Positions 1 through 64,000 of a DNA stretch of 64,000 nucleotides are shown one piece after another. A program made the translations under genes and the position numbers. The stretch is from Nevskia sp. Lineage in GTDB: Bacteria; Pseudomonadota; Gammaproteobacteria; Nevskiales; Nevskiaceae. The DNA lies in assembly GCA_016779605.1 (NCBI GenBank), contig JADHNH010000003.1, positions 1-64,000 on the forward strand. Direction: 5' to 3'. The stretch's first letter is position 1. Each line of letters begins with the position of its first letter. The notes under the pieces are model-generated. The model did not search any database, was not told the origin of the DNA, and saw only the letters and a list, made by a program, of their open reading frames with translations.

Positions 1-458
1 ATTCGCGACGAAGACTCACGGTACTCACCTCCTCCCAGGGCATCCATCAACTCCCGTGCTGGCCACCAATCCCCAGCTTCGGGTGTTACCCATGTCTTGG
101 TACAGGTGTTACCTATGTCCTCGGTCTATACAGTCGACACAAGAGAAGTAACCCGCCCAGCATAGGGCGGAACAAAAGGCCGGAAGTTCGGGAAAGCGTG
201 TCTCGTCTCACACCTGACGAAGTTTCAAGGCGATACCCGCGATGATTGAAGCAACGCGGTATCAGAAAGTTACCCCTCCCCTCAATCCCCTCCCTCAAGG
301 GGAGGGGAAGAAAGCCAATGGCGGGCGCGGCCCATCCTGACGGAGGGGGCCTGCGCCGTCCGAAACGACGCGGCACTAGGGAAGCCACCCCTACCCCTTG
401 ATCCCGTCCCGCACGGGAGGGGAGAAAAGCAACCGGCGCGCTGCAGGCGGGACCGCGG
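1..458. other. Gene-poor left edge with IS-end-like tandem repeats and GC palindromes
   Basis: I see no credible gene here. Two direct copies of GGTGTTACC(C/T)ATGTC lie at 82-96 and 105-119, with a 23-base period, followed by CCTCGGTCTATACA. Tandem motifs of this style occur at the ends of IS481/IS21-like elements, so this may be the scar or outer edge of an insertion sequence whose body lies left of the window. Further right is a GC palindrome (CCCCTCCCC at 273-281 pairing with GGGGAGGGG at 299-307) and a weaker related C-rich/G-rich block at about 390-426, which resemble intergenic REP-type repeats. Short reading frames across this region have no recognisable domain. Confidence 0.35.
273..307. 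repeat. GC-rich inverted repeat
   Basis: A perfect 9-base stem (CCCCTCCCC / GGGGAGGGG) with a 17-base spacer. A looser variant of the same C-rich/G-rich pattern follows at about 390-426, next to the stop codon of the DUF962 gene at 459. The pattern fits an intergenic REP-like unit or a weak transcription terminator for leftward transcription. Confidence 0.4.
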
Positions 459-773
459 TTAAATGGGCACCTTCCCCATCCAGATATCCTTGTACATCAC
501 GAAATCCCCCATCAAGCTGTACAGCGGATAGCGGAACGTCGCCGGCCGGTTCTTCTCGAAGAAGAAATGGCCGACCCAGGCCAATCCATACCCCGCCACC
601 GGCATCAGCCACAGCCAGGCGAAGTGCCGCGTGGCCACCGCCAGCGCGGCGGCCAGCAGCACCAGGCTGGTGCCGGCGAAGTGCAGCCGGCGGCAGGTGC
701 GGTCGGCGTGCTCGCCGAGGTAGAACGGGTAGAACTCGCGGAACGATCCGAAGGTTTTCGCTGCGGCGGCCAT
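459..773 (-). CDS. DUF962 / Mpo1-like membrane protein
   Basis: A 104-residue protein with the DUF962 (Mpo1-like) pattern: an N-terminal FYPFYLGEHADRTCRRLHFAGT segment with spaced histidines, one or two hydrophobic helices (about 31-60), then GHFFFEKNRPATF near residues 68-80. In yeast, Mpo1 is an Fe(II)-dependent dioxygenase acting in alpha-oxidation of 2-hydroxy fatty acids in the ER membrane. The histidines that hold the iron are present here, but bacterial members are largely uncharacterised. The family is clear. The enzymatic activity is inference. It is the last gene of a leftward group with the M14 amidase and dsbA. Confidence 0.8.
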   Translation of the reverse strand: MAAAAKTFGSFREFYPFYLGEHADRTCRRLHFAGTSLVLLAAALAVATRHFAWLWLMPVAGYGLAWVGHFFFEKNRPATFRYPLYSLMGDFVMYKDIWMGKVPI

Positions 774-830
774 GTCGGCTCTCCCGGCAAATCGGCTGGA
801 CTTGAGCAGCCTATAACAGAATCGTCCGCC

Positions 831-1592
831 TCAGCCCGGCTTGCGCAAGGCCGTGTCGATCCAGTCGATGAGGTCGTCGAGGATGCGCGCGGACTGGTCC
901 GCCGAAGGCGTGTGGCGGGCGGTGGGCAGCTCCAGGGTGATCACCGGCAGCTTGAGGAAGTCGCCGCCGTAGTCGCCCAGCGAGCCGGGATAGGAGCCCA
1001 GCGGCTGCAGGCGCAGGTAGCCGAGCTTGACCGGTGGGTTGTACGGGCCGTCGAAGTCCAGCACGTTGAGCGGCGCATGCACCGAGACGATGGCGTCGGG
1101 GCGGAAGCTGCGGATCTGCTCCAGCACCCAGCGCGTTTCCGGCTCGGAGGCCGCCTTCGGGCCGGGATAGCGCCGCGGGTCGTGGCCGGTGCGGGCGGAC
1201 CAGAACTTGAGCGCGCGCGCTTCCCAGTCCGGCGCCGGGAAGTTGCGGTTCAGGTCCACGCCGTTGGCGTTCATGCGCCGCGCCGGCTGGGCCATCAGGC
1301 CGTCAGGGTTGACGCAGGGCAGCACGCGCCACTGGTAGGGCTGGAAGCGGTCGTTCTTGAGGCGCTCGATCCACTGGAACGCAACCACCACGGCGGAGAA
1401 CTCGTCGCCATGGATGCCGCCGAGCACCAGCACGCGGTGCGGCTCGCCGGACGCGCGGCGCGGCGCGAAATCGCGGTACAGCAGCGGCCGGCCCTGTGCG
1501 CTGGCCGCGGCCTGGGCCAAGCCGGCGAGCCGGCATTGCTCGGCGTCGAACCCGCTGATGCGCCGGGCCAGCTCGGCGCAGGCCGAAACCAC
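831..1592 (-). CDS. M14-family zinc carboxypeptidase / murein peptide amidase-like
   Basis: 253 residues from the first usable start, a GTG. It contains the M14 zinc site GGIHGDEFS (His and Glu ligands), the substrate-binding stretch NPDGLMAQPARRMNANGVDLNRNFP, and a later VSVHAP histidine. This best fits the MpaA-like amidases that cleave between D-Glu and diaminopimelate in murein peptides, although succinylglutamate desuccinylase/AstE-like enzymes share the fold. The frame stays open upstream of the GTG and would encode an Ala-rich, signal-peptide-like stretch (IVARFAACAALAAAGGSAQA) reaching into the 3' end of dsbA, but no ATG, GTG or TTG precedes it. The true start, and whether the protein is exported, are therefore unclear. 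Confidence 0.75.
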   Translation of the reverse strand: MVSACAELARRISGFDAEQCRLAGLAQAAASAQGRPLLYRDFAPRRASGEPHRVLVLGGIHGDEFSAVVVAFQWIERLKNDRFQPYQWRVLPCVNPDGLMAQPARRMNANGVDLNRNFPAPDWEARALKFWSARTGHDPRRYPGPKAASEPETRWVLEQIRSFRPDAIVSVHAPLNVLDFDGPYNPPVKLGYLRLQPLGSYPGSLGDYGGDFLKLPVITLELPTARHTPSADQSARILDDLIDWIDTALRKPG

Positions 1593-1684
1593 CCGCTGCG
1601 AGCCGGCCGCCGCGTCGCCCGCCTGCGCGCTGCCGCCCGCCGCCGCCAGCGCGGCGCAGGCCGCGAACCGCGCGACGATGGCGG

Positions 1685-2347
1685 CTAGGCTTTGCGTTCT
1701 TTGCGGACCTTGTCGACCAGGAAATCGACGATCTTCAGCAGGTCGTCCGGCGCGCCGACCACCACGTATTTTCCGCCGACGACGATGCTGGGCACGCTCT
1801 GGATCTGGTAGGTGATGGACTCGTTGTCGGCCTGGCGCACGCCGGTGTCCACCACGAAGCTGCCGGCGGTGCCGTCGAAGTCGGCCGGCTTGACGCCGGC
1901 GGCGTCGGCGAAGATCTGCTTCACCTGGTCCAGCGAGGTGATGTACTGCTGGTGCACGTGGATCGCCTCGAACAGCGGACGGTGCACCTTGTCGCCCACG
2001 CCCAGGGCCTGGCCGATGTAGAACGCCTGCTCGAGGATCTTGCCGTCGTCGCGGCCCAGGCTGTTGGGCACGCGCTTGAAGCTGACGTCAGCCGGCAGGT
2101 GCTTGCGCCATTCCTCGATCGACGGGTCGGCGTGGAAGCAATGCGGGCAGCAGTAGCAGAAGAACTCCTCGATCTCGATCTTCTTGGGATCGGCCGGGGC
2201 CTGCGGCTGCGCCACCAGGTTGTACTGCTGGCCCAGCGTGTAGTTCGGCGCGCTGCCGGCCGAGCAGGCGGCGGCGAACGCCGCGAAGAACACGAACAGC
2301 GCGGGCTTCAGCAGGGCCGAAGCCAGGCGATGCGGGCGTTGCGTCAT
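1685..2347 (-). CDS. dsbA: Thiol:disulfide interchange protein DsbA
   Basis: 220 residues. A leader of about 27 residues ends at Cys28 in AFAAACSAG, a weak lipobox, so the protein may be a lipoprotein rather than soluble. The thioredoxin-fold active site CPHC is at 67-70, and the cis-Pro loop SVPSIVV lies near the C-terminus. Two further cysteines (64 and 66) immediately precede the active site (CYCCPHC), which is unusual. DsbA introduces disulfides into periplasmic proteins and is reoxidised by DsbB. The ATG at 2347 was chosen because it starts the hydrophobic leader. An upstream ATG at 2428 would add 27 basic residues overlapping the cytochrome gene. It follows the cytochrome c4 gene by 16 bases. 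Confidence 0.9.
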   Translation of the reverse strand: MTQRPHRLASALLKPALFVFFAAFAAACSAGSAPNYTLGQQYNLVAQPQAPADPKKIEIEEFFCYCCPHCFHADPSIEEWRKHLPADVSFKRVPNSLGRDDGKILEQAFYIGQALGVGDKVHRPLFEAIHVHQQYITSLDQVKQIFADAAGVKPADFDGTAGSFVVDTGVRQADNESITYQIQSVPSIVVGGKYVVVGAPDDLLKIVDFLVDKVRKERKA

Positions 2348-2363
2348 CGAGCCGCGCCTTTGG

Positions 2364-3053
2364 TTACTGGAGACCGGAAACGTAAGACGCCAGCGCCTGG
2401 ATTTCGTTCTCTTTGAGCTTGGCGGCAATGGCGGACATCATCAGGCCCTTGCCGGCGCCGCCGCGGTCGCAATTCTTCAGCTCGCTGGCGGCGCAGCTGG
2501 CGTAGGCGTGGAGCTGGTTGGCGGAGTAGCCGGAATTCTGCCCGCCGATGCGCGGGAACTGCGCAGCGCCGTTGCCCGCCCCGGTGGGGCCATGGCAGCC
2601 GGCGCAGGCCGGCAGGCCGCGGGCGGAGTCGCCGGCTCGATAAATCGACTGTGCGACGGCGACCGAATCGGGGCTGGCCACGCCCGGCACCGGCTTCTGC
2701 GAAGCGAAGAAGGCGGCGAGGTCGCGCATGTCCTGCTCGTGGTTGGGCAGGCCCATGGCCTGGGCGAACATGACCGGGTTCTTGCGCGCCACGCACTTGT
2801 CGGTGGTGCAGGTGAACTCGCCGAGCTGCTCCAGGATATAGGCCGAATGCTGGCCTGCCAGCTTGGGCCACTGCGGGTTGATGGCGCCGTTGCCGCCCGG
2901 CCCGTGGCAGGCGAAACAGGCCGCCGCCTTGGTCGCACCGGCCGTGGCGTCGCCCTGCACGAGGGCGTCCTTGCCGGACGAGGCCGGCGCGGCCTCCTGT
3001 GCCAGGGCAAGAACCGGCGCACAAAGGACCAGGGCGAGCAGGACGCGCGTCAT
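2364..3053 (-). CDS. Di-haem cytochrome c4
   Basis: 229 residues with a Sec signal peptide (about 1-18, cleavage near ALAQ) and two class-I cytochrome c domains, each with one haem site: CFACH at 46-50 and CAGCH at 150-154. Distal methionine candidates are in KNPVMFAQAM and GKGLMMSAIA. Cytochromes c4 carry electrons from the bc1 complex to terminal oxidases in the periplasm. Start at ATG 3053 is supported by GGAG about 9 bases upstream. The gene precedes dsbA, a common arrangement since both act on periplasmic redox and cytochrome maturation. It is divergent from engB. Confidence 0.93.
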   Translation of the reverse strand: MTRVLLALVLCAPVLALAQEAAPASSGKDALVQGDATAGATKAAACFACHGPGGNGAINPQWPKLAGQHSAYILEQLGEFTCTTDKCVARKNPVMFAQAMGLPNHEQDMRDLAAFFASQKPVPGVASPDSVAVAQSIYRAGDSARGLPACAGCHGPTGAGNGAAQFPRIGGQNSGYSANQLHAYASCAASELKNCDRGGAGKGLMMSAIAAKLKENEIQALASYVSGLQ

Positions 3054-3226
3054 TGAAAAGGACTCCACAAGGCGTAGCGCGCGTCTTCGAATGTGGCGCG
3101 CCGGTATTCGGGGCGAAATATTACACCATGCCCGCCGGCTTGTGCCTTATTGCAGGCGCGCGCCGGGCGCGCCCGACTCGTGGCGGTACCGTGCCTGTAC
3201 ACTGTCCAGCCGTGGACAAGACCGGC

Positions 3227-3889
3227 ATGCAAGCTCCCAACCCGTTCGCCGGCACCCGCTTCCTGCTGTCGGCGGCGCAGCTCACCCAGCTGCCTGCAGA
3301 CACCCTGCCGGAGGTGGCCTTCGTCGGCCGCTCCAACGCCGGCAAGTCCAGCGCGCTCAACCTGATCTGCGCGCACAAGCAGCTCGCCCGCGTCAGCAAG
3401 ACGCCCGGCCGCACGCAGCTCATCAACCTGTTCGGAGTGCCCCTGGAGCGCGCCGCCGCGGGAGACACGCCCGACGCCATCGCCGGCCGCCTGGTGGACC
3501 TGCCCGGCTACGGCTTTGCCGACGTGCCGCAGGCGGTGCGGCGCAACTGGGGGCTGCTGGTCGGGGGCTATGTCGAGAAGCGCGCAAACCTGCGCGGGCT
3601 GATCGTGCTGATGGATATCCGCCACCCGCTGACGGACCTGGACTGGCAGATGCTGCGCTGGAGCGGCGCGCGCAACCTGCCCTGCCACGTGCTGCTGACC
3701 AAGGACGACAAGCTCGGCCACGGCGCCGCCCAGGCGGCGCTGCTGGGCGTGCGCGCACAGCTCCGCGAAGCCGGGTCGGCGGTCACCGTGCAGCGCTTTT
3801 CCGCCCACACGCGCGCCGGCGCCGACCATGCGCGCGCGGTGGTGGCCGGCTGGCTGGGGCTTGCCGGAGTGCCGGCATCCGCCGGCTGA
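3227..3889 (+). CDS. engB: Ribosome biogenesis GTP-binding protein EngB (YihA/YsxC)
   Basis: 220 residues of the TrmE-Era-EngA-EngB-Septin-like GTPase family. G1 is GRSNAGKSSALN, the G2-region Thr is in KTPGRTQ, G3 is DLPGYGFADV and G4 is LLTKDDKL. EngB helps late assembly of the 50S subunit. The ATG at 3227 puts about 12 residues before the conserved FxxS/A segment, as usual for the family. An in-frame GTG at 3212 is possible. The gene converges on polA, and the 361-base gap between them holds a candidate sRNA on the minus strand, the same synteny as Spot 42 and ErsA. Confidence 0.93.
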   Translation: MQAPNPFAGTRFLLSAAQLTQLPADTLPEVAFVGRSNAGKSSALNLICAHKQLARVSKTPGRTQLINLFGVPLERAAAGDTPDAIAGRLVDLPGYGFADVPQAVRRNWGLLVGGYVEKRANLRGLIVLMDIRHPLTDLDWQMLRWSGARNLPCHVLLTKDDKLGHGAAQAALLGVRAQLREAGSAVTVQRFSAHTRAGADHARAVVAGWLGLAGVPASAG

Positions 3890-3937
3890 CGGGCGCCCGC
3901 GCGAGCGCGGGGATTTCCGTGTAGATTGGCGTGAGGC

Positions 3938-3975
3938 AAAAAAATGCCCGGCAGGTCGGGGGAACCTACCGGGCA
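3938..3975 (-). terminator. Rho-independent terminator
   Basis: A 12-base stem with one mismatch (3964-3975 with 3945-3956), a 7-base loop, then seven T on the minus strand. It ends the candidate sRNA and would also stop read-through from polA. It lies about 50 bases beyond the engB stop codon. Confidence 0.8.
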
Positions 3976-4051
3976 ACGAGCTCCGGCTTGGGGGTGCCGG
4001 AATATCCGCCCAGGGAGTGAAGGCGGAGAACGGGAAAGGGAGTCACCGTTC
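3938..4051 (-). ncRNA. Candidate ErsA-like sRNA between polA and engB
   Basis: Read leftward, transcription would begin about 6-8 bases after a sigma-E-type promoter (4058-4085) and stop at a Rho-independent terminator: stem TGCCCGG(T)AGGT / ACCTGCCGGGCA (3975-3945, one mismatch, 7-base loop) followed by seven Ts (3944-3938). That gives about 114 nt. An internal 6-bp hairpin (4001-3982) exposes an 8-base loop ACCCCCAA, a C-rich patch suited to pairing with Shine-Dalgarno sequences. Known context: Pseudomonas ErsA and enterobacterial Spot 42 lie in this same polA-engB gap and run in the polA direction, and ErsA depends on the AlgU sigma factor. No conserved ORF occupies the interval. The sequence identity to ErsA was not tested. 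Confidence 0.65.
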
Positions 4052-4057
4052 ACAGGG

Positions 4058-4085
4058 TTAGAGCGGGGCGTGCGCCGAAAAGTTC
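4058..4085 (-). promoter_or_regulatory. Sigma-E (RpoE/AlgU)-type promoter
   Basis: On the minus strand, GAACTT (4085-4080), 17 bases, then TCTAA (4062-4058), an exact match to the extracytoplasmic stress consensus GAACTT-N16/17-TCTRA. It is correctly placed to start the candidate sRNA that ends at 3938. A second GAACTT occurs 23 bases upstream but lacks a matching -10 element. Confidence 0.65.
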
Positions 4086-4251
4086 AACGCGAATCCGGGG
4101 AAGTTCTGCTGCAGCGCGCAAAAAGTGCGGAATCTTTACCTAACGCACTGATTTATAAGAATTTAAAATTTTGCCGCGGTGCGGCACAAAAACACTGCGG
4201 CGGTGGCCGGCTGGGTTCCACTAAGCCTTTATTTCCACGGCATTTCTGCGG

Positions 4252-7029
<2,778 letters not shown>

Positions 7030-7132
7030 GGCCGGCGCTCCGCGCCGGCGGGAATTGGCAATCGGCAGACGGGAATCGCAAAGGCACTTGCCGGTGCGGC
7101 GTACAGATTGCGATCCTTCGCCCCCGGTCTTC

Positions 7133-7164
7133 GACGATTCCCCATTCCCGACTCCCTATTCCCG
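7133..7164. repeat. Short G/A-rich microrepeat run
   Basis: On the minus strand this stretch is a series of GGGAAT/GGGAGT units, between lysA and polA. A related run of TTCGGGA units occurs at 62199-62225. These imperfect heptad-like runs seem to be a recurring spacer type in this genome. Function unknown. The rest of the 139-base gap shows nothing else clear. Confidence 0.4.
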
Positions 7165-7168
7165 GCCG

Positions 7169-8425
7169 TCATGGCAACAGGCTTTCGCCGCGCCAGAGGT
7201 CGTCCAGCGTTTCGCGCGCGCGCACCAGGTGCATCGCCGAACCGTCCACCAGCACCTCGGCGGCGCGCACGCGGGAGTTGTAGTTGGAGCTCATGACGAA
7301 ACCATAGGCGCCGGCGGTGCGGATCGCCAGGCAGTCGCCTTCCTCCAGCGCCAGCGCGCGCGCGCGCGCCAGCCAGTCGCCGGTTTCGCACACCGGGCCG
7401 ACGATGTCCCACACGCGCGCAGCGCGGTCGGTGCGCGGCCGCAGCGGCAGCACCGCGTGCCAGGCGTCGTAGAACGCCGGCCGGATGAGGTCGTTCATGG
7501 CGGCGTCGACGATCGCGAAGTTCTTGCCGTCGCCGTCGGGCGCCGGCTTGAGCAGCTCCACCCGCGTCAGCAGCACGCCGGCGTTGCCGGCGATGGCGCG
7601 GCCGGGCTCGGCGAACACGGTCAGGCCGCGCCCGTCCAGGCGCGTGCGCAGCGCGCCGGCCCACTGCGCCGGCGCGGGCGGCTGCTCGTCGTGGTAGCGC
7701 ACGCCCAGGCCGCCGCCGACGTCGATATGGTGCAGTTTCAGGCCTTGCGCCTCCAGGCGCCCGACCAGGGCCAGCACGCGGTCCAGCGCATCCAGGAACG
7801 GCTCCAGTTCGCACAGCTGCGAGCCGATGTGGCTGGCCACGCCGTGCACCTCGATGCCGGGCAGGGTGCGCGCCAGCCCGTAGAGGCGCTCGGCCTGGAC
7901 GACGTCGACACCGAACTTGTTCTCCTTCAGGCCGGTGGAGATGTAGGGATGGGTGCGCGCGTCGACGTCCGGGTTGACCCGCAGGGCGATGCGCGCGCGC
8001 CGCCGGCGCGCGGCGGCGATGCGATCCAGGCGCAGCAGCTCGGCCTCGGACTCGACGTTGAAGCAGGCGATGCCGGCGTCGAGTGCGCGCTCGATCTCCG
8101 GGCCGCTCTTGCCGACGCCGGAGAACACCACCTTGGCCGGGTCGCCGCCGGCGCGCAGCACCCGCGCCAGCTCGCCGCCGGAGACGATGTCGAAGCCGGC
8201 GCCGAGCCGCGCCAGCACCTGCAGCACGGCGAGGTTGGAGTTGGCTTTCACCGCGTAGCAGATACCGTGGTCGATGCCGGCCAGGGCATCGTCGAAGGCA
8301 CGGTAGTGGCGGCTCAGCGTGGCGCGCGAATAGACGTAGGTCGGCGTGCCGAAGCGCGCCGCGATGGCCGCCAGCGGGACGTCTTCGGCGAACAGCTCGC
8401 CGTTTCTCTCGTTGAAATGGTCCAT
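7169..8425 (-). CDS. lysA: Diaminopimelate decarboxylase
   Basis: 418 residues, a fold-type III PLP enzyme converting meso-diaminopimelate to L-lysine in the last step of lysine synthesis. The PLP lysine is K60 (CYAVKANSN). VNPDVDARTHPYISTGLKENKFGV, the HIGSQL histidine, the glycine-rich DVGGGLG phosphate-binding loop and the C-terminal GPVCETGD cysteine/glutamate and GAYGFVMSSNYN segments all match LysA. The ATG at 8425 starts a typical N-terminus (FAEDVPLAAIAARFGTPTYVYS). The longer frame upstream overlaps lptM and lacks homology. It is a stand-alone enzyme, not fused to an aspartate kinase as in some xanthomonads. Downstream of lptM by 64 bases. Confidence 0.95.
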   Translation of the reverse strand: MDHFNERNGELFAEDVPLAAIAARFGTPTYVYSRATLSRHYRAFDDALAGIDHGICYAVKANSNLAVLQVLARLGAGFDIVSGGELARVLRAGGDPAKVVFSGVGKSGPEIERALDAGIACFNVESEAELLRLDRIAAARRRRARIALRVNPDVDARTHPYISTGLKENKFGVDVVQAERLYGLARTLPGIEVHGVASHIGSQLCELEPFLDALDRVLALVGRLEAQGLKLHHIDVGGGLGVRYHDEQPPAPAQWAGALRTRLDGRGLTVFAEPGRAIAGNAGVLLTRVELLKPAPDGDGKNFAIVDAAMNDLIRPAFYDAWHAVLPLRPRTDRAARVWDIVGPVCETGDWLARARALALEEGDCLAIRTAGAYGFVMSSNYNSRVRAAEVLVDGSAMHLVRARETLDDLWRGESLLP

Positions 8426-8489
8426 CGATGCGTCGGGCGGATGCAGGTGAGGAGGTGCCGCCCGGCGGTGCGGCGGCACCGGCGGCGGA

Positions 8490-8654
8490 TCAGTTGCCGG
8501 GTGCGGCGCCGGGCGTGGCGGACGGCAGCGGCTTGCGCTGCTCTTTCTTGGCGGCATCGTCCTTGGCCGCCTGCTGGTCGGGCAGGTACAGCGCGCCGCC
8601 CTGGCCGCAGGCGGCGAGCGCCGCCAGCACCAGGGCCAGGCAGGCCGTGCGCAT
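8490..8654 (-). CDS. lptM: LPS translocon maturation lipoprotein LptM (YifL/LppL)
   Basis: A 54-residue lipoprotein with a short leader ending in LAAC, followed by the family signature CGQGGALYLP and a hydrophilic tail rich in Lys, Asp and Pro. LptM binds the LptD/E outer-membrane LPS translocon and aids its disulfide maturation. Placement directly upstream of lysA is the standard lppL-lysA order in many gammaproteobacteria. An in-frame ATG at 8675 would add seven residues. The ATG at 8654 gives the more typical leader. No strong ribosome binding site is visible for either. Confidence 0.85.
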   Translation of the reverse strand: MRTACLALVLAALAACGQGGALYLPDQQAAKDDAAKKEQRKPLPSATPGAAPGN

Positions 8655-8773
8655 CGCTTGGACGGGACTGATCATTGCGTGCCAGTTTAGCAGCGCCGGT
8701 TGCCGCACGCGGGCCGCGCCCGCACAATCCGGCCATCCCACCCCACAGCGGCGGCCGTTGCCGCGGACACCTG

Positions 8774-9448
8774 ATGAGACTGATCGAAGCGGACGACGCG
8801 GTGCGCCTGGAGCCGGATCAACCGGCCCAGGCCGCGGTGATCCTGCTGCACGGCCTGGGCGCCGACGGCCACGATTTCGTGCCGGTGGCCGAAGCGCTGG
8901 GGCTGCCGCAGTCCGGCCGGCTGCGCTTTGTTTTTCCGCACGCGCCGGTGCGGCGCATCACCCTCAACGGCGGCATGCGCATGCGCGGCTGGTACGACAT
9001 CTACAGCCTGGAACGCAACGGGCGGCAGGACCAGGAAGGGATCGCGCAGGCCGCCGCCATCGCGCAGTCGTTCATCGACGAGCAGGTCGGCGCCGGCGTG
9101 CCGCGCCAGCGCATCGTGCTGGCCGGCTTTTCGCAGGGCGGCGCGGTGGCGCTGCACGCCGGGCTGCGGCAGGAGCAGGCGCTGGCCGGCATCCTGGCGC
9201 TGTCGACCTACCTGCCGCTGCGCGCCTCACTGCCGGCCGAGCTGACCCCGGCCGGGCGGTCGACGCCGGTCCTGCAATGCCATGGCCGCTTCGACAGCGT
9301 GCTGCCGGTGGCCATGGGCAGCGAGGCGCGCGACTTCCTGCGCAGCATCGGCTGCGAGGTGCAGTGGCACGACTATCCGATGGACCACGAAGTGTGCGCC
9401 GAGGAGATCGCCGACATGGGCGCCTGGCTGGCGCCGCGGCTGGACTAG
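8774..9448 (+). CDS. Alpha/beta hydrolase, phospholipase/carboxylesterase family
   Basis: 224 residues of the short esterase family (YpfH/carboxylesterase 2-like). Oxyanion loop LLHGLGADGHDF, nucleophile Ser in GFSQGG, acid Asp in CHGRFDSVLP and catalytic His in YPMDHEVC. Such cytoplasmic enzymes hydrolyse short acyl esters and lysophospholipids, but the substrate here cannot be read from sequence. ATG 8774 starts just ahead of the first conserved strand. The frame is open further upstream but that part overlaps lptM on the other strand. Divergent from lptM and convergent, with a 3-base gap, on the amidotransferase gene. Confidence 0.9.
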   Translation: MRLIEADDAVRLEPDQPAQAAVILLHGLGADGHDFVPVAEALGLPQSGRLRFVFPHAPVRRITLNGGMRMRGWYDIYSLERNGRQDQEGIAQAAAIAQSFIDEQVGAGVPRQRIVLAGFSQGGAVALHAGLRQEQALAGILALSTYLPLRASLPAELTPAGRSTPVLQCHGRFDSVLPVAMGSEARDFLRSIGCEVQWHDYPMDHEVCAEEIADMGAWLAPRLD

Positions 9449-9451
9449 GCG

Positions 9452-10135
9452 CTAAGCCAAGAAGCGCTCCAGCACCTGCTCCATGAGGCGGTTGTTCTGC
9501 TCGAACAGCGCCGGCTGCGCCAGGATGTGCTCCGGCGCCTGCACGTAGGCGGCGGGCGCCGGCCGTTCGTGGCGGAACCATTCAACGGCATTGGCCGGCG
9601 TCACTTCCAGGTGGAACTGCAGCCCCAGCAGCTTGGGCCCGCAGGCGAACGCCTGCTGCGCGCAGGCCTCGCTTCCGGCCAGCCGTTCGGCGCCGGGCGG
9701 CAGCGCATAGGTGTCGCCGTGCCAGTGGAACGCGGTGAAGCGCTCGGGCAGCCCGGCCAGCAGCGGCGATTGCCGGCCGGCCGGCGTCAGTTGCACCTCG
9801 AACCAGCCGATTTCGCTGTGCGCGTTGCGGCGCACCGGGCCGCCCAGCGCATCGGCCAGCAGCTGGGCGCCCAGGCACACGCCGAGCACGCGGCGGCCGG
9901 CCGCCGCGGCGGCGCCGATCAGGCGCTTTTCGGCCGGCAGCCAGGGATGTGCGTCATGCTCGTAGATGTTCATCGGCCCGCCCATCACCACCAGCGCGTC
10001 GAAGTCGTCCAGCAGCGGCGGCGGCTCGCCGGCGTACAGCCGGCTGCCGCGCACGGCGTGGCCGCGCCGCGCCAGCCACGGCCCGATGACGCCAAGGTCT
10101 TCGAAGTCGGCGTGCTGCAGCCAGTGCACCCGCAC
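9452..10135 (-). CDS. Class I glutamine amidotransferase-like protein
   Basis: 227 residues of the GATase1 fold found as stand-alone proteins (GuaA-N-like). The nucleophile Cys is in GVCLGAQL, and the His/Glu pair of the triad is in LQFHLEVTP. VVMGGPMNIYEHDAHPWL is the usual N-terminal signature of this subgroup. No synthase domain is attached, so the acceptor of the ammonia, or a peptidase-like alternative role, is unknown. The start is a GTG three bases after the msrB stop with AAGG 8 bases upstream, so it is probably translated from the msrB message. Confidence 0.85.
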   Translation of the reverse strand: MRVHWLQHADFEDLGVIGPWLARRGHAVRGSRLYAGEPPPLLDDFDALVVMGGPMNIYEHDAHPWLPAEKRLIGAAAAAGRRVLGVCLGAQLLADALGGPVRRNAHSEIGWFEVQLTPAGRQSPLLAGLPERFTAFHWHGDTYALPPGAERLAGSEACAQQAFACGPKLLGLQFHLEVTPANAVEWFRHERPAPAAYVQAPEHILAQPALFEQNNRLMEQVLERFLA

Positions 10136-10138
10136 CGC

Positions 10139-10558
10139 TCAGGCCTTGCGCGGCTCGAACTGCAAGGCCACCGAGTTGATGCAGAAGCGCAGGCCGGTGG
10201 GGCGCGGCCCGTCCGGAAAGACGTGGCCCAGGTGCGCGTCGCAGCGGCCGCAGCGGACTTCGATGCGGCGCATGCCGTGGCTCAGGTCCTCGATCGATTC
10301 GAGCGGCGCGCCGGGAATCGGCTGGAAGAAGCTCGGCCAGCCGGTGCCGGACTCGAACTTGGTGCCGGAATCGAACAGCGGCTCGCCGCAGCAGATGCAG
10401 CGGAAGGTGCCGTCGCGATGATCGTCCCACAAGGCGCCGGTGAAGGCGCATTCGGTGCCGCCGCGGCGCGTCACCTGGTACTGCTCGGGGGTGAGCTGCG
10501 CGCGCCACTGCGCGTCGGTCTTGACGATTTTTTCGAGGGTGTTGCCGGTGCCTGCCAT
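10139..10558 (-). CDS. msrB: Peptide-methionine (R)-S-oxide reductase MsrB
   Basis: 139 residues. Two zinc-binding CxxC pairs (CICC and CGRC), the conserved SGTGWPSFFQP and GHVFPDGP motifs, and the catalytic Cys126 in RFCINS. MsrB reduces the R-epimer of methionine sulfoxide in proteins using thioredoxin, mostly in the cytoplasm. There is no signal peptide. The ATG at 10558 gives the standard N-terminus. First gene of a two-gene unit with the amidotransferase. Confidence 0.96.
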   Translation of the reverse strand: MAGTGNTLEKIVKTDAQWRAQLTPEQYQVTRRGGTECAFTGALWDDHRDGTFRCICCGEPLFDSGTKFESGTGWPSFFQPIPGAPLESIEDLSHGMRRIEVRCGRCDAHLGHVFPDGPRPTGLRFCINSVALQFEPRKA

Positions 10559-10814
10559 GGTCGGGGCGTCCTGCGGCGCGGGTCGTTCGGGGGGGGCGGT
10601 GCGCCACCCCGATCGTCATGATAATACGGTGCCGCCCAGCCGCATGGACGCGCATGGACGCAGCTGAAGGACGGCGCGCATAAACCGCGGCAGAGGCCGG
10701 TGCATCCAAGCCGATGGCGGCGCGGCCCGCGGGGCGGCCGCTGCTATGATCCGGCGGTCGGGCGGCAATCCGGCCCAGGCGCCGGTGCCGCGCATAACAA
10801 ACGAGGACCCAAGC

Positions 10815-12878
10815 ATGAAAAAGCTGCTCCCGAGCGCCGCCTGCGCCTTTCTCGCCGCCGCCTGCGGCAAATCGCCGCCCCCGGCTCCCGCGGCCGCGGC
10901 GCCGGCGGCACCCGCGCTGGTGTCGGGCATCGACACCAATTACTTCGACGACGCGGTGCGCGCGCAGGACGACTTCTACCGCCACGTCAACGGCAAGTGG
11001 CTGGCCACCACCGAGATTCCGGCCGACAAGGGCGCCTACGGCTCCTTCACCAAGATCGCCGACGACACCCAGGAGCAGCTGCGCGCATTGATCGAGGACG
11101 CGGCCAAGAGCGCCGGCGCCGCCGATCCCGACAAGCAAAAGATCGGCGACCTCTACAACAGCTTCATGGACGAAGCCGCGCTCGAAGCGCTGGGCGACAA
11201 GCCGCTGGAAGCGGAGATGCAACGGATCGACGCGCTCAAGAGCAGGAAGGAGATACCCGGGCTGATCGCGCACTTCAACCAGATCGGCGTGGAAGCGCCG
11301 TACGGCCCGCAGGTGCACCAGGACGCGCGCGACTCCACCAAGTACGTGTTCGACCTCGGCCAGGCCGGCCTCGGGCTGCCGGACCGCGACTACTACCTGC
11401 AGGACGATCCAAAGCTCAAGCAGATCCGCCAGGCCTACGCCGGCCACATCGGGAAAATGCTGACGCTGGCGGGCGACCGGCAAGCCGCCGCCGACGCCGG
11501 CAGGATCATGGCGCTGGAGACCGCCCTGGCCAAGGTGCAGTGGACCAAGGTGCAGAACCGCGACCCGGTGAAGACCTACAACAAGGTGGAGCTCGCCGAC
11601 CTGCCCAAGCTCGCGCCCGGCTACGACTGGAAGGCCTACCTGACGCAGGCCGGCGTCGACGGCAAGGTGGACTACCTGGTGGTGAGCCAGCCGAGCTACA
11701 TGACCGGCTTCAACGCGCTGCTGGCCTCCACCCCGCTGCCGGTGTGGCAGGCCTATTTCCGCTGGCACCTGATCTCGGACTACGCGCCCTACCTGTCCAA
11801 GGCGTTCGTCGACGAGCACTTCGCGTTTTACGGCACCGCGCTGCGCGGCATCCCGCAGAACCGGCCGCGCTGGAAGCGCGGCGTCGGCGTGGTGGAGGAG
11901 GCTGTCGGCGAGAGCCTGGGCAAGCTGTACGTGGCCAAGTACTTCCCGCCGGAATCCAAGCAGCGCATGGACGAGCTGGTGAAGAACCTGCTGGCCGCCT
12001 ACCGTCAGGACATCGACACGCTGGAATGGATGAGCCCGGAGACGCGCAAGAAGGCGCAGGAAAAGCTCGCCAAGTTCACCCCCAAGATCGGCTATCCGAA
12101 GAAGTGGCGCGACTACGGCACGCTGTCGGTGGTCAAGGGCGACCTGGTCGGCGACGTCATGCGCGCCGGGGTGTTCGAGTACAACCGCAACGTCAACAAG
12201 CTGGGCAAGCCGATCGACCGCGACGAATGGGACATGACGCCGCAGACGGTGAACGCCTACTACAACCCGGAGCTCAACGAGATCGTGTTCCCGGCGGCGA
12301 TCCTGCAGCCGCCGTTCTTCAACGCCAAGGCCGACGACGCGGTGAACTACGGCGGCATCGGCGGCGTCATCGGCCACGAGATCAGCCACGGCTTCGACGA
12401 CCAGGGCAGCCAGTACGACGGCGACGGCAACCTGCTCGACGCGCCAGGCTGGTTCACCAAGGACGACCTCGACAAGTACAAGGCGCGCACGCATGCGCTG
12501 GTGGAGCAGTACGCCGCCTTCGAGCCGGTGCCCGGCTTCCACGTCAACGGCGAGCTGACCCTGGGCGAGAACATCGCCGACAACTCCGGCATCGCCATCG
12601 CCTACAAGGCCTACCGCCTGTCGCTGGGCGGCAAGCCGGCGCCGGCCATCGACGGCCTCAGCGGCGAGCAGCGCTTCTACATGGGCTGGGCGCAGGTGTG
12701 GCGCGCCAAGGTGCGCGAGAACGAGGCGATCCTGCGCATCAAGTCCGACCCGCATTCGCCGCCGGCGGTGCGCGGCACGGTGCCGGAGATGAACCAGCAA
12801 AGCTTCTACGACGCCTGGGGCGTGAAGGAAGGCGACAAGATGTACCTGGCGCCGGACAAGCGCGTGACCATCTGGTAG
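10815..12878 (+). CDS. M13-family zinc metallopeptidase (neprilysin/PepO-like)
   Basis: 687 residues. A lipoprotein-like leader ends at AAACGK, then an Ala/Pro linker. The peptidase part begins at FDDAVRAQDDFYRHVNGKWL, which is typical of bacterial M13 enzymes. The zinc site HEISH is at 521-525 with the second Glu in ELTLGENIADNSG, and the family NAYYNPELNEIVFPAAIL segment is intact. M13 enzymes cleave oligopeptides, here probably at the outer face of a membrane. ATG 10815 follows AGGACCC. An upstream in-frame ATG at 10746 would hide the leader. A structured repeat lies between this gene and the convergent ATL gene. Confidence 0.95.
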   Translation: MKKLLPSAACAFLAAACGKSPPPAPAAAAPAAPALVSGIDTNYFDDAVRAQDDFYRHVNGKWLATTEIPADKGAYGSFTKIADDTQEQLRALIEDAAKSAGAADPDKQKIGDLYNSFMDEAALEALGDKPLEAEMQRIDALKSRKEIPGLIAHFNQIGVEAPYGPQVHQDARDSTKYVFDLGQAGLGLPDRDYYLQDDPKLKQIRQAYAGHIGKMLTLAGDRQAAADAGRIMALETALAKVQWTKVQNRDPVKTYNKVELADLPKLAPGYDWKAYLTQAGVDGKVDYLVVSQPSYMTGFNALLASTPLPVWQAYFRWHLISDYAPYLSKAFVDEHFAFYGTALRGIPQNRPRWKRGVGVVEEAVGESLGKLYVAKYFPPESKQRMDELVKNLLAAYRQDIDTLEWMSPETRKKAQEKLAKFTPKIGYPKKWRDYGTLSVVKGDLVGDVMRAGVFEYNRNVNKLGKPIDRDEWDMTPQTVNAYYNPELNEIVFPAAILQPPFFNAKADDAVNYGGIGGVIGHEISHGFDDQGSQYDGDGNLLDAPGWFTKDDLDKYKARTHALVEQYAAFEPVPGFHVNGELTLGENIADNSGIAIAYKAYRLSLGGKPAPAIDGLSGEQRFYMGWAQVWRAKVRENEAILRIKSDPHSPPAVRGTVPEMNQQSFYDAWGVKEGDKMYLAPDKRVTIW

Positions 12879-12908
12879 GAGCTACGGCCGGGCACGGTGG
12901 TCCTCTCA

Positions 12909-13061
12909 GAGAAGCTCTGAATAATCGGAGCTTCCCGCCTGGGCCACGGACGGCCCAACAGTTTCAATGGCGTAAGCCGTTGAAAATGAAGATCGTTGAA
13001 AATCACGCTTTTCGACGGCTGTCGTCTGAATAAATCCAGGATGGACCTATTCAGAGTTCCT
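12909..13061. repeat. Five-hairpin dispersed repeat, copy 1
   Basis: About 150 bases that recur at 56478-56633 and fill the gap between two convergent genes. Stems in order: 12911-12917 with 12928-12934, 12940-12945 with 12952-12957, 12962-12971 with 12976-12985 (loop GTAA), 12994-13002 with 13009-13017, and 13025-13037 with 13043-13055 (loop AGGAT, two mismatches). The right end touches the TAA of the minus-strand ATL gene. It could be a structured RNA in 3' UTRs, a bidirectional terminator, or a MITE. Confidence 0.75.
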
Positions 13062-13394
13062 TTAGTCCAGCAGCGGGCTGTCGCCGCCGGGCCGCCAGCC
13101 GAAGCGGGACAGGTCCACCCGGCCGCCGGCGAAGCGCACACCCTCGTCGCGTAGCCGGCGCTTCTGTTCGCGGTGCCCGGGGCTGTTCGGCGGCAACGAA
13201 ATGCGGCCCTGGGAATTGATCACGCGGTGCCACGGCAGGGCCGGCACGTCGGCCGCGGAAAGGGCCGCGCCGACCAGGCGGGCGCCGCGCGGCAGGCCGG
13301 CCAGCCGCGCGACCTGGCCATAGGTCGCCACGCGGCCTGCGGGAACCGTGCGGACCACCTTCCAGATCGCCGGGAATGCAGCATTCGAAGTCAT
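13062..13394 (-). CDS. Alkyltransferase-like protein (ATL/YbaZ)
   Basis: 110 residues corresponding to the DNA-binding domain of O6-methylguanine-DNA methyltransferase. The active-site PCHRV of a true methyltransferase is PWHRVINSQG here (Trp at 55 in place of Cys), which defines ATL proteins. The arginine finger region GLPRGARLVGAAL and the tyrosine in VATYGQVA are present. ATLs flip and bind bulky O6-alkylguanines without repairing them and hand them to nucleotide excision repair. The start ATG at 13394 gives the standard MTSNAAFPAIWKVV N-terminus. The TAA stop lies at the edge of the five-hairpin repeat. Confidence 0.9.
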   Translation of the reverse strand: MTSNAAFPAIWKVVRTVPAGRVATYGQVARLAGLPRGARLVGAALSAADVPALPWHRVINSQGRISLPPNSPGHREQKRRLRDEGVRFAGGRVDLSRFGWRPGGDSPLLD

Positions 13395-13544
13395 TTCATG
13401 ATAGTTTTGCGTGCGGCTCCCGGGCCTTCAGGGGAAGATTTACGGGGGTTCAGATGCCGTTCAGCAAGCACCCATGATACTTTTAATGCCGAATCGTTCC
13501 GGGCCACGGGCGATTGAGGCACACCACCACCAAGGAGATCTCCG

Positions 13545-13778
13545 ATGAGTTCCAAGCTGTTATCAATCCTGCTCGTGTCTGGCGCTCTTGTCGCTGGCCA
13601 GGCGCTGGCGCAGGAAGCCGCCGCTCCCGCTGCTGCTCCGGCGGCCCCCGCTGCAGCCGCCCCGGCTGAAGCTGCCCCGGTCGCTCCGGCTGCCCCGGCG
13701 AAGAAGAAGCACAAGAAGCACCACGCCAAGAAGAAGGCCGACGCTGCTCCCGCAGCCGACGCCGCTCCGGCGAAGTAA
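13545..13778 (+). CDS. Small secreted Ala/Pro/Lys-rich protein
   Basis: 77 residues with a clear Sec signal peptide (1-22, cleavage at ALA-QE). The mature chain is almost only Ala, Pro and Glu, interrupted by a basic patch KKKHKKHHAKKK, and ends ADAAPAK. A strong AAGGAG lies 7 bases ahead of the ATG, and a strong terminator follows, so it is a monocistronic, probably well expressed gene. The composition resembles acid-shock (Asr-like) and histone-like low-complexity proteins of the periplasm, but no homology can be claimed. Function unknown. Confidence 0.7.
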   Translation: MSSKLLSILLVSGALVAGQALAQEAAAPAAAPAAPAAAAPAEAAPVAPAAPAKKKHKKHHAKKKADAAPAADAAPAK

Positions 13779-13793
13779 GCGAAGCGTCAAGCG

Positions 13794-13832
13794 GCGGCCG
13801 GGCCCCCCCGTGGGGCGCGGCCGCTTTTTTTT
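13794..13832 (+). terminator. Rho-independent terminator of the small secreted protein gene
   Basis: GCGGCCG-G-GCCCC, loop CCCGT, then GGGGC-G-CGGCCGC: two perfect GC-only stem segments split by one G/G mismatch, followed by eight T. It lies 15 bases after the stop codon. Confidence 0.9.
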
Positions 13833-13859
13833 GCCCGGCGGTTTTCCGGCCTGCTGCCT

Positions 13860-14004
13860 AGAACCCACCTCAAAAACGTAGCGAGCGCAGGCAGTTGGCG
13901 CGCCGCCGGAGCGCAGGAACCGGAGCATACATAAACGTATGTGAGGATTCCGAGCACCGCCGGCGCGCCAACTGACAAGCGCAGTAGTTTTTGAGGTGGG
14001 TTCT
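13860..14004. repeat. 145-bp palindromic element with 18-bp perfect terminal inverted repeats (MITE-like)
   Basis: AGAACCCACCTCAAAAAC at 13860-13877 is repeated perfectly inverted at 13987-14004. A second perfect inverted pair, CAGTTGGCGCGCCG (13892-13905) and CGGCGCGCCAACTG (13961-13974), is nested inside. The core contains CATACATAAACGTATG, itself a near-palindrome. There is no ORF or transposase. It sits between convergent genes and its right end lies two bases from the stop of the DUF885 gene. A direct target duplication is not evident at the ends. The structure fits a non-autonomous mobile element. Confidence 0.75.
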
Positions 14005-14006
14005 GG

Positions 14007-15431
14007 TCAGTCGAGGCTCGAGGCCACGCGCGGCGTGGTAAGCAGGCGCCCGAACGCCCGCCACTGCTCGGCCGAGCCGGGCACGGTGCCGCCCGCGGCT
14101 TCGACGTACTGGCGCACCAGCTGCTCGCCGTAGGCATAGTTGACGATGTAGCTGCGGTACCGGTCGAAGAAGGCGATGCGCTGGCGCGCCCGCTCCGGCG
14201 AGGCCAGCGTGTGTTCCTGCAGCCACGCCGAGGTCTGCACCGCCGTCCAGTCTCCATCCAGGTAATGCCGCGCCGCCTCCACCGTGGCTGGTGCGAGCAG
14301 CTTGGCGGCGGCCGTCACCCGGTCGTAGTCGGTGAGATTGCGGGTGCTCAGGCCAGCCAGGCGGAACAGCTTCTTCTCCAGGGCGCGCCGCTGCTGCCAG
14401 GGATACAGCAGGTCCACCCCGAAATCCGCGCTGCCCTCGGCGACGAACGACTGCGGCGAGTACAGGGCGTAGACCTGGTACTCCGGCCAGCCGCGGCCGC
14501 GCACCAGGTACTGCTCGAGCAGGCCGCCGTAGACGTGGTGCCCCGGGTAGCCTTCGTGGGAGGCCAGCTGGATCACGCGGTCGATGGTCACCGGCAGGTC
14601 GGTGTTGACCTGGATGCGGCTGCTGAAACCGCCCTGGTACCAGTTGTAGGCGCTCCAGGGCTTGCCCGCGACCAGCGACAGCTCGAAGCGCTCCCCCGCC
14701 GGCAGCGACAGGTGCCGGCGGGTGCCGGCGCGAGCGTCGGCGATGGCGGCCTGCATCACCCGCTCCAGCCTGGCGCGCGGCACCGCGAAGCCGTCCACGT
14801 AGCGGTTGTAGCGCTGCGCCAGGCTGCCGGAGCCCCTGGGCAGCAGGCTGCGCACCTGCGCCAGGGCGGCTTCGTTTTCGGCGGCGTTGTAGTCCGGCGG
14901 CGCCACGTCGTACAGCGCGCGCGCCTCGTCGTCGAAGCTGAACTTCTGGCCGCGCAGCATGGCCGCGCGCGCCGACAGCGAACCGAGCTGGTTCTTCAGG
15001 TAGCGGCGGCGCAGCTCCGGCAGCTTGGGATCGGCCGCGATCGGCTCGGGCGCCGCGCTCGACAGGGCCGCCATCAGCTGCTGGGCCTGGTGCTGGATCT
15101 GCGCCGCGTCCAGGCCGGCCTTGCGCGCGAGGTCGCGCCAGGCGGGCGGCCCGTAGTAGGCGTCGACATAGCCCGGATCGAGCTGGTCGAAAGCCAGCAC
15201 CAGGCGGACGTAAGCGACGGCGATCTCGTTGACGGTCATGACCGGAACCGGGGCGGTCTGCGCCGGCGCGGCCGCCGCCGGCTGGGTGGCGGCGGGGGCG
15301 GCCGGCGCAGCCGCCGCAGGCTTGGCCGGCTTCTCGCGCAGCCAGGGGAACCCGGCGCCGCAGCCGGCCAGCGCCAGGTCCGCGGCCAGCACCAGGGCGG
15401 CGGCGAGGGCGCGGCGGCGCAGCACCGGCAT
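14007..15431 (-). CDS. DUF885-family lipoprotein, putative metallopeptidase
   Basis: 474 residues. A leader of about 22 residues ends in the lipobox LALAGC, followed by an Ala/Pro-rich tether. The catalytic part carries HEGYPGHH (292-299), the zinc-binding signature of DUF885 proteins, followed by a downstream FVAEGSADFG with the likely third ligand Glu. These proteins are predicted peptidases of the periplasm, with few characterised. ATG 15431 was chosen because GAGG lies about 9 bases upstream. A GTG at 15446 overlaps the aceF stop. Being 12 bases from aceF, it is probably in the aceEF transcript although functionally unrelated. Confidence 0.85.
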   Translation of the reverse strand: MPVLRRRALAAALVLAADLALAGCGAGFPWLREKPAKPAAAAPAAPAATQPAAAAPAQTAPVPVMTVNEIAVAYVRLVLAFDQLDPGYVDAYYGPPAWRDLARKAGLDAAQIQHQAQQLMAALSSAAPEPIAADPKLPELRRRYLKNQLGSLSARAAMLRGQKFSFDDEARALYDVAPPDYNAAENEAALAQVRSLLPRGSGSLAQRYNRYVDGFAVPRARLERVMQAAIADARAGTRRHLSLPAGERFELSLVAGKPWSAYNWYQGGFSSRIQVNTDLPVTIDRVIQLASHEGYPGHHVYGGLLEQYLVRGRGWPEYQVYALYSPQSFVAEGSADFGVDLLYPWQQRRALEKKLFRLAGLSTRNLTDYDRVTAAAKLLAPATVEAARHYLDGDWTAVQTSAWLQEHTLASPERARQRIAFFDRYRSYIVNYAYGEQLVRQYVEAAGGTVPGSAEQWRAFGRLLTTPRVASSLD

Positions 15432-15442
15432 GCACCGGCGCC

Positions 15443-17116
<1,674 letters not shown>

Positions 17117-17218
17117 GTTCTCAGGTTCTCATCCGTCCGCCGCAGCCGCGCCGCACCGGCCGCGCCTGCGGCAAACCTCTGCGTGCCGCCGAATCGCGGC
17201 ACCGTTGCGGGTGGCGCT

Positions 17219-19918
17219 TCAGTTGATCTCCGGGTTCGGCTTGTCGCTGCCGATGCCATAGCGGGCGATCGCCTCGCCGACCTTCTTGCGCGGCACCGCG
17301 CCGGCCTGGGCCAGCGCGTGCAGCGCCTTCACCGCCACCCAGCGGCGGTCCACCTCGAAGAAGTCGCGCAGGCGCTCGCGCGTGTCGCTGCGGCCGTAGC
17401 CGTCGGTGCCCAGCACATGGTACGGCGCCGGCACCCAGGGCCGGATCTGCTCGGCGTAGGCCTTGACGTAGTCGGTGGCGGCGATCACCGGCCCGGCCAT
17501 GCCGCTCAGGGCCTCGGCGACGAAGGCGCGCCGCGGCTTTTCCTCCGGGTGCAGCAGGTTCCAGCGCTCCACCTCGCGGCCGTCGCGCGCCAGCTCGGTG
17601 AACGACGGCGCGCTCCACACGTCGGCGGTGACGCCCCAGTCGGCGCGCAGCAGCTCGGCGCCGGCGATCACCTCGCGCAGGATCGAGCCGGAGCCGAGCA
17701 GCTGGACATGCCGGTCCGCCGGCTTTTCGCAGGGCTGCAACAGGTACAGCCCGCGCATGATGCCCTTCTCCACGCCGGCCGGCATGGCCGGGTGCGGATA
17801 GTTCTCGTTCTGCAGGGTCAGGTAGTAGTACTCGTCGTGATGGGCGTCGGCGTCGGGGCCGTACATGCGCCGCATGCCCTCGTGCACGATCACCGCGATC
17901 TCGTAGGCGAAGGCCGGATCGTAGGAGCGGCAGCTCGGCACCGCCGAGCTCATCAGGTGGCTGTGGCCGTCCTGGTGCTGCAGGCCCTCGCCGTTCAGGG
18001 TGGTGCGGCCGGCGGTGCCGCCGAGCAGGAAGCCGCGCGCGCGCATGTCGCCGGCGGCCCAGCACAGGTCGGCGACGCGCTGGAAGCCGAACATCGAGTA
18101 GAAGATGAAGAACGGCAGCAGGCTGACGCCGTGGTTGGAGTAGCTGGTGGCGGCGGCGATCCAGCTCGACATGGCGCCGGCCTCGGTGATGCCTTCCTCG
18201 AGGATCTGGCCCTTGATGTCCTCCTTGTAGAAAGCCAGCTGGTCGGCGTCCTCGGGCTTGTATTTCTGGCCGACGCAGGAGTAGATGCCGAGCTGCCGGA
18301 ACATGCCCTCCATGCCGAAGGTGCGCGCCTCGTCGGGCACGATCGGCACCACGCGCGGGCCGACGTTGCGGTCGCGCAGCAGCATCTGCAGCATCTGCAC
18401 GAACGCCATGGTGGTGCTGATCTCGCGCTCGCCGGTGGACTGCAGCAGCCGCTCGAAGATCGACAGCGGCGGGATCTCCAGCGGCTCGCCCCTGGCGCGC
18501 CGGTGCGGCAGGTAGCCGCCCAGGGCCTTGCGCCGCTCGTGCAGGTACCTGATCTCGGGCGAGTCCTCCGGCGGCTTGTAGAACGGCGTGTCCTTGATCT
18601 GCTCGTCGGAGATGGGGATTTCGAAGCGGTCGCGGAACGCCTTGAGGGCGTCCTCACCCATCTTCTTCTGCTGGTGGGTGATGTTCTGGCCTTCGCCGGC
18701 CTCGCCCATGCCGTAGCCCTTGACCGTCATCGGCAGGATCACGGTGGGCGTGCCGCTGTGCTTCATGGCGGCGGCGTAGGCGGCGTAGACCTTGTGCGGG
18801 TCGTGGCCGCCGCGGTTGAGCCTGCCGATCTCCTCGTCGCTCATGGTCGAGACCAGGCGCAGCAACTCCGGGTACTTGCCGAAGAAGTGTTCGCGGGTGT
18901 ACTTGCCGCCCTTGGCCTTGTAGCTCTGGTATTCGCCGTCGACCGTCTCGTTGAAGATCTTGATCAGCAGCCCGGTCTGGTCCTGCGCCAGCAGCGCGTC
19001 CCACTGCGAGCCCCACAGCACCTTGATCACGTTCCAGCCGGCGCCGCGGAACACGCCTTCGAGCTCCTGCACGATCTTGCCGTTGCCGCGCACCGGGCCG
19101 TCCAGGCGCTGCAGGTTGCAGTTGATCACGAAGACCAGGTTGTCGAGCTTCTCGCGCGCGGCGATGTCGATGGCGCCGAGGCTCTCGGGCTCGTCCATCT
19201 CGCCGTCGCCGCAGAAGCACCAGACCTTGCGGCCGGCGGTGTCGGCCAGGCCGCGGTTGTGCAGGTACTTCATCAACCGCGCCTGGTAGATCGACATGAT
19301 CGGCCCCAGGCCCATGCTGACGGTGGCGAACTGCCACAGTTCCGGCATCAGCCGCGGGTGCGGGTAGCTGGACAGGCCGCGGCTGCCGTCGCGGCGGTCC
19401 ACTTCCATGCGGAAGCGGCGCAGCTCGGCTTCCGACAGGCGGCCCTCGAGGAAGGCCCGCGCGTAGATGCCGGGGGTGGAATGGCCCTGGATGTAGAGCA
19501 GGTCGGCGCCTTGCGGATGCTCCGGGCCTTTCCAGAAATGGTTGAAGCCGACGTCGTACAGCGTGGCAGCCGAGGCGAAGCTGGCGATGTGGCCGCCGAC
19601 GCCGGAGTGGTCGCGGTTGGCGTTGATCACCATCGCCATGGCATTCCAGCGGATCACCGAGCGGTTGCGCCATTCCAGGTTCTGGTCGCCGGGCGAGCGC
19701 TCCTCCAGGTGCGGCGGGATGGTGTTGATGTAGGCGGTATTCGGCGAAAACGGGATGTAGGCGCCGGACAGCCGCGCTTTTTCCTGCAGCACTTCAAGCA
19801 GGTAGTGCGCCCGCTCGGCGCCGCCGCGCTCCAGCACCGCCTGCAGCGCCTCCAGCCATTCCGCGGTCTCCTGCGGATCGGCATCCCCTGGAGCCGGGCC
19901 TGGCTCAAACTTGGTCAT
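17219..19918 (-). CDS. aceE: Pyruvate dehydrogenase E1 component (homodimeric)
   Basis: 899 residues, the usual length for the single-chain gammaproteobacterial E1. The thiamine diphosphate/magnesium motif is GDGEMDEPES near residue 230. The conserved HSTPGIYARAFLEGRL and GRTTLNGEGLQHQDGHSH segments surround active-site histidines. The enzyme decarboxylates pyruvate and reductively acetylates the lipoyl groups of E2. First gene of aceE-aceF. A small dyad AGGGTGTACCCT about 105 bases upstream is a candidate operator. The gene is divergent from the lipid A deacylase gene. Confidence 0.97.
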   Translation of the reverse strand: MTKFEPGPAPGDADPQETAEWLEALQAVLERGGAERAHYLLEVLQEKARLSGAYIPFSPNTAYINTIPPHLEERSPGDQNLEWRNRSVIRWNAMAMVINANRDHSGVGGHIASFASAATLYDVGFNHFWKGPEHPQGADLLYIQGHSTPGIYARAFLEGRLSEAELRRFRMEVDRRDGSRGLSSYPHPRLMPELWQFATVSMGLGPIMSIYQARLMKYLHNRGLADTAGRKVWCFCGDGEMDEPESLGAIDIAAREKLDNLVFVINCNLQRLDGPVRGNGKIVQELEGVFRGAGWNVIKVLWGSQWDALLAQDQTGLLIKIFNETVDGEYQSYKAKGGKYTREHFFGKYPELLRLVSTMSDEEIGRLNRGGHDPHKVYAAYAAAMKHSGTPTVILPMTVKGYGMGEAGEGQNITHQQKKMGEDALKAFRDRFEIPISDEQIKDTPFYKPPEDSPEIRYLHERRKALGGYLPHRRARGEPLEIPPLSIFERLLQSTGEREISTTMAFVQMLQMLLRDRNVGPRVVPIVPDEARTFGMEGMFRQLGIYSCVGQKYKPEDADQLAFYKEDIKGQILEEGITEAGAMSSWIAAATSYSNHGVSLLPFFIFYSMFGFQRVADLCWAAGDMRARGFLLGGTAGRTTLNGEGLQHQDGHSHLMSSAVPSCRSYDPAFAYEIAVIVHEGMRRMYGPDADAHHDEYYYLTLQNENYPHPAMPAGVEKGIMRGLYLLQPCEKPADRHVQLLGSGSILREVIAGAELLRADWGVTADVWSAPSFTELARDGREVERWNLLHPEEKPRRAFVAEALSGMAGPVIAATDYVKAYAEQIRPWVPAPYHVLGTDGYGRSDTRERLRDFFEVDRRWVAVKALHALAQAGAVPRKKVGEAIARYGIGSDKPNPEIN

Positions 19919-20023
19919 GCTCGTGTCTCCTTGCGTGGCGGCGGCGGCGGCGGCGCGCCGGCAGCCGCGTCCAACCGCGACGGTTTCGCGCCAGTTTAAG
20001 GGCTTATCCGCGAATACGCTGTA

Positions 20024-20035
20024 AGGGTGTACCCT
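20024..20035. promoter_or_regulatory. Dyad in the aceE / lpxR-like intergenic region
   Basis: AGGGTGTACCCT has perfect arms AGGGT / ACCCT with a 2-base centre, in the 245-base gap between two divergent genes. Its size suits a GntR-type repressor site, and aceEF is controlled by the GntR protein PdhR in enterobacteria, although the PdhR box sequence differs. No regulator gene is adjacent. The rest of the gap holds a possible -10 element CATAAT at about 20072 for the rightward gene. Confidence 0.3.
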
Positions 20036-20163
20036 CGCCGGAGCGCGTCACTTGCGATGCAGCTTTTTTGCCATAATCCGGCGCAAATCGAGCTCGCACC
20101 GCCGCAATTGGGGGAGCCCGCGCGGGGGCGCGTCTTTACGGCAACCAACCTTCACACGAGACA

Positions 20164-21255
20164 ATGGCACTCAAATCACCGCTGTCACGGCTGCGCACGC
20201 GCGCCTTTCGCCCTTCGTCCTGGCTGGCCGGCGCCGGCCTGGCCCTGGCCGGCGCCGCCGCGCCGGCCTGCCTGGCCGCCGACGGTGCGGACCGCTCCGG
20301 CTGGTTCACGCTGACCGCGGAAAACAACAATTTCGCCGTCAACCAGGACCGCCATTACGTCAACGGCTTCAATTTCGCCTACCTTTCGGCGCCGCTGTCC
20401 GGCGGCAGCGGCTGGTTCGGCCGCACCGCGGCCGGCATCGAGGACGCCCTGCCGCCGCTGTTTCCGCGCGCCGGCCAGTCGATCGACCGCCGCTTCGAAT
20501 GGACCGCGCTGGGGCAGCAGATCTTCACGCCTTCGAACAAGAGCCTGGAGCCGCCCGACCCGCGGGACCGGCCTTACGCCGGATGGCTCTACACCGGCAT
20601 CAGCCTGCTGCAGGACCGCGACGGCCGCGAGCTGTCGGACCTGAGCGCCACCGTCGGCGTGGTGGGCCCGGGCGCGTTCGGCGAGCAGGTGCAGAACGGC
20701 TTCCACAAGATGTTCGGCTTCGGCAACGCCAACGGCTGGAAGCACCAGCTCAACAACGAGCCGGCGGTGACGCTGGAGTACGTGCGCAAGTGGCGCCTGG
20801 TCACTTCCCTGGCCGAGGGCTACGGCGTGCAGGCGGACCTGGTGCCGGAACTCGGCGCCGCCGTGGGCAATGTCTTCACTTACGCCGAAGCCAGCGCGCT
20901 GGTGCGCGTGGGCGTGGGCCTGGACGCCGATTACGGCCCGCGCCTGATGCAGCCGGGACTCACCGGCGGCGCCTATTTCAATCCGCAGCGCGCGGCGCGC
21001 TCCTGGGGCCTGAACGTGTTCGGCGGCATCCAGGAACGCGTGGTCGGCCACAACATCTTCCTCGACGGCAACACCTGGCAGGCGGGCCCGTCGGTCGACA
21101 AGTACCCGTTCGTGCACGACGAGGTGTTCGGCGTCTCGGCGTTCGGCTGGCGCAACGTGCGCGCCGACTTCACCTACGTGCGGCGCAGCCGGGAGTTCGG
21201 CGCGCAGACCGGCGTGGACCGCTACGGCAGCATCAACCTGACCGCGCGATGGTAG
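20164..21255 (+). CDS. LpxR-type lipid A deacylase family outer-membrane protein (DUF2219)
   Basis: 363 residues. A long signal peptide (about 1-39, cleavage after CLAA) precedes TLTAENNNFAVNQDRHYVNGFNFAY, the family start in which Asn and Asp near the barrel lumen bind calcium in LpxR. RDRPYAGWLYTG, HQLNNEPAVTLEY and the C-terminal strand ending in Trp fit a 12-strand outer-membrane beta-barrel. LpxR removes the 3'-acyloxyacyl chain from lipid A and so remodels LPS. The activity in this organism is inferred from family. Its stop overlaps the start of the next gene, so both are co-translated. Confidence 0.85.
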   Translation: MALKSPLSRLRTRAFRPSSWLAGAGLALAGAAAPACLAADGADRSGWFTLTAENNNFAVNQDRHYVNGFNFAYLSAPLSGGSGWFGRTAAGIEDALPPLFPRAGQSIDRRFEWTALGQQIFTPSNKSLEPPDPRDRPYAGWLYTGISLLQDRDGRELSDLSATVGVVGPGAFGEQVQNGFHKMFGFGNANGWKHQLNNEPAVTLEYVRKWRLVTSLAEGYGVQADLVPELGAAVGNVFTYAEASALVRVGVGLDADYGPRLMQPGLTGGAYFNPQRAARSWGLNVFGGIQERVVGHNIFLDGNTWQAGPSVDKYPFVHDEVFGVSAFGWRNVRADFTYVRRSREFGAQTGVDRYGSINLTARW

Positions 21256-22229
21256 CGGCCCCGATGCGCCGCGCGGCGGCGCTGGCGGCGGCGTTCGCCA
21301 TCGCCGCCAGCGTCGCGGCCGCGCGCGCCGACGAGCCGCCGCCGCTCAGCCAGGGCGCGCTGGCGCGCGGCTTCGCGCTGCCCAACCTCGGCCGGCCGGC
21401 CCTGCTCGCGCCGGGCAGCCGGCACCTGGGCCTGGATCTGACCGACGTCAACGAATTCGCCGACAAGTCCAACGCCCAGGAATCGCTGCTGGCCGACGGC
21501 GAGGCCGCGCAGCTTTCGCTGGATTACCGCCGCGGGCTGGCCGACGGCTGGGAGGCCGGCGTGTTCGTGCCGGCGCTGATCCAGGGCGGCGGCTTCCTGG
21601 ACTCGGTGATCGAGGGCTGGCACAAGGTCTGGGGCATGCCCAACGGCGGCCGCGAGAACTTCCGCAAGAACCGCTACCGCTTCGAATACGTGCGCAACGG
21701 GCAGGTACTGCTCGACGTCAGCCAGCCCAGCGCCGGCATCGGCGACCTGCAGCTCGGCCTGGGCCGCCGCCTGGCCCCGAACCTGGCGTTACGCGGCATG
21801 CTGCAGCTGCCGACCGGCGACGCCAGCCACCTCGGCGGCAATGGCGCCTTCAGCGGCGCGCTGTGGCTGGACGGCGCGCTGCCGCTGAATTTCCTCAAAG
21901 GCCTGAGCCTGCAGGCCTCCGGCGGGCTCAGCTACACCGGCGGCGGACAGGTGCTGCCGCAATTGCAGAAACATCTGCTGCCGTTGGGGGCGCTGGGCCT
22001 GGAATACCAGTTCGCCGCGCGCTGGTCGGCCGGGCTGCAGATCTACTTCCACGACGCACCGTACCGCGATACCGGCCTGGCGCCGTTGACGCGGGTGGCC
22101 GCGCCGCTGAGCGCCCGCCTGTCGTACCGCGCCGGGCCGCGCACGACTTTCCACTTCGGCTTCCAGGAAAAGGCCAGCGTGCTGGCGTCGCCGGACTTCG
22201 GCATCTTCATGGGCGCCGCGTTCGATTAG
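21249..22229 (+). CDS. DUF3187-family outer-membrane protein
   Basis: 326 residues with a cleavable signal peptide (about 1-28, ending ARA-DE). The rest is strand-rich with alternating aromatic and polar residues (LGLDLTDVNEF, ELSLDYRRG-like, GIGDLQLGLGRRL) and matches the DUF3187 pattern, a predicted beta-barrel of unknown role. The ATG at 21249 overlaps the TAG of the upstream deacylase gene. A second ATG at 21264 is also possible. Coupling to an LpxR-like gene suggests a role at the outer membrane, but no function is known. The stop overlaps that of the convergent RND pump gene. Confidence 0.75.
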   Translation: MVAAPMRRAAALAAAFAIAASVAAARADEPPPLSQGALARGFALPNLGRPALLAPGSRHLGLDLTDVNEFADKSNAQESLLADGEAAQLSLDYRRGLADGWEAGVFVPALIQGGGFLDSVIEGWHKVWGMPNGGRENFRKNRYRFEYVRNGQVLLDVSQPSAGIGDLQLGLGRRLAPNLALRGMLQLPTGDASHLGGNGAFSGALWLDGALPLNFLKGLSLQASGGLSYTGGGQVLPQLQKHLLPLGALGLEYQFAARWSAGLQIYFHDAPYRDTGLAPLTRVAAPLSARLSYRAGPRTTFHFGFQEKASVLASPDFGIFMGAAFD

Positions 22230-25200
22230 GCGCGCGCGCCCGGGAGCGGCGGGGCGGGCGGCGGCGCACCCGGCGGCGGCGGCCCGAGGCGGTTGACGCG
22301 CGCGAACGCCACCGGCAGCAGCAGCAGGGTCAGCAAGGTGGTGGACAGCATGCCGCCGAAGATCACCAGCGCCAGCGGCCGCTGCGCCTGCGAGCCGATG
22401 GCGTGGGAGAACGCCGCCGGCGCCAGGCCCAGCGCGGCCAGCAGCGCGGTCATCAGCACCGAGCGAAAGCGCCGGGTGGCACCTTCCACCACCGCGTCGA
22501 GCAGGCTCCAGTCGGGGTGCTGGGCGAGCTCGCGGATGCTGGCGATGAGGATCACCAGGTTCTGGATGGCGATGCCGAACAGCGACAGGAAGCCGATGCC
22601 GGCCGAGATGCTCAGGTCCTCGTGCGCCAGGTACAGCGCGCCGATGCCGCCGATGGCGGCGTAGGGAACGTTGATCAGCACCAGGGCGGCGTCGCGCGCC
22701 CGGTTGAACGCCAGCACCAGCAGCACGAAGATGGCGACCAGCGCCACCGGGATGATCACCACCAGTTTGCGCTGCGCCACTTTCATCTCGTTGAACTGGC
22801 CGTCCCAGTGGATCAGGTAGCCGCGCGGCAGCGGCACGCGCGCGGCGATGCGCGCCTGCGCCTCGGCCACCGCGCCGCCGAGGTCGCGGCCGCGCACGCC
22901 GAACTTGACCGCGATGTAGCGCCGCGCCGACTCGCGGTAGACGAAGAACGGCCCGTCGGCGAGGCGCACCTGGGCAACCATCGCCAGCGGGATGCGGCCG
23001 GCATCGGGCGTGTCGACCAGCAGCCGGCCGATCGCGTCCGCATCCGCGCGCACCGTCTCCGGCAGCCGCAGCACCAGGTCGTAGACCCGCTCGCCCTCCA
23101 GCACCTGGCTCTGCGGATTGCCGCCGACCGCGTTCAGCACCACGTTCTCGACGTCGGCGACGTTGAGGCCGTAGCGCGCCGCCCGCGCACGGTCGACGCT
23201 CAGGTTGAGCGTGGGCTGTCCCAGCTCCTTGAAGATGCCGGCGTCGGCGATGCCGGGCACCTGCTCCAGCTCGGCCTGGATCTGCTGCGCCTTGGCCTGC
23301 AGCACGTCGAGGTCGTCGCCGAACAGCTTGACCGAGTTTTCGCCCTTGACCCCGGACAGGGCCTCGTCGACGTTGTCCTGGATGTACTGTGAGAAGTTGA
23401 CGTCGATGCCGGGAATGCCGGCGAAGTAGGCCTGCAGGCGCTCGATGACATCCTGGCGGTCGATGGTGCGGCCGAACTCGCGCGGCGACTTGAGGTAAAC
23501 GCCGAACTCCTGGTTGAACACTCCGGTGGAGTCGGTGCCGTCGTCGGGCCGGCCGATCTGCACGGCGACGTCGCGCACCTCCGGCTGCCGCAGGATCTGC
23601 GCGCGGATGCGCGCGGCGACGCTGCCGGCGTAGGCCAGGTCCACCGTGTTGGGCAGCGTCACCCGGATCCACAGGTTGTTTTCCTCCAGGGTCGGCAGGA
23701 AGCTGGTGCCCAGGCTGACCAGCGCGGCCGCGGCCAGGCCCAGGCAGGCCAGCGCCGCCGCGCCGGTGCGCAGCGGGTAATGCACCAGCACCTGCAGCAC
23801 GCCGCGGTAGCGCTGCTGCATCCAGTCGATGAAGTGCGGCGAGCGCACCACCAGCCCGCGCCCGAATAAGGTGGACGCCGCCGCCGGGATGAAGGTGGTG
23901 CTCAGGGCAATCGACGCCAGCAGCGCCAGGCCCATGGTGAACGCCATCGGCTCGAAGATCTTGCCTTCGACGCCGCCCATCAGGAACAGCGGCGCGTAGG
24001 CGACGATGATGATCGCGGTGGAAAAAATCATGGCGCGCTGCACTTCCGCAGTGGCGGTGCGGAACACCTGCAGCGGCCGCAGCCGCCGGCGTTCCAGGTG
24101 CTGCATGATGTTCTCGATGACGATGACCGCGGCGTTGACGATCAGGCCGAAGTCGATGGCGCCCAGCGAGATCAGGTTGGCCGGCACCTGCTCCCAGTGC
24201 ATGCCGACGAACGACACGCACAGGCCCAGCGGGATGATCGCCGCCACGGTCAGGGCCACCCGCAGGTTGCCCAGGAAGATCCACAGCACCGCCAGCACCA
24301 GGCCGATGCCGACCAGCAGGGTATGGCCGACGGTGTGCACGGTCAGGTCGAGCAGCTCCTGGCGGTCGTAGTACGGCGCCACCTGCACGCCCGGCGGCAG
24401 GCGGCCGCTGGCGTTGAGGGCCGCCACCCGGCTGCGCACGCGGCCCAGCACCTCGGTGGCGTTTTCGCCGCGGCGCATGACGACGATGCCTTCCACGGTG
24501 TCGTCGTCGCCGTCGAACTGCACCTGCCCCAGGCGCTCGGCGTGGCCGGCCTGCACCGCCGCCAGGTCCGCCACCCGCACCGGCACGCCGCCGCTTTCGG
24601 CCACCACGATGTCGCCGATGTCGCGCAGCGACTCGACCAGGCCGACGCCGCGCACCACCAGCTGCTGCTCGCCGGCGTGCAGCAGGCCGCCGCCGACATT
24701 GGCGTTGCCGCTGCCCAGGGCCTGTGCCAGCTGCGCCAGGGTGACGTTGTAGAACTGCAGCCTGCGCGGGTCGGGCAGCACCTGGTACTGCTTGACCATG
24801 CCGCCGAAGCCGTTGACGTCGGCCACGCCGGGCACGCTCTTGAGCTCCTTGAACACCACCCAGTCCTGCAGCCCCTTGAGGCCGGTCAGGTCCGTGCCGG
24901 GTGCGGCGGCGAGCCGGTAGCGCATGATCTCGCCGGTGGCGTCGGCGTCCGGGCCCAGGGTCGGCTGCACGCCGGCGGGGAAATTCAGCTGGTTGAGGTA
25001 AAGGGCGACGTTCTGCCGCGCGTGGAACGGCTCCGTGCCTTCGCGGAACTGGATCGTCACCACCGACAGCCCGAACAGCGAGACCGAGCGCACCGACTGC
25101 GCGTCGGGCGCACCGGCCAGCGCGGTTTCGATCGGGATGGTGAGCTGCCGCTCGATCTCCAGGGTGCTGCGGCCGCTCCACTGCGTGATGACCTGCACGT

Positions 25201-25342
25201 TGAGCGGCGCGATGTTGGGATAGGCTTCGACCGGCAATTGCCTGAACGACCAGGCGCCCAGCGCCAGCAGCAGCCCGCAAACCATGAACACCAGCGCGCG
25301 GCCGCGGATGACGCGCGCCACGAAACGCTCGGCCTGGAGCAC
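22226..25342 (-). CDS. Heavy-metal efflux RND transporter (CusA/CzcA family)
   Basis: 1038 residues, normal for HME-RND pumps. An N-terminal helix is followed by a large periplasmic loop, six helices (about 335-530), a second loop and six C-terminal helices. The loop contains LTIPIETALAGAP and VNGFGGMVKQYQV. In helix IV the proton-relay triad aligned with CzcA D402/D408/E415 reads D397, N403, E410, so the middle Asp is Asn. The pump would export metal ions from periplasm or cytoplasm through the CusB/CusC-like partners encoded upstream. No ATG fits: the GTG at 25342, 6 bases after the adaptor stop with a G-rich ribosome site, is the most likely start. Metal specificity is undetermined. Confidence 0.88.
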   Translation of the reverse strand: MLQAERFVARVIRGRALVFMVCGLLLALGAWSFRQLPVEAYPNIAPLNVQVITQWSGRSTLEIERQLTIPIETALAGAPDAQSVRSVSLFGLSVVTIQFREGTEPFHARQNVALYLNQLNFPAGVQPTLGPDADATGEIMRYRLAAAPGTDLTGLKGLQDWVVFKELKSVPGVADVNGFGGMVKQYQVLPDPRRLQFYNVTLAQLAQALGSGNANVGGGLLHAGEQQLVVRGVGLVESLRDIGDIVVAESGGVPVRVADLAAVQAGHAERLGQVQFDGDDDTVEGIVVMRRGENATEVLGRVRSRVAALNASGRLPPGVQVAPYYDRQELLDLTVHTVGHTLLVGIGLVLAVLWIFLGNLRVALTVAAIIPLGLCVSFVGMHWEQVPANLISLGAIDFGLIVNAAVIVIENIMQHLERRRLRPLQVFRTATAEVQRAMIFSTAIIIVAYAPLFLMGGVEGKIFEPMAFTMGLALLASIALSTTFIPAAASTLFGRGLVVRSPHFIDWMQQRYRGVLQVLVHYPLRTGAAALACLGLAAAALVSLGTSFLPTLEENNLWIRVTLPNTVDLAYAGSVAARIRAQILRQPEVRDVAVQIGRPDDGTDSTGVFNQEFGVYLKSPREFGRTIDRQDVIERLQAYFAGIPGIDVNFSQYIQDNVDEALSGVKGENSVKLFGDDLDVLQAKAQQIQAELEQVPGIADAGIFKELGQPTLNLSVDRARAARYGLNVADVENVVLNAVGGNPQSQVLEGERVYDLVLRLPETVRADADAIGRLLVDTPDAGRIPLAMVAQVRLADGPFFVYRESARRYIAVKFGVRGRDLGGAVAEAQARIAARVPLPRGYLIHWDGQFNEMKVAQRKLVVIIPVALVAIFVLLVLAFNRARDAALVLINVPYAAIGGIGALYLAHEDLSISAGIGFLSLFGIAIQNLVILIASIRELAQHPDWSLLDAVVEGATRRFRSVLMTALLAALGLAPAAFSHAIGSQAQRPLALVIFGGMLSTTLLTLLLLPVAFARVNRLGPPPPGAPPPAPPLPGARA

Positions 25343-25347
25343 GTGCT

Positions 25348-26469
25348 TCAGCCCCCGGAGAGTTTCTGGTTCAGCAGCAGCGTGCCTTCCGTCACCACCG
25401 GCTGATCGGCGGACAGGCCGCCGGTGACGGCGAAGCCGCCGTCCACCGGCTGGCCCTGCACCGCCAGGCGGCGAAAGCGCGCCGCACCGTCGCGGACGAA
25501 GACATAGGCCTGCTCGCGCACCCGGAACACGGCGGCCGCCGGCACCACCAGGGCCGGCCGGGTGCCGACCTGCAGTCGGCCGCTGACGAACATCTCCGGC
25601 CGCAGCAGGCCGCCGGGGTTGGGCACGTCGCAGCGCAGTGCCAGGGTGTGCGTGGCCGGGTCCAGCGTGGGAGCGATGAAGCTCAGCGTGCCGGCGAAAG
25701 TGCGGCCGGGCAGCGCGTCGGTCTCGAACCGCAGCGGCTGGCCCAGGCGGATGCGCGCGTAGTCCGGCGCATAGACGTTGACGGTCAGCCACAGGGGATC
25801 GGGCCGCGCGATCGTCATCAGCGCGTCGCCGATGTTCAGGTAGCCGCCGGGATCGACGTTGCGTTGCATCACCACCCCGCCGACCGGCGCGCGCACCGCC
25901 AGGTATTGCGCGACCGCGCCGCTGGCCGCGAGCTGCCGGATATCCTGGTCGGCCGCACCGAGCACGCGCAGCCGGCTCTGCGCCGACTCGTAGGTGGCCT
26001 GGCTGTCGCGGCGCAGCTCGGCGTCGGCGTCCGCCGCCAGGGTGTCGCGGTAGCGCCGCGCCAGCAGGAATTCATTCTCGGCGGAGATGAAATCCGGGCT
26101 GTAGATTTCCGCCAGCGGTTCGCCGGCGCGCACCGCCTGGCCCTCGAACACGAATATGCGGCCCAGCCGGCCGGCGACCCGCGCCGCCGCGATGCGCAGC
26201 TGGCGCCGGTCCAGCGACAGCTTGCCGGTGACCGGCAGCTCGTCGGGCACCGGCCGCGCCGCCGCCGGCGCGGTCTTGACGAACTCGCCGCTGAAACCGT
26301 CGTCCGCGATCGTGCCGGGCGCGCTCGCCGCCGGCTGCGCCTTGTCTGCGCGCGGAGCCGCGGCGGGCGGCTGCAGGGCAGGCGCGGGCAGCGCCGCCTG
26401 CCGGCCCAGCCAGAATCCTGCCGCCAGCGCGGCGAGCGCCGCCGCGGCGAGCGGCCGCCAGGGCTTCAT
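25348..26469 (-). CDS. RND efflux periplasmic adaptor (CusB-like membrane fusion protein)
   Basis: 373 residues. A single N-terminal anchor (about 5-25) with a Pro/Ala-rich stretch, then barrel-sandwich and alpha-hairpin regions (RIFVFEGQAVRAGEPLAEIYSPDFISAENEFLLA is the lipoyl-like half followed by the hairpin) and beta-barrel PDPLWLTVNVYAPD. The PDFISAENEFL motif is typical of CusB-type heavy-metal adaptors. It lacks the C-terminal metallochaperone-like domain found in some members. Its ATG overlaps the TGA of the upstream outer-membrane factor gene (ATGA), indicating translational coupling. Confidence 0.9.
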   Translation of the reverse strand: MKPWRPLAAAALAALAAGFWLGRQAALPAPALQPPAAAPRADKAQPAASAPGTIADDGFSGEFVKTAPAAARPVPDELPVTGKLSLDRRQLRIAAARVAGRLGRIFVFEGQAVRAGEPLAEIYSPDFISAENEFLLARRYRDTLAADADAELRRDSQATYESAQSRLRVLGAADQDIRQLAASGAVAQYLAVRAPVGGVVMQRNVDPGGYLNIGDALMTIARPDPLWLTVNVYAPDYARIRLGQPLRFETDALPGRTFAGTLSFIAPTLDPATHTLALRCDVPNPGGLLRPEMFVSGRLQVGTRPALVVPAAAVFRVREQAYVFVRDGAARFRRLAVQGQPVDGGFAVTGGLSADQPVVTEGTLLLNQKLSGG

Positions 26470-27902
26470 TGGACGTCTCCGGGGGTTTGCACGACTTCCG
26501 CGCCGGCGGTGGCGGGCGCGGCCGGGTCCCTGCCGATCGCGGCGGTCAGCCACAGGTAGGCCTGCACCGCCGCACTGCGCGCCTGCACCACGTCCTGCTC
26601 GGTGCCGCGCAGGGCGCTTTGCGCGGTCAGCAGGTCGGCGAAGCTGGCGGCGGTGTCGCTGCCGTAGGCCGACAGGGCCAGCCGATAGGCCATCTGCGCC
26701 TGCGGCAGGCGCCTCTGGCGGGTGAACTCGAGTTGCTGCAGCGCCGTTTCCAGGCCGTGGTAGGCCGCCGCCACGGCCAGGTCCAGCTGCTGCAGGTTCG
26801 ACGCCTGGCCGGCCTGCGTGGCTTCGAGTTGCGCGCGCGCCTGGCCGAGCGCTGCACCCTCGCGGCGGAAGCCCCAGCTCGGCAGGCTCAGGCTCACGCC
26901 GAGCGAGTACATGCGGGTGGTCTCCGGATGCACCAGCGAGGGGTCGGTGTAGATTCCAGCCGACAGGCTGAAGTCCGGCCAGAAGCCGCGCCGCGCCAGC
27001 TCCACGCTCTTGCCGGCGGCCTGCAGCTGCGCCTGGCCGCCGGCGATCAGCGGGTTGGCCTGGCGCGCCATGCGGATCAGCTCGGGCAGGGGCTGCGCCG
27101 GCAGCTGCGGCGTGGCGTCGGCGCGCTGCACCTGCAGCGGCTGCTGCGAATCGCGCCCGACCAGCACGTTGATCTGCTCGAGCTGGTGGCGCGCCTGCTG
27201 GGTCAAGGCAAAGCGGCCGTTCTCCAGGGCGCCGGCGGCGACCTGCGCGTTGAGGAAGTCGACATAGGCGGCGGCATTGTTGGCGTAGCGCACCTTGGCG
27301 ATCTGCTTGATCTGCTCGAGCCGCTGCAGCTCCTCGTCGACGAAGCGCAGCTGGTCCTGCACTGCGCCGAGCTGGTAGACCTGCTGCTTGAGCTGCGCCA
27401 CCAGCTGGATCAGCAGGCTGTCGTACTGGCGCCCGACCGCCTCGGCCTGCGCGCCGGCCACTTCGCCGGCCAGGCGCAGCTTGCCCGGCCAGGGCACCGG
27501 CTGGGTGAAGCTCGGGTACGCGAAGAAGCCGGAATTGCGGTTGAAATCGAACGGGCCGCCGGTGTTGGCCTGCTCCAGCAGGCCGAGCTGCGCCGCCGGC
27601 AAGCTGTCGGCGATCGGCACCGCCAGCCGGGCCGCCACGTAGGCCTGCCAGGCCTGGCGCAGCTGCGGGTTGCTGCGCTTGAGCTGCTCGACCAGCCGCG
27701 GCAGCGACCAGGTGTCGGCCGCCACCGCGGGCGCCGGCCCCGATGATTCTTCGGGCGCTGGCCCGGCCATGACGCGACCGCCCGCGGCCGCGCACAGCAC
27801 CAGCGCGCACAGCGCGGCGCAGGCGCGACGCCGGGCACCGCGGGCGGCGCACGATGCCGTAAGGCGCGGCGCGGACGCACTGCTTTGCTCTGATCCCGTC
27901 AT
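26466..27902 (-). CDS. TolC-like outer-membrane efflux protein (CusC-like)
   Basis: 478 residues. An N-terminal secretion leader of about 46 residues ends near RVMA-GP. Two OEP repeats of long helices follow: LPRLVEQLKRSNPQLRQAWQAYVAAR at the start of repeat 1, and a related ELIRMARQANPLIAGGQAQLQAA at repeat 2, a typical internal duplication. It forms the outer-membrane channel of the metal RND pump. First gene of the three-gene efflux operon and divergent from the response regulator gene, with 173 bases between the starts. Confidence 0.88.
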   Translation of the reverse strand: MTGSEQSSASAPRLTASCAARGARRRACAALCALVLCAAAGGRVMAGPAPEESSGPAPAVAADTWSLPRLVEQLKRSNPQLRQAWQAYVAARLAVPIADSLPAAQLGLLEQANTGGPFDFNRNSGFFAYPSFTQPVPWPGKLRLAGEVAGAQAEAVGRQYDSLLIQLVAQLKQQVYQLGAVQDQLRFVDEELQRLEQIKQIAKVRYANNAAAYVDFLNAQVAAGALENGRFALTQQARHQLEQINVLVGRDSQQPLQVQRADATPQLPAQPLPELIRMARQANPLIAGGQAQLQAAGKSVELARRGFWPDFSLSAGIYTDPSLVHPETTRMYSLGVSLSLPSWGFRREGAALGQARAQLEATQAGQASNLQQLDLAVAAAYHGLETALQQLEFTRQRRLPQAQMAYRLALSAYGSDTAASFADLLTAQSALRGTEQDVVQARSAAVQAYLWLTAAIGRDPAAPATAGAEVVQTPGDVQ

Positions 27903-27993
27903 GGCCGCCGCTGCGAAATCCTTGAAGAGGCGGGCAGCCTAAGCGGAGCAGCTTTCTCGGCCCTTACGGGCGTGTCGCCTTGCAGGGCTACAG

Positions 27994-28020
27994 GGATATG
28001 TTGGATACGTTGGATATGTT
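27994..28020. promoter_or_regulatory. Three tandem 9-bp repeats between efflux operon and two-component system
   Basis: GGATATGTT, GGATACGTT and GGATATGTT follow each other without gaps in the promoter region between the divergent cusC-like and response-regulator genes. OmpR-type regulators bind direct repeats, so this is a good candidate binding site for the adjacent regulator. Confidence 0.45.
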
Positions 28021-28075
28021 ATAGGCTCTGCGGTCGATGGATTGCGCGGCCCCGATCCGCGCCGAGGATGCGAAC

Positions 28076-28753
28076 GTGCGTTTCCTGCTGATCGAAGACG
28101 ATGCCCAGATTGCCGATAGCCTGGCGCGCGCGCTGCGTGCCGGCGGCGACCGTGTGGACGTGTACGGCACCTGCCGCGATGCGGAGCAGGCGCTGCGCAG
28201 CGTGGAGTACGCGCTGCTGATCCTCGACCTGGGCCTGCCCGACCGCGACGGCGCCAACCTGCTGCGGGACTTGCGTGCGCGCAACGACCACACGCCGGTG
28301 CTGGTGCTGACCGCGCGCGACGAACTCGACGAGCGCGTGCGGGTGCTCGACCTGGGCGCCGACGACTACCTGTCCAAGCCGTTCGACCTCGCTGAGCTGC
28401 AGGCGCGCATCCGCGCCGTCACGCGGCGCGCGCTGGCCCGTTCCGGTGGCGAGATCGCCGTGGGCAAGCTGCGCCTGGACCTGGCGTCGCGCCACGCCGA
28501 CGTGGAAGGCAACATCCTGGAACTGTCGCCGCGCGAGCTGGGCGTGCTGGAAGTCCTGCTGCTGCGGCGCGGCCGCGTGGTGAGCAAGCAGCAGATCCAG
28601 GAGCACCTGTGCGACTGGAGCGAAGAGCTCACCGACGGCGCCATCGAACTGTATGTGCACCGGCTGCGCAAGAAGCTCAAGTCGGCCGACGTGGACCTGC
28701 GCACGGTGCGCGGCTTCGGCTACCTGCTGCGGGATTCCGCCGCGGCCGCATGA
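28076..28753 (+). CDS. OmpR-family response regulator
   Basis: 225 residues. Receiver domain (1-115) with acidic pocket EDD (7-9), phospho-acceptor D51 (LILDLGLPDRDG), Thr in LTARDE and Lys in LSKPFD. The C-terminal winged helix has ELSPRELGVLEVLLLRRGRVV and RLRKKLKSADVDLRTVRGFGYLL. The start is taken as the GTG at 28076 because GAGG lies 8 bases upstream and the receiver begins immediately. An ATG at 28037 would add 13 residues. Closest in character to TctD/QseB-like regulators. It is co-translated with the kinase and divergent from the metal efflux operon, which it probably regulates. Confidence 0.9.
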   Translation: MRFLLIEDDAQIADSLARALRAGGDRVDVYGTCRDAEQALRSVEYALLILDLGLPDRDGANLLRDLRARNDHTPVLVLTARDELDERVRVLDLGADDYLSKPFDLAELQARIRAVTRRALARSGGEIAVGKLRLDLASRHADVEGNILELSPRELGVLEVLLLRRGRVVSKQQIQEHLCDWSEELTDGAIELYVHRLRKKLKSADVDLRTVRGFGYLLRDSAAAA

Positions 28754-30156
28754 AGACGCTGTCCGGCCGGCCGCCGAGCCTGCGGCGGCGCTTCCTGGCC
28801 CTGCTGCTGGCACCGCTGCTGCTGCTGTTCGGCGTGGGCGGATTCGCCTGCTATGCCTTCGCCGTGCACTACGCCAACGCCACCAACGACAGCTGGCTGT
28901 ACGACTCGGCGGCGTCGCTGGCGCTGCTGATCGAGCGCGCCGACCGCGGCGTGGTGCTGGACATGCCCAAGGAAGCGCAGCGCATGTTCGAGTGGGACTT
29001 CGACGAGACCATGTACTACAAGGTCGTCGGCAGCCGCAGCGGCCTGATCGTGCAGCACGGCGACATCCCGCCCACGCCTTCGAACACCTTCTCCTACCGC
29101 CAGGTGCAGTTCTTCGACACCATGGTCGAAGGCCGCGCGGTGCGGGTGGCGGCGCTGCAGCTGCCCGAGGCGCAGTACGGCGAGGCGGTGACGGTGCAGG
29201 TGGCCGAAACCAACGGCCGCCGCCGCAAGCTCGAGCGCGAGATCCTGGCCGGCATCCTGCTGCCGCAGATCGTGCTGATCGGCGCCGCCGGCCTGATCAT
29301 CTGGTTCGGCATCCATCGCGGGCTGGCGCCGCTGCGGCTGATCGCGGCGCGGCTGTCGGCCCAGGATCACCGCCACCCGGCGCCGATCCCCAGCCACGAC
29401 GTGCCGGCGGAAGTGCAGCCGCTGACCGGCGCGCTGAACGAGCTGCTTGGCAGGCTGGAGTCCACGCTCGCCGCGCAACGCCGCTTCGTCGCCGATGCGG
29501 CGCACCAGCTGCGCACGCCGCTGACCTCGCTGAAGCTGAACCTCGACCACGCCTTGCGCCTGGTGCAGCCCGCGGCGCGCACCCCGCTGCTCGAGGCCTC
29601 GCGCGCGGTCGACCGCATGGCGCGGCTGTCCAAGCAGCTGCTGGTGCTGACGCGCACCGAGCCCAACGCCTACATGGCCACGCCGACCGAGATCTTCGAC
29701 CTGGTGGCGGTGGCCGCCGAAGTCGGTGCCGAGTGGGTGCCGCGGGCGATCGCCAAGGACATCGACCTCGGCCTGTCCGCACCGGAGCGCCGCATCGAAG
29801 TGCGCGGCAACCCGGTGCTGTTCGCCGAGGCGCTGCACAACCTGCTGGACAACGCGGTCAAGTACCACCCCGGCGGCGGCCACATCTCGATCCAGGTCGG
29901 CGACCAGCCTTCGCCGTTTGCGATCGTCGTCGACGACGGCCCCGGCATCCCGGCGGCGCAGCGCGAGGACGTGCTGACGCGCTTCTACCGGCTGGACCGC
30001 AGCGGCGGCGACGGCAACGGCCTGGGGCTGGCGATCGTGCGCGAGATCGTGCGCGCGCACGACGGGCGCGTCACCTTGAGCGATAACGCCGGCGGCCAGG
30101 GGCTGAGCGTGCGCATCGACCTGCCGGCGGTGCCGGCGGTCGCGGCCGCCGCCTGA
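28750..30156 (+). CDS. Sensor histidine kinase
   Basis: 468 residues. First membrane helix about 18-42, a periplasmic 2CSK_N-type sensor region (YANATNDSWLYDSAASLALLI) about 43-165, second helix about 165-185, and a HAMP-like linker. The H-box AAHQLRTPLTSLKL carries the phospho-His. N box HNLLDNAVKYH, G1 DDGPGIP and G2 GNGLGLAIV form the ATPase. This domain set resembles TctE/QseC kinases. The ATG overlaps the regulator TGA (ATGA). The linkage to a metal pump suggests a metal or envelope signal, but no clear metal-binding cluster is visible in the sensor region. Confidence 0.9.
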   Translation: MKTLSGRPPSLRRRFLALLLAPLLLLFGVGGFACYAFAVHYANATNDSWLYDSAASLALLIERADRGVVLDMPKEAQRMFEWDFDETMYYKVVGSRSGLIVQHGDIPPTPSNTFSYRQVQFFDTMVEGRAVRVAALQLPEAQYGEAVTVQVAETNGRRRKLEREILAGILLPQIVLIGAAGLIIWFGIHRGLAPLRLIAARLSAQDHRHPAPIPSHDVPAEVQPLTGALNELLGRLESTLAAQRRFVADAAHQLRTPLTSLKLNLDHALRLVQPAARTPLLEASRAVDRMARLSKQLLVLTRTEPNAYMATPTEIFDLVAVAAEVGAEWVPRAIAKDIDLGLSAPERRIEVRGNPVLFAEALHNLLDNAVKYHPGGGHISIQVGDQPSPFAIVVDDGPGIPAAQREDVLTRFYRLDRSGGDGNGLGLAIVREIVRAHDGRVTLSDNAGGQGLSVRIDLPAVPAVAAAA

Positions 30157-30175
30157 GCCTTGCGCATCGCGGCCG

Positions 30176-31138
30176 TCAGGCCGCGTCGCCCAGCCGTTCC
30201 TCGATGAAGCGGGTCCACACGGCGTCCGGCTGCCAGATGCGCAGGATGTCCTCCTGCGCACGCAGCGGCGGCACGCCCTGCTTGAGCACGCGGTAGAGAA
30301 ACACGAACGCCGACACGCGCTTGTTGGCGGCGCAGTGCACGAACACGCGGCGGCCGCGCTCGGCTTCCATGACCTGGCAGAAACGCTCGAAATCGGCCTT
30401 GGCCGGCGCCTCCCATTCCACCGGGATGTGGTGGTAGCGCAGGCCCTGCGCGGCCACCGCGGCGCGCTCGTCCGGGATCGCGCTCGGCGACGTCTCCGGC
30501 AGCAGGTTGATCACGGTCTGGTAGCCGCCGGCGCGCACCGCGAAGAACTGCTCGGCGGTGGGCTGCCCGGCGGTGGCCAGGGTCAGGTCGATCGGATGGA
30601 AGTCGCGGATCGAGCGCAGCGCCTCGTTCTCGTACGGCTGCGGCTCCAGGCCGCGCCGCAGCATCCAGTCGCGCAGCGCCAGGCCAGTGGCGGCCGGCCA
30701 CGGCCGCAGCTGCGCCGGCGGCACGCGGCGGTATTCGACCAGCTCGGCGCCGAGCTTGATCTCGCCGGTGGCGACCACGTGGTAGGCGATGATGACCTGG
30801 TTCATCCGCTCGAACGGGTAATGGCCGACGAACTCGGCCACCTTGCCCTGCAGGCCGAGCTCCTCTTCCACCTCGCGCAGCACGCCGGATTCCGGGTGCG
30901 GATCGTCCTTTTCCAGGAAGCCGGTGATCAGCGCGAACATCTTCGGCGGCCACATGGCGTTGCGCGCCAGGATGATGTCGCCCTCGTGCTCGACGATCGC
31001 CGCGACTACCGGCACCGGGTTGTCCCAGTGGACGAAGCCGCAGCCGGGCGCGGGGCAGCGGCGGCGCGGCGGGCCGTCGTCCACCGCGCCGGTTTCCAGC
31101 GGGGTGGCGCAGCGGGGGCAGAACTTGAATGCACTCAT
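30176..31138 (-). CDS. Zinc-ribbon Nudix hydrolase fused to a tyrosine-phosphatase-like domain
   Basis: 320 residues. Residues 1-30 carry a four-Cys zinc ribbon (CPRC, CPAPGC) as in NudC. A Nudix domain follows, its box reading GFLEKDDPHPES then GVLREVEEELGL: one residue longer than the canonical GX5EX7REUXEEXGU and with Asp at the first Glu, while REVEEE is intact. From about residue 200 there is a second domain resembling dual-specificity phosphatases (LLPETSPSAIPDERAAVAAQGLRYHHIPV), with VHCAANKRVSAF in place of HCXXGXXR. The family roles would be cleavage of dinucleotide pyrophosphates and phosphate ester hydrolysis. The link is novel to me. Start ATG overlaps the upstream thioesterase stop (ATGA). 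Confidence 0.8.
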   Translation of the reverse strand: MSAFKFCPRCATPLETGAVDDGPPRRRCPAPGCGFVHWDNPVPVVAAIVEHEGDIILARNAMWPPKMFALITGFLEKDDPHPESGVLREVEEELGLQGKVAEFVGHYPFERMNQVIIAYHVVATGEIKLGAELVEYRRVPPAQLRPWPAATGLALRDWMLRRGLEPQPYENEALRSIRDFHPIDLTLATAGQPTAEQFFAVRAGGYQTVINLLPETSPSAIPDERAAVAAQGLRYHHIPVEWEAPAKADFERFCQVMEAERGRRVFVHCAANKRVSAFVFLYRVLKQGVPPLRAQEDILRIWQPDAVWTRFIEERLGDAA

Positions 31139-31617
31139 GGCGTGGCCTTCGGATGGGATTCGGTTGGGCCGGCGGCGGGCGGCGCCTTGGCGACGAAGCT
31201 GCCGAGATGGCGCGCCACCGCCTGCCCGCCGCTGCTGACCGTGACTTCGATTTCGATGCGCGCCCGGCCGTGCAGCCGCAGGTCGGCCAGGAACTCGCGC
31301 CAGGCATCGGCGGGCAGGCGCGCGGCGGCGGACAGCTCGCCGCGCGCCGGCAGCAGGTATTCGCACTGGCTCTTCTGCACGAATACGGCGCACTCCACCG
31401 CGTCCTGCTGCAGCGCCTGGTGCAGCAGCGTCCAGCCGGCGACGATCGCCAGCGTGACCAGGCTGCCGCCGAACGCGGTCTGGTGGACGTTGATGTTCGG
31501 CGCCAGCGGCGCGCGCACTTCGATGGCGTGCCGCTCGCCCGGCTGCACGCGCAGCTGCATCGCCGCCGTCAGCGGGATGCGGCTGTGCAGGAAGTCGGTG
31601 AGGGAATCGGGCGTCAT
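31135..31617 (-). CDS. Hotdog-fold thioesterase (YiiD C-terminal-like)
   Basis: 160 residues with the signature APNINVHQTAFGGSLVTLAIVAGW, typical of the putative thioesterase domain found at the C-terminus of YiiD. The long helix after TAFGGS is the hotdog central helix. Likely hydrolyses an acyl-CoA thioester in the cytoplasm. The substrate is unknown. Stop overlaps the start of the Nudix fusion gene, so the two are translationally coupled. The upstream spacer to the alpha/beta hydrolase is 29 bases of opposite spacing, so it may have its own promoter. Confidence 0.8.
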   Translation of the reverse strand: MTPDSLTDFLHSRIPLTAAMQLRVQPGERHAIEVRAPLAPNINVHQTAFGGSLVTLAIVAGWTLLHQALQQDAVECAVFVQKSQCEYLLPARGELSAAARLPADAWREFLADLRLHGRARIEIEVTVSSGGQAVARHLGSFVAKAPPAAGPTESHPKATP

Positions 31618-31646
31618 GCGTGTAGTTTACTCAATGGACATGGTGC

Positions 31647-32468
31647 TCAGGCTGCGGCGAGAAAGTTCCTGAGCGCCAGCAGCACGCCGTCCGGCGCTTC
31701 CAGCATCAGGTCGTGGCCCGCCGCCAGCGTCGTCACCTGCGGCCGCGCCGCGGCGGCGACCAGGGACTGCGCCGCCTTGGGCGCCGTCATCTGGTCCGCC
31801 GCGCCCAGCACGAACAGCACCGGGCAGGCCAGGCTTTTCATCGCCGCCTCGCCGTTGGCGTAGCGGTCGCAGATGGAGAATCCCTGGTGCAGCAGGTTGA
31901 CCTTGCGGTTGCCCGCCAGCACGCGCCGCAGCAACGCCCGCGAGCTGCCGTACAGCCAGGTGCCCGGCCCCAGCGCCGACGGCGGCGGCGCCAGCGTGGA
32001 GTGGGAAAAGGTGTCGACCATGTCGATCGCCTTGAGCGGCTGCTCCAGCGAAGTCTTCAACAAGGCTTCGGACACGCGCATCGGGTAGGCGGTGCCGACC
32101 AGCGCCAGGTGGCTGATGGCGGGCGCGCCGCGCGCCTGCGCACGGCTGGCGGCCTCCAGCGCGATCAGCGAGCCCAGGCTGTGGCCGACCAGCGCGGCGC
32201 GGCCGACGCCGGCCGCGGCGAGCAGCTCCAGCACCCAGTCGGCGCCGTCCTCGACGCTGGACGGCGGCACGCCGCCGCTGCGTCCATGGCCGGGCTGGTC
32301 CACCGCCAGCACGTTCCAGCCGTGGTGCGCCAGGTAGCGCGTCTGCAGGATCCACACGCTGTGGTCGTTGAGCACGCCGTGGACGAACACCACGGTCGGC
32401 CGGGCCGGATCGAACGGCCTGCCGCCGGTGTAGGCATAGGCGTCGGCGCCGCGCACCTTGATCATCAT
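31647..32468 (-). CDS. Alpha/beta hydrolase
   Basis: 273 residues, no signal peptide. Oxyanion loop VVFVHGVLNDHSVW, nucleophile Ser in LVGHSLGSL, acid Asp probably in LGAADQMTAP and catalytic His in LAAGHDLMLE. VDQPGHGRSGG is the strand-4 motif of lipase/esterase and C-C hydrolase-like members. The substrate is not predictable. It lies 12 bases downstream of metY on the same strand and so is probably co-transcribed with it, which would be consistent with homoserine ester metabolism, but the family is too broad to say. Confidence 0.85.
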   Translation of the reverse strand: MMIKVRGADAYAYTGGRPFDPARPTVVFVHGVLNDHSVWILQTRYLAHHGWNVLAVDQPGHGRSGGVPPSSVEDGADWVLELLAAAGVGRAALVGHSLGSLIALEAASRAQARGAPAISHLALVGTAYPMRVSEALLKTSLEQPLKAIDMVDTFSHSTLAPPPSALGPGTWLYGSSRALLRRVLAGNRKVNLLHQGFSICDRYANGEAAMKSLACPVLFVLGAADQMTAPKAAQSLVAAAARPQVTTLAAGHDLMLEAPDGVLLALRNFLAAA

Positions 32469-32480
32469 GGCTGGCCTCCT

Positions 32481-33788
32481 TTACTTGCCTTGCGCGAGCT
32501 TCTGCGCCGCGCGCAGTGCCCGGCCAAGGTCGTCGAGCAGGTCGTCGGCCGATTCCAGGCCCACCGACAGGCGGATGGTGCCCTGGGCGATGCCGGCGCC
32601 GGCCAGTGCCGCGTCGTCCATGCGGAAGTGGGTGGTGGACGCGGGGTGGATCACCAGCGAGCGGCAGTCGCCGACGTTGGCCAGGTGCGAGAACACCTTG
32701 AGCGTCTCGATGAACTTGCGGCCGGCGGCGCGGTCGCCGCGCAGGTTGAAGCTGAACACCGAGCCGCAGCCCTTCGGCAGCAGGCGCGCGGCGAGCGCGC
32801 GGTCCGGGTGGCTGTCGAGCTCCGGGTAGGCCACGCTTTCGACCATCGGCTGGCGCACCAGGAACTCCACCAGCTTGCGCGCGTTGGCGACGTGCCGCTC
32901 CATGCGCAGCGGCAAGGTTTCCACGCCCTGCAGGATCAGCCAGGCGGTGTGCGGGCTCATGCAGGCGCCGAAGTCGCGCAGCCCCTCGCGCCGCGCGCGC
33001 AGCAGGAACGATCCGACCGTGGCCTCCTCGGTGAACACCATGCCGTGGAAGCCGTCGTAGGGCGCGGTGAGCTCGGGGAAGCGGCCGCTGCGGTCGTAGT
33101 CGAAGCCGCCGCCGTCGACGACGATCCCGCCGATGACCGTGCCGTGGCCGGACAGGAACTTGGTCGCCGAGTGGTAGACCAGGTCCGCGCCCAGCGCCAG
33201 CGGCTGCATCAGGTACGGCGTGGTGAAAGTGGAGTCGACCAGCAGCGGCACGCCGGCGGCGTGGGCGATGGCCGACACCGTGGGGATATCCAGCACGTCG
33301 AGCCCCGGGTTGCCCAGCGTCTCGCCGAACAGCAGCTTGGTATTCGGCCGCACCGCGGCGCGCCAGCCGTCGATGTCGCCGGGGCGCACGAACGTGGTGT
33401 CGATGCCGAACCTGCGCAGGGTGTAGTGCAGCAGGTTCTGCGAGCCGCCGTATAGCGCGGTGGAGGCGACGATGTGCGAGCCGGCGCCCATCAGCGTGAC
33501 GATGGCCAGGTGCAGCGCGGCCTGGCCGCTGGCGGTGGTGATGGCGCCGACGCCGCCTTCCAGCGCGGCGATGCGCTGCTCCAGCACGGCGTTGGTGGGA
33601 TTGGAGATGCGCGAATAGACGTGGCCGGGGCGCTCGAGGTTGAACAGCGCCGCGGCATGGTCGCTGTCGTCGAACACGAACGAAGTGGTCAGGTGGATCG
33701 GCACGGCGCGCGCGCCGGTGGCGGGGTCCGGCGCGGCGCCCGCGTGCAGGGCGAGGGTGTCGAAGCCGGGGTCTGAATAGCCGGGCAT
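32481..33788 (-). CDS. metY: O-acetylhomoserine sulfhydrylase
   Basis: 435 residues, a Cys/Met-metabolism PLP enzyme. N-terminal FDTLALHAG and VPIHLTTSFVFDDSDHAAALF, and the PLP lysine in YHSATKFLSGHGTVIGG. Length and the sequence GTPVYSRI-like RISNPTNAVLEQRIAALEGG agree with the OAH/OAS sulfhydrylase branch (about 430) rather than MetB (about 390). It converts O-acetyl- or O-succinylhomoserine with sulfide to homocysteine in methionine synthesis. ATG 33788 is well placed. The leader upstream is too short for a SAM riboswitch, and none was seen. Confidence 0.92.
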   Translation of the reverse strand: MPGYSDPGFDTLALHAGAAPDPATGARAVPIHLTTSFVFDDSDHAAALFNLERPGHVYSRISNPTNAVLEQRIAALEGGVGAITTASGQAALHLAIVTLMGAGSHIVASTALYGGSQNLLHYTLRRFGIDTTFVRPGDIDGWRAAVRPNTKLLFGETLGNPGLDVLDIPTVSAIAHAAGVPLLVDSTFTTPYLMQPLALGADLVYHSATKFLSGHGTVIGGIVVDGGGFDYDRSGRFPELTAPYDGFHGMVFTEEATVGSFLLRARREGLRDFGACMSPHTAWLILQGVETLPLRMERHVANARKLVEFLVRQPMVESVAYPELDSHPDRALAARLLPKGCGSVFSFNLRGDRAAGRKFIETLKVFSHLANVGDCRSLVIHPASTTHFRMDDAALAGAGIAQGTIRLSVGLESADDLLDDLGRALRAAQKLAQGK

Positions 33789-33935
33789 TTTGAATTTTCC
33801 TGGATCGGCGGTATTGGTAGCATACCGGGTGCAGCAAACCGGCCCTGCAAAAGACCGGCGGCCTTAGCCTTCGTCAATGCGGTAACGCAGTTCCTCGCCT
33901 AGGCGGAAACGATTTCAACCAACCGGAGCACGACC

Positions 33936-34259
33936 ATGCTGTTCCTGCTGAGCGTGAAACTGGCCAAGCCCGCGGGCATGTCCAACCAGGAGTTCTACGG
34001 CGTTTGGGAAAAGGAGTACGCCGGCGTCAGCGGCGCCGTGCAGGCGGGCCTGGTGAAGTGGGTGTACAAGGTCGCCGGCAGCCCGCAGGTGGTGGCGGTG
34101 GTCGAGGTCGGCAGCGCCGACGACATGGACCACGCCATCAACAGCCTGCCGATCTGGAGCCTGGGCTATTCGCACATCGTCACCGATGTGACCTGGACCC
34201 CGCTGCGCTCCTACGACAGCTGGGGCGAGGACCTGAAGAAGCTCGCCCAGGGCGGCTGA
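33936..34259 (+). CDS. Muconolactone isomerase-like small protein
   Basis: 107 residues with the ferredoxin-like fold pattern of the MIase family: LFLLSVKLAKPAGMSNQEFYGVWEKE at the start, the VVAVVEVGSADDMDHAINSLPIW centre and a hydrophobic dimer strand. True muconolactone isomerases work in catechol degradation, but no other ring-cleavage gene is near, so this is more likely a homologue of unknown role. ATG 33936 follows ACCGGAGCACGACC. It stands alone, divergent from metY and upstream of the STAS gene. Confidence 0.7.
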   Translation: MLFLLSVKLAKPAGMSNQEFYGVWEKEYAGVSGAVQAGLVKWVYKVAGSPQVVAVVEVGSADDMDHAINSLPIWSLGYSHIVTDVTWTPLRSYDSWGEDLKKLAQGG

Positions 34260-34392
34260 AAGCCGCCGGGACCGGCGCGCCGGCGCACAGGGGGCGGCCC
34301 TCGGCCGCTGGTATCGGGCAGCGCTTCTCCGCAATACTGCCGGAACGAACCACGGACCGGGCCAGCGCCCGCCGTCCGTCGGAGGGCGACCG

Positions 34393-34758
34393 ATGGAAGC
34401 AAAGCAGACCCGGCTGAGCGGCAGCCTGATCCTGCGTCCCGCGGGCCGGGTCGACATGGGCAACGCGGAAGCGTTCAAGGAACTGCTGCTGCGCGTGCTG
34501 GCCGAGGCGAAGACGGCGCTGGTGCTGGACCTGGCGGAGCTCGAGTACATCAGCAGCGCCGGCCTGCGCGCGATCATGATCGCCTCGCGCGCCGCCAAGT
34601 CCGGCGGCGTTGCCCTGGGCGTGGCCGCGATGCAGCCGGTGGTGGCCGAGATTTTCGCGATCAGCCGCTTCGACCTGGTGTTTCCCTGCTTCGCCTCGTG
34701 CCGCGAGGCGCTGGCCCGGCTGGCGCCGGACGCGCTGGCCGGCTTCGACGCCCTTTAA
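34393..34758 (+). CDS. STAS-domain anti-sigma factor antagonist
   Basis: 121 residues covering a single STAS domain. The phosphorylation loop is EYISSAGLRAIM, with Ser54/Ser55 at the position phosphorylated in SpoIIAA/RsbV. In partner switching, the unphosphorylated antagonist binds the anti-sigma kinase and frees the target. CGGAGG precedes the ATG by 6 bases. The likely partners are in the same cluster: PP2C phosphatase at 35726 and RsbW-like kinase at 38901. No sigma factor is encoded nearby, so the output may be another protein. Confidence 0.88.
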   Translation: MEAKQTRLSGSLILRPAGRVDMGNAEAFKELLLRVLAEAKTALVLDLAELEYISSAGLRAIMIASRAAKSGGVALGVAAMQPVVAEIFAISRFDLVFPCFASCREALARLAPDALAGFDAL

Positions 34759-34773
34759 GCCGCAGCCCCGCCG

Positions 34774-35733
34774 ATGAAAGTCACCTTCTGGGGCACGCGC
34801 GGTTCGCTGCCGGCGCCGCTGAGCGCGGCGGCGGTGCGCGCCAAGATCGTCAACGCGCTGGTCAAGGGCGCCGGCCACGGGCTGGACAGCGCTGACAAAG
34901 CCGCCGCGTTCTGCGACGCGCAGCTCAGCTTCGCCGAGGCCGGCACCTACGGCGGCAACTCGTCCTGCGTGCAGGTGGACACCGGCGGCGGCGAATACCT
35001 GCTGTGCGACCTCGGCTCGGGCGTGCGCGAGTTCTCGCTGTCGGCGCTGGCGCGGCACGGCCCGTCGCGACCGCAGACCTACAACGTCCTGGTTTCGCAC
35101 GTGCACTGGGACCACATCATGGGCTTCCCGTTTTTCGTGCCCGCCTTCATCCCCGGCAACCGCATCCGCCTGCATTCCTGCCATCCGCAGCTGGAGCGGG
35201 CGATCCGCAACCAGAACTCGGCGCCATGCTTTCCGGTGGAATTCTCGCAGCTCGCCGCCAGCATCGAGTTCGTGCCGCTGGAGCCCGGCCGCCCCTACGA
35301 GATCGCCGGCGCCCGGGTCACCGGCAAGCTGCAGCTGCACGGCAACGACTCCTACGGCTACCGCATCGAGAAGGACGGCAAGAGCGTGGTCTACACCACG
35401 GATTCCGAGCACAAGCTCGACCAGCCCGCGGAGATGGCCGCGTTCGCCGAGTTCTTCCGCCAGGCGGACCTGGTGATCTTCGACTCGATGTATTCGCTGG
35501 CCGACGCCGCCTCGGTGAAGGAGGACTGGGGGCATTCCAGCAACGTGGTCGGCGTGGAACTGTGCCAGATGGCACAGGCCCGCCACCTGGTGCTGTTCCA
35601 CCACGAGCCGATCCACGACGACGCGCGCATCCAGGGCATCCATCGCGAAACCATGCGCCTGGAGCAGATCACCCGCAGCGGCGCGCCGCTGCAAATCAGC
35701 GCCGCATACGACGGGCTGATCGTTGATGTCTGA
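34774..35733 (+). CDS. MBL-fold metallo-hydrolase
   Basis: 319 residues. MKVTFWGTRGSLPAP start and the metal motif SHVHWDHIMGFP (HxHxDH), with further ligands in VVYTTDSEH and the final LFHHEP histidines. The GTRGS opening and GTYGGNSSCV pattern match the MBL group related to cyclic phosphodiesterases and tRNase Z-like hydrolases often linked to signalling clusters. It is encoded 15 bases after the STAS gene and overlaps the phosphatase gene, so it belongs to the partner-switching operon. The substrate is unknown. A cyclic nucleotide is plausible but unproven. Confidence 0.85.
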   Translation: MKVTFWGTRGSLPAPLSAAAVRAKIVNALVKGAGHGLDSADKAAAFCDAQLSFAEAGTYGGNSSCVQVDTGGGEYLLCDLGSGVREFSLSALARHGPSRPQTYNVLVSHVHWDHIMGFPFFVPAFIPGNRIRLHSCHPQLERAIRNQNSAPCFPVEFSQLAASIEFVPLEPGRPYEIAGARVTGKLQLHGNDSYGYRIEKDGKSVVYTTDSEHKLDQPAEMAAFAEFFRQADLVIFDSMYSLADAASVKEDWGHSSNVVGVELCQMAQARHLVLFHHEPIHDDARIQGIHRETMRLEQITRSGAPLQISAAYDGLIVDV

Positions 35734-37861
35734 GCGCCGCCGCGCCGCGGCGTGGCTTTACCGGCTCGGCGCCGGGCGCGGACGGGCGGCGGCGCTGGTG
35801 CTGCTGGCGCTGTTCCTGGCGGTGCAGCTCGGCGCCGGCGAGCGCCTGTTCGCCGCACCGCGGCTGGCGCTGTTCGATTCCTACGAACGCCTGCTGCCGC
35901 GCGTCCGCAAATCCGCCCCGGTGGTGATCGTCGCCGTCGACGAGCGCAGCCTGGCGCGGATCGGCCAATGGCCATGGCCGCGCACGGTCGTCGCGCGGCT
36001 GGTGCAGGCGATCACGGCGGCGCATCCGGCGGCGCTGGGCGTGGACATGCTGTGGCCGGAGGCGGACGCCACCTCGCCGCCGGTCTGGGTGCAGGCGCAG
36101 GGCGCGCTGCCGGCCGAGCTGCGCGATGCGCTGGACGCACTGCCGGACCACGATGCGCTGCTGCGCGCGGCGCTGGCGTCCGGCCCGGTGGCGCTGGGCA
36201 TCGCCGGCGAGCGCGACGGCACGCCGGACCATCCAGGGCCGCTGGCGCCGGTGCGCGTGGTCGGCGCCGAGCCCTCGGCCTTGCCGTCGATACTGCCGGC
36301 CTTCGGCTCGACGGTGCGCAGCCTGCCGCTGCTGGACCAGGCCGCCGCCGGTCATGGCCTGCTGTCGGTGGACCGCGACCGCGACGGGCTGGTGCGGCGC
36401 ATGCCGCTGGTGTCCGTGGTCAACGGCCGGCCGGCGCCTTCGCTCGGCCTGGAAATGCTGCGCCTGGCCACCGGCGCTCCCTGGATCGACCTGTACCTGG
36501 CCCACGGCGCGGCGCAAGGCGTGACCGTCGGCCAGCTCGCCATCCCCAGCCAGGCCAAGGGCAGCGTCTGGATCGACTACACCGCCGACGATCCGCGCCG
36601 CTTCGTGTCCGCCGCCGACGTGCTCGACGGCAGCGTGCCGGCCGGCACCTTCGAGCAGCGGCTGGTGCTGCTCGGCATCGACGCCGCCGGGCTGGTCGAT
36701 CACGCGATCACGCCGCTGGGGCCGATGCCGGGCGTGGAGGTGCATGCGCAGTTCCTGGAGAACGTGTTCGATCGCCGCTATGCCGAGCGGCCGCGCTGGG
36801 CGCCGCTGGCCGAAGCGGGGCTGACCGCCGGCCTGGGGCTGCTGTTCATCGGCGGCCTGCCGCTGCTGCGGCTGCGCTGGTACGCGCCGGCCGGCATTTC
36901 CGGGCTCGGCCTGCTGGCGGCGGCTGGCGCCCTGGCCTGGGTGAGGGCGCGCTGGCTGATCGACGTGGCCGCACCGGCGATCGGCGACGGCGGCGTGCTG
37001 GTGGCGCTGCTGGGCGGCGGCCTGGCGGACGCCGACCGCCAGCGCCGCCGCCTGCGGCGCGAGCTGGAGCGGCGCAAGCTGGAAGCGGCCAGGATCGAAG
37101 GCGAGCTGGGTGCGGCGGTGCGCATCCAGATGGGCATGCTGCCCAAGCCCGCAGCGCTGGCGCAGGATTCGCGCTTCACGCTCGACGCGGCGATCGTGCC
37201 GGCGCGCCAGGTCGGCGGGGATTTCTACGATTTCTTCATGATCGACCCGCGGCACCTGTTCATCGCCGTCGGCGACGTCTCGGGCAAGGGCGTGTCGGCG
37301 AGCCTGTTCATGGCGATCGGCAAGTCGCTATGCAAGAGCTGCGCGCTGCGCGGGGACGGCGTGCCGGACATCGGCGCGGTGGTGCGGCGGGCCAACGCGG
37401 AGATCTCGCGCGACAACGTCGAGATGCTGTTCATCACGCTGTTCGCCGGCATCCTGGACCTCGCCAGCGGCCGCCTGCTGTTCTGCAACGCCGGCCACGA
37501 CGCGCCGTTGCTGCTGCGCGGCGGCGCGGTGCCGCAGCGGCTGCCCGGCGGCGGCGGCGGTCCGCCGCTGTGCGCGCTGGACGATTTCGACTACCCGGCG
37601 CAGAGCCTGCAGCTCGCGCGCGGCGACCTGCTGTGCCTGGTCACGGACGGCGTCACCGAGGCGATGAACCGTTCGGGCGAGCTGCTCGGCCACCAGCGCC
37701 TGGCCGCCGCCCTCGCCGCCCTGCCGCCGGCGGCCGGCGCGAGCGCCGCGGTGGCGCAGGTACGCAGCGCGGTGGCCGCGTTCGTCGACGGCGCGGAGCC
37801 GTCCGACGACCTCACGGTGCTGGCGGTGCAGTGGCGCGGCGCGGACGCCGCCCCCGGTTAG
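35726..37861 (+). CDS. CHASE2 sensor / PP2C-type (SpoIIE/RsbU) serine phosphatase
   Basis: 711 residues. One N-terminal helix (about 20-40), an extracytoplasmic CHASE2 domain (about 45-340; VDERSLARIGQWPWPR and VDMLWPEAD are typical), three membrane helices (about 348-430), a short coiled coil, then a PP2C domain (about 475-705) with metal-binding QVGGDFYDFF, GDVSGKGVSASLFM, FCNAGHDAPLLL, LVTDGVTEAMN and DDLTVLAV. It would sense an envelope signal and dephosphorylate the STAS antagonist. ATG 35726 overlaps the MBL gene. Its stop overlaps that of the convergent OmpA-like gene by two bases. Confidence 0.9.
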   Translation: MSERRRAAAWLYRLGAGRGRAAALVLLALFLAVQLGAGERLFAAPRLALFDSYERLLPRVRKSAPVVIVAVDERSLARIGQWPWPRTVVARLVQAITAAHPAALGVDMLWPEADATSPPVWVQAQGALPAELRDALDALPDHDALLRAALASGPVALGIAGERDGTPDHPGPLAPVRVVGAEPSALPSILPAFGSTVRSLPLLDQAAAGHGLLSVDRDRDGLVRRMPLVSVVNGRPAPSLGLEMLRLATGAPWIDLYLAHGAAQGVTVGQLAIPSQAKGSVWIDYTADDPRRFVSAADVLDGSVPAGTFEQRLVLLGIDAAGLVDHAITPLGPMPGVEVHAQFLENVFDRRYAERPRWAPLAEAGLTAGLGLLFIGGLPLLRLRWYAPAGISGLGLLAAAGALAWVRARWLIDVAAPAIGDGGVLVALLGGGLADADRQRRRLRRELERRKLEAARIEGELGAAVRIQMGMLPKPAALAQDSRFTLDAAIVPARQVGGDFYDFFMIDPRHLFIAVGDVSGKGVSASLFMAIGKSLCKSCALRGDGVPDIGAVVRRANAEISRDNVEMLFITLFAGILDLASGRLLFCNAGHDAPLLLRGGAVPQRLPGGGGGPPLCALDDFDYPAQSLQLARGDLLCLVTDGVTEAMNRSGELLGHQRLAAALAALPPAAGASAAVAQVRSAVAAFVDGAEPSDDLTVLAVQWRGADAAPG

Positions 37862-38466
37862 CGCACCGTGATCTCGACGCGGCGGTTGCGCGGCTCCGGC
37901 GTCTGGTCGGGTGTGGCCACCAGCAGCTGCCGCTCGCCGCGGCCGACCGCGATGACCGAATCCGGCGGCAGCTTGCGCGCCAGCAGCAGCAGCCGCACCG
38001 CCTGGGCGCGCTTGAGCGACAGGGCGTCGTTGTAGGCCGGGTCGCCCATGGTGTCGGTATGGCCGGTCACCACCAGCTCGGACGCCTGGCGGCGGCTGAT
38101 CTCGCCGAACACTTTTTCGAACTGCAGCTTGGAGTCGTCGGTCAGCGCGTCGGAATCGGCGACGAAATACAGGGTGTAGCTGGCCGGCGGGATCGGTTCG
38201 GCGGCGAGCGCCTTGGCGAAAATCTGCGCCACGGCGGCCGCTTGCAGGGTGGCCGGCTTCACGCTGTCGCCGCCGCCGGAGGCTGCGGCATAGGCGTGAT
38301 CCAGCAGGGTCTTGGCGCCGCCGGACTCGACCTGCACGGCGCCGACGTGGCCGTTGTCCTCCGGCAGCACCACGACGAGGTTGTTGTTCTGCGTGGCGCA
38401 GGCCGACAGCAGCCCGGCGGCAAGCAGCGCGGCACCAGGGGCGAGGCGCTGCCCGGGCCGCCTCAT
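37858..38466 (-). CDS. OmpA-family lipoprotein
   Basis: 202 residues. The leader ends at the lipobox LLSAC. The C-terminal half is an OmpA-like peptidoglycan-binding domain (SYTLYFVADSDALTDDSKLQFEKVF, VTGHTDTMGDPAYNDALSLKRAQAV, EPRNRRVEI), with the Asp and Arg that hold diaminopimelate in TDT and NRRVEI. It probably tethers the outer membrane to the cell wall. Its ATG overlaps the TGA of the FecR-domain gene. FecR, OmpA-like and CHASE2 proteins are often encoded together, which suggests they form one envelope-sensing unit. Confidence 0.88.
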   Translation of the reverse strand: MRRPGQRLAPGAALLAAGLLSACATQNNNLVVVLPEDNGHVGAVQVESGGAKTLLDHAYAAASGGGDSVKPATLQAAAVAQIFAKALAAEPIPPASYTLYFVADSDALTDDSKLQFEKVFGEISRRQASELVVTGHTDTMGDPAYNDALSLKRAQAVRLLLLARKLPPDSVIAVGRGERQLLVATPDQTPEPRNRRVEITVR

Positions 38467-38906
38467 CGGGCGCCCGCGTCGGCGCGCACCACGAAATGGG
38501 TGCCGCGCACGCCGAGCAGCGCGGCGGGCGTCTGCACGTGCATGGCGAACGGGGTCTGCTCGACGATCTGGCCGGACTTCACCGCCAGCGTGCCCGACTT
38601 GAGCGAGGAGTCGAACACCCCTTCGTGGGTGGTCGGGTCGAAGCGGAAGCGGGTGAGGTCGAGCTTGCTGTCGGGCCCCAGGGCCATCATGCTGTTGTCG
38701 GCAAAGGTGATGCCGACGCTGCCGTCCGCACCGGTCGCGATGCGGTCGGCCTGGTGCACGCGGTCGCCCGGCGCGGCCCTGGACTCGGTGCCGCCGCGGG
38801 TGATGGTGACGCTGCCGGCGGCGGTCTTGATCTGGCCGATCGAATCGTCGCCCGGCGCGGGGCCGGCGACCAGCAACGCGGCGAGGATGAGGCTCAGTCG
38901 ATGCAT
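38463..38906 (-). CDS. FecR-domain periplasmic protein
   Basis: 147 residues. Signal peptide about 1-19 (ending PAPG-DD), then a FecR-type beta domain: IGQIKTAAGSVTITRGGT, GDRVHQADRIATGADGSVGITFADNSMMALGPDS and the closing TPAALLGVRGTHFVV. It lacks the cytoplasmic anti-sigma part of true FecR, so it is an exported FecR-domain protein. Start ATG at 38906 has GGGAGA about 10 bases upstream. It is directly back-to-back with the RsbW-like gene: the two ATGs make one ATGCAT. Coupled to the OmpA-like gene downstream. Confidence 0.85.
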   Translation of the reverse strand: MHRLSLILAALLVAGPAPGDDSIGQIKTAAGSVTITRGGTESRAAPGDRVHQADRIATGADGSVGITFADNSMMALGPDSKLDLTRFRFDPTTHEGVFDSSLKSGTLAVKSGQIVEQTPFAMHVQTPAALLGVRGTHFVVRADAGAR

Positions 38907-39338
38907 GGCGCGGATTCTCCCGATGCGGGACTGACATTGAACCTGCCGGCCCGGCTGCCGTCTGTGATGCACGCCCTGGAAACCATAAGCCAATTTGCCC
39001 GCCTGCGAAACATCGGCGGTGCGACCCTCGCCCGCCTGAACGTCGCCGTCGAGGAGCTGGCGACCAACACCATCAAGTACGGTTACGGCGGCGAATGCGA
39101 CCGCCCGATCCGTATCGCGCTCGCCGCCCCGCGCGATGCCGACATGGTCGAGCTGACTTACGAAGACGAAGCCGCCCCTTTCGATCCGCTGGACTGGCAC
39201 GCACGCTGGCAGGCCCGGCCCATTGCCGGCGGCCGCGAACCCGGCGGACGCGGCATCGCCCTGGTCGTGGGCCTGTCGCGCGGCGCGGCTTATTCGCCGC
39301 TGGCGCCCGGCAACCGCCTGCGGCTGAGGATCGGCTGA
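38901..39338 (+). CDS. RsbW-like anti-sigma serine kinase / ATP-binding protein
   Basis: 145 residues of the GHKL kinase fold. The N box is LARLNVAVEELATNTIKYGYGG and the G box is GGREPGGRGIALVVGLS. ATP-dependent kinases of this type phosphorylate STAS antagonists (here the 34393 product) and sequester a sigma factor or other target. The start at 38901 is required to keep the first strand LTLNLPARLP. This means it begins inside the start region of the divergent FecR gene. A later ATG at 38967 would cut the domain. No gene for a sigma factor is adjacent. Confidence 0.85.
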   Translation: MHGADSPDAGLTLNLPARLPSVMHALETISQFARLRNIGGATLARLNVAVEELATNTIKYGYGGECDRPIRIALAAPRDADMVELTYEDEAAPFDPLDWHARWQARPIAGGREPGGRGIALVVGLSRGAAYSPLAPGNRLRLRIG

Positions 39339-39589
39339 CCGCAGGTGCGCCGTCGGCAAGTCAACACCGCGGTGCCGCAAGACCCTCTCGATTCCATTGG
39401 CTGGAGCATCAATTATCCATAGCCCTTGAGGCTGTGTAAGATACCGGCAGCTCGTGGGTCGGCGGCACCCTAGGCGTTCGCTCCGACTTCGCTGGCAGTT
39501 TGACGGGCGTCGGACTGGACTGTCGAATCAACAAGTCCAGGACATCGCGCTGTTTAATTGGGGTTATTTCAAAAACGGGGCTCAATATC
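39339..39589. other. Intergenic stretch of lower GC
   Basis: About 250 bases with no gene. It is less GC-rich than neighbours and leads into two lipoprotein genes. AATTGGGGTTATTTCAAAAA at about 39556 is the most AT-rich portion and lies just ahead of the first lipoprotein start. No definite promoter or repeat was identified. Confidence 0.3.
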
Positions 39590-39991
39590 ATGATCAAGCG
39601 CGTAATGCGTTCAAGCTTGCCGCTGTTCGTCGCGGCCGCAGTCGGCGGCTGCAGTGCAACTCCTGAAAAGCCAGCTTCATCACAGCCGGGGCTCGTGTAC
39701 GACAAGCCGGCCGCCGAAGTCCAGCAAGCGGCGGTCGATGCGCTCACCGCCAATGGCTTCAACATCAACTCGTCGCAGCCGATCTACGTCGAGGGATCGC
39801 GTCCGCACAAGGTCGGCTTGCTCGTAGGGTCCGGCGGCGAGACCGTCGGCGTTTGGCTGGAATCGCTGTCGCCGACGCGTACCGGTGTCAAGGTGGATAC
39901 GGCCAAATCGATCGCTGGAATTGCCGGCCAAAAGAGCTGGAATTCCGAGATTGTCCAGGCAATGGACAAGAGCGTAGGGCCGCACGAGTAA
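39590..39991 (+). CDS. Lipoprotein of unknown function
   Basis: 133 residues. Leader of 20 residues ending AVGGC (lipobox-like), then a compact domain with VQQAAVDALTANGFNINSSQPIYVEGSRPHKVGLLVGSGGETVGVWLESL, in which alternating strand and helix patterns suggest a small alpha/beta fold. I cannot assign it to a named family with certainty. The start ATG at 39590 was chosen because it begins the leader. An upstream ATG at 39500 would add 30 unrelated residues, and 39605 is an alternative. Codon use is less GC-biased than the neighbours. Confidence 0.7.
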   Translation: MIKRVMRSSLPLFVAAAVGGCSATPEKPASSQPGLVYDKPAAEVQQAAVDALTANGFNINSSQPIYVEGSRPHKVGLLVGSGGETVGVWLESLSPTRTGVKVDTAKSIAGIAGQKSWNSEIVQAMDKSVGPHE

Positions 39992-40016
39992 GGTTCGGAC
40001 GCAATGGAGTGAAGCG

Positions 40017-40403
40017 ATGCAGGAGACCGTGGGAGCATCGGCTGGCGCGGTCTCCCTTTTTCTTGCCGCCGTGCTGTCTGCCTGTACCACCCAGGGTTCG
40101 TTTCGCGAGCTGGGAACGAGCTATCCGCCGAAACCCGGAAACTGCGAGATCGAGATTTTCAAGGGCTCCGATCCGGGCAAGCCTTACATTCGGATTTCGA
40201 AGATCAATGTCCATCTGGAAAAAACCCACTTTGTGCACTCCGACCTGAGCTCGGCATCCAAGGAGTTGAAGCGCCAAGCCTGCCTGTCGGGCGCTGACGC
40301 CCTCATCGAGCTGTCGGAAAGCTCATCCGGCTACCTCGAAACGCGCATGTATAACGTGACTGCGACCGGCATCGTCTTTCAGACACGCTCCGCGGATCAT
40401 TGA
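40017..40403 (+). CDS. Lipoprotein of unknown function
   Basis: 128 residues. Leader of 22 residues ends at the lipobox LSAC. The mature part begins TTQGSFRELGTSYPPKP and contains CEIEIFKGSDP, a central KTHFVH segment and KELKRQACLSGADALIELSESSSGYLETRMYNVTATGIVF, resembling small outer-membrane stress lipoproteins with a Cys pair (in NCEIEI and RQACLSG) that may form a disulfide. It starts 25 bases after the previous lipoprotein gene, so the two may be co-expressed. No function known. As in its neighbour, GC content is lower than the surrounding genes. Confidence 0.7.
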   Translation: MQETVGASAGAVSLFLAAVLSACTTQGSFRELGTSYPPKPGNCEIEIFKGSDPGKPYIRISKINVHLEKTHFVHSDLSSASKELKRQACLSGADALIELSESSSGYLETRMYNVTATGIVFQTRSADH

Positions 40404-40440
40404 GTGGTGGGATTCGGCATAGCGTGCCGATTCCCATGTC

Positions 40441-41541
40441 CTATGCCGGGCCCAGCTCGTCGATGAGCTGCTTCTGGAACGCCACCACGCGCGCGCTCGG
40501 CTGCCACAGGCCGAACATCTCCAGCTCCGGGTCGACCACCGCGGTGGTTTCGCCACTCAGGGCCTCCAGGATCGCCTGCCCGCAGAACGGCACATACGCT
40601 TCCGAGTAGCCGCCCTCGTGCACGATCGCCAGGCGGCCTCCGCAGAGCCGCCCGGCGGCCTGCTTGATCCGCGCGGTCAGCTCGCGGTAGGTCTGGCTGT
40701 GCAGCAGCATGCGCGCCAGCGGGTCCACCGCGCTGGCGTCGAGGCCGCTGGACACCACGATCAGCTCGGGCTTGAAGCGCTCGAGTGCGGGGATCACCAG
40801 CCGCTCGAAGGCGTACAGGTAGGCCTCGTGGCCGCAGCCAGCGGGCAGCGGGATGTTGAGGTTGAAGCCCAGGCCCTGGCCCTCGCCGCGGTCCGCCGCG
40901 CCGCTGTAGCCCGGCGGAAAGCAGTGCTCCTGGTGGATCGAGATGGTGAGGGTGTCGGCGCGCCGGTAGTAGATCGCCTGCGTGCCATTGCCGTGGTGCA
41001 CGTCCCAGTCGACCACCGCCACGCGCATGGCGCCGTGGCGGGCGCGCGCGGCTTCCACGGCGATCGCCACGTTGGCCAGCAGGCAGAAGCCCATCGGCAG
41101 GTCCGGCAGGCAGTGGTGGCCGCCGGGGCGGCACAGCGCATAGGCATTGGCCAGCCGGCCGGCGACGACGTCGTCGACCGCCGCCTTGGCCAGGCCCGCC
41201 GAAATCCGCGCGATGTCGAAGCCGCCACGGCTGAACGGCGCGAGCTGGCCGAGGTCGCCGCCGCCGGCTTCGCTGGCGGCCTTGAAGCGGTCGATGTAGT
41301 CGCGGGTATGCACCCGCAGCAAGTCCTCGATCGTCGCCGGCTCGGCCTCCGCCATGGCCAGCTTCTTCGCCAGGCCCGAGGCGGTGACCAGGCCCAGGAT
41401 GCGGCGCTTGCTTTCGGGCGTGTCGGCGCCGTAGCTGCCGGATGGCGGCTGCACCCAGTCGCCGATGGGGAAATACAGGGCCTGCACGCCGGTGCAATGC
41501 CAGAAGGTACGCTCGTCCGTATAAAACCCGGTCTTGGCCAT
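40441..41541 (-). CDS. Histone deacetylase-family protein (acetylpolyamine/acetoin-type)
   Basis: 366 residues with the arginase/deacetylase fold. Zinc ligands are in VVDWDVHHGNGTQ (Asp and His) and VSSGLDASAVDPLARM (Asp). The active-site His pair is in CRPGGHHCLP, where the usual RPPGHH has Gly for the second Pro. The IHQEHCFPPGYSG loop and IVHEGGYSEAYVP Tyr motif agree with class II-like bacterial deacetylases, which act on acetylated polyamines or small amides. The ATG at 41541 has GGTGGAG upstream. A GTG at 41559 is a possible alternative. It lies 21 bases after the HD-domain gene. Confidence 0.9.
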   Translation of the reverse strand: MAKTGFYTDERTFWHCTGVQALYFPIGDWVQPPSGSYGADTPESKRRILGLVTASGLAKKLAMAEAEPATIEDLLRVHTRDYIDRFKAASEAGGGDLGQLAPFSRGGFDIARISAGLAKAAVDDVVAGRLANAYALCRPGGHHCLPDLPMGFCLLANVAIAVEAARARHGAMRVAVVDWDVHHGNGTQAIYYRRADTLTISIHQEHCFPPGYSGAADRGEGQGLGFNLNIPLPAGCGHEAYLYAFERLVIPALERFKPELIVVSSGLDASAVDPLARMLLHSQTYRELTARIKQAAGRLCGGRLAIVHEGGYSEAYVPFCGQAILEALSGETTAVVDPELEMFGLWQPSARVVAFQKQLIDELGPA

Positions 41542-41562
41542 CGTTCGCGAATGCTCCACCGA

Positions 41563-42102
41563 TCACCACTTCAGGAAGGGCGGCGGGCTCAAGGGATGCT
41601 TGCGCAACCAGCCGCCCGCCAGTTGCACCAGCCGCTTGTGAAACCCCGCGTTGGGAAACTGCCGCTTGACGCTGTGGATGTACGCGCGCGGCAGGCCGAA
41701 TTTGACCATGCCCAGGGAGACGTCGACCAGGTCGGCGCGGCGGAACACCTCCACCAGCGGATAGCGCATGTCGTGATATCCACGCAGCTTGTGATGCAGG
41801 TCGATCATCAGCCCGACCTCCTCGATCCAGGCTTCGCGGCCATGCTGCAGCAGGTAGTCCCTTGCCCTGGCGGCCGATGGCGGCAGGTAGTCGATGGTGC
41901 CGTCGCTCCAGATACCCAGGTCGTGGAAGCAGCCGGCGATGACGATCTTTTCGCGCGCCTGCGCGTCACCGCCGTGCAGGGCGAAGCAGAAGTGCACCAT
42001 GCGGTAGACGTGGTTGCGGTAGGCCAGGAAATCATCGCCGAGCGCCTGCTTCCACCGGCCGAGGATGTCCTCCAGAAGATCGATGCGTGGTTCGATGGTC
42101 AA
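41563..42102 (-). CDS. HD-domain protein
   Basis: 179 residues. The metal motif is H...AGCFHDLGIW, with the first His in RNHVYRMVHF, followed by IDYLPPSAARARDYLL and a helical C-terminus, as in small HD phosphohydrolases. No catalytic partner domain is attached, so the substrate is unknown. No ATG matches the conserved N-terminus: a TTG at 42102 with GGAG 7 bases upstream starts LTIEPRIDLLEDILGRW and is the best choice. A much longer frame reaching 42300 would overlap the divergent AraC gene and is not supported. Confidence 0.75.
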   Translation of the reverse strand: MTIEPRIDLLEDILGRWKQALGDDFLAYRNHVYRMVHFCFALHGGDAQAREKIVIAGCFHDLGIWSDGTIDYLPPSAARARDYLLQHGREAWIEEVGLMIDLHHKLRGYHDMRYPLVEVFRRADLVDVSLGMVKFGLPRAYIHSVKRQFPNAGFHKRLVQLAGGWLRKHPLSPPPFLKW

Positions 42103-42222
42103 GGCCGGCTCCGCCGCGGTTCGGGCCACTGGCCCCGACCCATCAGAGTATTGCGACGCAGACCGCACGCCGCGAGTGGCCCAACCGACAAAACACGATA
42201 AGATCGGGCCAAGCCCATCGTC

Positions 42223-43197
42223 ATGGCGGCGGCACGCCGCGCGCAGAGGCCCAGGCACGTCGTCGCCGTGGTCGCCTTCGACCGGATCAGCCCGTTCCAC
42301 CTGTCAGTGCCCTGCGTGGTGTTCGGCGAATCGCATCCCGGCGCGCCGGACTTCGACCTGCGCGTGTGCGCGGCCGAGCGCGGCCCGCTGACCACCACCG
42401 CCGGCTTTGCGGTGGCGGTGCGTCACGGGCTGGAGGCGCTGAGGAAGGCGCGCACGGTGATCGTGCCGAGCTGGCGCGACCCGGGCGAGCGCCCGCCGCA
42501 GCGCCTGCTCGACGCGCTGGCCGCGGCGCACCGGCGCGGCGCGCAGGTGGTGGGCCTGTGCCTGGGCGCCTACGTGCTGGCCGAGGCCGGCCTGCTGGAC
42601 GGGCGCCGCGCCACCACGCACTGGGCCTACGCGCAGGACTTCGCCCGGCGCTATCCGCAGGTGCGGGTCGACGCCGACGTGCTCTATATCGACGACGGCG
42701 ACATCCTGACTTCGGCGGGCACTGCCGCGGGCCTGGACTGCTGCCTGCACATGCTGCGCCAGCAGTACGGCGCCGGGCCGGCCAACTGCGTGGCGCGCCG
42801 GCTGGTGGTGCCGCCGCACCGGCAGGGCGGCCAGGCGCAGTTCATCGAGCGGCCGCTGCCGGCCACCGCGCGCGACTCGCGACTAGCACAGGTGCTGGAA
42901 TGGACCCGCGCCAACCTGCAGCAGCCGCACAGCCTGGACAGCCTCGCCGCCCGCGCGCTGATGAGCCGGCGCACGTTCACGCGCCATTTCCGCCTGCTCA
43001 CCGGCGCCACCGTGGGCGACTGGCTGCTGGGCGAGCGCCTGGCACTGGGCCGGCACCTGTTGGAAACCAGCGACCATCCGGTGGAGCAGGTCGCCGCGCT
43101 CGCCGGCTTCGGTTCGCCGGTGTCGATGCGCCACCACTTCCGCAAGGCCTACGGCGTTTCGCCGAGCGCGCTGCGGCGGACCTTCAGGGGCAGCTGA
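42223..43197 (+). CDS. AraC-family regulator with DJ-1/PfpI-like amidase domain (GlxA/FtrA-like)
   Basis: 324 residues. Residues 10-190 are a DJ-1/PfpI domain with the nucleophile-elbow Cys in VVGLCLGAYVLAEAG. Residues 215-320 are an AraC helix-turn-helix pair (LDSLAARALMSRRTFTRHFRLLTG and VEQVAALAGFGSPVSMRHHFRKAYG). The type includes regulators such as GlxA and FtrA, with a ligand-sensing N-terminus of uncertain function. It is divergent from the HD/HDAC pair, so it may regulate those genes. The ATG at 42223 begins 121 bases from the HD start. Confidence 0.9.
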   Translation: MAAARRAQRPRHVVAVVAFDRISPFHLSVPCVVFGESHPGAPDFDLRVCAAERGPLTTTAGFAVAVRHGLEALRKARTVIVPSWRDPGERPPQRLLDALAAAHRRGAQVVGLCLGAYVLAEAGLLDGRRATTHWAYAQDFARRYPQVRVDADVLYIDDGDILTSAGTAAGLDCCLHMLRQQYGAGPANCVARRLVVPPHRQGGQAQFIERPLPATARDSRLAQVLEWTRANLQQPHSLDSLAARALMSRRTFTRHFRLLTGATVGDWLLGERLALGRHLLETSDHPVEQVAALAGFGSPVSMRHHFRKAYGVSPSALRRTFRGS

Positions 43198-43213
43198 AGC
43201 GTCGCGACCAGCC

Positions 43214-43615
43214 TCAGCCGCCGGCCTGCAGCATCGCCGCCATTTTCTGGTGGATCAGGTTGATCGCCTTGAGCGGGCGCAGCATCACCTTGAACTCGAC
43301 GATGCGGCCGTCCCCGTCCCACTTGATCAGGTCCACGCCGTTGACGGCAACGCCGTCGATCTCGACCTGGAACTCCAGCATGGCGTCGCGCGGGCCGGCG
43401 ATCTCGCGCACGTAGCGGAACGTGGGGTTGAAGAACACCTGGAACGCCGCGGCCAGGTAGCGCCTGGTGATCGCCTTGCCGACCTGCGGCGTGTGCACCA
43501 CCGGCGAGTGGAACACCGCGGTCTCGGCGAGCAGCGCATCGAGGCCGGCGGCGTCGCGCTGCGCGGCGACCTGGTGCCAGCGCGCAAGTGTGTCGATGGG
43601 CTTGTCGGCGGCCAT
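43214..43615 (-). CDS. NTF2-like (SnoaL-type) protein
   Basis: 133 residues of the cone-shaped NTF2 fold: RWHQVAAQRDAAGLDALLAETAVFHSPVVHTPQVGKAITRRYL, then AMLEFQVEIDGVAVNGVDLIKWDGDGRIVEFKVMLRPLKAI. Such proteins range from small enzymes (isomerases, cyclases) to ligand binders, and no catalytic set can be recognised. The ATG overlaps the TGA of lepB (TGATG), so it is translationally coupled to the signal peptidase gene. The coupling is odd since the two have no known functional tie. Confidence 0.75.
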   Translation of the reverse strand: MAADKPIDTLARWHQVAAQRDAAGLDALLAETAVFHSPVVHTPQVGKAITRRYLAAAFQVFFNPTFRYVREIAGPRDAMLEFQVEIDGVAVNGVDLIKWDGDGRIVEFKVMLRPLKAINLIHQKMAAMLQAGG

Positions 43616-44289
43616 CAGTCGAGCGTCCGGCCGAAGCGCGCAAAGCGCGGCATCCAGTTGCCGGTGATGTCGGCCGACACCAGCACCGTCACCGCGCGGC
43701 CGATCAGCAGCTCGCGCGGCACCAGGCCGAAGTAGCGCGAGTCGGCGCTGTTGTCGCGGTTGTCGCCCAGCATCAGGTAGCGGTCCGCCGCCACCCGCAG
43801 CGGGCCGAAACTGTCGCGGCGCGAGGCGCCCGGCAGGCTCAGCCACTGCACGATGCGCTCGCCGTCGGCGGTCTTCTCGTCGAGCTGCACCGCGTGCACC
43901 ACCGTGTCTGCGGCCACGCGCTCGAGCACGGTGGCCACCGGCGCGTAGCTCGCAGCCCGGCCGTTGACGATCAGGGTCTTGTCGCGCATCTCCACGCTGT
44001 CGCCGGGCAGCGCGACCAGGCGCTTGATCAGGCGGTGGCCGTTCTGCGGCGAGTAGAAGGTGACGATGTCGCCGCGCCGCGGCTCGCCGACGCGCGCCAG
44101 CACCACCTGGGTCAGCGGCAGCTTGAAGTCGTACGCCAGCCGGTTGACCAGCACCACGTCGCCTTCGAGGATGGTGGGACGCATGGAGCCGGAGGGCACG
44201 CGGTTCCAGTCGGCCACGGCGCTGCGCACCAGCCCGAGCAGCAGCGCCAGCACCAGCAGGCCGCGGTTGTTGCGAATCCATTGGTTCAC
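43615..44289 (-). CDS. lepB: Signal peptidase I
   Basis: 224 residues. One N-terminal membrane helix (about 10-24), then the S26 catalytic Ser35 in VPSGSM and Lys89 in RLIKRLVALPGD, with the conserved LMLGDNRDNSADSRYFG box D/E. It cleaves leader peptides from exported proteins at the outer face of the inner membrane. It lacks the second transmembrane segment found in E. coli LepB, like the shorter Gram-negative forms, so the protein is a minimal version. Not adjacent to lepA or rnc as in E. coli. Followed by the NTF2-like gene with overlapping TGATG. Confidence 0.93.
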   Translation of the reverse strand: MNQWIRNNRGLLVLALLLGLVRSAVADWNRVPSGSMRPTILEGDVVLVNRLAYDFKLPLTQVVLARVGEPRRGDIVTFYSPQNGHRLIKRLVALPGDSVEMRDKTLIVNGRAASYAPVATVLERVAADTVVHAVQLDEKTADGERIVQWLSLPGASRRDSFGPLRVAADRYLMLGDNRDNSADSRYFGLVPRELLIGRAVTVLVSADITGNWMPRFARFGRTLD

Positions 44290-44357
44290 GCTTCTGGCTC
44301 CTTGCTACGGGAACGCAAGATGGCCGCCGAAGCGTAGCCCAATCCGGGTGTACGCGG

Positions 44358-44942
44358 CTAATGCTCGTAGTAGCGCGCGGCCCAGTCGCGGGCTTGCCCC
44401 AGCTCCCCCTCGCGCGCCAGCAGCCCGTCGAAGATCGCCTCCAGGCCGGCATGGGTGCCGCGCACGCCGGCGACGACCTGCGCGGCCCAGTCGAAGTAGT
44501 CCAGCTTGCGTTCGGCGCCCCAGTCTTTCGGCGGCGCGCTCAGCAGGTCGCGCAGGTTGCAGATCTTGTCGGCCAGCTTGACCAGCTTGGCCTGCGGCGA
44601 ACGGTGCGGCGCATGCTCGATCTGCAGGCGCTTGCGCAGGTGCGAGTCCAGGTTCTTGTCGTCGGTCACCTCCAGCACCACCGCGGTGACCTCGGAACCG
44701 AACATGCCCTCCAGCTCTTCGGCCGTGGTCTGCGTGTCCTCGATGGTGTCGTGCAGGATCGCCGCGCACAGCACCACCGGGTCGAACACGCCGCCTTCGT
44801 TGGCCAGCACGTTGGCCAGCGCGATCGGGTGGTTGATGTACGGCGACGCTGCCGCGTCCTTGCGCCGCTGGTGCCGGTGCTTCTCGGCGGCGAAGGCGAT
44901 CGCCCGGACCAGGAAGCCGAGCGGGCTTTCTTCAGAACTCAT
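44358..44942 (-). CDS. MESH1-like HD hydrolase (small ppGpp hydrolase)
   Basis: 194 residues containing only an HD domain of RelA/SpoT type: FAAEKHRHQRRKDAAASPYINHPIALA with the first ligand His, then AILHDTIEDTQTT (HD with EDT), later KLVKLADKICNLRDLL with the Asp ligand. The pattern matches the MESH1/SpoT-like ppGpp (or NADPH) hydrolase family, without any synthetase or TGS domain. ATG 44942 has AGGAGAGG close upstream, which favours it over an upstream ATG at 44990. It lies between mnmE and lepB on the same strand. Confidence 0.88.
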   Translation of the reverse strand: MSSEESPLGFLVRAIAFAAEKHRHQRRKDAAASPYINHPIALANVLANEGGVFDPVVLCAAILHDTIEDTQTTAEELEGMFGSEVTAVVLEVTDDKNLDSHLRKRLQIEHAPHRSPQAKLVKLADKICNLRDLLSAPPKDWGAERKLDYFDWAAQVVAGVRGTHAGLEAIFDGLLAREGELGQARDWAARYYEH

Positions 44943-44986
44943 GAACCTCTCCTGGGCCAGGACCGGTACCCGCCTGGCCATCACAT

Positions 44987-46348
44987 TCACTTGCCGATGC
45001 AGAAACTGGAAAATATCCGCCCCAGCAGATCCTCCGCGGTGAAACGTCCGGTGATCTCGTCCAGCGCCTGCTGCGCCAGGCGCAGCTCTTCGGCGAGCAG
45101 CTCGGCGCCGGCGCTGACGTCGGCCACGGCGCAGGCGCGGCGCAGGGTTTCACGGGCGCGCTGCAAGGCCTCCAGGTGGCGGGCACGGGCGGTGAACAGG
45201 CCTTCGGCGGTGCGGCTCAAGCCCGCCACTTCGCGGATCTGATCCGCCAGCAGGTCCATGCCGGCGCCGGTGGCGGCGGACAGGCGCAGGCTGGCGCGGC
45301 CGTCGGGTGCGGCTTCGACCACCGGCGCATGGCCGCTGAGGTCGCACTTGTTGAGCACGATCAGTGTATCGATGCCCTCGGGCAGGCGCTGCAGCAGCGC
45401 GGTGTCCGCCGCGGTGATGCCGGCGCAATCGTCCACCACGAACAGCACCAGCTCGGCTTTTTCCAGCGCCGCCCAGGCGCGGCGCACGCCTTCCTGCTCC
45501 ACCGGGTCGGCGGCGTCGCGCAGGCCGGCGGTGTCGACCAGGGTGAGCGGCAGGCCGTCCAGGTCGATGTGCTCGCGCAGCAGGTCGCGGGTGGTGCCGG
45601 CCTGCGGCGAGACGATGGCGGCCTCGGTGCCGGCCAGGCGGTTGAGCAGGGTGGACTTGCCGACATTCGGCCGGCCGGCGATGGCCACGGTCATGCCCTC
45701 GCGCAGGCGGCGGCCCTGCGCGGCGTCGGCCAGCAGCGTGTCGGTGAGCGCGGCGACGGCGTGGGTGCGCGCCTGCAGCGCCTGCGGCGTGAGCCAGGGC
45801 ACGTCTTCCTCGTCGGCGAAATCCAGCGAGGCTTCCAGGTCGGCGCGCAGCGCCACCAGCTCGTCCAGCAGGCCGTCCACGCGGCGCGAGAACTCGCCCT
45901 GCAGCGAGCGCAGCGCGGCGGCGGCGGCGCCGCGGCTGGCGGCGTCGATGAGGTCGGCAACAGCCTCGGCCTGCACCAGGTCCAGCCGGCCGTTGAGGAA
46001 TGCGCGCTCGGAGAATTCGCCGGGCCGCGCCAGCCGCGCGCCGGCGGCGCAGGCGGCGCGCAGCAGCAGGTCCAGCACCACCGGGCCGCCATGGCCCTGC
46101 AGCTCCACCACGTCCTCGCCGGTGTAGGAATCCGGGCCCGGGAACACCAGCACCAGGCCTTCATCGATCGCCTCGCCGCCTTCGTCGCGGAAGCGGCGCA
46201 GCTGCGCCTGGCGCGGCGGCGGCAGCGCGCCGCACATTGCCGCGGCAACCGCCAGCGCATGCGGACCGGACACTCGCAGGATGCCCACGGCGCCGCGGCC
46301 CGGTGCGGTGGCGATGGCGGCGATGGTGTCCGGCTCGGTGGCGTTCAC
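44987..46348 (-). CDS. mnmE: tRNA modification GTPase MnmE
   Basis: 453 residues. The N-terminal formyl-THF-binding domain begins DTIAAIATAPGRGAVGILRVSG, and the G domain has GRPNVGKSTLLNRL, DTAGLRD and NKCDL motifs. It ends with the C-terminal CIGK whose cysteine is needed for tRNA modification. With MnmG it installs 5-carboxymethylaminomethyl-uridine at U34 of several tRNAs. Order mnmE-yidC-yidD-rnpA-rpmH is the standard origin-side cluster. The gap to yidC is 23 bases and the stop lies 45 bases ahead of the MESH1-like start. Confidence 0.97.
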   Translation of the reverse strand: MNATEPDTIAAIATAPGRGAVGILRVSGPHALAVAAAMCGALPPPRQAQLRRFRDEGGEAIDEGLVLVFPGPDSYTGEDVVELQGHGGPVVLDLLLRAACAAGARLARPGEFSERAFLNGRLDLVQAEAVADLIDAASRGAAAAALRSLQGEFSRRVDGLLDELVALRADLEASLDFADEEDVPWLTPQALQARTHAVAALTDTLLADAAQGRRLREGMTVAIAGRPNVGKSTLLNRLAGTEAAIVSPQAGTTRDLLREHIDLDGLPLTLVDTAGLRDAADPVEQEGVRRAWAALEKAELVLFVVDDCAGITAADTALLQRLPEGIDTLIVLNKCDLSGHAPVVEAAPDGRASLRLSAATGAGMDLLADQIREVAGLSRTAEGLFTARARHLEALQRARETLRRACAVADVSAGAELLAEELRLAQQALDEITGRFTAEDLLGRIFSSFCIGK

Positions 46349-46371
46349 ATGCCTGCGGCTCCTTTACACCT

Positions 46372-48081
46372 TCACTTCGTCTTCACGTCCTTGCCCGCTG
46401 TGTCCTCGGCCTTCCTGCCGCTCTCCTCGCCGGCCAGCCGGCGGGTGATGAACCACTGCTGCAGGATGCCGATGGAGTTGCTGACCAGCCAGTACAGCAC
46501 CAGGCCCACCGGGAAGAACAGGAACAGGCCGGTCAGCGCAATCGGCATGATGTTCATCATGCGCTGCTGCATCGGGTCCATGGTGGCCGACTGCCCCGAC
46601 AGGCGCTGCTGCACCCACATGCTGATGCCGTACAGCACCGGCATCACGTAGTAGGGGTCGGCGGCGGACAGGTCCTGCATCCACAGGATGAACGGCGCCT
46701 CGCGCAGCTCCACGCTTTGCGCCAGCACGCGGTACAGGCCGAAGAACACCGGCATCTGGATCAGCAGCGGCCAGCAGCCAGCCAGCGGGTTGAAGCCCTC
46801 CTTCTTGTACAGCTCCATCTGCGCCTTGCTCAGGCGCTCGCGGTCGTCGGCGTAGCGCTCGCGCAGCTCCTGGATGCGCGGGCCGAACTTGCGCATCTTG
46901 GCCATGGAACGGTACTGCGCCGCGCTCAGCGGGTAGAAGATCGCGCGCACCAGCACGGTCAGCAGGATGATCGCCCAGCCCCAGTTGCCGGTGAGGCCGT
47001 GGAAGCTCTTCAGCGCCCAGAACAGCGGCTCGGCGACGGAGGCGAGCAGGCCGTAGTCCAGCGTGCGGTCGAAGCCCGGCGCCACCATCGCCAGCCCGTC
47101 CTGCTGCTCGGGCCCGGCGTAGACGCCGAAGCTGTAGTCCTGCTCGGCGCCGTCGGCCACGGTGGCGGCCGGCCCCAGGTACTGCGCCTGGTAGACGGTG
47201 GGGGTGGCCGCGGCGATCGCCTTGCCGGTGAACTGCAGGGCGGCGTCCTGCGGCGGGATGATCGCGGTCACGAAGTACTGCTGCACCACTGCGATCCAGC
47301 CGCCGGTCTGCCGGGATTGATACTCGGGCTTGGCGGGGTCCTTGGCCAGCTTGTCGAGGTCCTTGAAGGTGAGCTTCTTGTAGCGGTAGCCGCCGCCTTC
47401 CTTCTGCTCGTAGACGCCCACCCCGGCGAAGTTGCCGGCGAAGCGCGCGCGCGCGCCGGTCTTGGCGGGCGGCGGCGTGCGCTGCCAGCGCGCATAAGGC
47501 CAGGTCGCCAGCGGCTTGCCGCTGTGGTTGGCGAGCTTTTCGGTGAGGCCGATCTGGTAGCTGCCGCGCGTGAAACGGTAAACCTTGCGCACGCTGAAGC
47601 CGGCCGGGTCGGTGTATTCCAGCGGCACGTCGAGCGTGCTGCTGCCGTCGGCCAGCGCGTATTGGTCCTGGGCGGAATGGAACGGCGTCTGCCCGCTGGC
47701 CAGCGGCGCGTCGGCGCCGGCGATGCCGGTCTGCAGCACCAGCAGCTGGTCGGGGCTGTCGTCGAGCAGGGGCAGCTTCTGCTGCGGGTGCTGCTTGTCC
47801 ACCGGGAACTGGCTCAGCTCCAGCCGCCGCAGCTCGCCGCCGGCCAGGGCGATGTCGGCGTCGAACAGGTCGGTATGCACGTGCACGCGCGGGCCGGCGG
47901 CGGCGGGCGACACCGCCGCGGTGCCGAGCTGGGCGCTGCCGCTGCCGCTGCCCGGCGACTGCACCGTGGCCGCCGCGGCCGCGGCCTGCATGGCCTTGCC
48001 GTAATCGTCCTGCCAGGCCTGGTACAGCAGGTAGGTGACCACGCCGATGAGCGCGATCAGGATCATGCGGCGGTTTTCCAT
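46372..48081 (-). CDS. yidC: Membrane protein insertase YidC
   Basis: 569 residues. First membrane helix (RMILIALIGVVTYLLY), a large periplasmic beta domain (about 40-340), then five helices with the conserved insertase core (KSFHGLTGNWGWAIILLTV, VRAIFYPLSAAQYRSMAKMRKFGPRIQELRERY). It inserts inner-membrane proteins with or without SecYEG. ATG 48081 gives the standard MENRRMI start. It is 124 bases from the yidD stop, in which no gene was seen. The C-terminus (KAEDTAGKDVKTK) is basic, like those that contact the ribosome. Confidence 0.97.
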   Translation of the reverse strand: MENRRMILIALIGVVTYLLYQAWQDDYGKAMQAAAAAATVQSPGSGSGSAQLGTAAVSPAAAGPRVHVHTDLFDADIALAGGELRRLELSQFPVDKQHPQQKLPLLDDSPDQLLVLQTGIAGADAPLASGQTPFHSAQDQYALADGSSTLDVPLEYTDPAGFSVRKVYRFTRGSYQIGLTEKLANHSGKPLATWPYARWQRTPPPAKTGARARFAGNFAGVGVYEQKEGGGYRYKKLTFKDLDKLAKDPAKPEYQSRQTGGWIAVVQQYFVTAIIPPQDAALQFTGKAIAAATPTVYQAQYLGPAATVADGAEQDYSFGVYAGPEQQDGLAMVAPGFDRTLDYGLLASVAEPLFWALKSFHGLTGNWGWAIILLTVLVRAIFYPLSAAQYRSMAKMRKFGPRIQELRERYADDRERLSKAQMELYKKEGFNPLAGCWPLLIQMPVFFGLYRVLAQSVELREAPFILWMQDLSAADPYYVMPVLYGISMWVQQRLSGQSATMDPMQQRMMNIMPIALTGLFLFFPVGLVLYWLVSNSIGILQQWFITRRLAGEESGRKAEDTAGKDVKTK

Positions 48082-48205
48082 CAAATTTCCTTGGGGCGCA
48101 TCGGCATGTTGTACGGCTCGGCTGCGTGAGCGCCCCATTGCCGGCGGCGGGCGCGGTGGCAGACTGTATCGACGGATTGCGGCACGTGCTTGACGGTGCG
48201 GGGCG

Positions 48206-48457
48206 CTATTCGGCGGCGGCAGCGCCGGGCCCGGCGTCCGGCCGGCGCGGCGGCACCGGGTCCAGGCCGCCGGGATGCAGCGGATGGCAGCGCACCAGCC
48301 GGTGCAGCGCCAGCGCGGAACCGCGCAGCACGCCGTGCACCTGCAAGGCCTCCGCGGCGTAATGTGAACAGCTCGGGTAAAAGCGGCAACGCGGGCCCAG
48401 CAGCGGGCTCAGCAGGCGCTGGTACGTGCGGATGATTCCGAGCAGGAGCGAGCGCAT
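48206..48457 (-). CDS. yidD: Membrane protein insertion efficiency factor YidD
   Basis: 83 residues. [33 protein letters not shown] is the family signature with its conserved CRFxPSCS cysteines, followed by [17 protein letters not shown]. It helps YidC-dependent insertion, probably as a peripheral membrane protein. Its ATG lies inside rnpA: the two overlap by 49 bases in different frames, as is common for this gene pair. The C-terminal tail ([15 protein letters not shown]) is specific to this genus-level group. Confidence 0.92.
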
Positions 48458-48804
48458 CGATCGATCACCTTCAACCAGATTTCCGCCAGCGCGGCGCGCA
48501 GCTGCGCGGTGCCTGCCTCGTTCAGGCCGGGCAGCCCGTAGAACACCAGGTCGGCCGCCGGCAGGCGCTGCTGATTGTGCCGGAATTCCTCGCGGATCAA
48601 CCGCTTGATCCGGTTGCGCGCCACCGCCAGCGGCACCGACTTGCGCGCCAGCGCGAGCCCGAGGCGCGGGCCGTCCAGGCCGTTGGGTGTGCACACGACC
48701 CCCAGCGGAGGCTGCCGGACGCGGAAACCGCGCGCGAAGACCTGCTTGAACTCGGCCGGACGGCGGATGCGGGCGCGCCGCTGCAGACGCGCTCCGCCGG
48801 CCAT
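48409..48804 (-). CDS. rnpA: Ribonuclease P protein component
   Basis: 131 residues. Conserved basic motif [14 protein letters not shown] in the central cleft that binds the RNase P RNA, plus [13 protein letters not shown] near the N-terminus. It supports the 5' maturation of tRNAs. It starts five bases after the rpmH stop and overlaps yidD by 49 bases. Its C-terminal 16 residues ([12 protein letters not shown]) encoded in the overlap are probably of no functional importance. Confidence 0.95.
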
Positions 48805-48809
48805 GCGGA

Positions 48810-48944
48810 TTAGGGGATCAGCCGGGCGCGGCCTTTCGCACGGCGGCGCGAGAGCACCAGGCGGCCGCCCTTGGTCGCCATGCGCGCGCGGAAGCCGTGC
48901 GTGCGCTTGCGCCGCAGGGAGTGGGGTTGGTACGTGCGTTTCAT
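48810..48944 (-). CDS. rpmH: 50S ribosomal protein L34
   Basis: 44 residues: [20 protein letters not shown] at the start, then the usual basic chain ending RARLIP, matching bacterial L34. The stop is at 48810-48812 and the start ATG at 48942-48944. It is divergent from dnaA with a 145-base gap that has one DnaA box, and it precedes rnpA by five bases. The gene is too short to stand out by length alone, but the order and sequence leave no doubt. Confidence 0.97.
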
Positions 48945-49026
48945 GACTGCTTACTCGACCGTGTGCAAACCGAAATTTTAGCCTGTGCCGGGCTTCACCA
49001 GCAAGCGCGGGGTGTGCAAGGGCACC

Positions 49027-49035
49027 TGTGGATAA
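49027..49035 (+). promoter_or_regulatory. DnaA box in the dnaA promoter region
   Basis: TGTGGATAA is a perfect DnaA box (complement TTATCCACA), 55 bases upstream of the dnaA start, in the rpmH-dnaA intergenic region. It probably serves dnaA autoregulation. Confidence 0.7.
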
Positions 49036-49089
49036 CCTCGGGGGCGCAAGCTAGACTGCGAACCCCGACGCGAAACCCCAAAGCCCGAG

Positions 49090-50424
49090 ATGAATGCAGC
49101 CCTGCCCAACGACAGCCTCTGGCTCCGCTGCATCGAGCGCCTGGAGGCCGAGCTGTCCGACCGGGAGATCGGCGCCTGGATCCGGCCGCTGCGCGCCATC
49201 GTATCGGCCGACCAGCTTACCCTGCTGGCGCCCAACCGGGTGGTGCTGGAACGCGTGCGCAGCGATTTCCTGCCGAAGATCCAGCGGGCGGTGTCGAGCC
49301 TGGCGGCCTACGATCTGCATGTCAGCCTGGCGGTGGGCGGGGTGGAGGCGCGCAGCCCGGCGAGCACCGCGGCGGCGCCGGACGCCGAGGAATTCTCGCC
49401 CTTCGTCAAGGGCCGCCTGGACCCGCGCTACACGCTGGATTCGTTCATCGAGGGCAAGTCCAACTCGCAGGCGCGCGCCGCCGGCCTGCACGTGGCCAGC
49501 AGCCCCGGCAACGTCTACAACCCGCTGCTGATCTACGGCGACTCCGGGCTGGGCAAGACCCACCTGATGCACGGCATCGGCAACGCCATCCACGGCGGCC
49601 GCGAGAACGCGCGGGTGGTTTACGTCGGCGCCGAGCAGTGGTTCAACCAGATGGTTTCGGCGATCCGCTTCGGCCGGCAGGCCGAGTTCAAGACCTACTA
49701 CCGCTCGGTGGATGCGCTGCTCATCGACGACATCCATTTCCTCGCCGGCAAGGAGCATTCGCAGGAAGAATTCTTCCATACTTTCAATGCCTTGATCGAC
49801 GGCCGCAAGCAGATCGTGCTGACCTGCGACCGCTATCCGCGCGAGCTCGACGCGCTCGACGAACGGTTGAAATCGCGTTTCACCTGGGGCTTGTCGGTGC
49901 CGATCGAGCCGCCGGAGTTCGAGACGCGCGTGGCGATCCTGCTGAGCAAGGCGGACCGGCTCGGCATCCGCCTGCAGGAGGAAGTGGCGGTGATGGTCGC
50001 GCAGCGCATCCGCTCCAACGTGCGCGAGCTCGAAGGCGCACTGCACCGGCTCAACGCCTCGGCGCGGCTGACCGGCGCGCCGATCTCGCCGGACTTCGCG
50101 CGCGTCTGCCTGAAGGACATGTTCGCGTCCTATGACCGCGCGGTGACCCTGGACAACATCAAGCGCACCGTCGCCAACTACTACAACATCCGCCTGGCCG
50201 ACCTGAGCTCGGTGCGGCGCACGCGCACGCTCGCGCGGCCGCGCCAGATCGCCATGTCGCTGGCCAAGGAACTGACCCAGCACAGCTACCCGGAGATCGG
50301 TTCCTCCTTCGGCAAGGACCACACCACGGTGCTGCACGCCTGCCGCAAGGTCACCGAGCTGCGGCGCGACGACGAGCGCTTGCGCGAAGACTACGAAAAC
50401 CTGTTGCGGATGCTCACCAATTGA
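49090..50424 (+). CDS. dnaA: Chromosomal replication initiator protein DnaA
   Basis: 444 residues. Domain I (about 1-85), a short linker, AAA+ domain with Walker A GDSGLGKT at 150-157 and Walker B LLIDDIHFL, sensor motif TCDRYPRELDAL, and a C-terminal domain with HTH signature PEIGSSFGKDHTTVLHACRKV. It binds DnaA boxes and opens the origin. ATG 49090 is the standard start. The 292-base dnaA-dnaN gap contains the origin-like features. The gene is the first of the dnaA-dnaN-recF-gyrB rightward series. Confidence 0.98.
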   Translation: MNAALPNDSLWLRCIERLEAELSDREIGAWIRPLRAIVSADQLTLLAPNRVVLERVRSDFLPKIQRAVSSLAAYDLHVSLAVGGVEARSPASTAAAPDAEEFSPFVKGRLDPRYTLDSFIEGKSNSQARAAGLHVASSPGNVYNPLLIYGDSGLGKTHLMHGIGNAIHGGRENARVVYVGAEQWFNQMVSAIRFGRQAEFKTYYRSVDALLIDDIHFLAGKEHSQEEFFHTFNALIDGRKQIVLTCDRYPRELDALDERLKSRFTWGLSVPIEPPEFETRVAILLSKADRLGIRLQEEVAVMVAQRIRSNVRELEGALHRLNASARLTGAPISPDFARVCLKDMFASYDRAVTLDNIKRTVANYYNIRLADLSSVRRTRTLARPRQIAMSLAKELTQHSYPEIGSSFGKDHTTVLHACRKVTELRRDDERLREDYENLLRMLTN

Positions 50425-50716
50425 AGCGCCGGCACACATGCAGGAGCGCCGCAAGTACCGGCGGCAGGCTCTTCGAAACCTGGGTACGGAAGCCTGCATA
50501 GCCTGTGTATACTTCAGTGGATAAATGCGGACAGAACTTTGTGCACAGGTTTTCAGATGGGCGCACAGTGCATTCGGGGACGGCGGCGCAGCCAGGAGTT
50601 CTTTGCAACCAGCTGTTTAAAAAGGGAAAAACAAACTTGTCCCCGTTTCGATGCCGGCACAACCAATAACAGTTTTTAAATCTCTTAAAAACATTCTTGA
50701 TTAATAACATCGCTCC
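50425..50716. other. Putative oriC (dnaA-dnaN intergenic region)
   Basis: 292 bases. The first part has DnaA-box-like sites: AGTGGATAA (50516-50524, one mismatch to the consensus), TGTGTATAC (50504-50512) and TTGTGCACA (50539-50547), each with two mismatches. From about 50617 the sequence becomes AT-rich (TTTAAAAAGGGAAAAACAAA, then TTTTTAAATCTCTTAAAAACA and TTGATTAATAACA), which suits a DNA-unwinding element. In Xanthomonas the functional origin lies in the same gap. The gene polarity on both sides (leftward genes to the left, rightward to the right) also agrees with an origin here. Confidence 0.75.
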
Positions 50717-51817
50717 ATGAACATCCAGATCCCGAGAGGCGAGCTGCTCTCCGCACTTCAATCGGTGATTGGCGTGGTGGAGCGAAGACAGTCACTACCC
50801 ATCCTCGGCAACGTGCTGCTGGCGGCCCAGGAAGACGAGCTGATTCTCACCGCCACCGACCTCGAGTTGCAGGTGGAACGCCGGGTACAGGTGCAGAACC
50901 TCAGCCCGGGCCGCACCGCGGCGCCTGCGCGCAAGCTGCACGACATCTGCCGCGGCCTGCCGGAAGGCGCTACGGTGAGCCTGGAGCTCAACCAGAACCG
51001 GCTGACCGTGCGTTCGGGCCGCAGCCGCTTTGCCTTGGCCACCCTGCCGGCCGAGGAATTCCCTTCGCTGAGCGCCGCCGGCGCGGAAACGCACCTGGTA
51101 CTGAGCGGCAAGGAGCTCAAGGAGCTGCTGCAGCGCACCCAGTTCGCCATGGCGCAGCAGGACGTGCGCTATTACCTGAACGGGTTGCTGCTGGAGCTGC
51201 GCGGCAACCGCGTGCGCACCGTCGCCACCGACGGCCACCGCTTGGCCATGGCCGAGCTGCGCCGCGACACCGGCATCAAGAAGGACACCCAGGTGATCCT
51301 GCCGCGCAAGACGGTGCTGGAGCTGCAGCGCCTGGTCGAAGGCGGCGAGGACGAAGTGAAGCTGAGCCTGTCGCCCAACCAGGTTCAGGTGGACCTCGAC
51401 GGCCTGAAGCTCACCTCGAAGCTGATCGAGGGACGCTTCCCGGACTACGAGCGGGTGATTCCGGAAAACTCCGACAAGACCGTGCGCGGCGACCGCCAGC
51501 GGGTGCGTTCGGCATTGGCGCGGGCGGCGATCCTGTCCAACGAGAAGTTCCGCGGCGTGCGGCTGCAGCTTTCGGCCGGCACCTTGCGCATCCAGACGCA
51601 GAATCCAGAGCAGGAGGAAGCGGAGGAGGAAGTCGAGGTGCAGTACGAGGGCGCGGCCCTGGAGATCGGCTTCAACGTCAGTTACCTGCTCGACAGCCTG
51701 GATGCCATCGAGGGCAACGAGTTCATCATGGAACTGCGCAGTCCCGACGCCAGCGGCCTGGTCTACGACGCCGCCAACAACGCCAACAAGTACGTCGTGA
51801 TGCCGATGCGGCTGTAA
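50717..51817 (+). CDS. dnaN: DNA polymerase III subunit beta (sliding clamp)
   Basis: 366 residues with three equivalent clamp folds (about 1-120, 121-245, 246-366). The start MNIQIPRGELLSALQSVIGVVERRQSLPILGNVLL and end YVVMPMRL are canonical: the C-terminal PMRL contributes to the partner-binding pocket. It holds the polymerase on DNA and recruits repair proteins. ATG 50717 follows the AT-rich origin. Spacing to recF is 46 bases. Confidence 0.98.
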   Translation: MNIQIPRGELLSALQSVIGVVERRQSLPILGNVLLAAQEDELILTATDLELQVERRVQVQNLSPGRTAAPARKLHDICRGLPEGATVSLELNQNRLTVRSGRSRFALATLPAEEFPSLSAAGAETHLVLSGKELKELLQRTQFAMAQQDVRYYLNGLLLELRGNRVRTVATDGHRLAMAELRRDTGIKKDTQVILPRKTVLELQRLVEGGEDEVKLSLSPNQVQVDLDGLKLTSKLIEGRFPDYERVIPENSDKTVRGDRQRVRSALARAAILSNEKFRGVRLQLSAGTLRIQTQNPEQEEAEEEVEVQYEGAALEIGFNVSYLLDSLDAIEGNEFIMELRSPDASGLVYDAANNANKYVVMPMRL

Positions 51818-51863
51818 GGCGGCGGATTACGTCCGGCTTCCGCACCAGCATGCCTGCAGCCTG

Positions 51864-52943
51864 ATGCACCTGTCCGGGGTGCAGCTCAGGGATTTCCGCA
51901 TTTTCGAGGATGCGCGCCTGGAGTGCCGGGCGGGCTTCAATCTGATCCTGGGCGACAACGGCGCCGGCAAGAGTTCCCTGCTGGAGGCGATTTTCGTGCT
52001 TGGACGCGGCGGCAGCCACCGGGCCGCGCCGCGGCTGCTGTTGCGCGACGGCGCCAGCAGCTGGTCGGTGGAGGGGCAGGTCGCCAGCGCGCACGCACCG
52101 CCACAGCGCGTGCGGGTAGCCTGGGCCGAAGGCGAGACGGCGATCCGCTGGGGCACCGCCGCCATCGGCGTCAGCGAGCTGGTGCGCAAGCTGCCGGTGC
52201 AGATCCTGGACCCGGCGATGCACCGCCTGGTGGACGAAGGGCCGGGCGTGCGGCGGCGTTTTATCGACTGGGGACTGTTCCACGTGGAACAGTCCTTCAT
52301 CGGCGTGTGGCGCCGCTGCCAGCGCGCCTTGCGCCAGCGCAACGCCGCGCTGCGCAGCGGTGAGGCGGTGTCGGCGATCACGGCCTGGGATCGCGAGCTG
52401 GCGGAATCCGGCGAGGCGCTGAACGCGCTGCGGCTGCATTACCTAGTGGCGCTGGAGCCGCAATTCCAGGCCGCCTTGGCAGCCCTGTTGCCGGACCAGG
52501 GCTGGCGCTTCGACTTCCAGCGCGGCTGGCCGGCCGAGCGCAACTATCTGGAGGTGCTGCAGGAGGGCTTGGAGCGCGACCGCCGTTACGGCCAGACGCT
52601 GCAAGGGCCGCACCGGGCCGAGGTGGTTTTTTCCGGCGGTGCGGCCGGGAGGCGCGCGCGCGGGCGCATCAGCCGTGGCCAGCAGAAGCTGTTGGTCTGC
52701 GGTTTTGCGCTGAGCCAGTGCGAACTGGTGCGCCAGGCGAGCGGCGAGGCGCCGATCGTGCTGCTCGACGACTTCGCCGCAGAGCTGTCATCGGCGTTCC
52801 AGGAGCGGCTGGCAGCCGCCCTGGGCGCCTATTCCGGCCAGAAGTTCGTCGCGGCGCTGGAGCGCACCGCGGCGCTGGCGGCCATCGGCGAGGCCCTGGT
52901 GTTCCACGTGGAACATGGCCGGGTCGCGGCGCTGGTAAAATAA
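51864..52943 (+). CDS. recF: DNA replication and repair protein RecF
   Basis: 359 residues, an SMC-like ATPase. Walker A GDNGAGKS at 30-37, the ABC signature near SRGQQKLLVC, and Walker B IVLLDDFAAELS. With RecOR it loads RecA at gaps. Two perfect TGTTCCACGTGGAACA sequences lie inside the gene (52276-52291 and 52900-52915, encoding FHVEQ and FHVEH) and are probably parS partition sites. ATG 51864 starts the usual MHLSGVQLRDFRIF. Confidence 0.96.
   Translation: MHLSGVQLRDFRIFEDARLECRAGFNLILGDNGAGKSSLLEAIFVLGRGGSHRAAPRLLLRDGASSWSVEGQVASAHAPPQRVRVAWAEGETAIRWGTAAIGVSELVRKLPVQILDPAMHRLVDEGPGVRRRFIDWGLFHVEQSFIGVWRRCQRALRQRNAALRSGEAVSAITAWDRELAESGEALNALRLHYLVALEPQFQAALAALLPDQGWRFDFQRGWPAERNYLEVLQEGLERDRRYGQTLQGPHRAEVVFSGGAAGRRARGRISRGQQKLLVCGFALSQCELVRQASGEAPIVLLDDFAAELSSAFQERLAAALGAYSGQKFVAALERTAALAAIGEALVFHVEHGRVAALVK
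52272..52295. promoter_or_regulatory. parS-like partition site 1 (within recF)
   Basis: TGTTCCACGTGGAACA (52276-52291) is centred in a perfect 24-bp palindrome. It matches the ParB-binding parS sequence used by pseudomonads and close to the general TGTTNCACGTGAAACA. Placed about 1.7 kb from the putative oriC, as expected for parS. Confidence 0.8.
52900..52915. promoter_or_regulatory. parS-like partition site 2 (within recF)
   Basis: A second exact TGTTCCACGTGGAACA, about 620 bases from the first, near the 3' end of recF and 50 bases before gyrB. Two independent perfect copies of a 16-base sequence in one gene are unlikely by chance. Confidence 0.8.
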
Positions 52944-52947
52944 ATGA

Positions 52948-55365
<2,418 letters not shown>

Positions 55366-55723
55366 TTTTAAATTAATTTAGCAACAGTTAACGACAATTG
55401 CTGAGCGTTGTCGTCTGATAGTCTTGTTTTAGCCCCGCGCCGATTGAAGCCAATCCAGCGCGGTTGAAGCGATCCATGGCGGTTTTCATGACCGCGCCGT
55501 GTCCCGGTCGATGCCCGGCCCTTTCACCTTGCACCGCCTTTGCTCACGGCGTTAGCCCGCATTCGCGCTGCCGCATCCCGCACGCGGGCGGTAGCAGGCG
55601 CACTTCCGGGGGCATCGTGCAGCCGCCTGAATTCGCTTCCGAAATCCGCACTGATTTGCGGTAAATTCAGGTTCCTGGCCCGCTGCGCGCGTTGCGGCGC
55701 GCCGGGCTCATCGGGGGAGGCGC
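55366..55723. other. Intergenic region between gyrB and the ParA gene
   Basis: 358 bases. Just after the gyrB stop is an AT-rich stretch with a weak hairpin ACGACAA / TTGTCGT (55391-55397 and 55408-55414) and a later TTGTTTT, which may end gyrB transcription but is not a classic terminator. The remainder holds short overlapping frames without homology. ATTTGCGGTAAATTCA at about 55653 is a possible promoter region for the ParA gene. No other gene was found. Confidence 0.3.
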
Positions 55724-56467
55724 ATGAAGACCCTTGCGGTCTACAACGTGAAGGGCGGGGTGGGCAAGACGGCCACCTCGATCAACCTGGCGTACCTCGC
55801 CGCGCAAAGCGGGCGCAGCACGCTGCTGTGGGATCTCGACCCGCAGGCGGCTGCAACCTGGTACCTGCAGGCCAAAGGCGGCGAGGGGCCCGGCAAGGCG
55901 CAGTGGAAGGCCGGTTCGGAGCTGCGCGCCCTGATCCAGCCGACCCCTTACGAAAACCTGCACCTGCTGCCGGCGGGCCTGGACAACCGGCACCTGGACG
56001 TATGGCTGCGCAAGGACGATGCGCGCGATGCGCTGGCGCAGCGCCTGGAATCGGTGGCCGGGGACTACGACCTGGCGATTCTCGACTGCCCGCCGAGCCT
56101 GTCGCACCTGGCGGACAACATCTTCACCGCCGCCGACCTGGTGCTGGTGCCGGTGGTGCCCACGCACCTGTCGCTGCGCGCGCTCAAGGCCCTGATCGAC
56201 TATTTCCGCGAGGAATCCTATCCGCGCAGCCGCCTGAAGCCGTTCTATTCGATGGCCGACCGCCGCCGGCTGCTGCACCGCACGCTGATCGAGCAGCCGC
56301 CCAAGACCATGCGCGACGTCTGCCGGGCCGTCATTCCGTATACCTCGGCGGTCGAGCGGATGGGCGAGCACCGCGCGCCGGTGGAAGCGTTCGAGGCTTC
56401 CGCGCCGGCCGCCGAAGCCTACCGCGAGCTGTGGAAGGAAGTGAACGCCGCCCTGCGCGGGCGTTGA
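55724..56467 (+). CDS. ParA/MinD-family ATPase (orphan)
   Basis: 247 residues. Deviant Walker A KGGVGKTATS at about residue 10, Walker A' DLDPQAA, Walker B LDCPPSL and a C-terminal RMGEHRAPVEAF. It is a ParA-type ATPase of the short class, without the N-terminal HTH of plasmid ParA. No parB lies next to it, and the chromosomal parAB pair is usually elsewhere (near mnmG-rsmG). It could position the origin region or another cargo. It is encoded on the plus strand, with the five-hairpin repeat beyond its stop. Confidence 0.88.
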   Translation: MKTLAVYNVKGGVGKTATSINLAYLAAQSGRSTLLWDLDPQAAATWYLQAKGGEGPGKAQWKAGSELRALIQPTPYENLHLLPAGLDNRHLDVWLRKDDARDALAQRLESVAGDYDLAILDCPPSLSHLADNIFTAADLVLVPVVPTHLSLRALKALIDYFREESYPRSRLKPFYSMADRRRLLHRTLIEQPPKTMRDVCRAVIPYTSAVERMGEHRAPVEAFEASAPAAEAYRELWKEVNAALRGR

Positions 56468-56477
56468 ACGCCGCTTA

Positions 56478-56633
56478 GGGAAGCGCTGATTAATCAGAGC
56501 TTCCCGCTTGGGCCACGGATGGACCAACCACTTTCAATGGCGCAAGCCATTGAAATGGAAGGCCGTTGAAAATCACACTTTTCGACGGTCGTCCTTTCGA
56601 ATAAGTCCAGGATGGACTTATTCGAAAGTGTCC
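56478..56633. repeat. Five-hairpin dispersed repeat, copy 2
   Basis: The same element as at 12909-13061, again between convergent genes (ParA gene and purK). Stems: 56479-56504 (26-base near-palindrome), 56508-56515 with 56520-56527, 56532-56541 with 56546-56555 (loop GCAA), 56563-56572 with 56579-56588, and 56595-56608 with 56614-56627 (perfect 14-bp stem, loop AGGAT). Two base pairs of the last stem are changed on both sides relative to copy 1 (T-A to C-G and C-G to T-A). The right end touches the purK TAA. Confidence 0.8.
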
Positions 56634-57728
56634 TTAAGCCGATGCGCAGCGGTCGATCAGGCGCTGCACCCGCCGCAGCCGCGCATCCAGGCTGCGCTGG
56701 TCCGCCGCGGTGACGGTGGCGTGCCCGATCTTGCGCTGCGGTTTCGGCGTCTTGCCGTACAAATGCACGTGCACGCCGTCGAGTGCGGCCAGCGCCTGCG
56801 TGGCGGGTGCGGTGCCGATGAAATTGAGCATGGCGCTGGCGCCGCGCAGGCGCGTGGAGCCCAGCGGCAGGCCGCAGATCGCGCGCAGGTGGTTTTCGAA
56901 TTGCGAGCATTCCGCGCCTTCGATGCTCCAGTGCCCGGAGTTGTGCACGCGCGGGGCGATCTCGTTGGCCAGCAAGGCATCGCCGACGGCGAAGAACTCG
57001 AACGCCAGCACGCCGACGTAATCCAGCCGCTCGAGCACCGCGCGCGCGTGGCGTTCGCCCAGCGCCTGCAGCGGATCCTTCGGCAGCGGGCGCGCGGTGC
57101 GCAGGATGCCGTCGCAGTGCACGTTTTCCACCAGCGGATAGAAGCGCGCGCCGCCGTCGCGCCCGCGCACTGCCAGGCAGGACACCTCGCGCTCGAAGGC
57201 GACGAAGGCCTCCACGATCAGCGGCTGCGACCCGAGCTGTGCCCAGGCCGCGTCGAAATCGGCGGCCGCGCGCAGCACCATCTGGCCCTTGCCGTCGTAG
57301 CCCATGCGGCGCGTCTTGAGCACCGCGGGCAGGCCGGTGTAAGCGGTGGCGGCGTCGAGGTCCGCGCGGCTGTCGACCGCGCAAAAGCGCGGCACCGGGA
57401 TGTCCAGCGACTCGAACAGCCGCTTCTCGGACAGCCGGTCCTGGCCTGCCGCCAGCGCCTCCGGCCCGGGCATCAAGGGCACGCGCGCGGCCACGAAGGC
57501 GGCAGCGTGCTCCGGCACGTTCTCGAACTCGTAGGTGGCCAGGTCGATCCCCGCGCAGAACCGCTGCAGCGCGGCCTCGTCCAGGTAGTCCGCACGCAGG
57601 TGCTGCCCCAGCGGGGCGGCGCAGGCTTCCGTGGCCGGATCCAGGAAGGCGAAATCCAGGCCCAGCGGATAGCCCGCAAGGGCCAGCATGCGGCCCAGCT
57701 GGCCGGCGCCGAGGATGCCGATTTTCAC
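56634..57728 (-). CDS. purK: 5-(carboxyamino)imidazole ribonucleotide synthase
   Basis: 364 residues, ATP-grasp enzyme. MKIGILGAGQLGRMLALAGYPLG start, YEFENVPEHAA, ATP-grasp core TGLPAVLKTRRMGYDGKGQ, and EIAPRVHNSGHWSIEGA. It carboxylates AIR in purine synthesis with ATP and bicarbonate and passes the product to PurE, whose gene is 30 bases upstream. Start ATG 57728. The TAA at 56634 touches the five-hairpin repeat, so its message ends within or just after that structure. Confidence 0.97.
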   Translation of the reverse strand: MKIGILGAGQLGRMLALAGYPLGLDFAFLDPATEACAAPLGQHLRADYLDEAALQRFCAGIDLATYEFENVPEHAAAFVAARVPLMPGPEALAAGQDRLSEKRLFESLDIPVPRFCAVDSRADLDAATAYTGLPAVLKTRRMGYDGKGQMVLRAAADFDAAWAQLGSQPLIVEAFVAFEREVSCLAVRGRDGGARFYPLVENVHCDGILRTARPLPKDPLQALGERHARAVLERLDYVGVLAFEFFAVGDALLANEIAPRVHNSGHWSIEGAECSQFENHLRAICGLPLGSTRLRGASAMLNFIGTAPATQALAALDGVHVHLYGKTPKPQRKIGHATVTAADQRSLDARLRRVQRLIDRCASA

Positions 57729-57758
57729 GGTCGCGTGACTTGCCGGAGGACCGCGCTG

Positions 57759-58286
57759 TCAGGCCGACGGGTCGCCGTCGTGCAGCACCTGCGCGGTCTG
57801 CAGCGCGCGGAACCGTTCCAGCCGTTGCGCCAGCGCCGGATCGCCCAGCGCGAGGATCGAGCAGGCCAGCAGCGCCGCGTTGGTGGCGCCGGATTCGCCG
57901 ATCGCCAGGGTGCCCACCGGCACCCCCGCCGGCATCTGCACGATCGACAGCAGCGAATCCATGCCGTTGAGCGCCTTGCTCTGCACCGGCACGCCCAGCA
58001 CCGGCAGGCGCGTTTTCGCCGCGGTCATGCCGGGCAGGTGCGCGCTGCCGCCGGCTCCGGCGATGATCACCTTGATGCCGCGCTGCTGCGCGCTGCCGGC
58101 GTATTCGAACAGCAGGTCCGGCGTGCGGTGCGCCGACACCACGCGGGTCTCGAACGGCACTTCCAGCTCGCCCAGGGTGCGCGCGGCGCGCGACATGGTT
58201 TCCCAGTCCGAACGGGAACCCATGATGATGCCGACCAGCGGCTGGACGGCGGCAGGCTTGGCGGCGGGCAGCTTGCGTTGCGCCAC
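57759..58286 (-). CDS. purE: N5-carboxyaminoimidazole ribonucleotide mutase
   Basis: 175 residues, slightly longer than typical PurE because of a 15-residue Ala/Pro/Lys-rich N-terminus. Active-site motifs [27 protein letters not shown] and [14 protein letters not shown] are intact. It moves the carboxyl group of N5-CAIR to C4 and forms a unit with purK in purine nucleotide synthesis. ATG 58286. The next gene upstream (SIMPL) is 105 bases away. Confidence 0.96.
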
Positions 58287-58391
58287 GTTGAGTACGCTTG
58301 AATAAGGCCCAGGAGGGCGGGAAAGCGCGCGATTATGCCGGCAAATCGCCGAAACCGCACGCGGCGGGGCACGGTCCTGGCGGATTGGCGC

Positions 58392-59147
58392 TCAGGGCGC
58401 CTGCAGGTCGAAATCGACCGTGACCGAGGCATCGAAGGCCAGGCTGCCGCCGGCGAAGCCCATGTCCTGGTCGGACGCCTGCTCCAGCCCGGGCGCCCGC
58501 GCCGCCATGACGATGCGCGGCCGCGGCGGCGCCGTCTCGACCGCCGCGTTGATCGTATGCGCCGCCCCGAGCCGGGCGCCCAGCGCCTCGGCCAGCACGC
58601 TGGCGTTGGCCTTGGCGTCGGCTGCCGCGCGCGCCAGCGCCTGGCGCCGAAGCTCCTCGGCGCGCGAGGACTCCAGCACCGGGTCGTTCACGCTGTTGAT
58701 CCCGGCGTCGGTGGCGCGCGCCAGGAAATCGCCGATGCGGTCCAGGTCGCGCACCACCACCTCGATGCCGCGGCTGACGTGGTAGCCGAGGAACTTGCGG
58801 CCGCCGGGAAGCTTGTCGGAATACGTGTACTCGGCACGGATGCTGAGCGCCGCGGTGGAAATGTCCTCGTCCCTGGCGCCGAGCGCGCGCACCTGCGCCA
58901 GGTAGTCGCGGACGATGCGGTTGGCCTCGGCCTGCGCGGCCTTCAGCTCGGGGCGGGTGAGCTCGATGCTCATCGACAGGCGCGCGCGGTCCGGCACGGC
59001 GCTGACCTGGCCGTGGCCGCCGACCGTCACCGCGCGGCGCTCCGGCGCGGCGCCATCGGCGGCCAGCGCGGCGCCGCCGAGCAGGCCCAGGGCCGCGGCC
59101 AGCGCGGCGCAGCGGATACGGCGTGCGATTCGCGTTTGGCGGTTCAT
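58392..59147 (-). CDS. SIMPL-domain protein (DUF541)
   Basis: 251 residues. Signal peptide about 1-29 (ALA-AD), followed by the SIMPL fold: VTVGGHGQVSAVPDRARLSMSIE, DISTAALSIRAEYTYSDKLPGGRKFLGYHVSRGIEVVVRDL, and a long helix with ALARAAADAKANASVLAEALGARLG. These periplasmic proteins are linked to oxidative or membrane stress (YggE in E. coli), but the mechanism is unclear. It lies upstream of purE on the same strand and is divergent from sufT. Confidence 0.88.
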   Translation of the reverse strand: MNRQTRIARRIRCAALAAALGLLGGAALAADGAAPERRAVTVGGHGQVSAVPDRARLSMSIELTRPELKAAQAEANRIVRDYLAQVRALGARDEDISTAALSIRAEYTYSDKLPGGRKFLGYHVSRGIEVVVRDLDRIGDFLARATDAGINSVNDPVLESSRAEELRRQALARAAADAKANASVLAEALGARLGAAHTINAAVETAPPRPRIVMAARAPGLEQASDQDMGFAGGSLAFDASVTVDFDLQAP

Positions 59148-59298
59148 GAACCTGCGCTCGACCGGTCGGGTGGGCCAGCATCCTGCATCGGCCCGCGGGC
59201 GCCGCGCAATGCTGCACGCCGCGCCGCGAACGGATAAAATACCGGACCAATCTGGTCTTTAATCACCGCTTCACTTCCATTTCCCGCATTCCCCCGCA

Positions 59299-59844
59299 AT
59301 GACAGCCTACGAAACCGTCAGCCTGACGCGCGATGTCGTCGGCGTGCTGATTCCCGCCGGCACCAAGGTCGAGCTGCCCGAAGGCGCCGAGGCCACCATC
59401 ACCCAGGCGCTCGGCGGCAGCTACACGGTGCAGCTGCAGGGCCACCTGTTCCGCATCGACGGCAAGGACGCCGACGCGCTGGGCCAAGCCGCGCAGCGCG
59501 CACCCGAGGTGGCGGCCGACGCCGGCGAGGCGGAGGTGGAAAAGGCCGTATGGGAGCAGATGAAAACCTGCTACGACCCGGAAATCCCGATCGACGTCGT
59601 CGAGCTCGGCCTGATCTACGAGTGCCGCCTGGAACCGCACGAGGATGGCGGCTGGCGCGTCTACGTGGTGATGACGCTCACCGCGCCCGGCTGCGGCATG
59701 GGCGATATCCTGGTGGCGGACGTCAAGGACAAGGTCATGCGCGTGCCCGGCGTGCGCGAGGCCGAGGTGGAGCTGGTGTTCGACCCGCCCTGGACCCGCG
59801 ACATGATGAGCGAAGCCGCGCAGCTGCAGGCCGGGTTCCTCTGA
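59299..59844 (+). CDS. sufT: Fe-S cluster assembly protein SufT (MIP18 family)
   Basis: 181 residues. The C-terminal MIP18/DUF59 domain has KTCYDPEIPIDVVELGLIYE, MTLTAPGCGMGDILVADVKDK and ELVFDPPWTRDMM, preceded by the SufT-type N-terminal beta region (SLTRDVVGVLIPAGTKVELPEG). SufT helps mature Fe-S proteins such as aconitase or lipoate synthase. A free SufT without other suf genes next to it is normal for proteobacteria. ATG 59299. It is 22 bases upstream of apaG. Confidence 0.9.
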   Translation: MTAYETVSLTRDVVGVLIPAGTKVELPEGAEATITQALGGSYTVQLQGHLFRIDGKDADALGQAAQRAPEVAADAGEAEVEKAVWEQMKTCYDPEIPIDVVELGLIYECRLEPHEDGGWRVYVVMTLTAPGCGMGDILVADVKDKVMRVPGVREAEVELVFDPPWTRDMMSEAAQLQAGFL

Positions 59845-59866
59845 GCGCCATGGCATCATTTCGTCC

Positions 59867-60250
59867 ATGAGCGACACTCTCACCCGCGGCGTCCGCATCG
59901 TCGTGCAGCCGCGCTACGTGCCCGACCAGTCGGACCCGCCGAACCGCTCCTACCTGTTCGCCTACCACGTCACCATCCGCAACGAGGGCACGCAGACCGT
60001 CAAGCTGGTGTCGCGCCACTGGATCATCACCAACGGCGAGGGCAAGGTCGACGAGGTCAAGGGCCCCGGCGTGGTCGGGCATCAGCCGTCGCTGAAGCCC
60101 GGCGAGCAGTTCCAGTACACCAGCGGCTGCCCCCTGAACACGCCGGTGGGCACGATGCACGGCAGCTTCCAGATGGTGTTCGACAACGGCGAGACCTTCG
60201 ACGCGCAGATCGACCCGTTCCGGCTCGCGGTTCCCCGCGTCCTGAACTGA
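59867..60250 (+). CDS. apaG: ApaG
   Basis: 127 residues with the full-length ApaG fold: VRIVVQPRYVPDQSDPPNRSYLFAYHVTIRNEG, LVSRHWIITNGEGKVDEVKGPGVVGHQP and LNTPVGTMHGSFQMV. This is an immunoglobulin-like protein once tied to Co/Mg resistance and now known only as a conserved domain with unclear role. It is usually next to ksgA or apaH, but here it follows sufT. ATG 59867. Confidence 0.95.
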   Translation: MSDTLTRGVRIVVQPRYVPDQSDPPNRSYLFAYHVTIRNEGTQTVKLVSRHWIITNGEGKVDEVKGPGVVGHQPSLKPGEQFQYTSGCPLNTPVGTMHGSFQMVFDNGETFDAQIDPFRLAVPRVLN

Positions 60251-60362
60251 CGCCGTCGCCACGCGCCGCCTTGGCGCTGCCGTGCATGCCGTACACTGTG
60301 GCGAACCTGGCCGCGGTCCCGTTGTCCCACTTATTCGCGCCAGCCGACAGAATAATTCGAGC

Positions 60363-61196
60363 ATGCTGCCAACAAGACCGCTGTCCCTGGCGGCGATCCT
60401 CCTGGCGACGGGTGTCGCCGGTGCCGCGCACGCGCAGACGCCCTCGCCGCTCGGCGAATGGCAATACTCCGCCGGCATCGTCCTCAAGCAGCGCTTCGAT
60501 CCGCATCCGCCGCACTGGGAAAAGCTGATCGGCTTCGGCGGCGAGATGCTGCCGCGCTTCGAGGGCTCGGACGGCTACTATTTCGAGCCCGGACCGACCA
60601 TCGACATCCGCTACCGCAACCTGGCCTTCCTTTCCACCGGCGAAGGCCTGGGCGTGAACCTGCTGCACAACGACAATTACCGCGCGGGTGTCGCCCTCAC
60701 CTACGACCTCGGCCGCCAGGAAGGCAACGACATCCACCTGCGCGGACTGGGCGATGTTTCGCCGGCGCCGGAATTCAAGTTCTTCGGCGAATACGTGTTC
60801 TTCCCGGTGATCGTCCGCGCCGACGTGCGCAACGGCTTCGGCGGCCACGGCGGCTGGATCGGCGACGCCAGCGTGTACATGCCGGTGGCCGGCACGCAGA
60901 AATTCTTCGTCTTCGTCGGCGGCTCGGTGACCATGGCCGAAGACGTCTACATGGAGCATAACTTCGGCGTGGACCAGGTGCAGCACCAGAAAAGCGGCCT
61001 GCCGCTGTATAGCCCGGGCGGCGGCCTCAAGTCCGCCGGCGTGGGCGCCAACGCCACCTGGATTTTTCGCGATCACTGGTTCTTCGACACCGTGGTCGGC
61101 GCCACCGAGCTGCTCGGCCCCGCCGCCGGCAGCCCGACGGTGGACGAGAAATTCCAGTTCGCGCTGAGCCTCAGCCTGGCCTACGACTTCCGCTGA
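60363..61196 (+). CDS. MipA/OmpV-family outer-membrane protein
   Basis: 277 residues. Signal peptide about 1-24 (AHA-QT) and then a strand-rich chain: WQYSAGIVLKQRFDP, YYFEPGPTIDIRYRNLAFLSTGEGLGVNLLHNDNYRAGVALTYDLGRQEG, and a C-terminal LSLSLAYDFR ending in Phe-Arg, all typical of MipA/OmpV proteins. MipA scaffolds murein hydrolases and synthases in E. coli, and OmpV is an adhesin in vibrios. ATG 60363 is used because it starts the leader. The frame is open further upstream. Confidence 0.85.
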   Translation: MLPTRPLSLAAILLATGVAGAAHAQTPSPLGEWQYSAGIVLKQRFDPHPPHWEKLIGFGGEMLPRFEGSDGYYFEPGPTIDIRYRNLAFLSTGEGLGVNLLHNDNYRAGVALTYDLGRQEGNDIHLRGLGDVSPAPEFKFFGEYVFFPVIVRADVRNGFGGHGGWIGDASVYMPVAGTQKFFVFVGGSVTMAEDVYMEHNFGVDQVQHQKSGLPLYSPGGGLKSAGVGANATWIFRDHWFFDTVVGATELLGPAAGSPTVDEKFQFALSLSLAYDFR

Positions 61197-61233
61197 GACG
61201 CGGCGCAGGCGCAGCCGGCGGAGCGGGGAACGC

Positions 61234-62133
61234 ATGCAAAGGCAGATCAGCGCAGGAGTACTGTCCGTCGCCTGCCTCGACGCCGGCCCGCCCGATGGTA
61301 CGCCGGTGGTGCTGCTGCACGGCTTTCCCTACGACATCCACGCCTACGACGCGGTGACGCCGCTGCTCGCCGCGGCCGGCTGCCGCGTGCTGGTGCCGTA
61401 CCTGCGCGGCTTCGGCCCCACCCGCTTCAAGGCGCCGGAAACGCCGCGCTCGGGCCAGCAGGCCGCATTGGCGCACGACCTCGTGGCCCTGCTGGATGCC
61501 CTGGCGCTGCCGCGCGCGCTGCTGGCCGGCTACGACTGGGGCGGGCGCGCCGCCTGCATCGTCGCCGCACTGTGGCCGCAGCGCGTGCTCGGCCTGGTGA
61601 GCGGCGGCGGCTATGCGATCCAGGACATCGCCGGCGCTTCGCGGCCGCTGCCGCCGCAGGACGAGCACAAGCTCTGGTACCAGTTCTACCTGCACGGCGA
61701 GCGCGGCCGCGCGGGGCTTGCCGCCGACCGCCGCGCGTTCTGCAAGCTGCTGTGGCGCCTGTGGTCGCCGGATTGGGAATTCGGCGAGGCCGATTTCGAG
61801 CGCAGCGCGGCGGCTTTCGACAACCCCGACTTCGTCGAGGTGGCGGTGCATTCCTACCGCCACCGCTTCGGCCTGGTGGCCGGCGACCCGGCTTACCAGG
61901 ACACCGAGTGCCGGCTCGCCGCCCTGCCGCGCATCGCCGTGCCCACCATCGGCATTGACGGCGCGACCGACGGCATCTTTCCCGCCGCCGGCTCGTCCGG
62001 CCACGGCCGCTTCTTCAGCGGGCCGTACCAGCGCCGCGTGATCGCCGGTGCCGGCCACAACCTGCCCCAGGAACAGCCGGAGGCGTTCGCCGCCGCGGTG
62101 CTGCAGCTGGTGCATAGCGCACGGAAACTTTGA
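61234..62133 (+). CDS. Alpha/beta hydrolase (epoxide hydrolase/dehalogenase-like)
   Basis: 299 residues. HGFPYDIHAYD oxyanion loop, nucleophile elbow AGYDWGGRAAC with Asp as nucleophile (as in epoxide hydrolases, haloalkane dehalogenases and fluoroacetate dehalogenases), acid Asp in IGIDGATDGIFPA and His in VIAGAGHNLPQEQPE. An Asp nucleophile narrows the reaction to C-halogen or epoxide ring cleavage via an ester intermediate. The substrate is unknown. ATG 61234 is 37 bases after the MipA-like stop. Confidence 0.88.
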   Translation: MQRQISAGVLSVACLDAGPPDGTPVVLLHGFPYDIHAYDAVTPLLAAAGCRVLVPYLRGFGPTRFKAPETPRSGQQAALAHDLVALLDALALPRALLAGYDWGGRAACIVAALWPQRVLGLVSGGGYAIQDIAGASRPLPPQDEHKLWYQFYLHGERGRAGLAADRRAFCKLLWRLWSPDWEFGEADFERSAAAFDNPDFVEVAVHSYRHRFGLVAGDPAYQDTECRLAALPRIAVPTIGIDGATDGIFPAAGSSGHGRFFSGPYQRRVIAGAGHNLPQEQPEAFAAAVLQLVHSARKL

Positions 62134-62147
62134 TCGACTGGATGTGG

Positions 62148-62188
62148 GTCGGCCTTCAGGCCGACATGGTGTCGCCCTGAAGGGCGAC
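62148..62188. repeat. Inverted REP pair
   Basis: GTCGGCCTTCAGGCCGAC (62148-62165) and GTCGCCCTGAAGGGCGAC (62171-62188) are each 7-bp stems with a 4-base loop, and the second loop is the complement of the first, so the pair is inverted. They lie between two convergent genes and may act as a bidirectional terminator or REP element. Confidence 0.75.
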
Positions 62189-62198
62189 CTAACTATTT

Positions 62199-62225
62199 CC
62201 GAATTCCGAATCCCGAATCCCGACA
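62199..62225. repeat. Heptad-like microrepeat run
   Basis: CCGAATT, CCGAATC, CCGAATC, CCGACAC: degenerate 7-base units abutting the mutM stop codon at 62229. It is similar to the G/A-rich run at 7133-7164. It is probably a low-complexity spacer produced by slippage. Confidence 0.5.
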
Positions 62226-62228
62226 CCG

Positions 62229-63044
62229 TCAGCGCTGGCAGCGGGTGCAGAAAAAGCTGGAGCGCTGGCCGATCACCACGCGCTTGACCGCAGCGCCGCA
62301 GACGCGGCAGGGCTGCCCGTCGCGGCCGTAGACCATCAGCTCCTGCTGGAAATAGCCGCTGGTGCCGTCGCTGCCGCGATAATCCCGCAAGGTGGTGCCG
62401 CCGTGCTCCAGCGCCAGGTTCAGCACCTGGCGGATCGCCTGCACCAGGCGCGCGTAGCGCGGCAGCGTGACGCGTCCCGCCGCCGTCAGCGGACGGATGC
62501 CGGCGCGGAACAGCGCCTCGGACGCGTAGATGTTGCCCACGCCCACCACCACGCGCCCGTCCATGATGAAGTTCTTCACCGGCGCGCTGCGGCCGCGCGA
62601 CAGCGCGTGCAGGTAGGCGGCGTTGAACTCCTCGGCGAAGGGCTCCGGTCCCATCTCCGCCAGCAGCACGTGGTGCGCCTGCCCCTCCGGCCAGGGCAGC
62701 ACCGCGCCGAAGCGGCGCGGATCGTGGAAGCGCAGCAGCAGCCTGCCGGAGAGCAGCAGGTCCACATGGTCGTGCCGCTTCACCGGCACGTCCGGATCGA
62801 GCAGGAACAGCCGCCCCGACATGCCCAGGTGCACGATCAGGCGGTCGCCGCCCAGGTCGAACACCAGGTACTTGCCGCGCCGGTGCACCGCGCGGATGCG
62901 CTTGCCGCGCACGAACTCGGCGAACGCGGCGGGCACCGGCCAGCGCAGGCGCGGGTCGCGCACCGTCGCCGACTCGATGGTATGGCCCACGACATGCGGC
63001 TCGATGCCGCGGCGGATCGTCTCGACTTCGGGTAGCTCGGGCAT
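62229..63044 (-). CDS. mutM: Formamidopyrimidine-DNA glycosylase
   Basis: 271 residues. MPELPEVETIRRGIEPH start with the catalytic Pro2 and Glu3, Lys in VHRRGKYLVF, H2TH helix region (YASEALFRAGIRPLTAAGRVTLPRY) and C-terminal zinc finger CRVCGAAV ... CTRC. It removes 8-oxoguanine and FaPy lesions and cuts the strand by beta/delta elimination. ATG 63044 is mandatory because Pro2 must follow. It is convergent with the upstream hydrolase. The next gene on the same strand is 43 bases away. Confidence 0.97.
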   Translation of the reverse strand: MPELPEVETIRRGIEPHVVGHTIESATVRDPRLRWPVPAAFAEFVRGKRIRAVHRRGKYLVFDLGGDRLIVHLGMSGRLFLLDPDVPVKRHDHVDLLLSGRLLLRFHDPRRFGAVLPWPEGQAHHVLLAEMGPEPFAEEFNAAYLHALSRGRSAPVKNFIMDGRVVVGVGNIYASEALFRAGIRPLTAAGRVTLPRYARLVQAIRQVLNLALEHGGTTLRDYRGSDGTSGYFQQELMVYGRDGQPCRVCGAAVKRVVIGQRSSFFCTRCQR

Positions 63045-63087
63045 GGCGCCGCGATTATTCCCGATTACCGCGCTTGGCGCAGTCCGG

Positions 63088-64000
63088 TTATTGCGCCGGC
63101 GGCGGCGCGGCCGGCGTGCCCGGCCCGGTCTTCTTTTCGGCCGTCGCGGGGGCCTTGTCGGCCGGCGGCGGCACGGCCAGCTTCAGCAGCCGGTCCGCCT
63201 CGCCCGCGCCGAGCACGTACTGCACCTTCAGGTCGTCGCGCGCAAGCACGAACTGCGGGTCCCGGCTGACGATCCTGAACACCAGGGCCTGGCCGTTGCC
63301 CAGCGTCACCGTCGCGGTGCCCGTGCCCGCCGCGCCGGCCGCGGCGCTGCCGGGCGCCGGCGCGGCCGTGTTCCATTCCGACTGCGCCGCGCTCCAGGCG
63401 TCGGCGAGCTTCTGCGGCGCGTCGCTGCCGGCGTGCGGGTCGGCCGGCGTCACGTTCCAGCCCTTGCCGTCGGCGGTGCGCGCGATGCCCAGGCCCGGCA
63501 CGGCGATGGAGGCGATGGACGAGCCTTGCGGCAGCAGCGCCTTGCTCAGCAGGTGCGCGTAATCGGCACCGACGGTGCTGCCCGCCGGATCGTCGATCAG
63601 GTAGATGCGGCTTCCGGCCTGCACGTAGCGGCGGTAGCTGAGCGGCTCCACGCCGCCGAAGTCCAGCTTGACGTTGTTGAGGGTCACGCTGAAGCCCGGC
63701 GGGTCCAGGCCCAGGTCCGCCAGCTTCACCTCCTTGGGCTCGAGCGTGGCGTGGGTTTCCTGCTCGGCCAGCGCGCTGAGCCCGGCCACTTCGGTCGGAT
63801 CGGCGGCCGCCAGCACCGGCGCGGACAGCTGCCACTTGCCGGCCGACTTCTGCAGCACCAGGTCGGCGCTGTCGGGGTGGTGCACGACGATGTGGTCCAC
63901 CGCCTCGGCCTTGAGCGCGGTCAGCGCCGCGCCCTTTGCGGGCGGCTTCTTCTGGCTCAGCACGGCCACGCCCACCAGGGCCAGGGCGACCAGCGCGAGG
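63088..64000 (-). CDS. DUF4340-domain protein (5' end outside window)
   Basis: At least 304 residues; the start lies beyond position 64000. The visible N-terminus LALVALALVGVAVLSQKK is a membrane anchor. The rest has DPTEVAGLSALAEQETHATLEPKEVKLADLGLDPPGFSVTLNNVKLDFGG and SRIYLIDDPAGSTVGADYAHLLSKALLPQ, the alternating strand-rich pattern of DUF4340, a domain often encoded with ABC exporters related to gliding (GldG-like). The upstream genes are not visible here. The C-terminal tail is Pro/Ala/Lys-rich. Confidence 0.8.
   Translation of the reverse strand, partial: LALVALALVGVAVLSQKKPPAKGAALTALKAEAVDHIVVHHPDSADLVLQKSAGKWQLSAPVLAAADPTEVAGLSALAEQETHATLEPKEVKLADLGLDPPGFSVTLNNVKLDFGGVEPLSYRRYVQAGSRIYLIDDPAGSTVGADYAHLLSKALLPQGSSIASIAVPGLGIARTADGKGWNVTPADPHAGSDAPQKLADAWSAAQSEWNTAAPAPGSAAAGAAGTGTATVTLGNGQALVFRIVSRDPQFVLARDDLKVQYVLGAGEADRLLKLAVPPPADKAPATAEKKTGPGTPAAPPPAQ

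Follow-up and report, generated by a model that had tools for sequence, protein, structure and literature searches.

A family of inserted elements, each folding into five consecutive hairpins, is dispersed through the genome of Nevskia sp. and recurs across its order, class and phylum. These elements carry terminal inverted repeats and target duplications of the IS5 type, their stems are maintained by covarying changes, and two of their loops present GGA on one strand only. As judged from ends, duplications and empty sites, the family can be regarded as an established IS5-group MITE, and selection on its structure is established as well. The sense strand probably acts as RNA. The interpretation favoured here, which is given about an even chance of being right, is that this MITE gives rise to a structured RNA which would bind CsrA/RsmA; the mobility and the structure are shown, while the transcription and the binding are predicted.

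Two copies, both on the + strand, lie in the window, which comprises the whole stretch of 64,000 nucleotides that was analysed. The original prediction placed them at 12909-13061 and 56478-56633. Sequence, fold, and BLAST and covariance model matches all bear out an element at both places and shift the exact bounds to 12910..13061 for copy 1 (152 bp) and 56479..56633 for copy 2 (155 bp), which are 83% identical by BLAST. Each copy folds into the five consecutive hairpins that had been proposed, copy 1 at -64 kcal/mol (z -5.1) and copy 2 at -85.6 kcal/mol (z -11.1), and an equally stable fold was reached by 0 of 200 shuffles in either case.

In copy 1, hairpin 1 (12911..12934) is the self-folded left terminal inverted repeat. 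It is followed by hairpin 2 (12940..12957), whose loop CCACGGACGG fits the motif CANGGANG, by hairpin 3 (12962..12985) with a GUAA loop, by hairpin 4 (12993..13019) with a UCACGC loop, and by hairpin 5 (13025..13055), which has the loop CCAGGAUGG and a 3′ arm that forms part of the right terminal inverted repeat. In copy 2, hairpin 1 (56478..56505) is the self-folded left terminal inverted repeat GGAAGCGCTGATTAATC, and its first base is the last base of the left target duplication. Hairpins 2 (56508..56527, loop CCACGGATGG, also fitting CANGGANG), 3 (56528..56558, GCAA loop), 4 (56561..56590, UCACAC loop) and 5 (56594..56628, loop CCAGGATGG) complete the series. The reported difference between GUAA and GCAA in the third hairpin is present, together with one T-A pair that becomes T-G there. 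The two pairs of the last stem said to be changed on both sides are neighbouring pairs near the stem foot, where copy 2 carries a compensated change relative to copy 1. In copy 1 the last stem also has two A-C mismatches side by side, which had been missed and by which this copy is somewhat decayed.

Copy 1 is flanked by the target duplications TCAG (12906..12909) and TTAG (13062..13065), and copy 2 by TTAG (56475..56478) and TTAA (56634..56637), with one mismatch in each case. On the right side, both duplications contain the stop codon of a convergent gene, TAA on the - strand, at 13062-13064 and 56634-56636 respectively. Mechanical open reading frames over copy 1, including one of 777 aa in a frame that differs from that of the called gene, were rejected as genes. 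Elsewhere in the window, at 16535-17020, there is a 117-nt direct repeat that is 85% identical and has a spacing of 369 nt.

The genome-wide search for further copies carries the family far beyond two. BLAST with copy 1 yields 30 matches in this genome, including short and reverse ones, and the covariance model R1 yields 39 matches, of which seven are reverse-strand echoes and the rest mark 32 distinct places. The model R2 yields at least 34 matches, six of them at new places; combined, the two models mark at least 38 places, part of which hold fragments. BLAST with copy 2 in 17 congeners gave no match. An alignment (A2) was made of 20 near full-length copies among the 25 longest, with the truncated L013, L017, L019, L022 and L023 omitted. 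Under the five-hairpin structure, 93.6% of its 1085 cells are paired, and pairing falls to 27-51% when the partner is slid by 1-3 columns. Two-sided changes occur at 17 of 55 pairs, compared with 8.1 +/- 1.7 in 500 shuffles, double-change cells number 45 compared with 16.3 shuffled, and the covariation score is 0.162 compared with 0.100. The covariation read as a sign of selection on structure was too little in two copies and is proven by these 20. As a separate observation, the 3′ arm of hairpin 1 is partly duplicated in L014:1501-1668 and L017:163-321, with an extra GAGCTTCC, as from slipped or template-switched copying.

The element has the features of an inserted transposon. Reading inward, its ends are GGAAGCTCTGATTAATC on the left and GGACACTCTGAATAAGTCC on the right. 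Perfect TTAG or CTAG duplications flank 7 of 20 copies in this genome, the remainder being imperfect or unrecognisable, and 17 of 29 class elements have a perfect YTAR-type duplication in register. Empty sites are also found. Copy 1 is missing from the orthologous spacer of two congeners, G013 and G004, the first of which has a single TCAG at the convergent gene end, and copy 2 is missing from the orthologous spacer of the congener G016. A further copy, L008, interrupts a short repeat that is found uninterrupted at L061, where it has one TTAG, as judged from matches of 21 and 29 bp; a solo left-end hairpin at L061:417-497 adjoins this empty form.

The element is too short to encode a transposase. 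The one match to Pfam DUF772 in the genome is an IS5-family transposase (351 bits, with a cut-off of 140) within the genome's own IS5 element (NCBIfam transpos_IS5_4, NF033581), which spans 1160 bp at L060:1276-2435. This element has the ends GGATTCTCTGATTAGTC and GGATGGTCTGAATAACCCC, with TTAG on each side; compared with the ends of the MITE, they agree at 14 of 17 and 14 of 19 positions. Among the best 80 of 313 relatives of the L060 transposase in named records, 64 have GGANNNTCTGANTAA-like ends on both sides (at least 13 of 15 letters); YTAR adjoins both ends in 51 of these 64, and the duplications are identical in 43. The GGANNNTCTGANTAA terminal inverted repeats and the YTAR duplication are common to IS5-family MITEs, the genome's own IS5 element and the new family, and IS5-family MITEs likewise lack a transposase of their own and are mostly intergenic. 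The five-hairpin interior, kept across different inverted repeats, sets the new family apart: none of 81 IS5 loci (the best 80 of 313 relatives together with L060) contains it above chance, the two matches obtained being at chance level (E 0.15 and 0.56). An autonomous IS5 parent carrying the five hairpins was rejected on this count. In the region L060:1276-3638, the IS5-family element is directly followed by a second transposase gene (transpos_IS5_3 model), which has a weak IS630-like N-terminal match, the two adjoining transposase genes being dissimilar.

The claim of a MITE-like dispersed family with no coding function holds, with the addition of the IS5 group. The suggested comparison with MITE and RAYT families had a mixed outcome, as the IS5-group MITE is affirmed and the REP is not. 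REP/RAYT systems, as treated in the available part of PMC3733652, are dispersed intergenic hairpins in gammaproteobacteria, as is the element. However, the REPs described in that part are 20-40 bp long and many are GTAG-tagged, whereas the window elements measure 152-155 bp and have inverted repeats and a 4-bp duplication. Identity with such a palindrome was rejected by size and ends.

The family is not confined to one species. With stricter filters, R1 finds matches in five of 58 genomes of the taxonomic family, namely this genome, G004 (7 matches), G013 (1 match) and, marginally, G011 and G018. The elements of G004, along with L232 and L233 of this genome, have the five-hairpin plan but different stems, and their ends mostly differ too, such as CAGGCTG or CAGTTCGTTG; several have YTAR-like flanks. 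The model R2, which was built from both types, extends the family to 16 of the order's 85 genomes, representing 11 of 21 genera. All 77 matches outside this genome were fetched together with the new ones inside it; most of the higher-scoring loci fold singly into the same hairpin order (by eye), and some low-scoring loci (L335, L336, L343, L344) have no clear five-hairpin order. The model R3, built from an alignment (A9) of 50 order-wide elements, finds the element in 78 of 369 class genomes sampled, representing 60 of 272 genera, and at phylum level in 50 of 398 genomes, 46 of the latter lying outside the class and 38 of these in one family (f211); in both scans the best 7 candidates per genome were scored, which makes copy numbers lower bounds and leaves absence unproven. 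Distant elements have the same ground plan with different stems and different inverted repeats. A scan of named genomes for a conserved 24-mer gave no match, nor did searches of plasmids with two elements, of phages with one and of viral contigs with a single 21-mer.

Several variants were seen during these searches. Class genomes contain head-to-tail arrays, with three matches 124 bp apart at G103:C1:2569116-2569527 and two matches 166 bp apart at G150:C135:12438-12775. Another type, which has GAGAGCTTGTGAATT in hairpin 1 and differs in the loop of hairpin 4 (L307, L309, L310 and L324 in G004, L295 in G020), is common to two genera. The marginal R1 matches L237:1337-1468 and L238:1501-1670 (E 4e-4 and 1e-3) are other multi-hairpin repeats with CCANGGATGG loops in a different layout, and are possibly relatives. 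In L292, the GGA hairpin unit TTGGTACATGGAAGTACCAACGCGAAGCG is present twice.

Order-wide, the structure persists as the sequence diverges. At a mean pairwise identity of 52%, 91.4% of 2561 cells in A9 are paired, compared with 62.1% shuffled; since this alignment was made to fit the structure, its figures are biased in favour of pairing, a bias from which the single-sequence folds are free. Two-sided changes occur at 55 of 55 pairs, in 732 cells compared with 224 shuffled, and covariation reaches 0.653, compared with 0.179 shuffled and at most 0.089 slid. The claim that selection keeps structure rather than sequence stands on both the 20 copies from this genome and the structure-fitted order-wide set, and in neither are stems lost as by drift.

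The most conserved feature is the pair of GGA loops in hairpins 2 and 5, and not the GNRA-like loop. In A9, the hairpin 2 loop reads A (44/49), N, G (48/49), G (49/49), A (47/49), and the hairpin 5 loop reads A (42/50), G (49/50), G (47/50), A (49/50). The hairpin 4 loop keeps C (42/45), C (39/45) and G (38/45), and the GNRA-like loop is less conserved (31/47, 29/46, 36/45 and 34/44). Among the 20 copies in this genome, GGA differs in 1 of 60 cells in hairpin 5 and in 6 of 60 in hairpin 2, where the final A is lost in 4 of 20 copies. The motif CANGGANG occurs 118 times on the sense strand of 108 elements, in 82 of them, compared with 5 times on the antisense strand and a shuffle mean of 7.1 (20 shuffles); these elements comprise 77 from other genomes and 31 from this one, and since same-genome copies are related the counts are not independent. 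It is also found on the sense strand of 28 of the 29 best-scoring elements taken one per other class genome (2 antisense matches), and in 8 of 11 top-scoring loci from outside the class. GGA lies in the loops of at least two hairpins in 67 of the 108 elements, of one hairpin in 30 and of none in 11, and 26 of the 29 class elements have it in at least two. The idea of CCANGGATGG hairpins scattered over the window apart from the element was rejected, as the single match (0.83 expected) lies inside copy 2.

The choice of strand can be read from imperfect pairs. For this purpose, hairpins were found with Watson-Crick pairs only and the other pairs were then scored. In the 108 elements there are 93 G-T and 31 A-C cells; with one count per distinct context and genome these become 56 and 28 (p 0.003), and with genomes collapsed 35 and 21. 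In A9 there are 127 G-T and 48 A-C cells, or 66 and 31 in columns at least 80% Watson-Crick. The 29 class elements have 27 and 4 (p 3e-5) and the 11 elements outside the class 10 and 3, all elements having been collected with G-U-tolerant models and the class and phylum sets being top-scoring loci. In the 20 type I copies of this genome, the two are about equal (34 and 26) without the inherited hairpin 4 wobble. A lack of clear preference in young same-genome copies is as expected if these are drifting after insertion, and lasting lineages do show one. Taken with the conserved loops, the excess of G-T over A-C outside this genome indicates one strand. It favours RNA; folded single-stranded DNA would give the same sign, G-T being more stable than A-C in single-stranded DNA too.

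Template switching between arms possibly produced some of the double changes, and an account of the family as a plain IS5-group MITE with no RNA function can be built on it, in which inherited palindromes are kept symmetrical by template switching and a few masters spread in bursts. The hallmarks of a MITE are indeed present, neighbouring bases change jointly on both arms as such switching would have it (in hairpin 5 of copy 2 and in the outer part of hairpin 3 of several copies), and G-T and A-C are nearly balanced among copies in this genome. However, template switching does not explain why the GGA loops stay nearly invariant while the stems turn over, why G-T exceeds A-C order- and class-wide, or why the same five-hairpin order occurs with different inverted repeats across genera. 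This account is considered unlikely. Somewhat more doubtful is a folded single-stranded DNA or cruciform whose loops are the sites recognised by the transposase or a host protein while the element moves. Strand-specific loops and the G-T excess fit single-stranded DNA too, and the inverted repeats lie within the end hairpins, but the ends and the YTAR duplication are of the IS5 (DDE) type, which moves double-stranded DNA. In addition, the transposase does not seem to need hairpins, given the 81 IS5 loci that have none of this kind above chance.

Binding of the transcript by CsrA/RsmA is the best-supported guess for what the conserved loops do. The motif CANGGANG (5′CANGGANG3′) is given as Rsm-binding in PMC6849547. 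According to the accessible text of PMC4333381, CsrA motifs are usually paired since CsrA itself is dimeric, and it was on two such motif matches that TwoAYGGAY was put forward as a CsrA-binding RNA. Paired hairpins with ANGGAN loops, as in the element, occur in CsrB, RsmX/Y/Z, RsmW, RsmV and TwoAYGGAY, and there are weak sense-strand matches. In a relaxed Rfam scan of 27 element loci, the clan CL00106 (RsmW, RsmV, TwoAYGGAY) appears below threshold in 8 (L296, L240, L279, L283, L316, L300, L291 and L280), always on the sense strand; 16 of the 24 relaxed matches are to unrelated families. No CL00106 match reaches the gathering score, the best being 36.7 bits compared with 52 for RsmW (L296), and the type I loci scanned (copy 2, L007, L009 and L012) have none even at relaxed thresholds. 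Rfam yields no family over its cut-off, either at gathering scores in the whole window or at relaxed ones in the 27 loci and window 56300-56800. The element differs from the known CsrA/RsmA-sequestering RNAs in falling below every gathering score and in being mobile, multicopy and framed by inverted repeats.

The genome has one CsrA gene. In the class, a CsrA match is found in 69 of 78 element-bearing genomes compared with 244 of 291 others (p 0.38), or, among good genomes only, in 66 of 69 compared with 214 of 245 (p 0.05). Nine element-bearing class genomes have no CsrA match, and three of these are at least 90% complete. CsrA presence was rejected as a predictor of the element, the difference being marginal at most.

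Other known RNAs and repeats come close in part. RsmU of Xanthomonas campestris is an RsmA-sequestering RNA with several GGA motifs that derives from a 3′ untranslated region, as stated in the available portion of PMC7694677. Compared by that description only, it differs in coming from one mRNA, in being reported from Xanthomonas alone and in not being called mobile there. A 50-genome survey of ncRNAs (PMC11109978) includes, in the part available, structured motifs termed MRSC that have many copies per genome, as the element does. One of these, MRSC-65-2, is a single long stem, unlike the element; the survey counts 250 such candidates, and the family may overlap with some of them. No description of the element was found in the literature searched, which consisted of main texts mostly from open journals, and no Rfam 15 family matched at threshold. 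A MITE review (PMC10969869) does not mention CsrA or RsmA.

The insertion sites bear on a possible role in host transcripts. Gene context was scored with a frame-competition gene caller, and long flanks were available for 30 of 38 places, of which 13 lie between convergent genes, 11 between tandem and 4 between divergent genes, and 2 at contig edges. The convergent context accounts for 13 of 28 copies with two called neighbours compared with 10 of 57 gene pairs in the window (Fisher p 0.009); by length, convergent spacers already make up 1946 of 6452 intergenic bp in the window, elements included. A gene 3′ end lies at most 5 nt from the element in 19 of 30 copies. YTAR sites are rare in the window: leaving aside the elements there are 41, of which 9 coincide with stop codons, 2 fall within genes and 30 lie elsewhere, so that stop codons are natural targets. 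The 19 of 30 still exceed the 9 of 41 (p 1.3e-6), a comparison subject to the caveat that in-gene insertions would be lost and that insertion may itself create a stop. Relative to the gene it abuts, the element shows almost no bias in orientation (10 sense, 8 antisense, 1 both), which argues against a 3′-UTR role, as such a role would not predict this.

A bidirectional transcription terminator or mRNA 3′-end stabiliser between convergent genes would suit this context, the nearby gene ends and the similar tail-to-tail bias described for Pseudomonas fluorescens repeats in the part of PMC2718517 consulted, but it is very doubtful, as the stop-codon position partly follows from the YTAR target, convergent spacers are already extensive by length, termination has no need for invariant GGA loops, and neither window copy has a terminator-like site inside it. 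A search for intrinsic terminators (a GC-rich hairpin and then a T tract) found none in either copy and one chance-level site outside copy 1.

In the favoured reading of a MITE with a CsrA/RsmA-binding transcript, one strand of a non-autonomous IS5-group element of about 155 bp would encode an RNA structured as five hairpins in a row. Two of these, hairpins 1 and 5, would double as the ends for an IS5-type transposase, which presumably acts in trans. Insertion takes place at YTAR-like sites (TTAG, CTAG, CTAA); because these are rare in the genes of this GC-rich genome and often found at stop codons, the element tends to land just behind genes, where it can come to lie in the 3′ untranslated RNA. 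The ANGGAN or AGGAN loops of hairpins 2 and 5 would be the pair of sites clamped by a CsrA/RsmA dimer. The transcript could then serve as one of many dispersed sponges, or the element could be a site through which the host transcript is protected or regulated, presumably to the benefit of element or host. No promoter-like site was found near either window copy, which counts against this reading.

MITEs are usually regarded as decayed insertion sequences with incidental folding. In this family, a defined fold and strand-specific loops resembling protein sites are kept across classes while the transposon ends change. A broader and more tentative proposal, which is given rather less than an even chance, is that of a phylum-wide superfamily of mobile riboregulators, in which IS5-type MITEs with one fold have exchanged stems and terminal repeats and titrate CsrA/RsmA. 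Through their copy number and their insertion behind genes they would thereby tune the host's Csr/Rsm network, to the profit of either the element or the host. The covariance model can be used to annotate many unexplained intergenic repeats. If the RNA does bind CsrA/RsmA, a transposon would carry sponges for this regulator into genomes, which would provide a route for Csr/Rsm networks to gain decoy RNAs and a reason for the persistence of the element.
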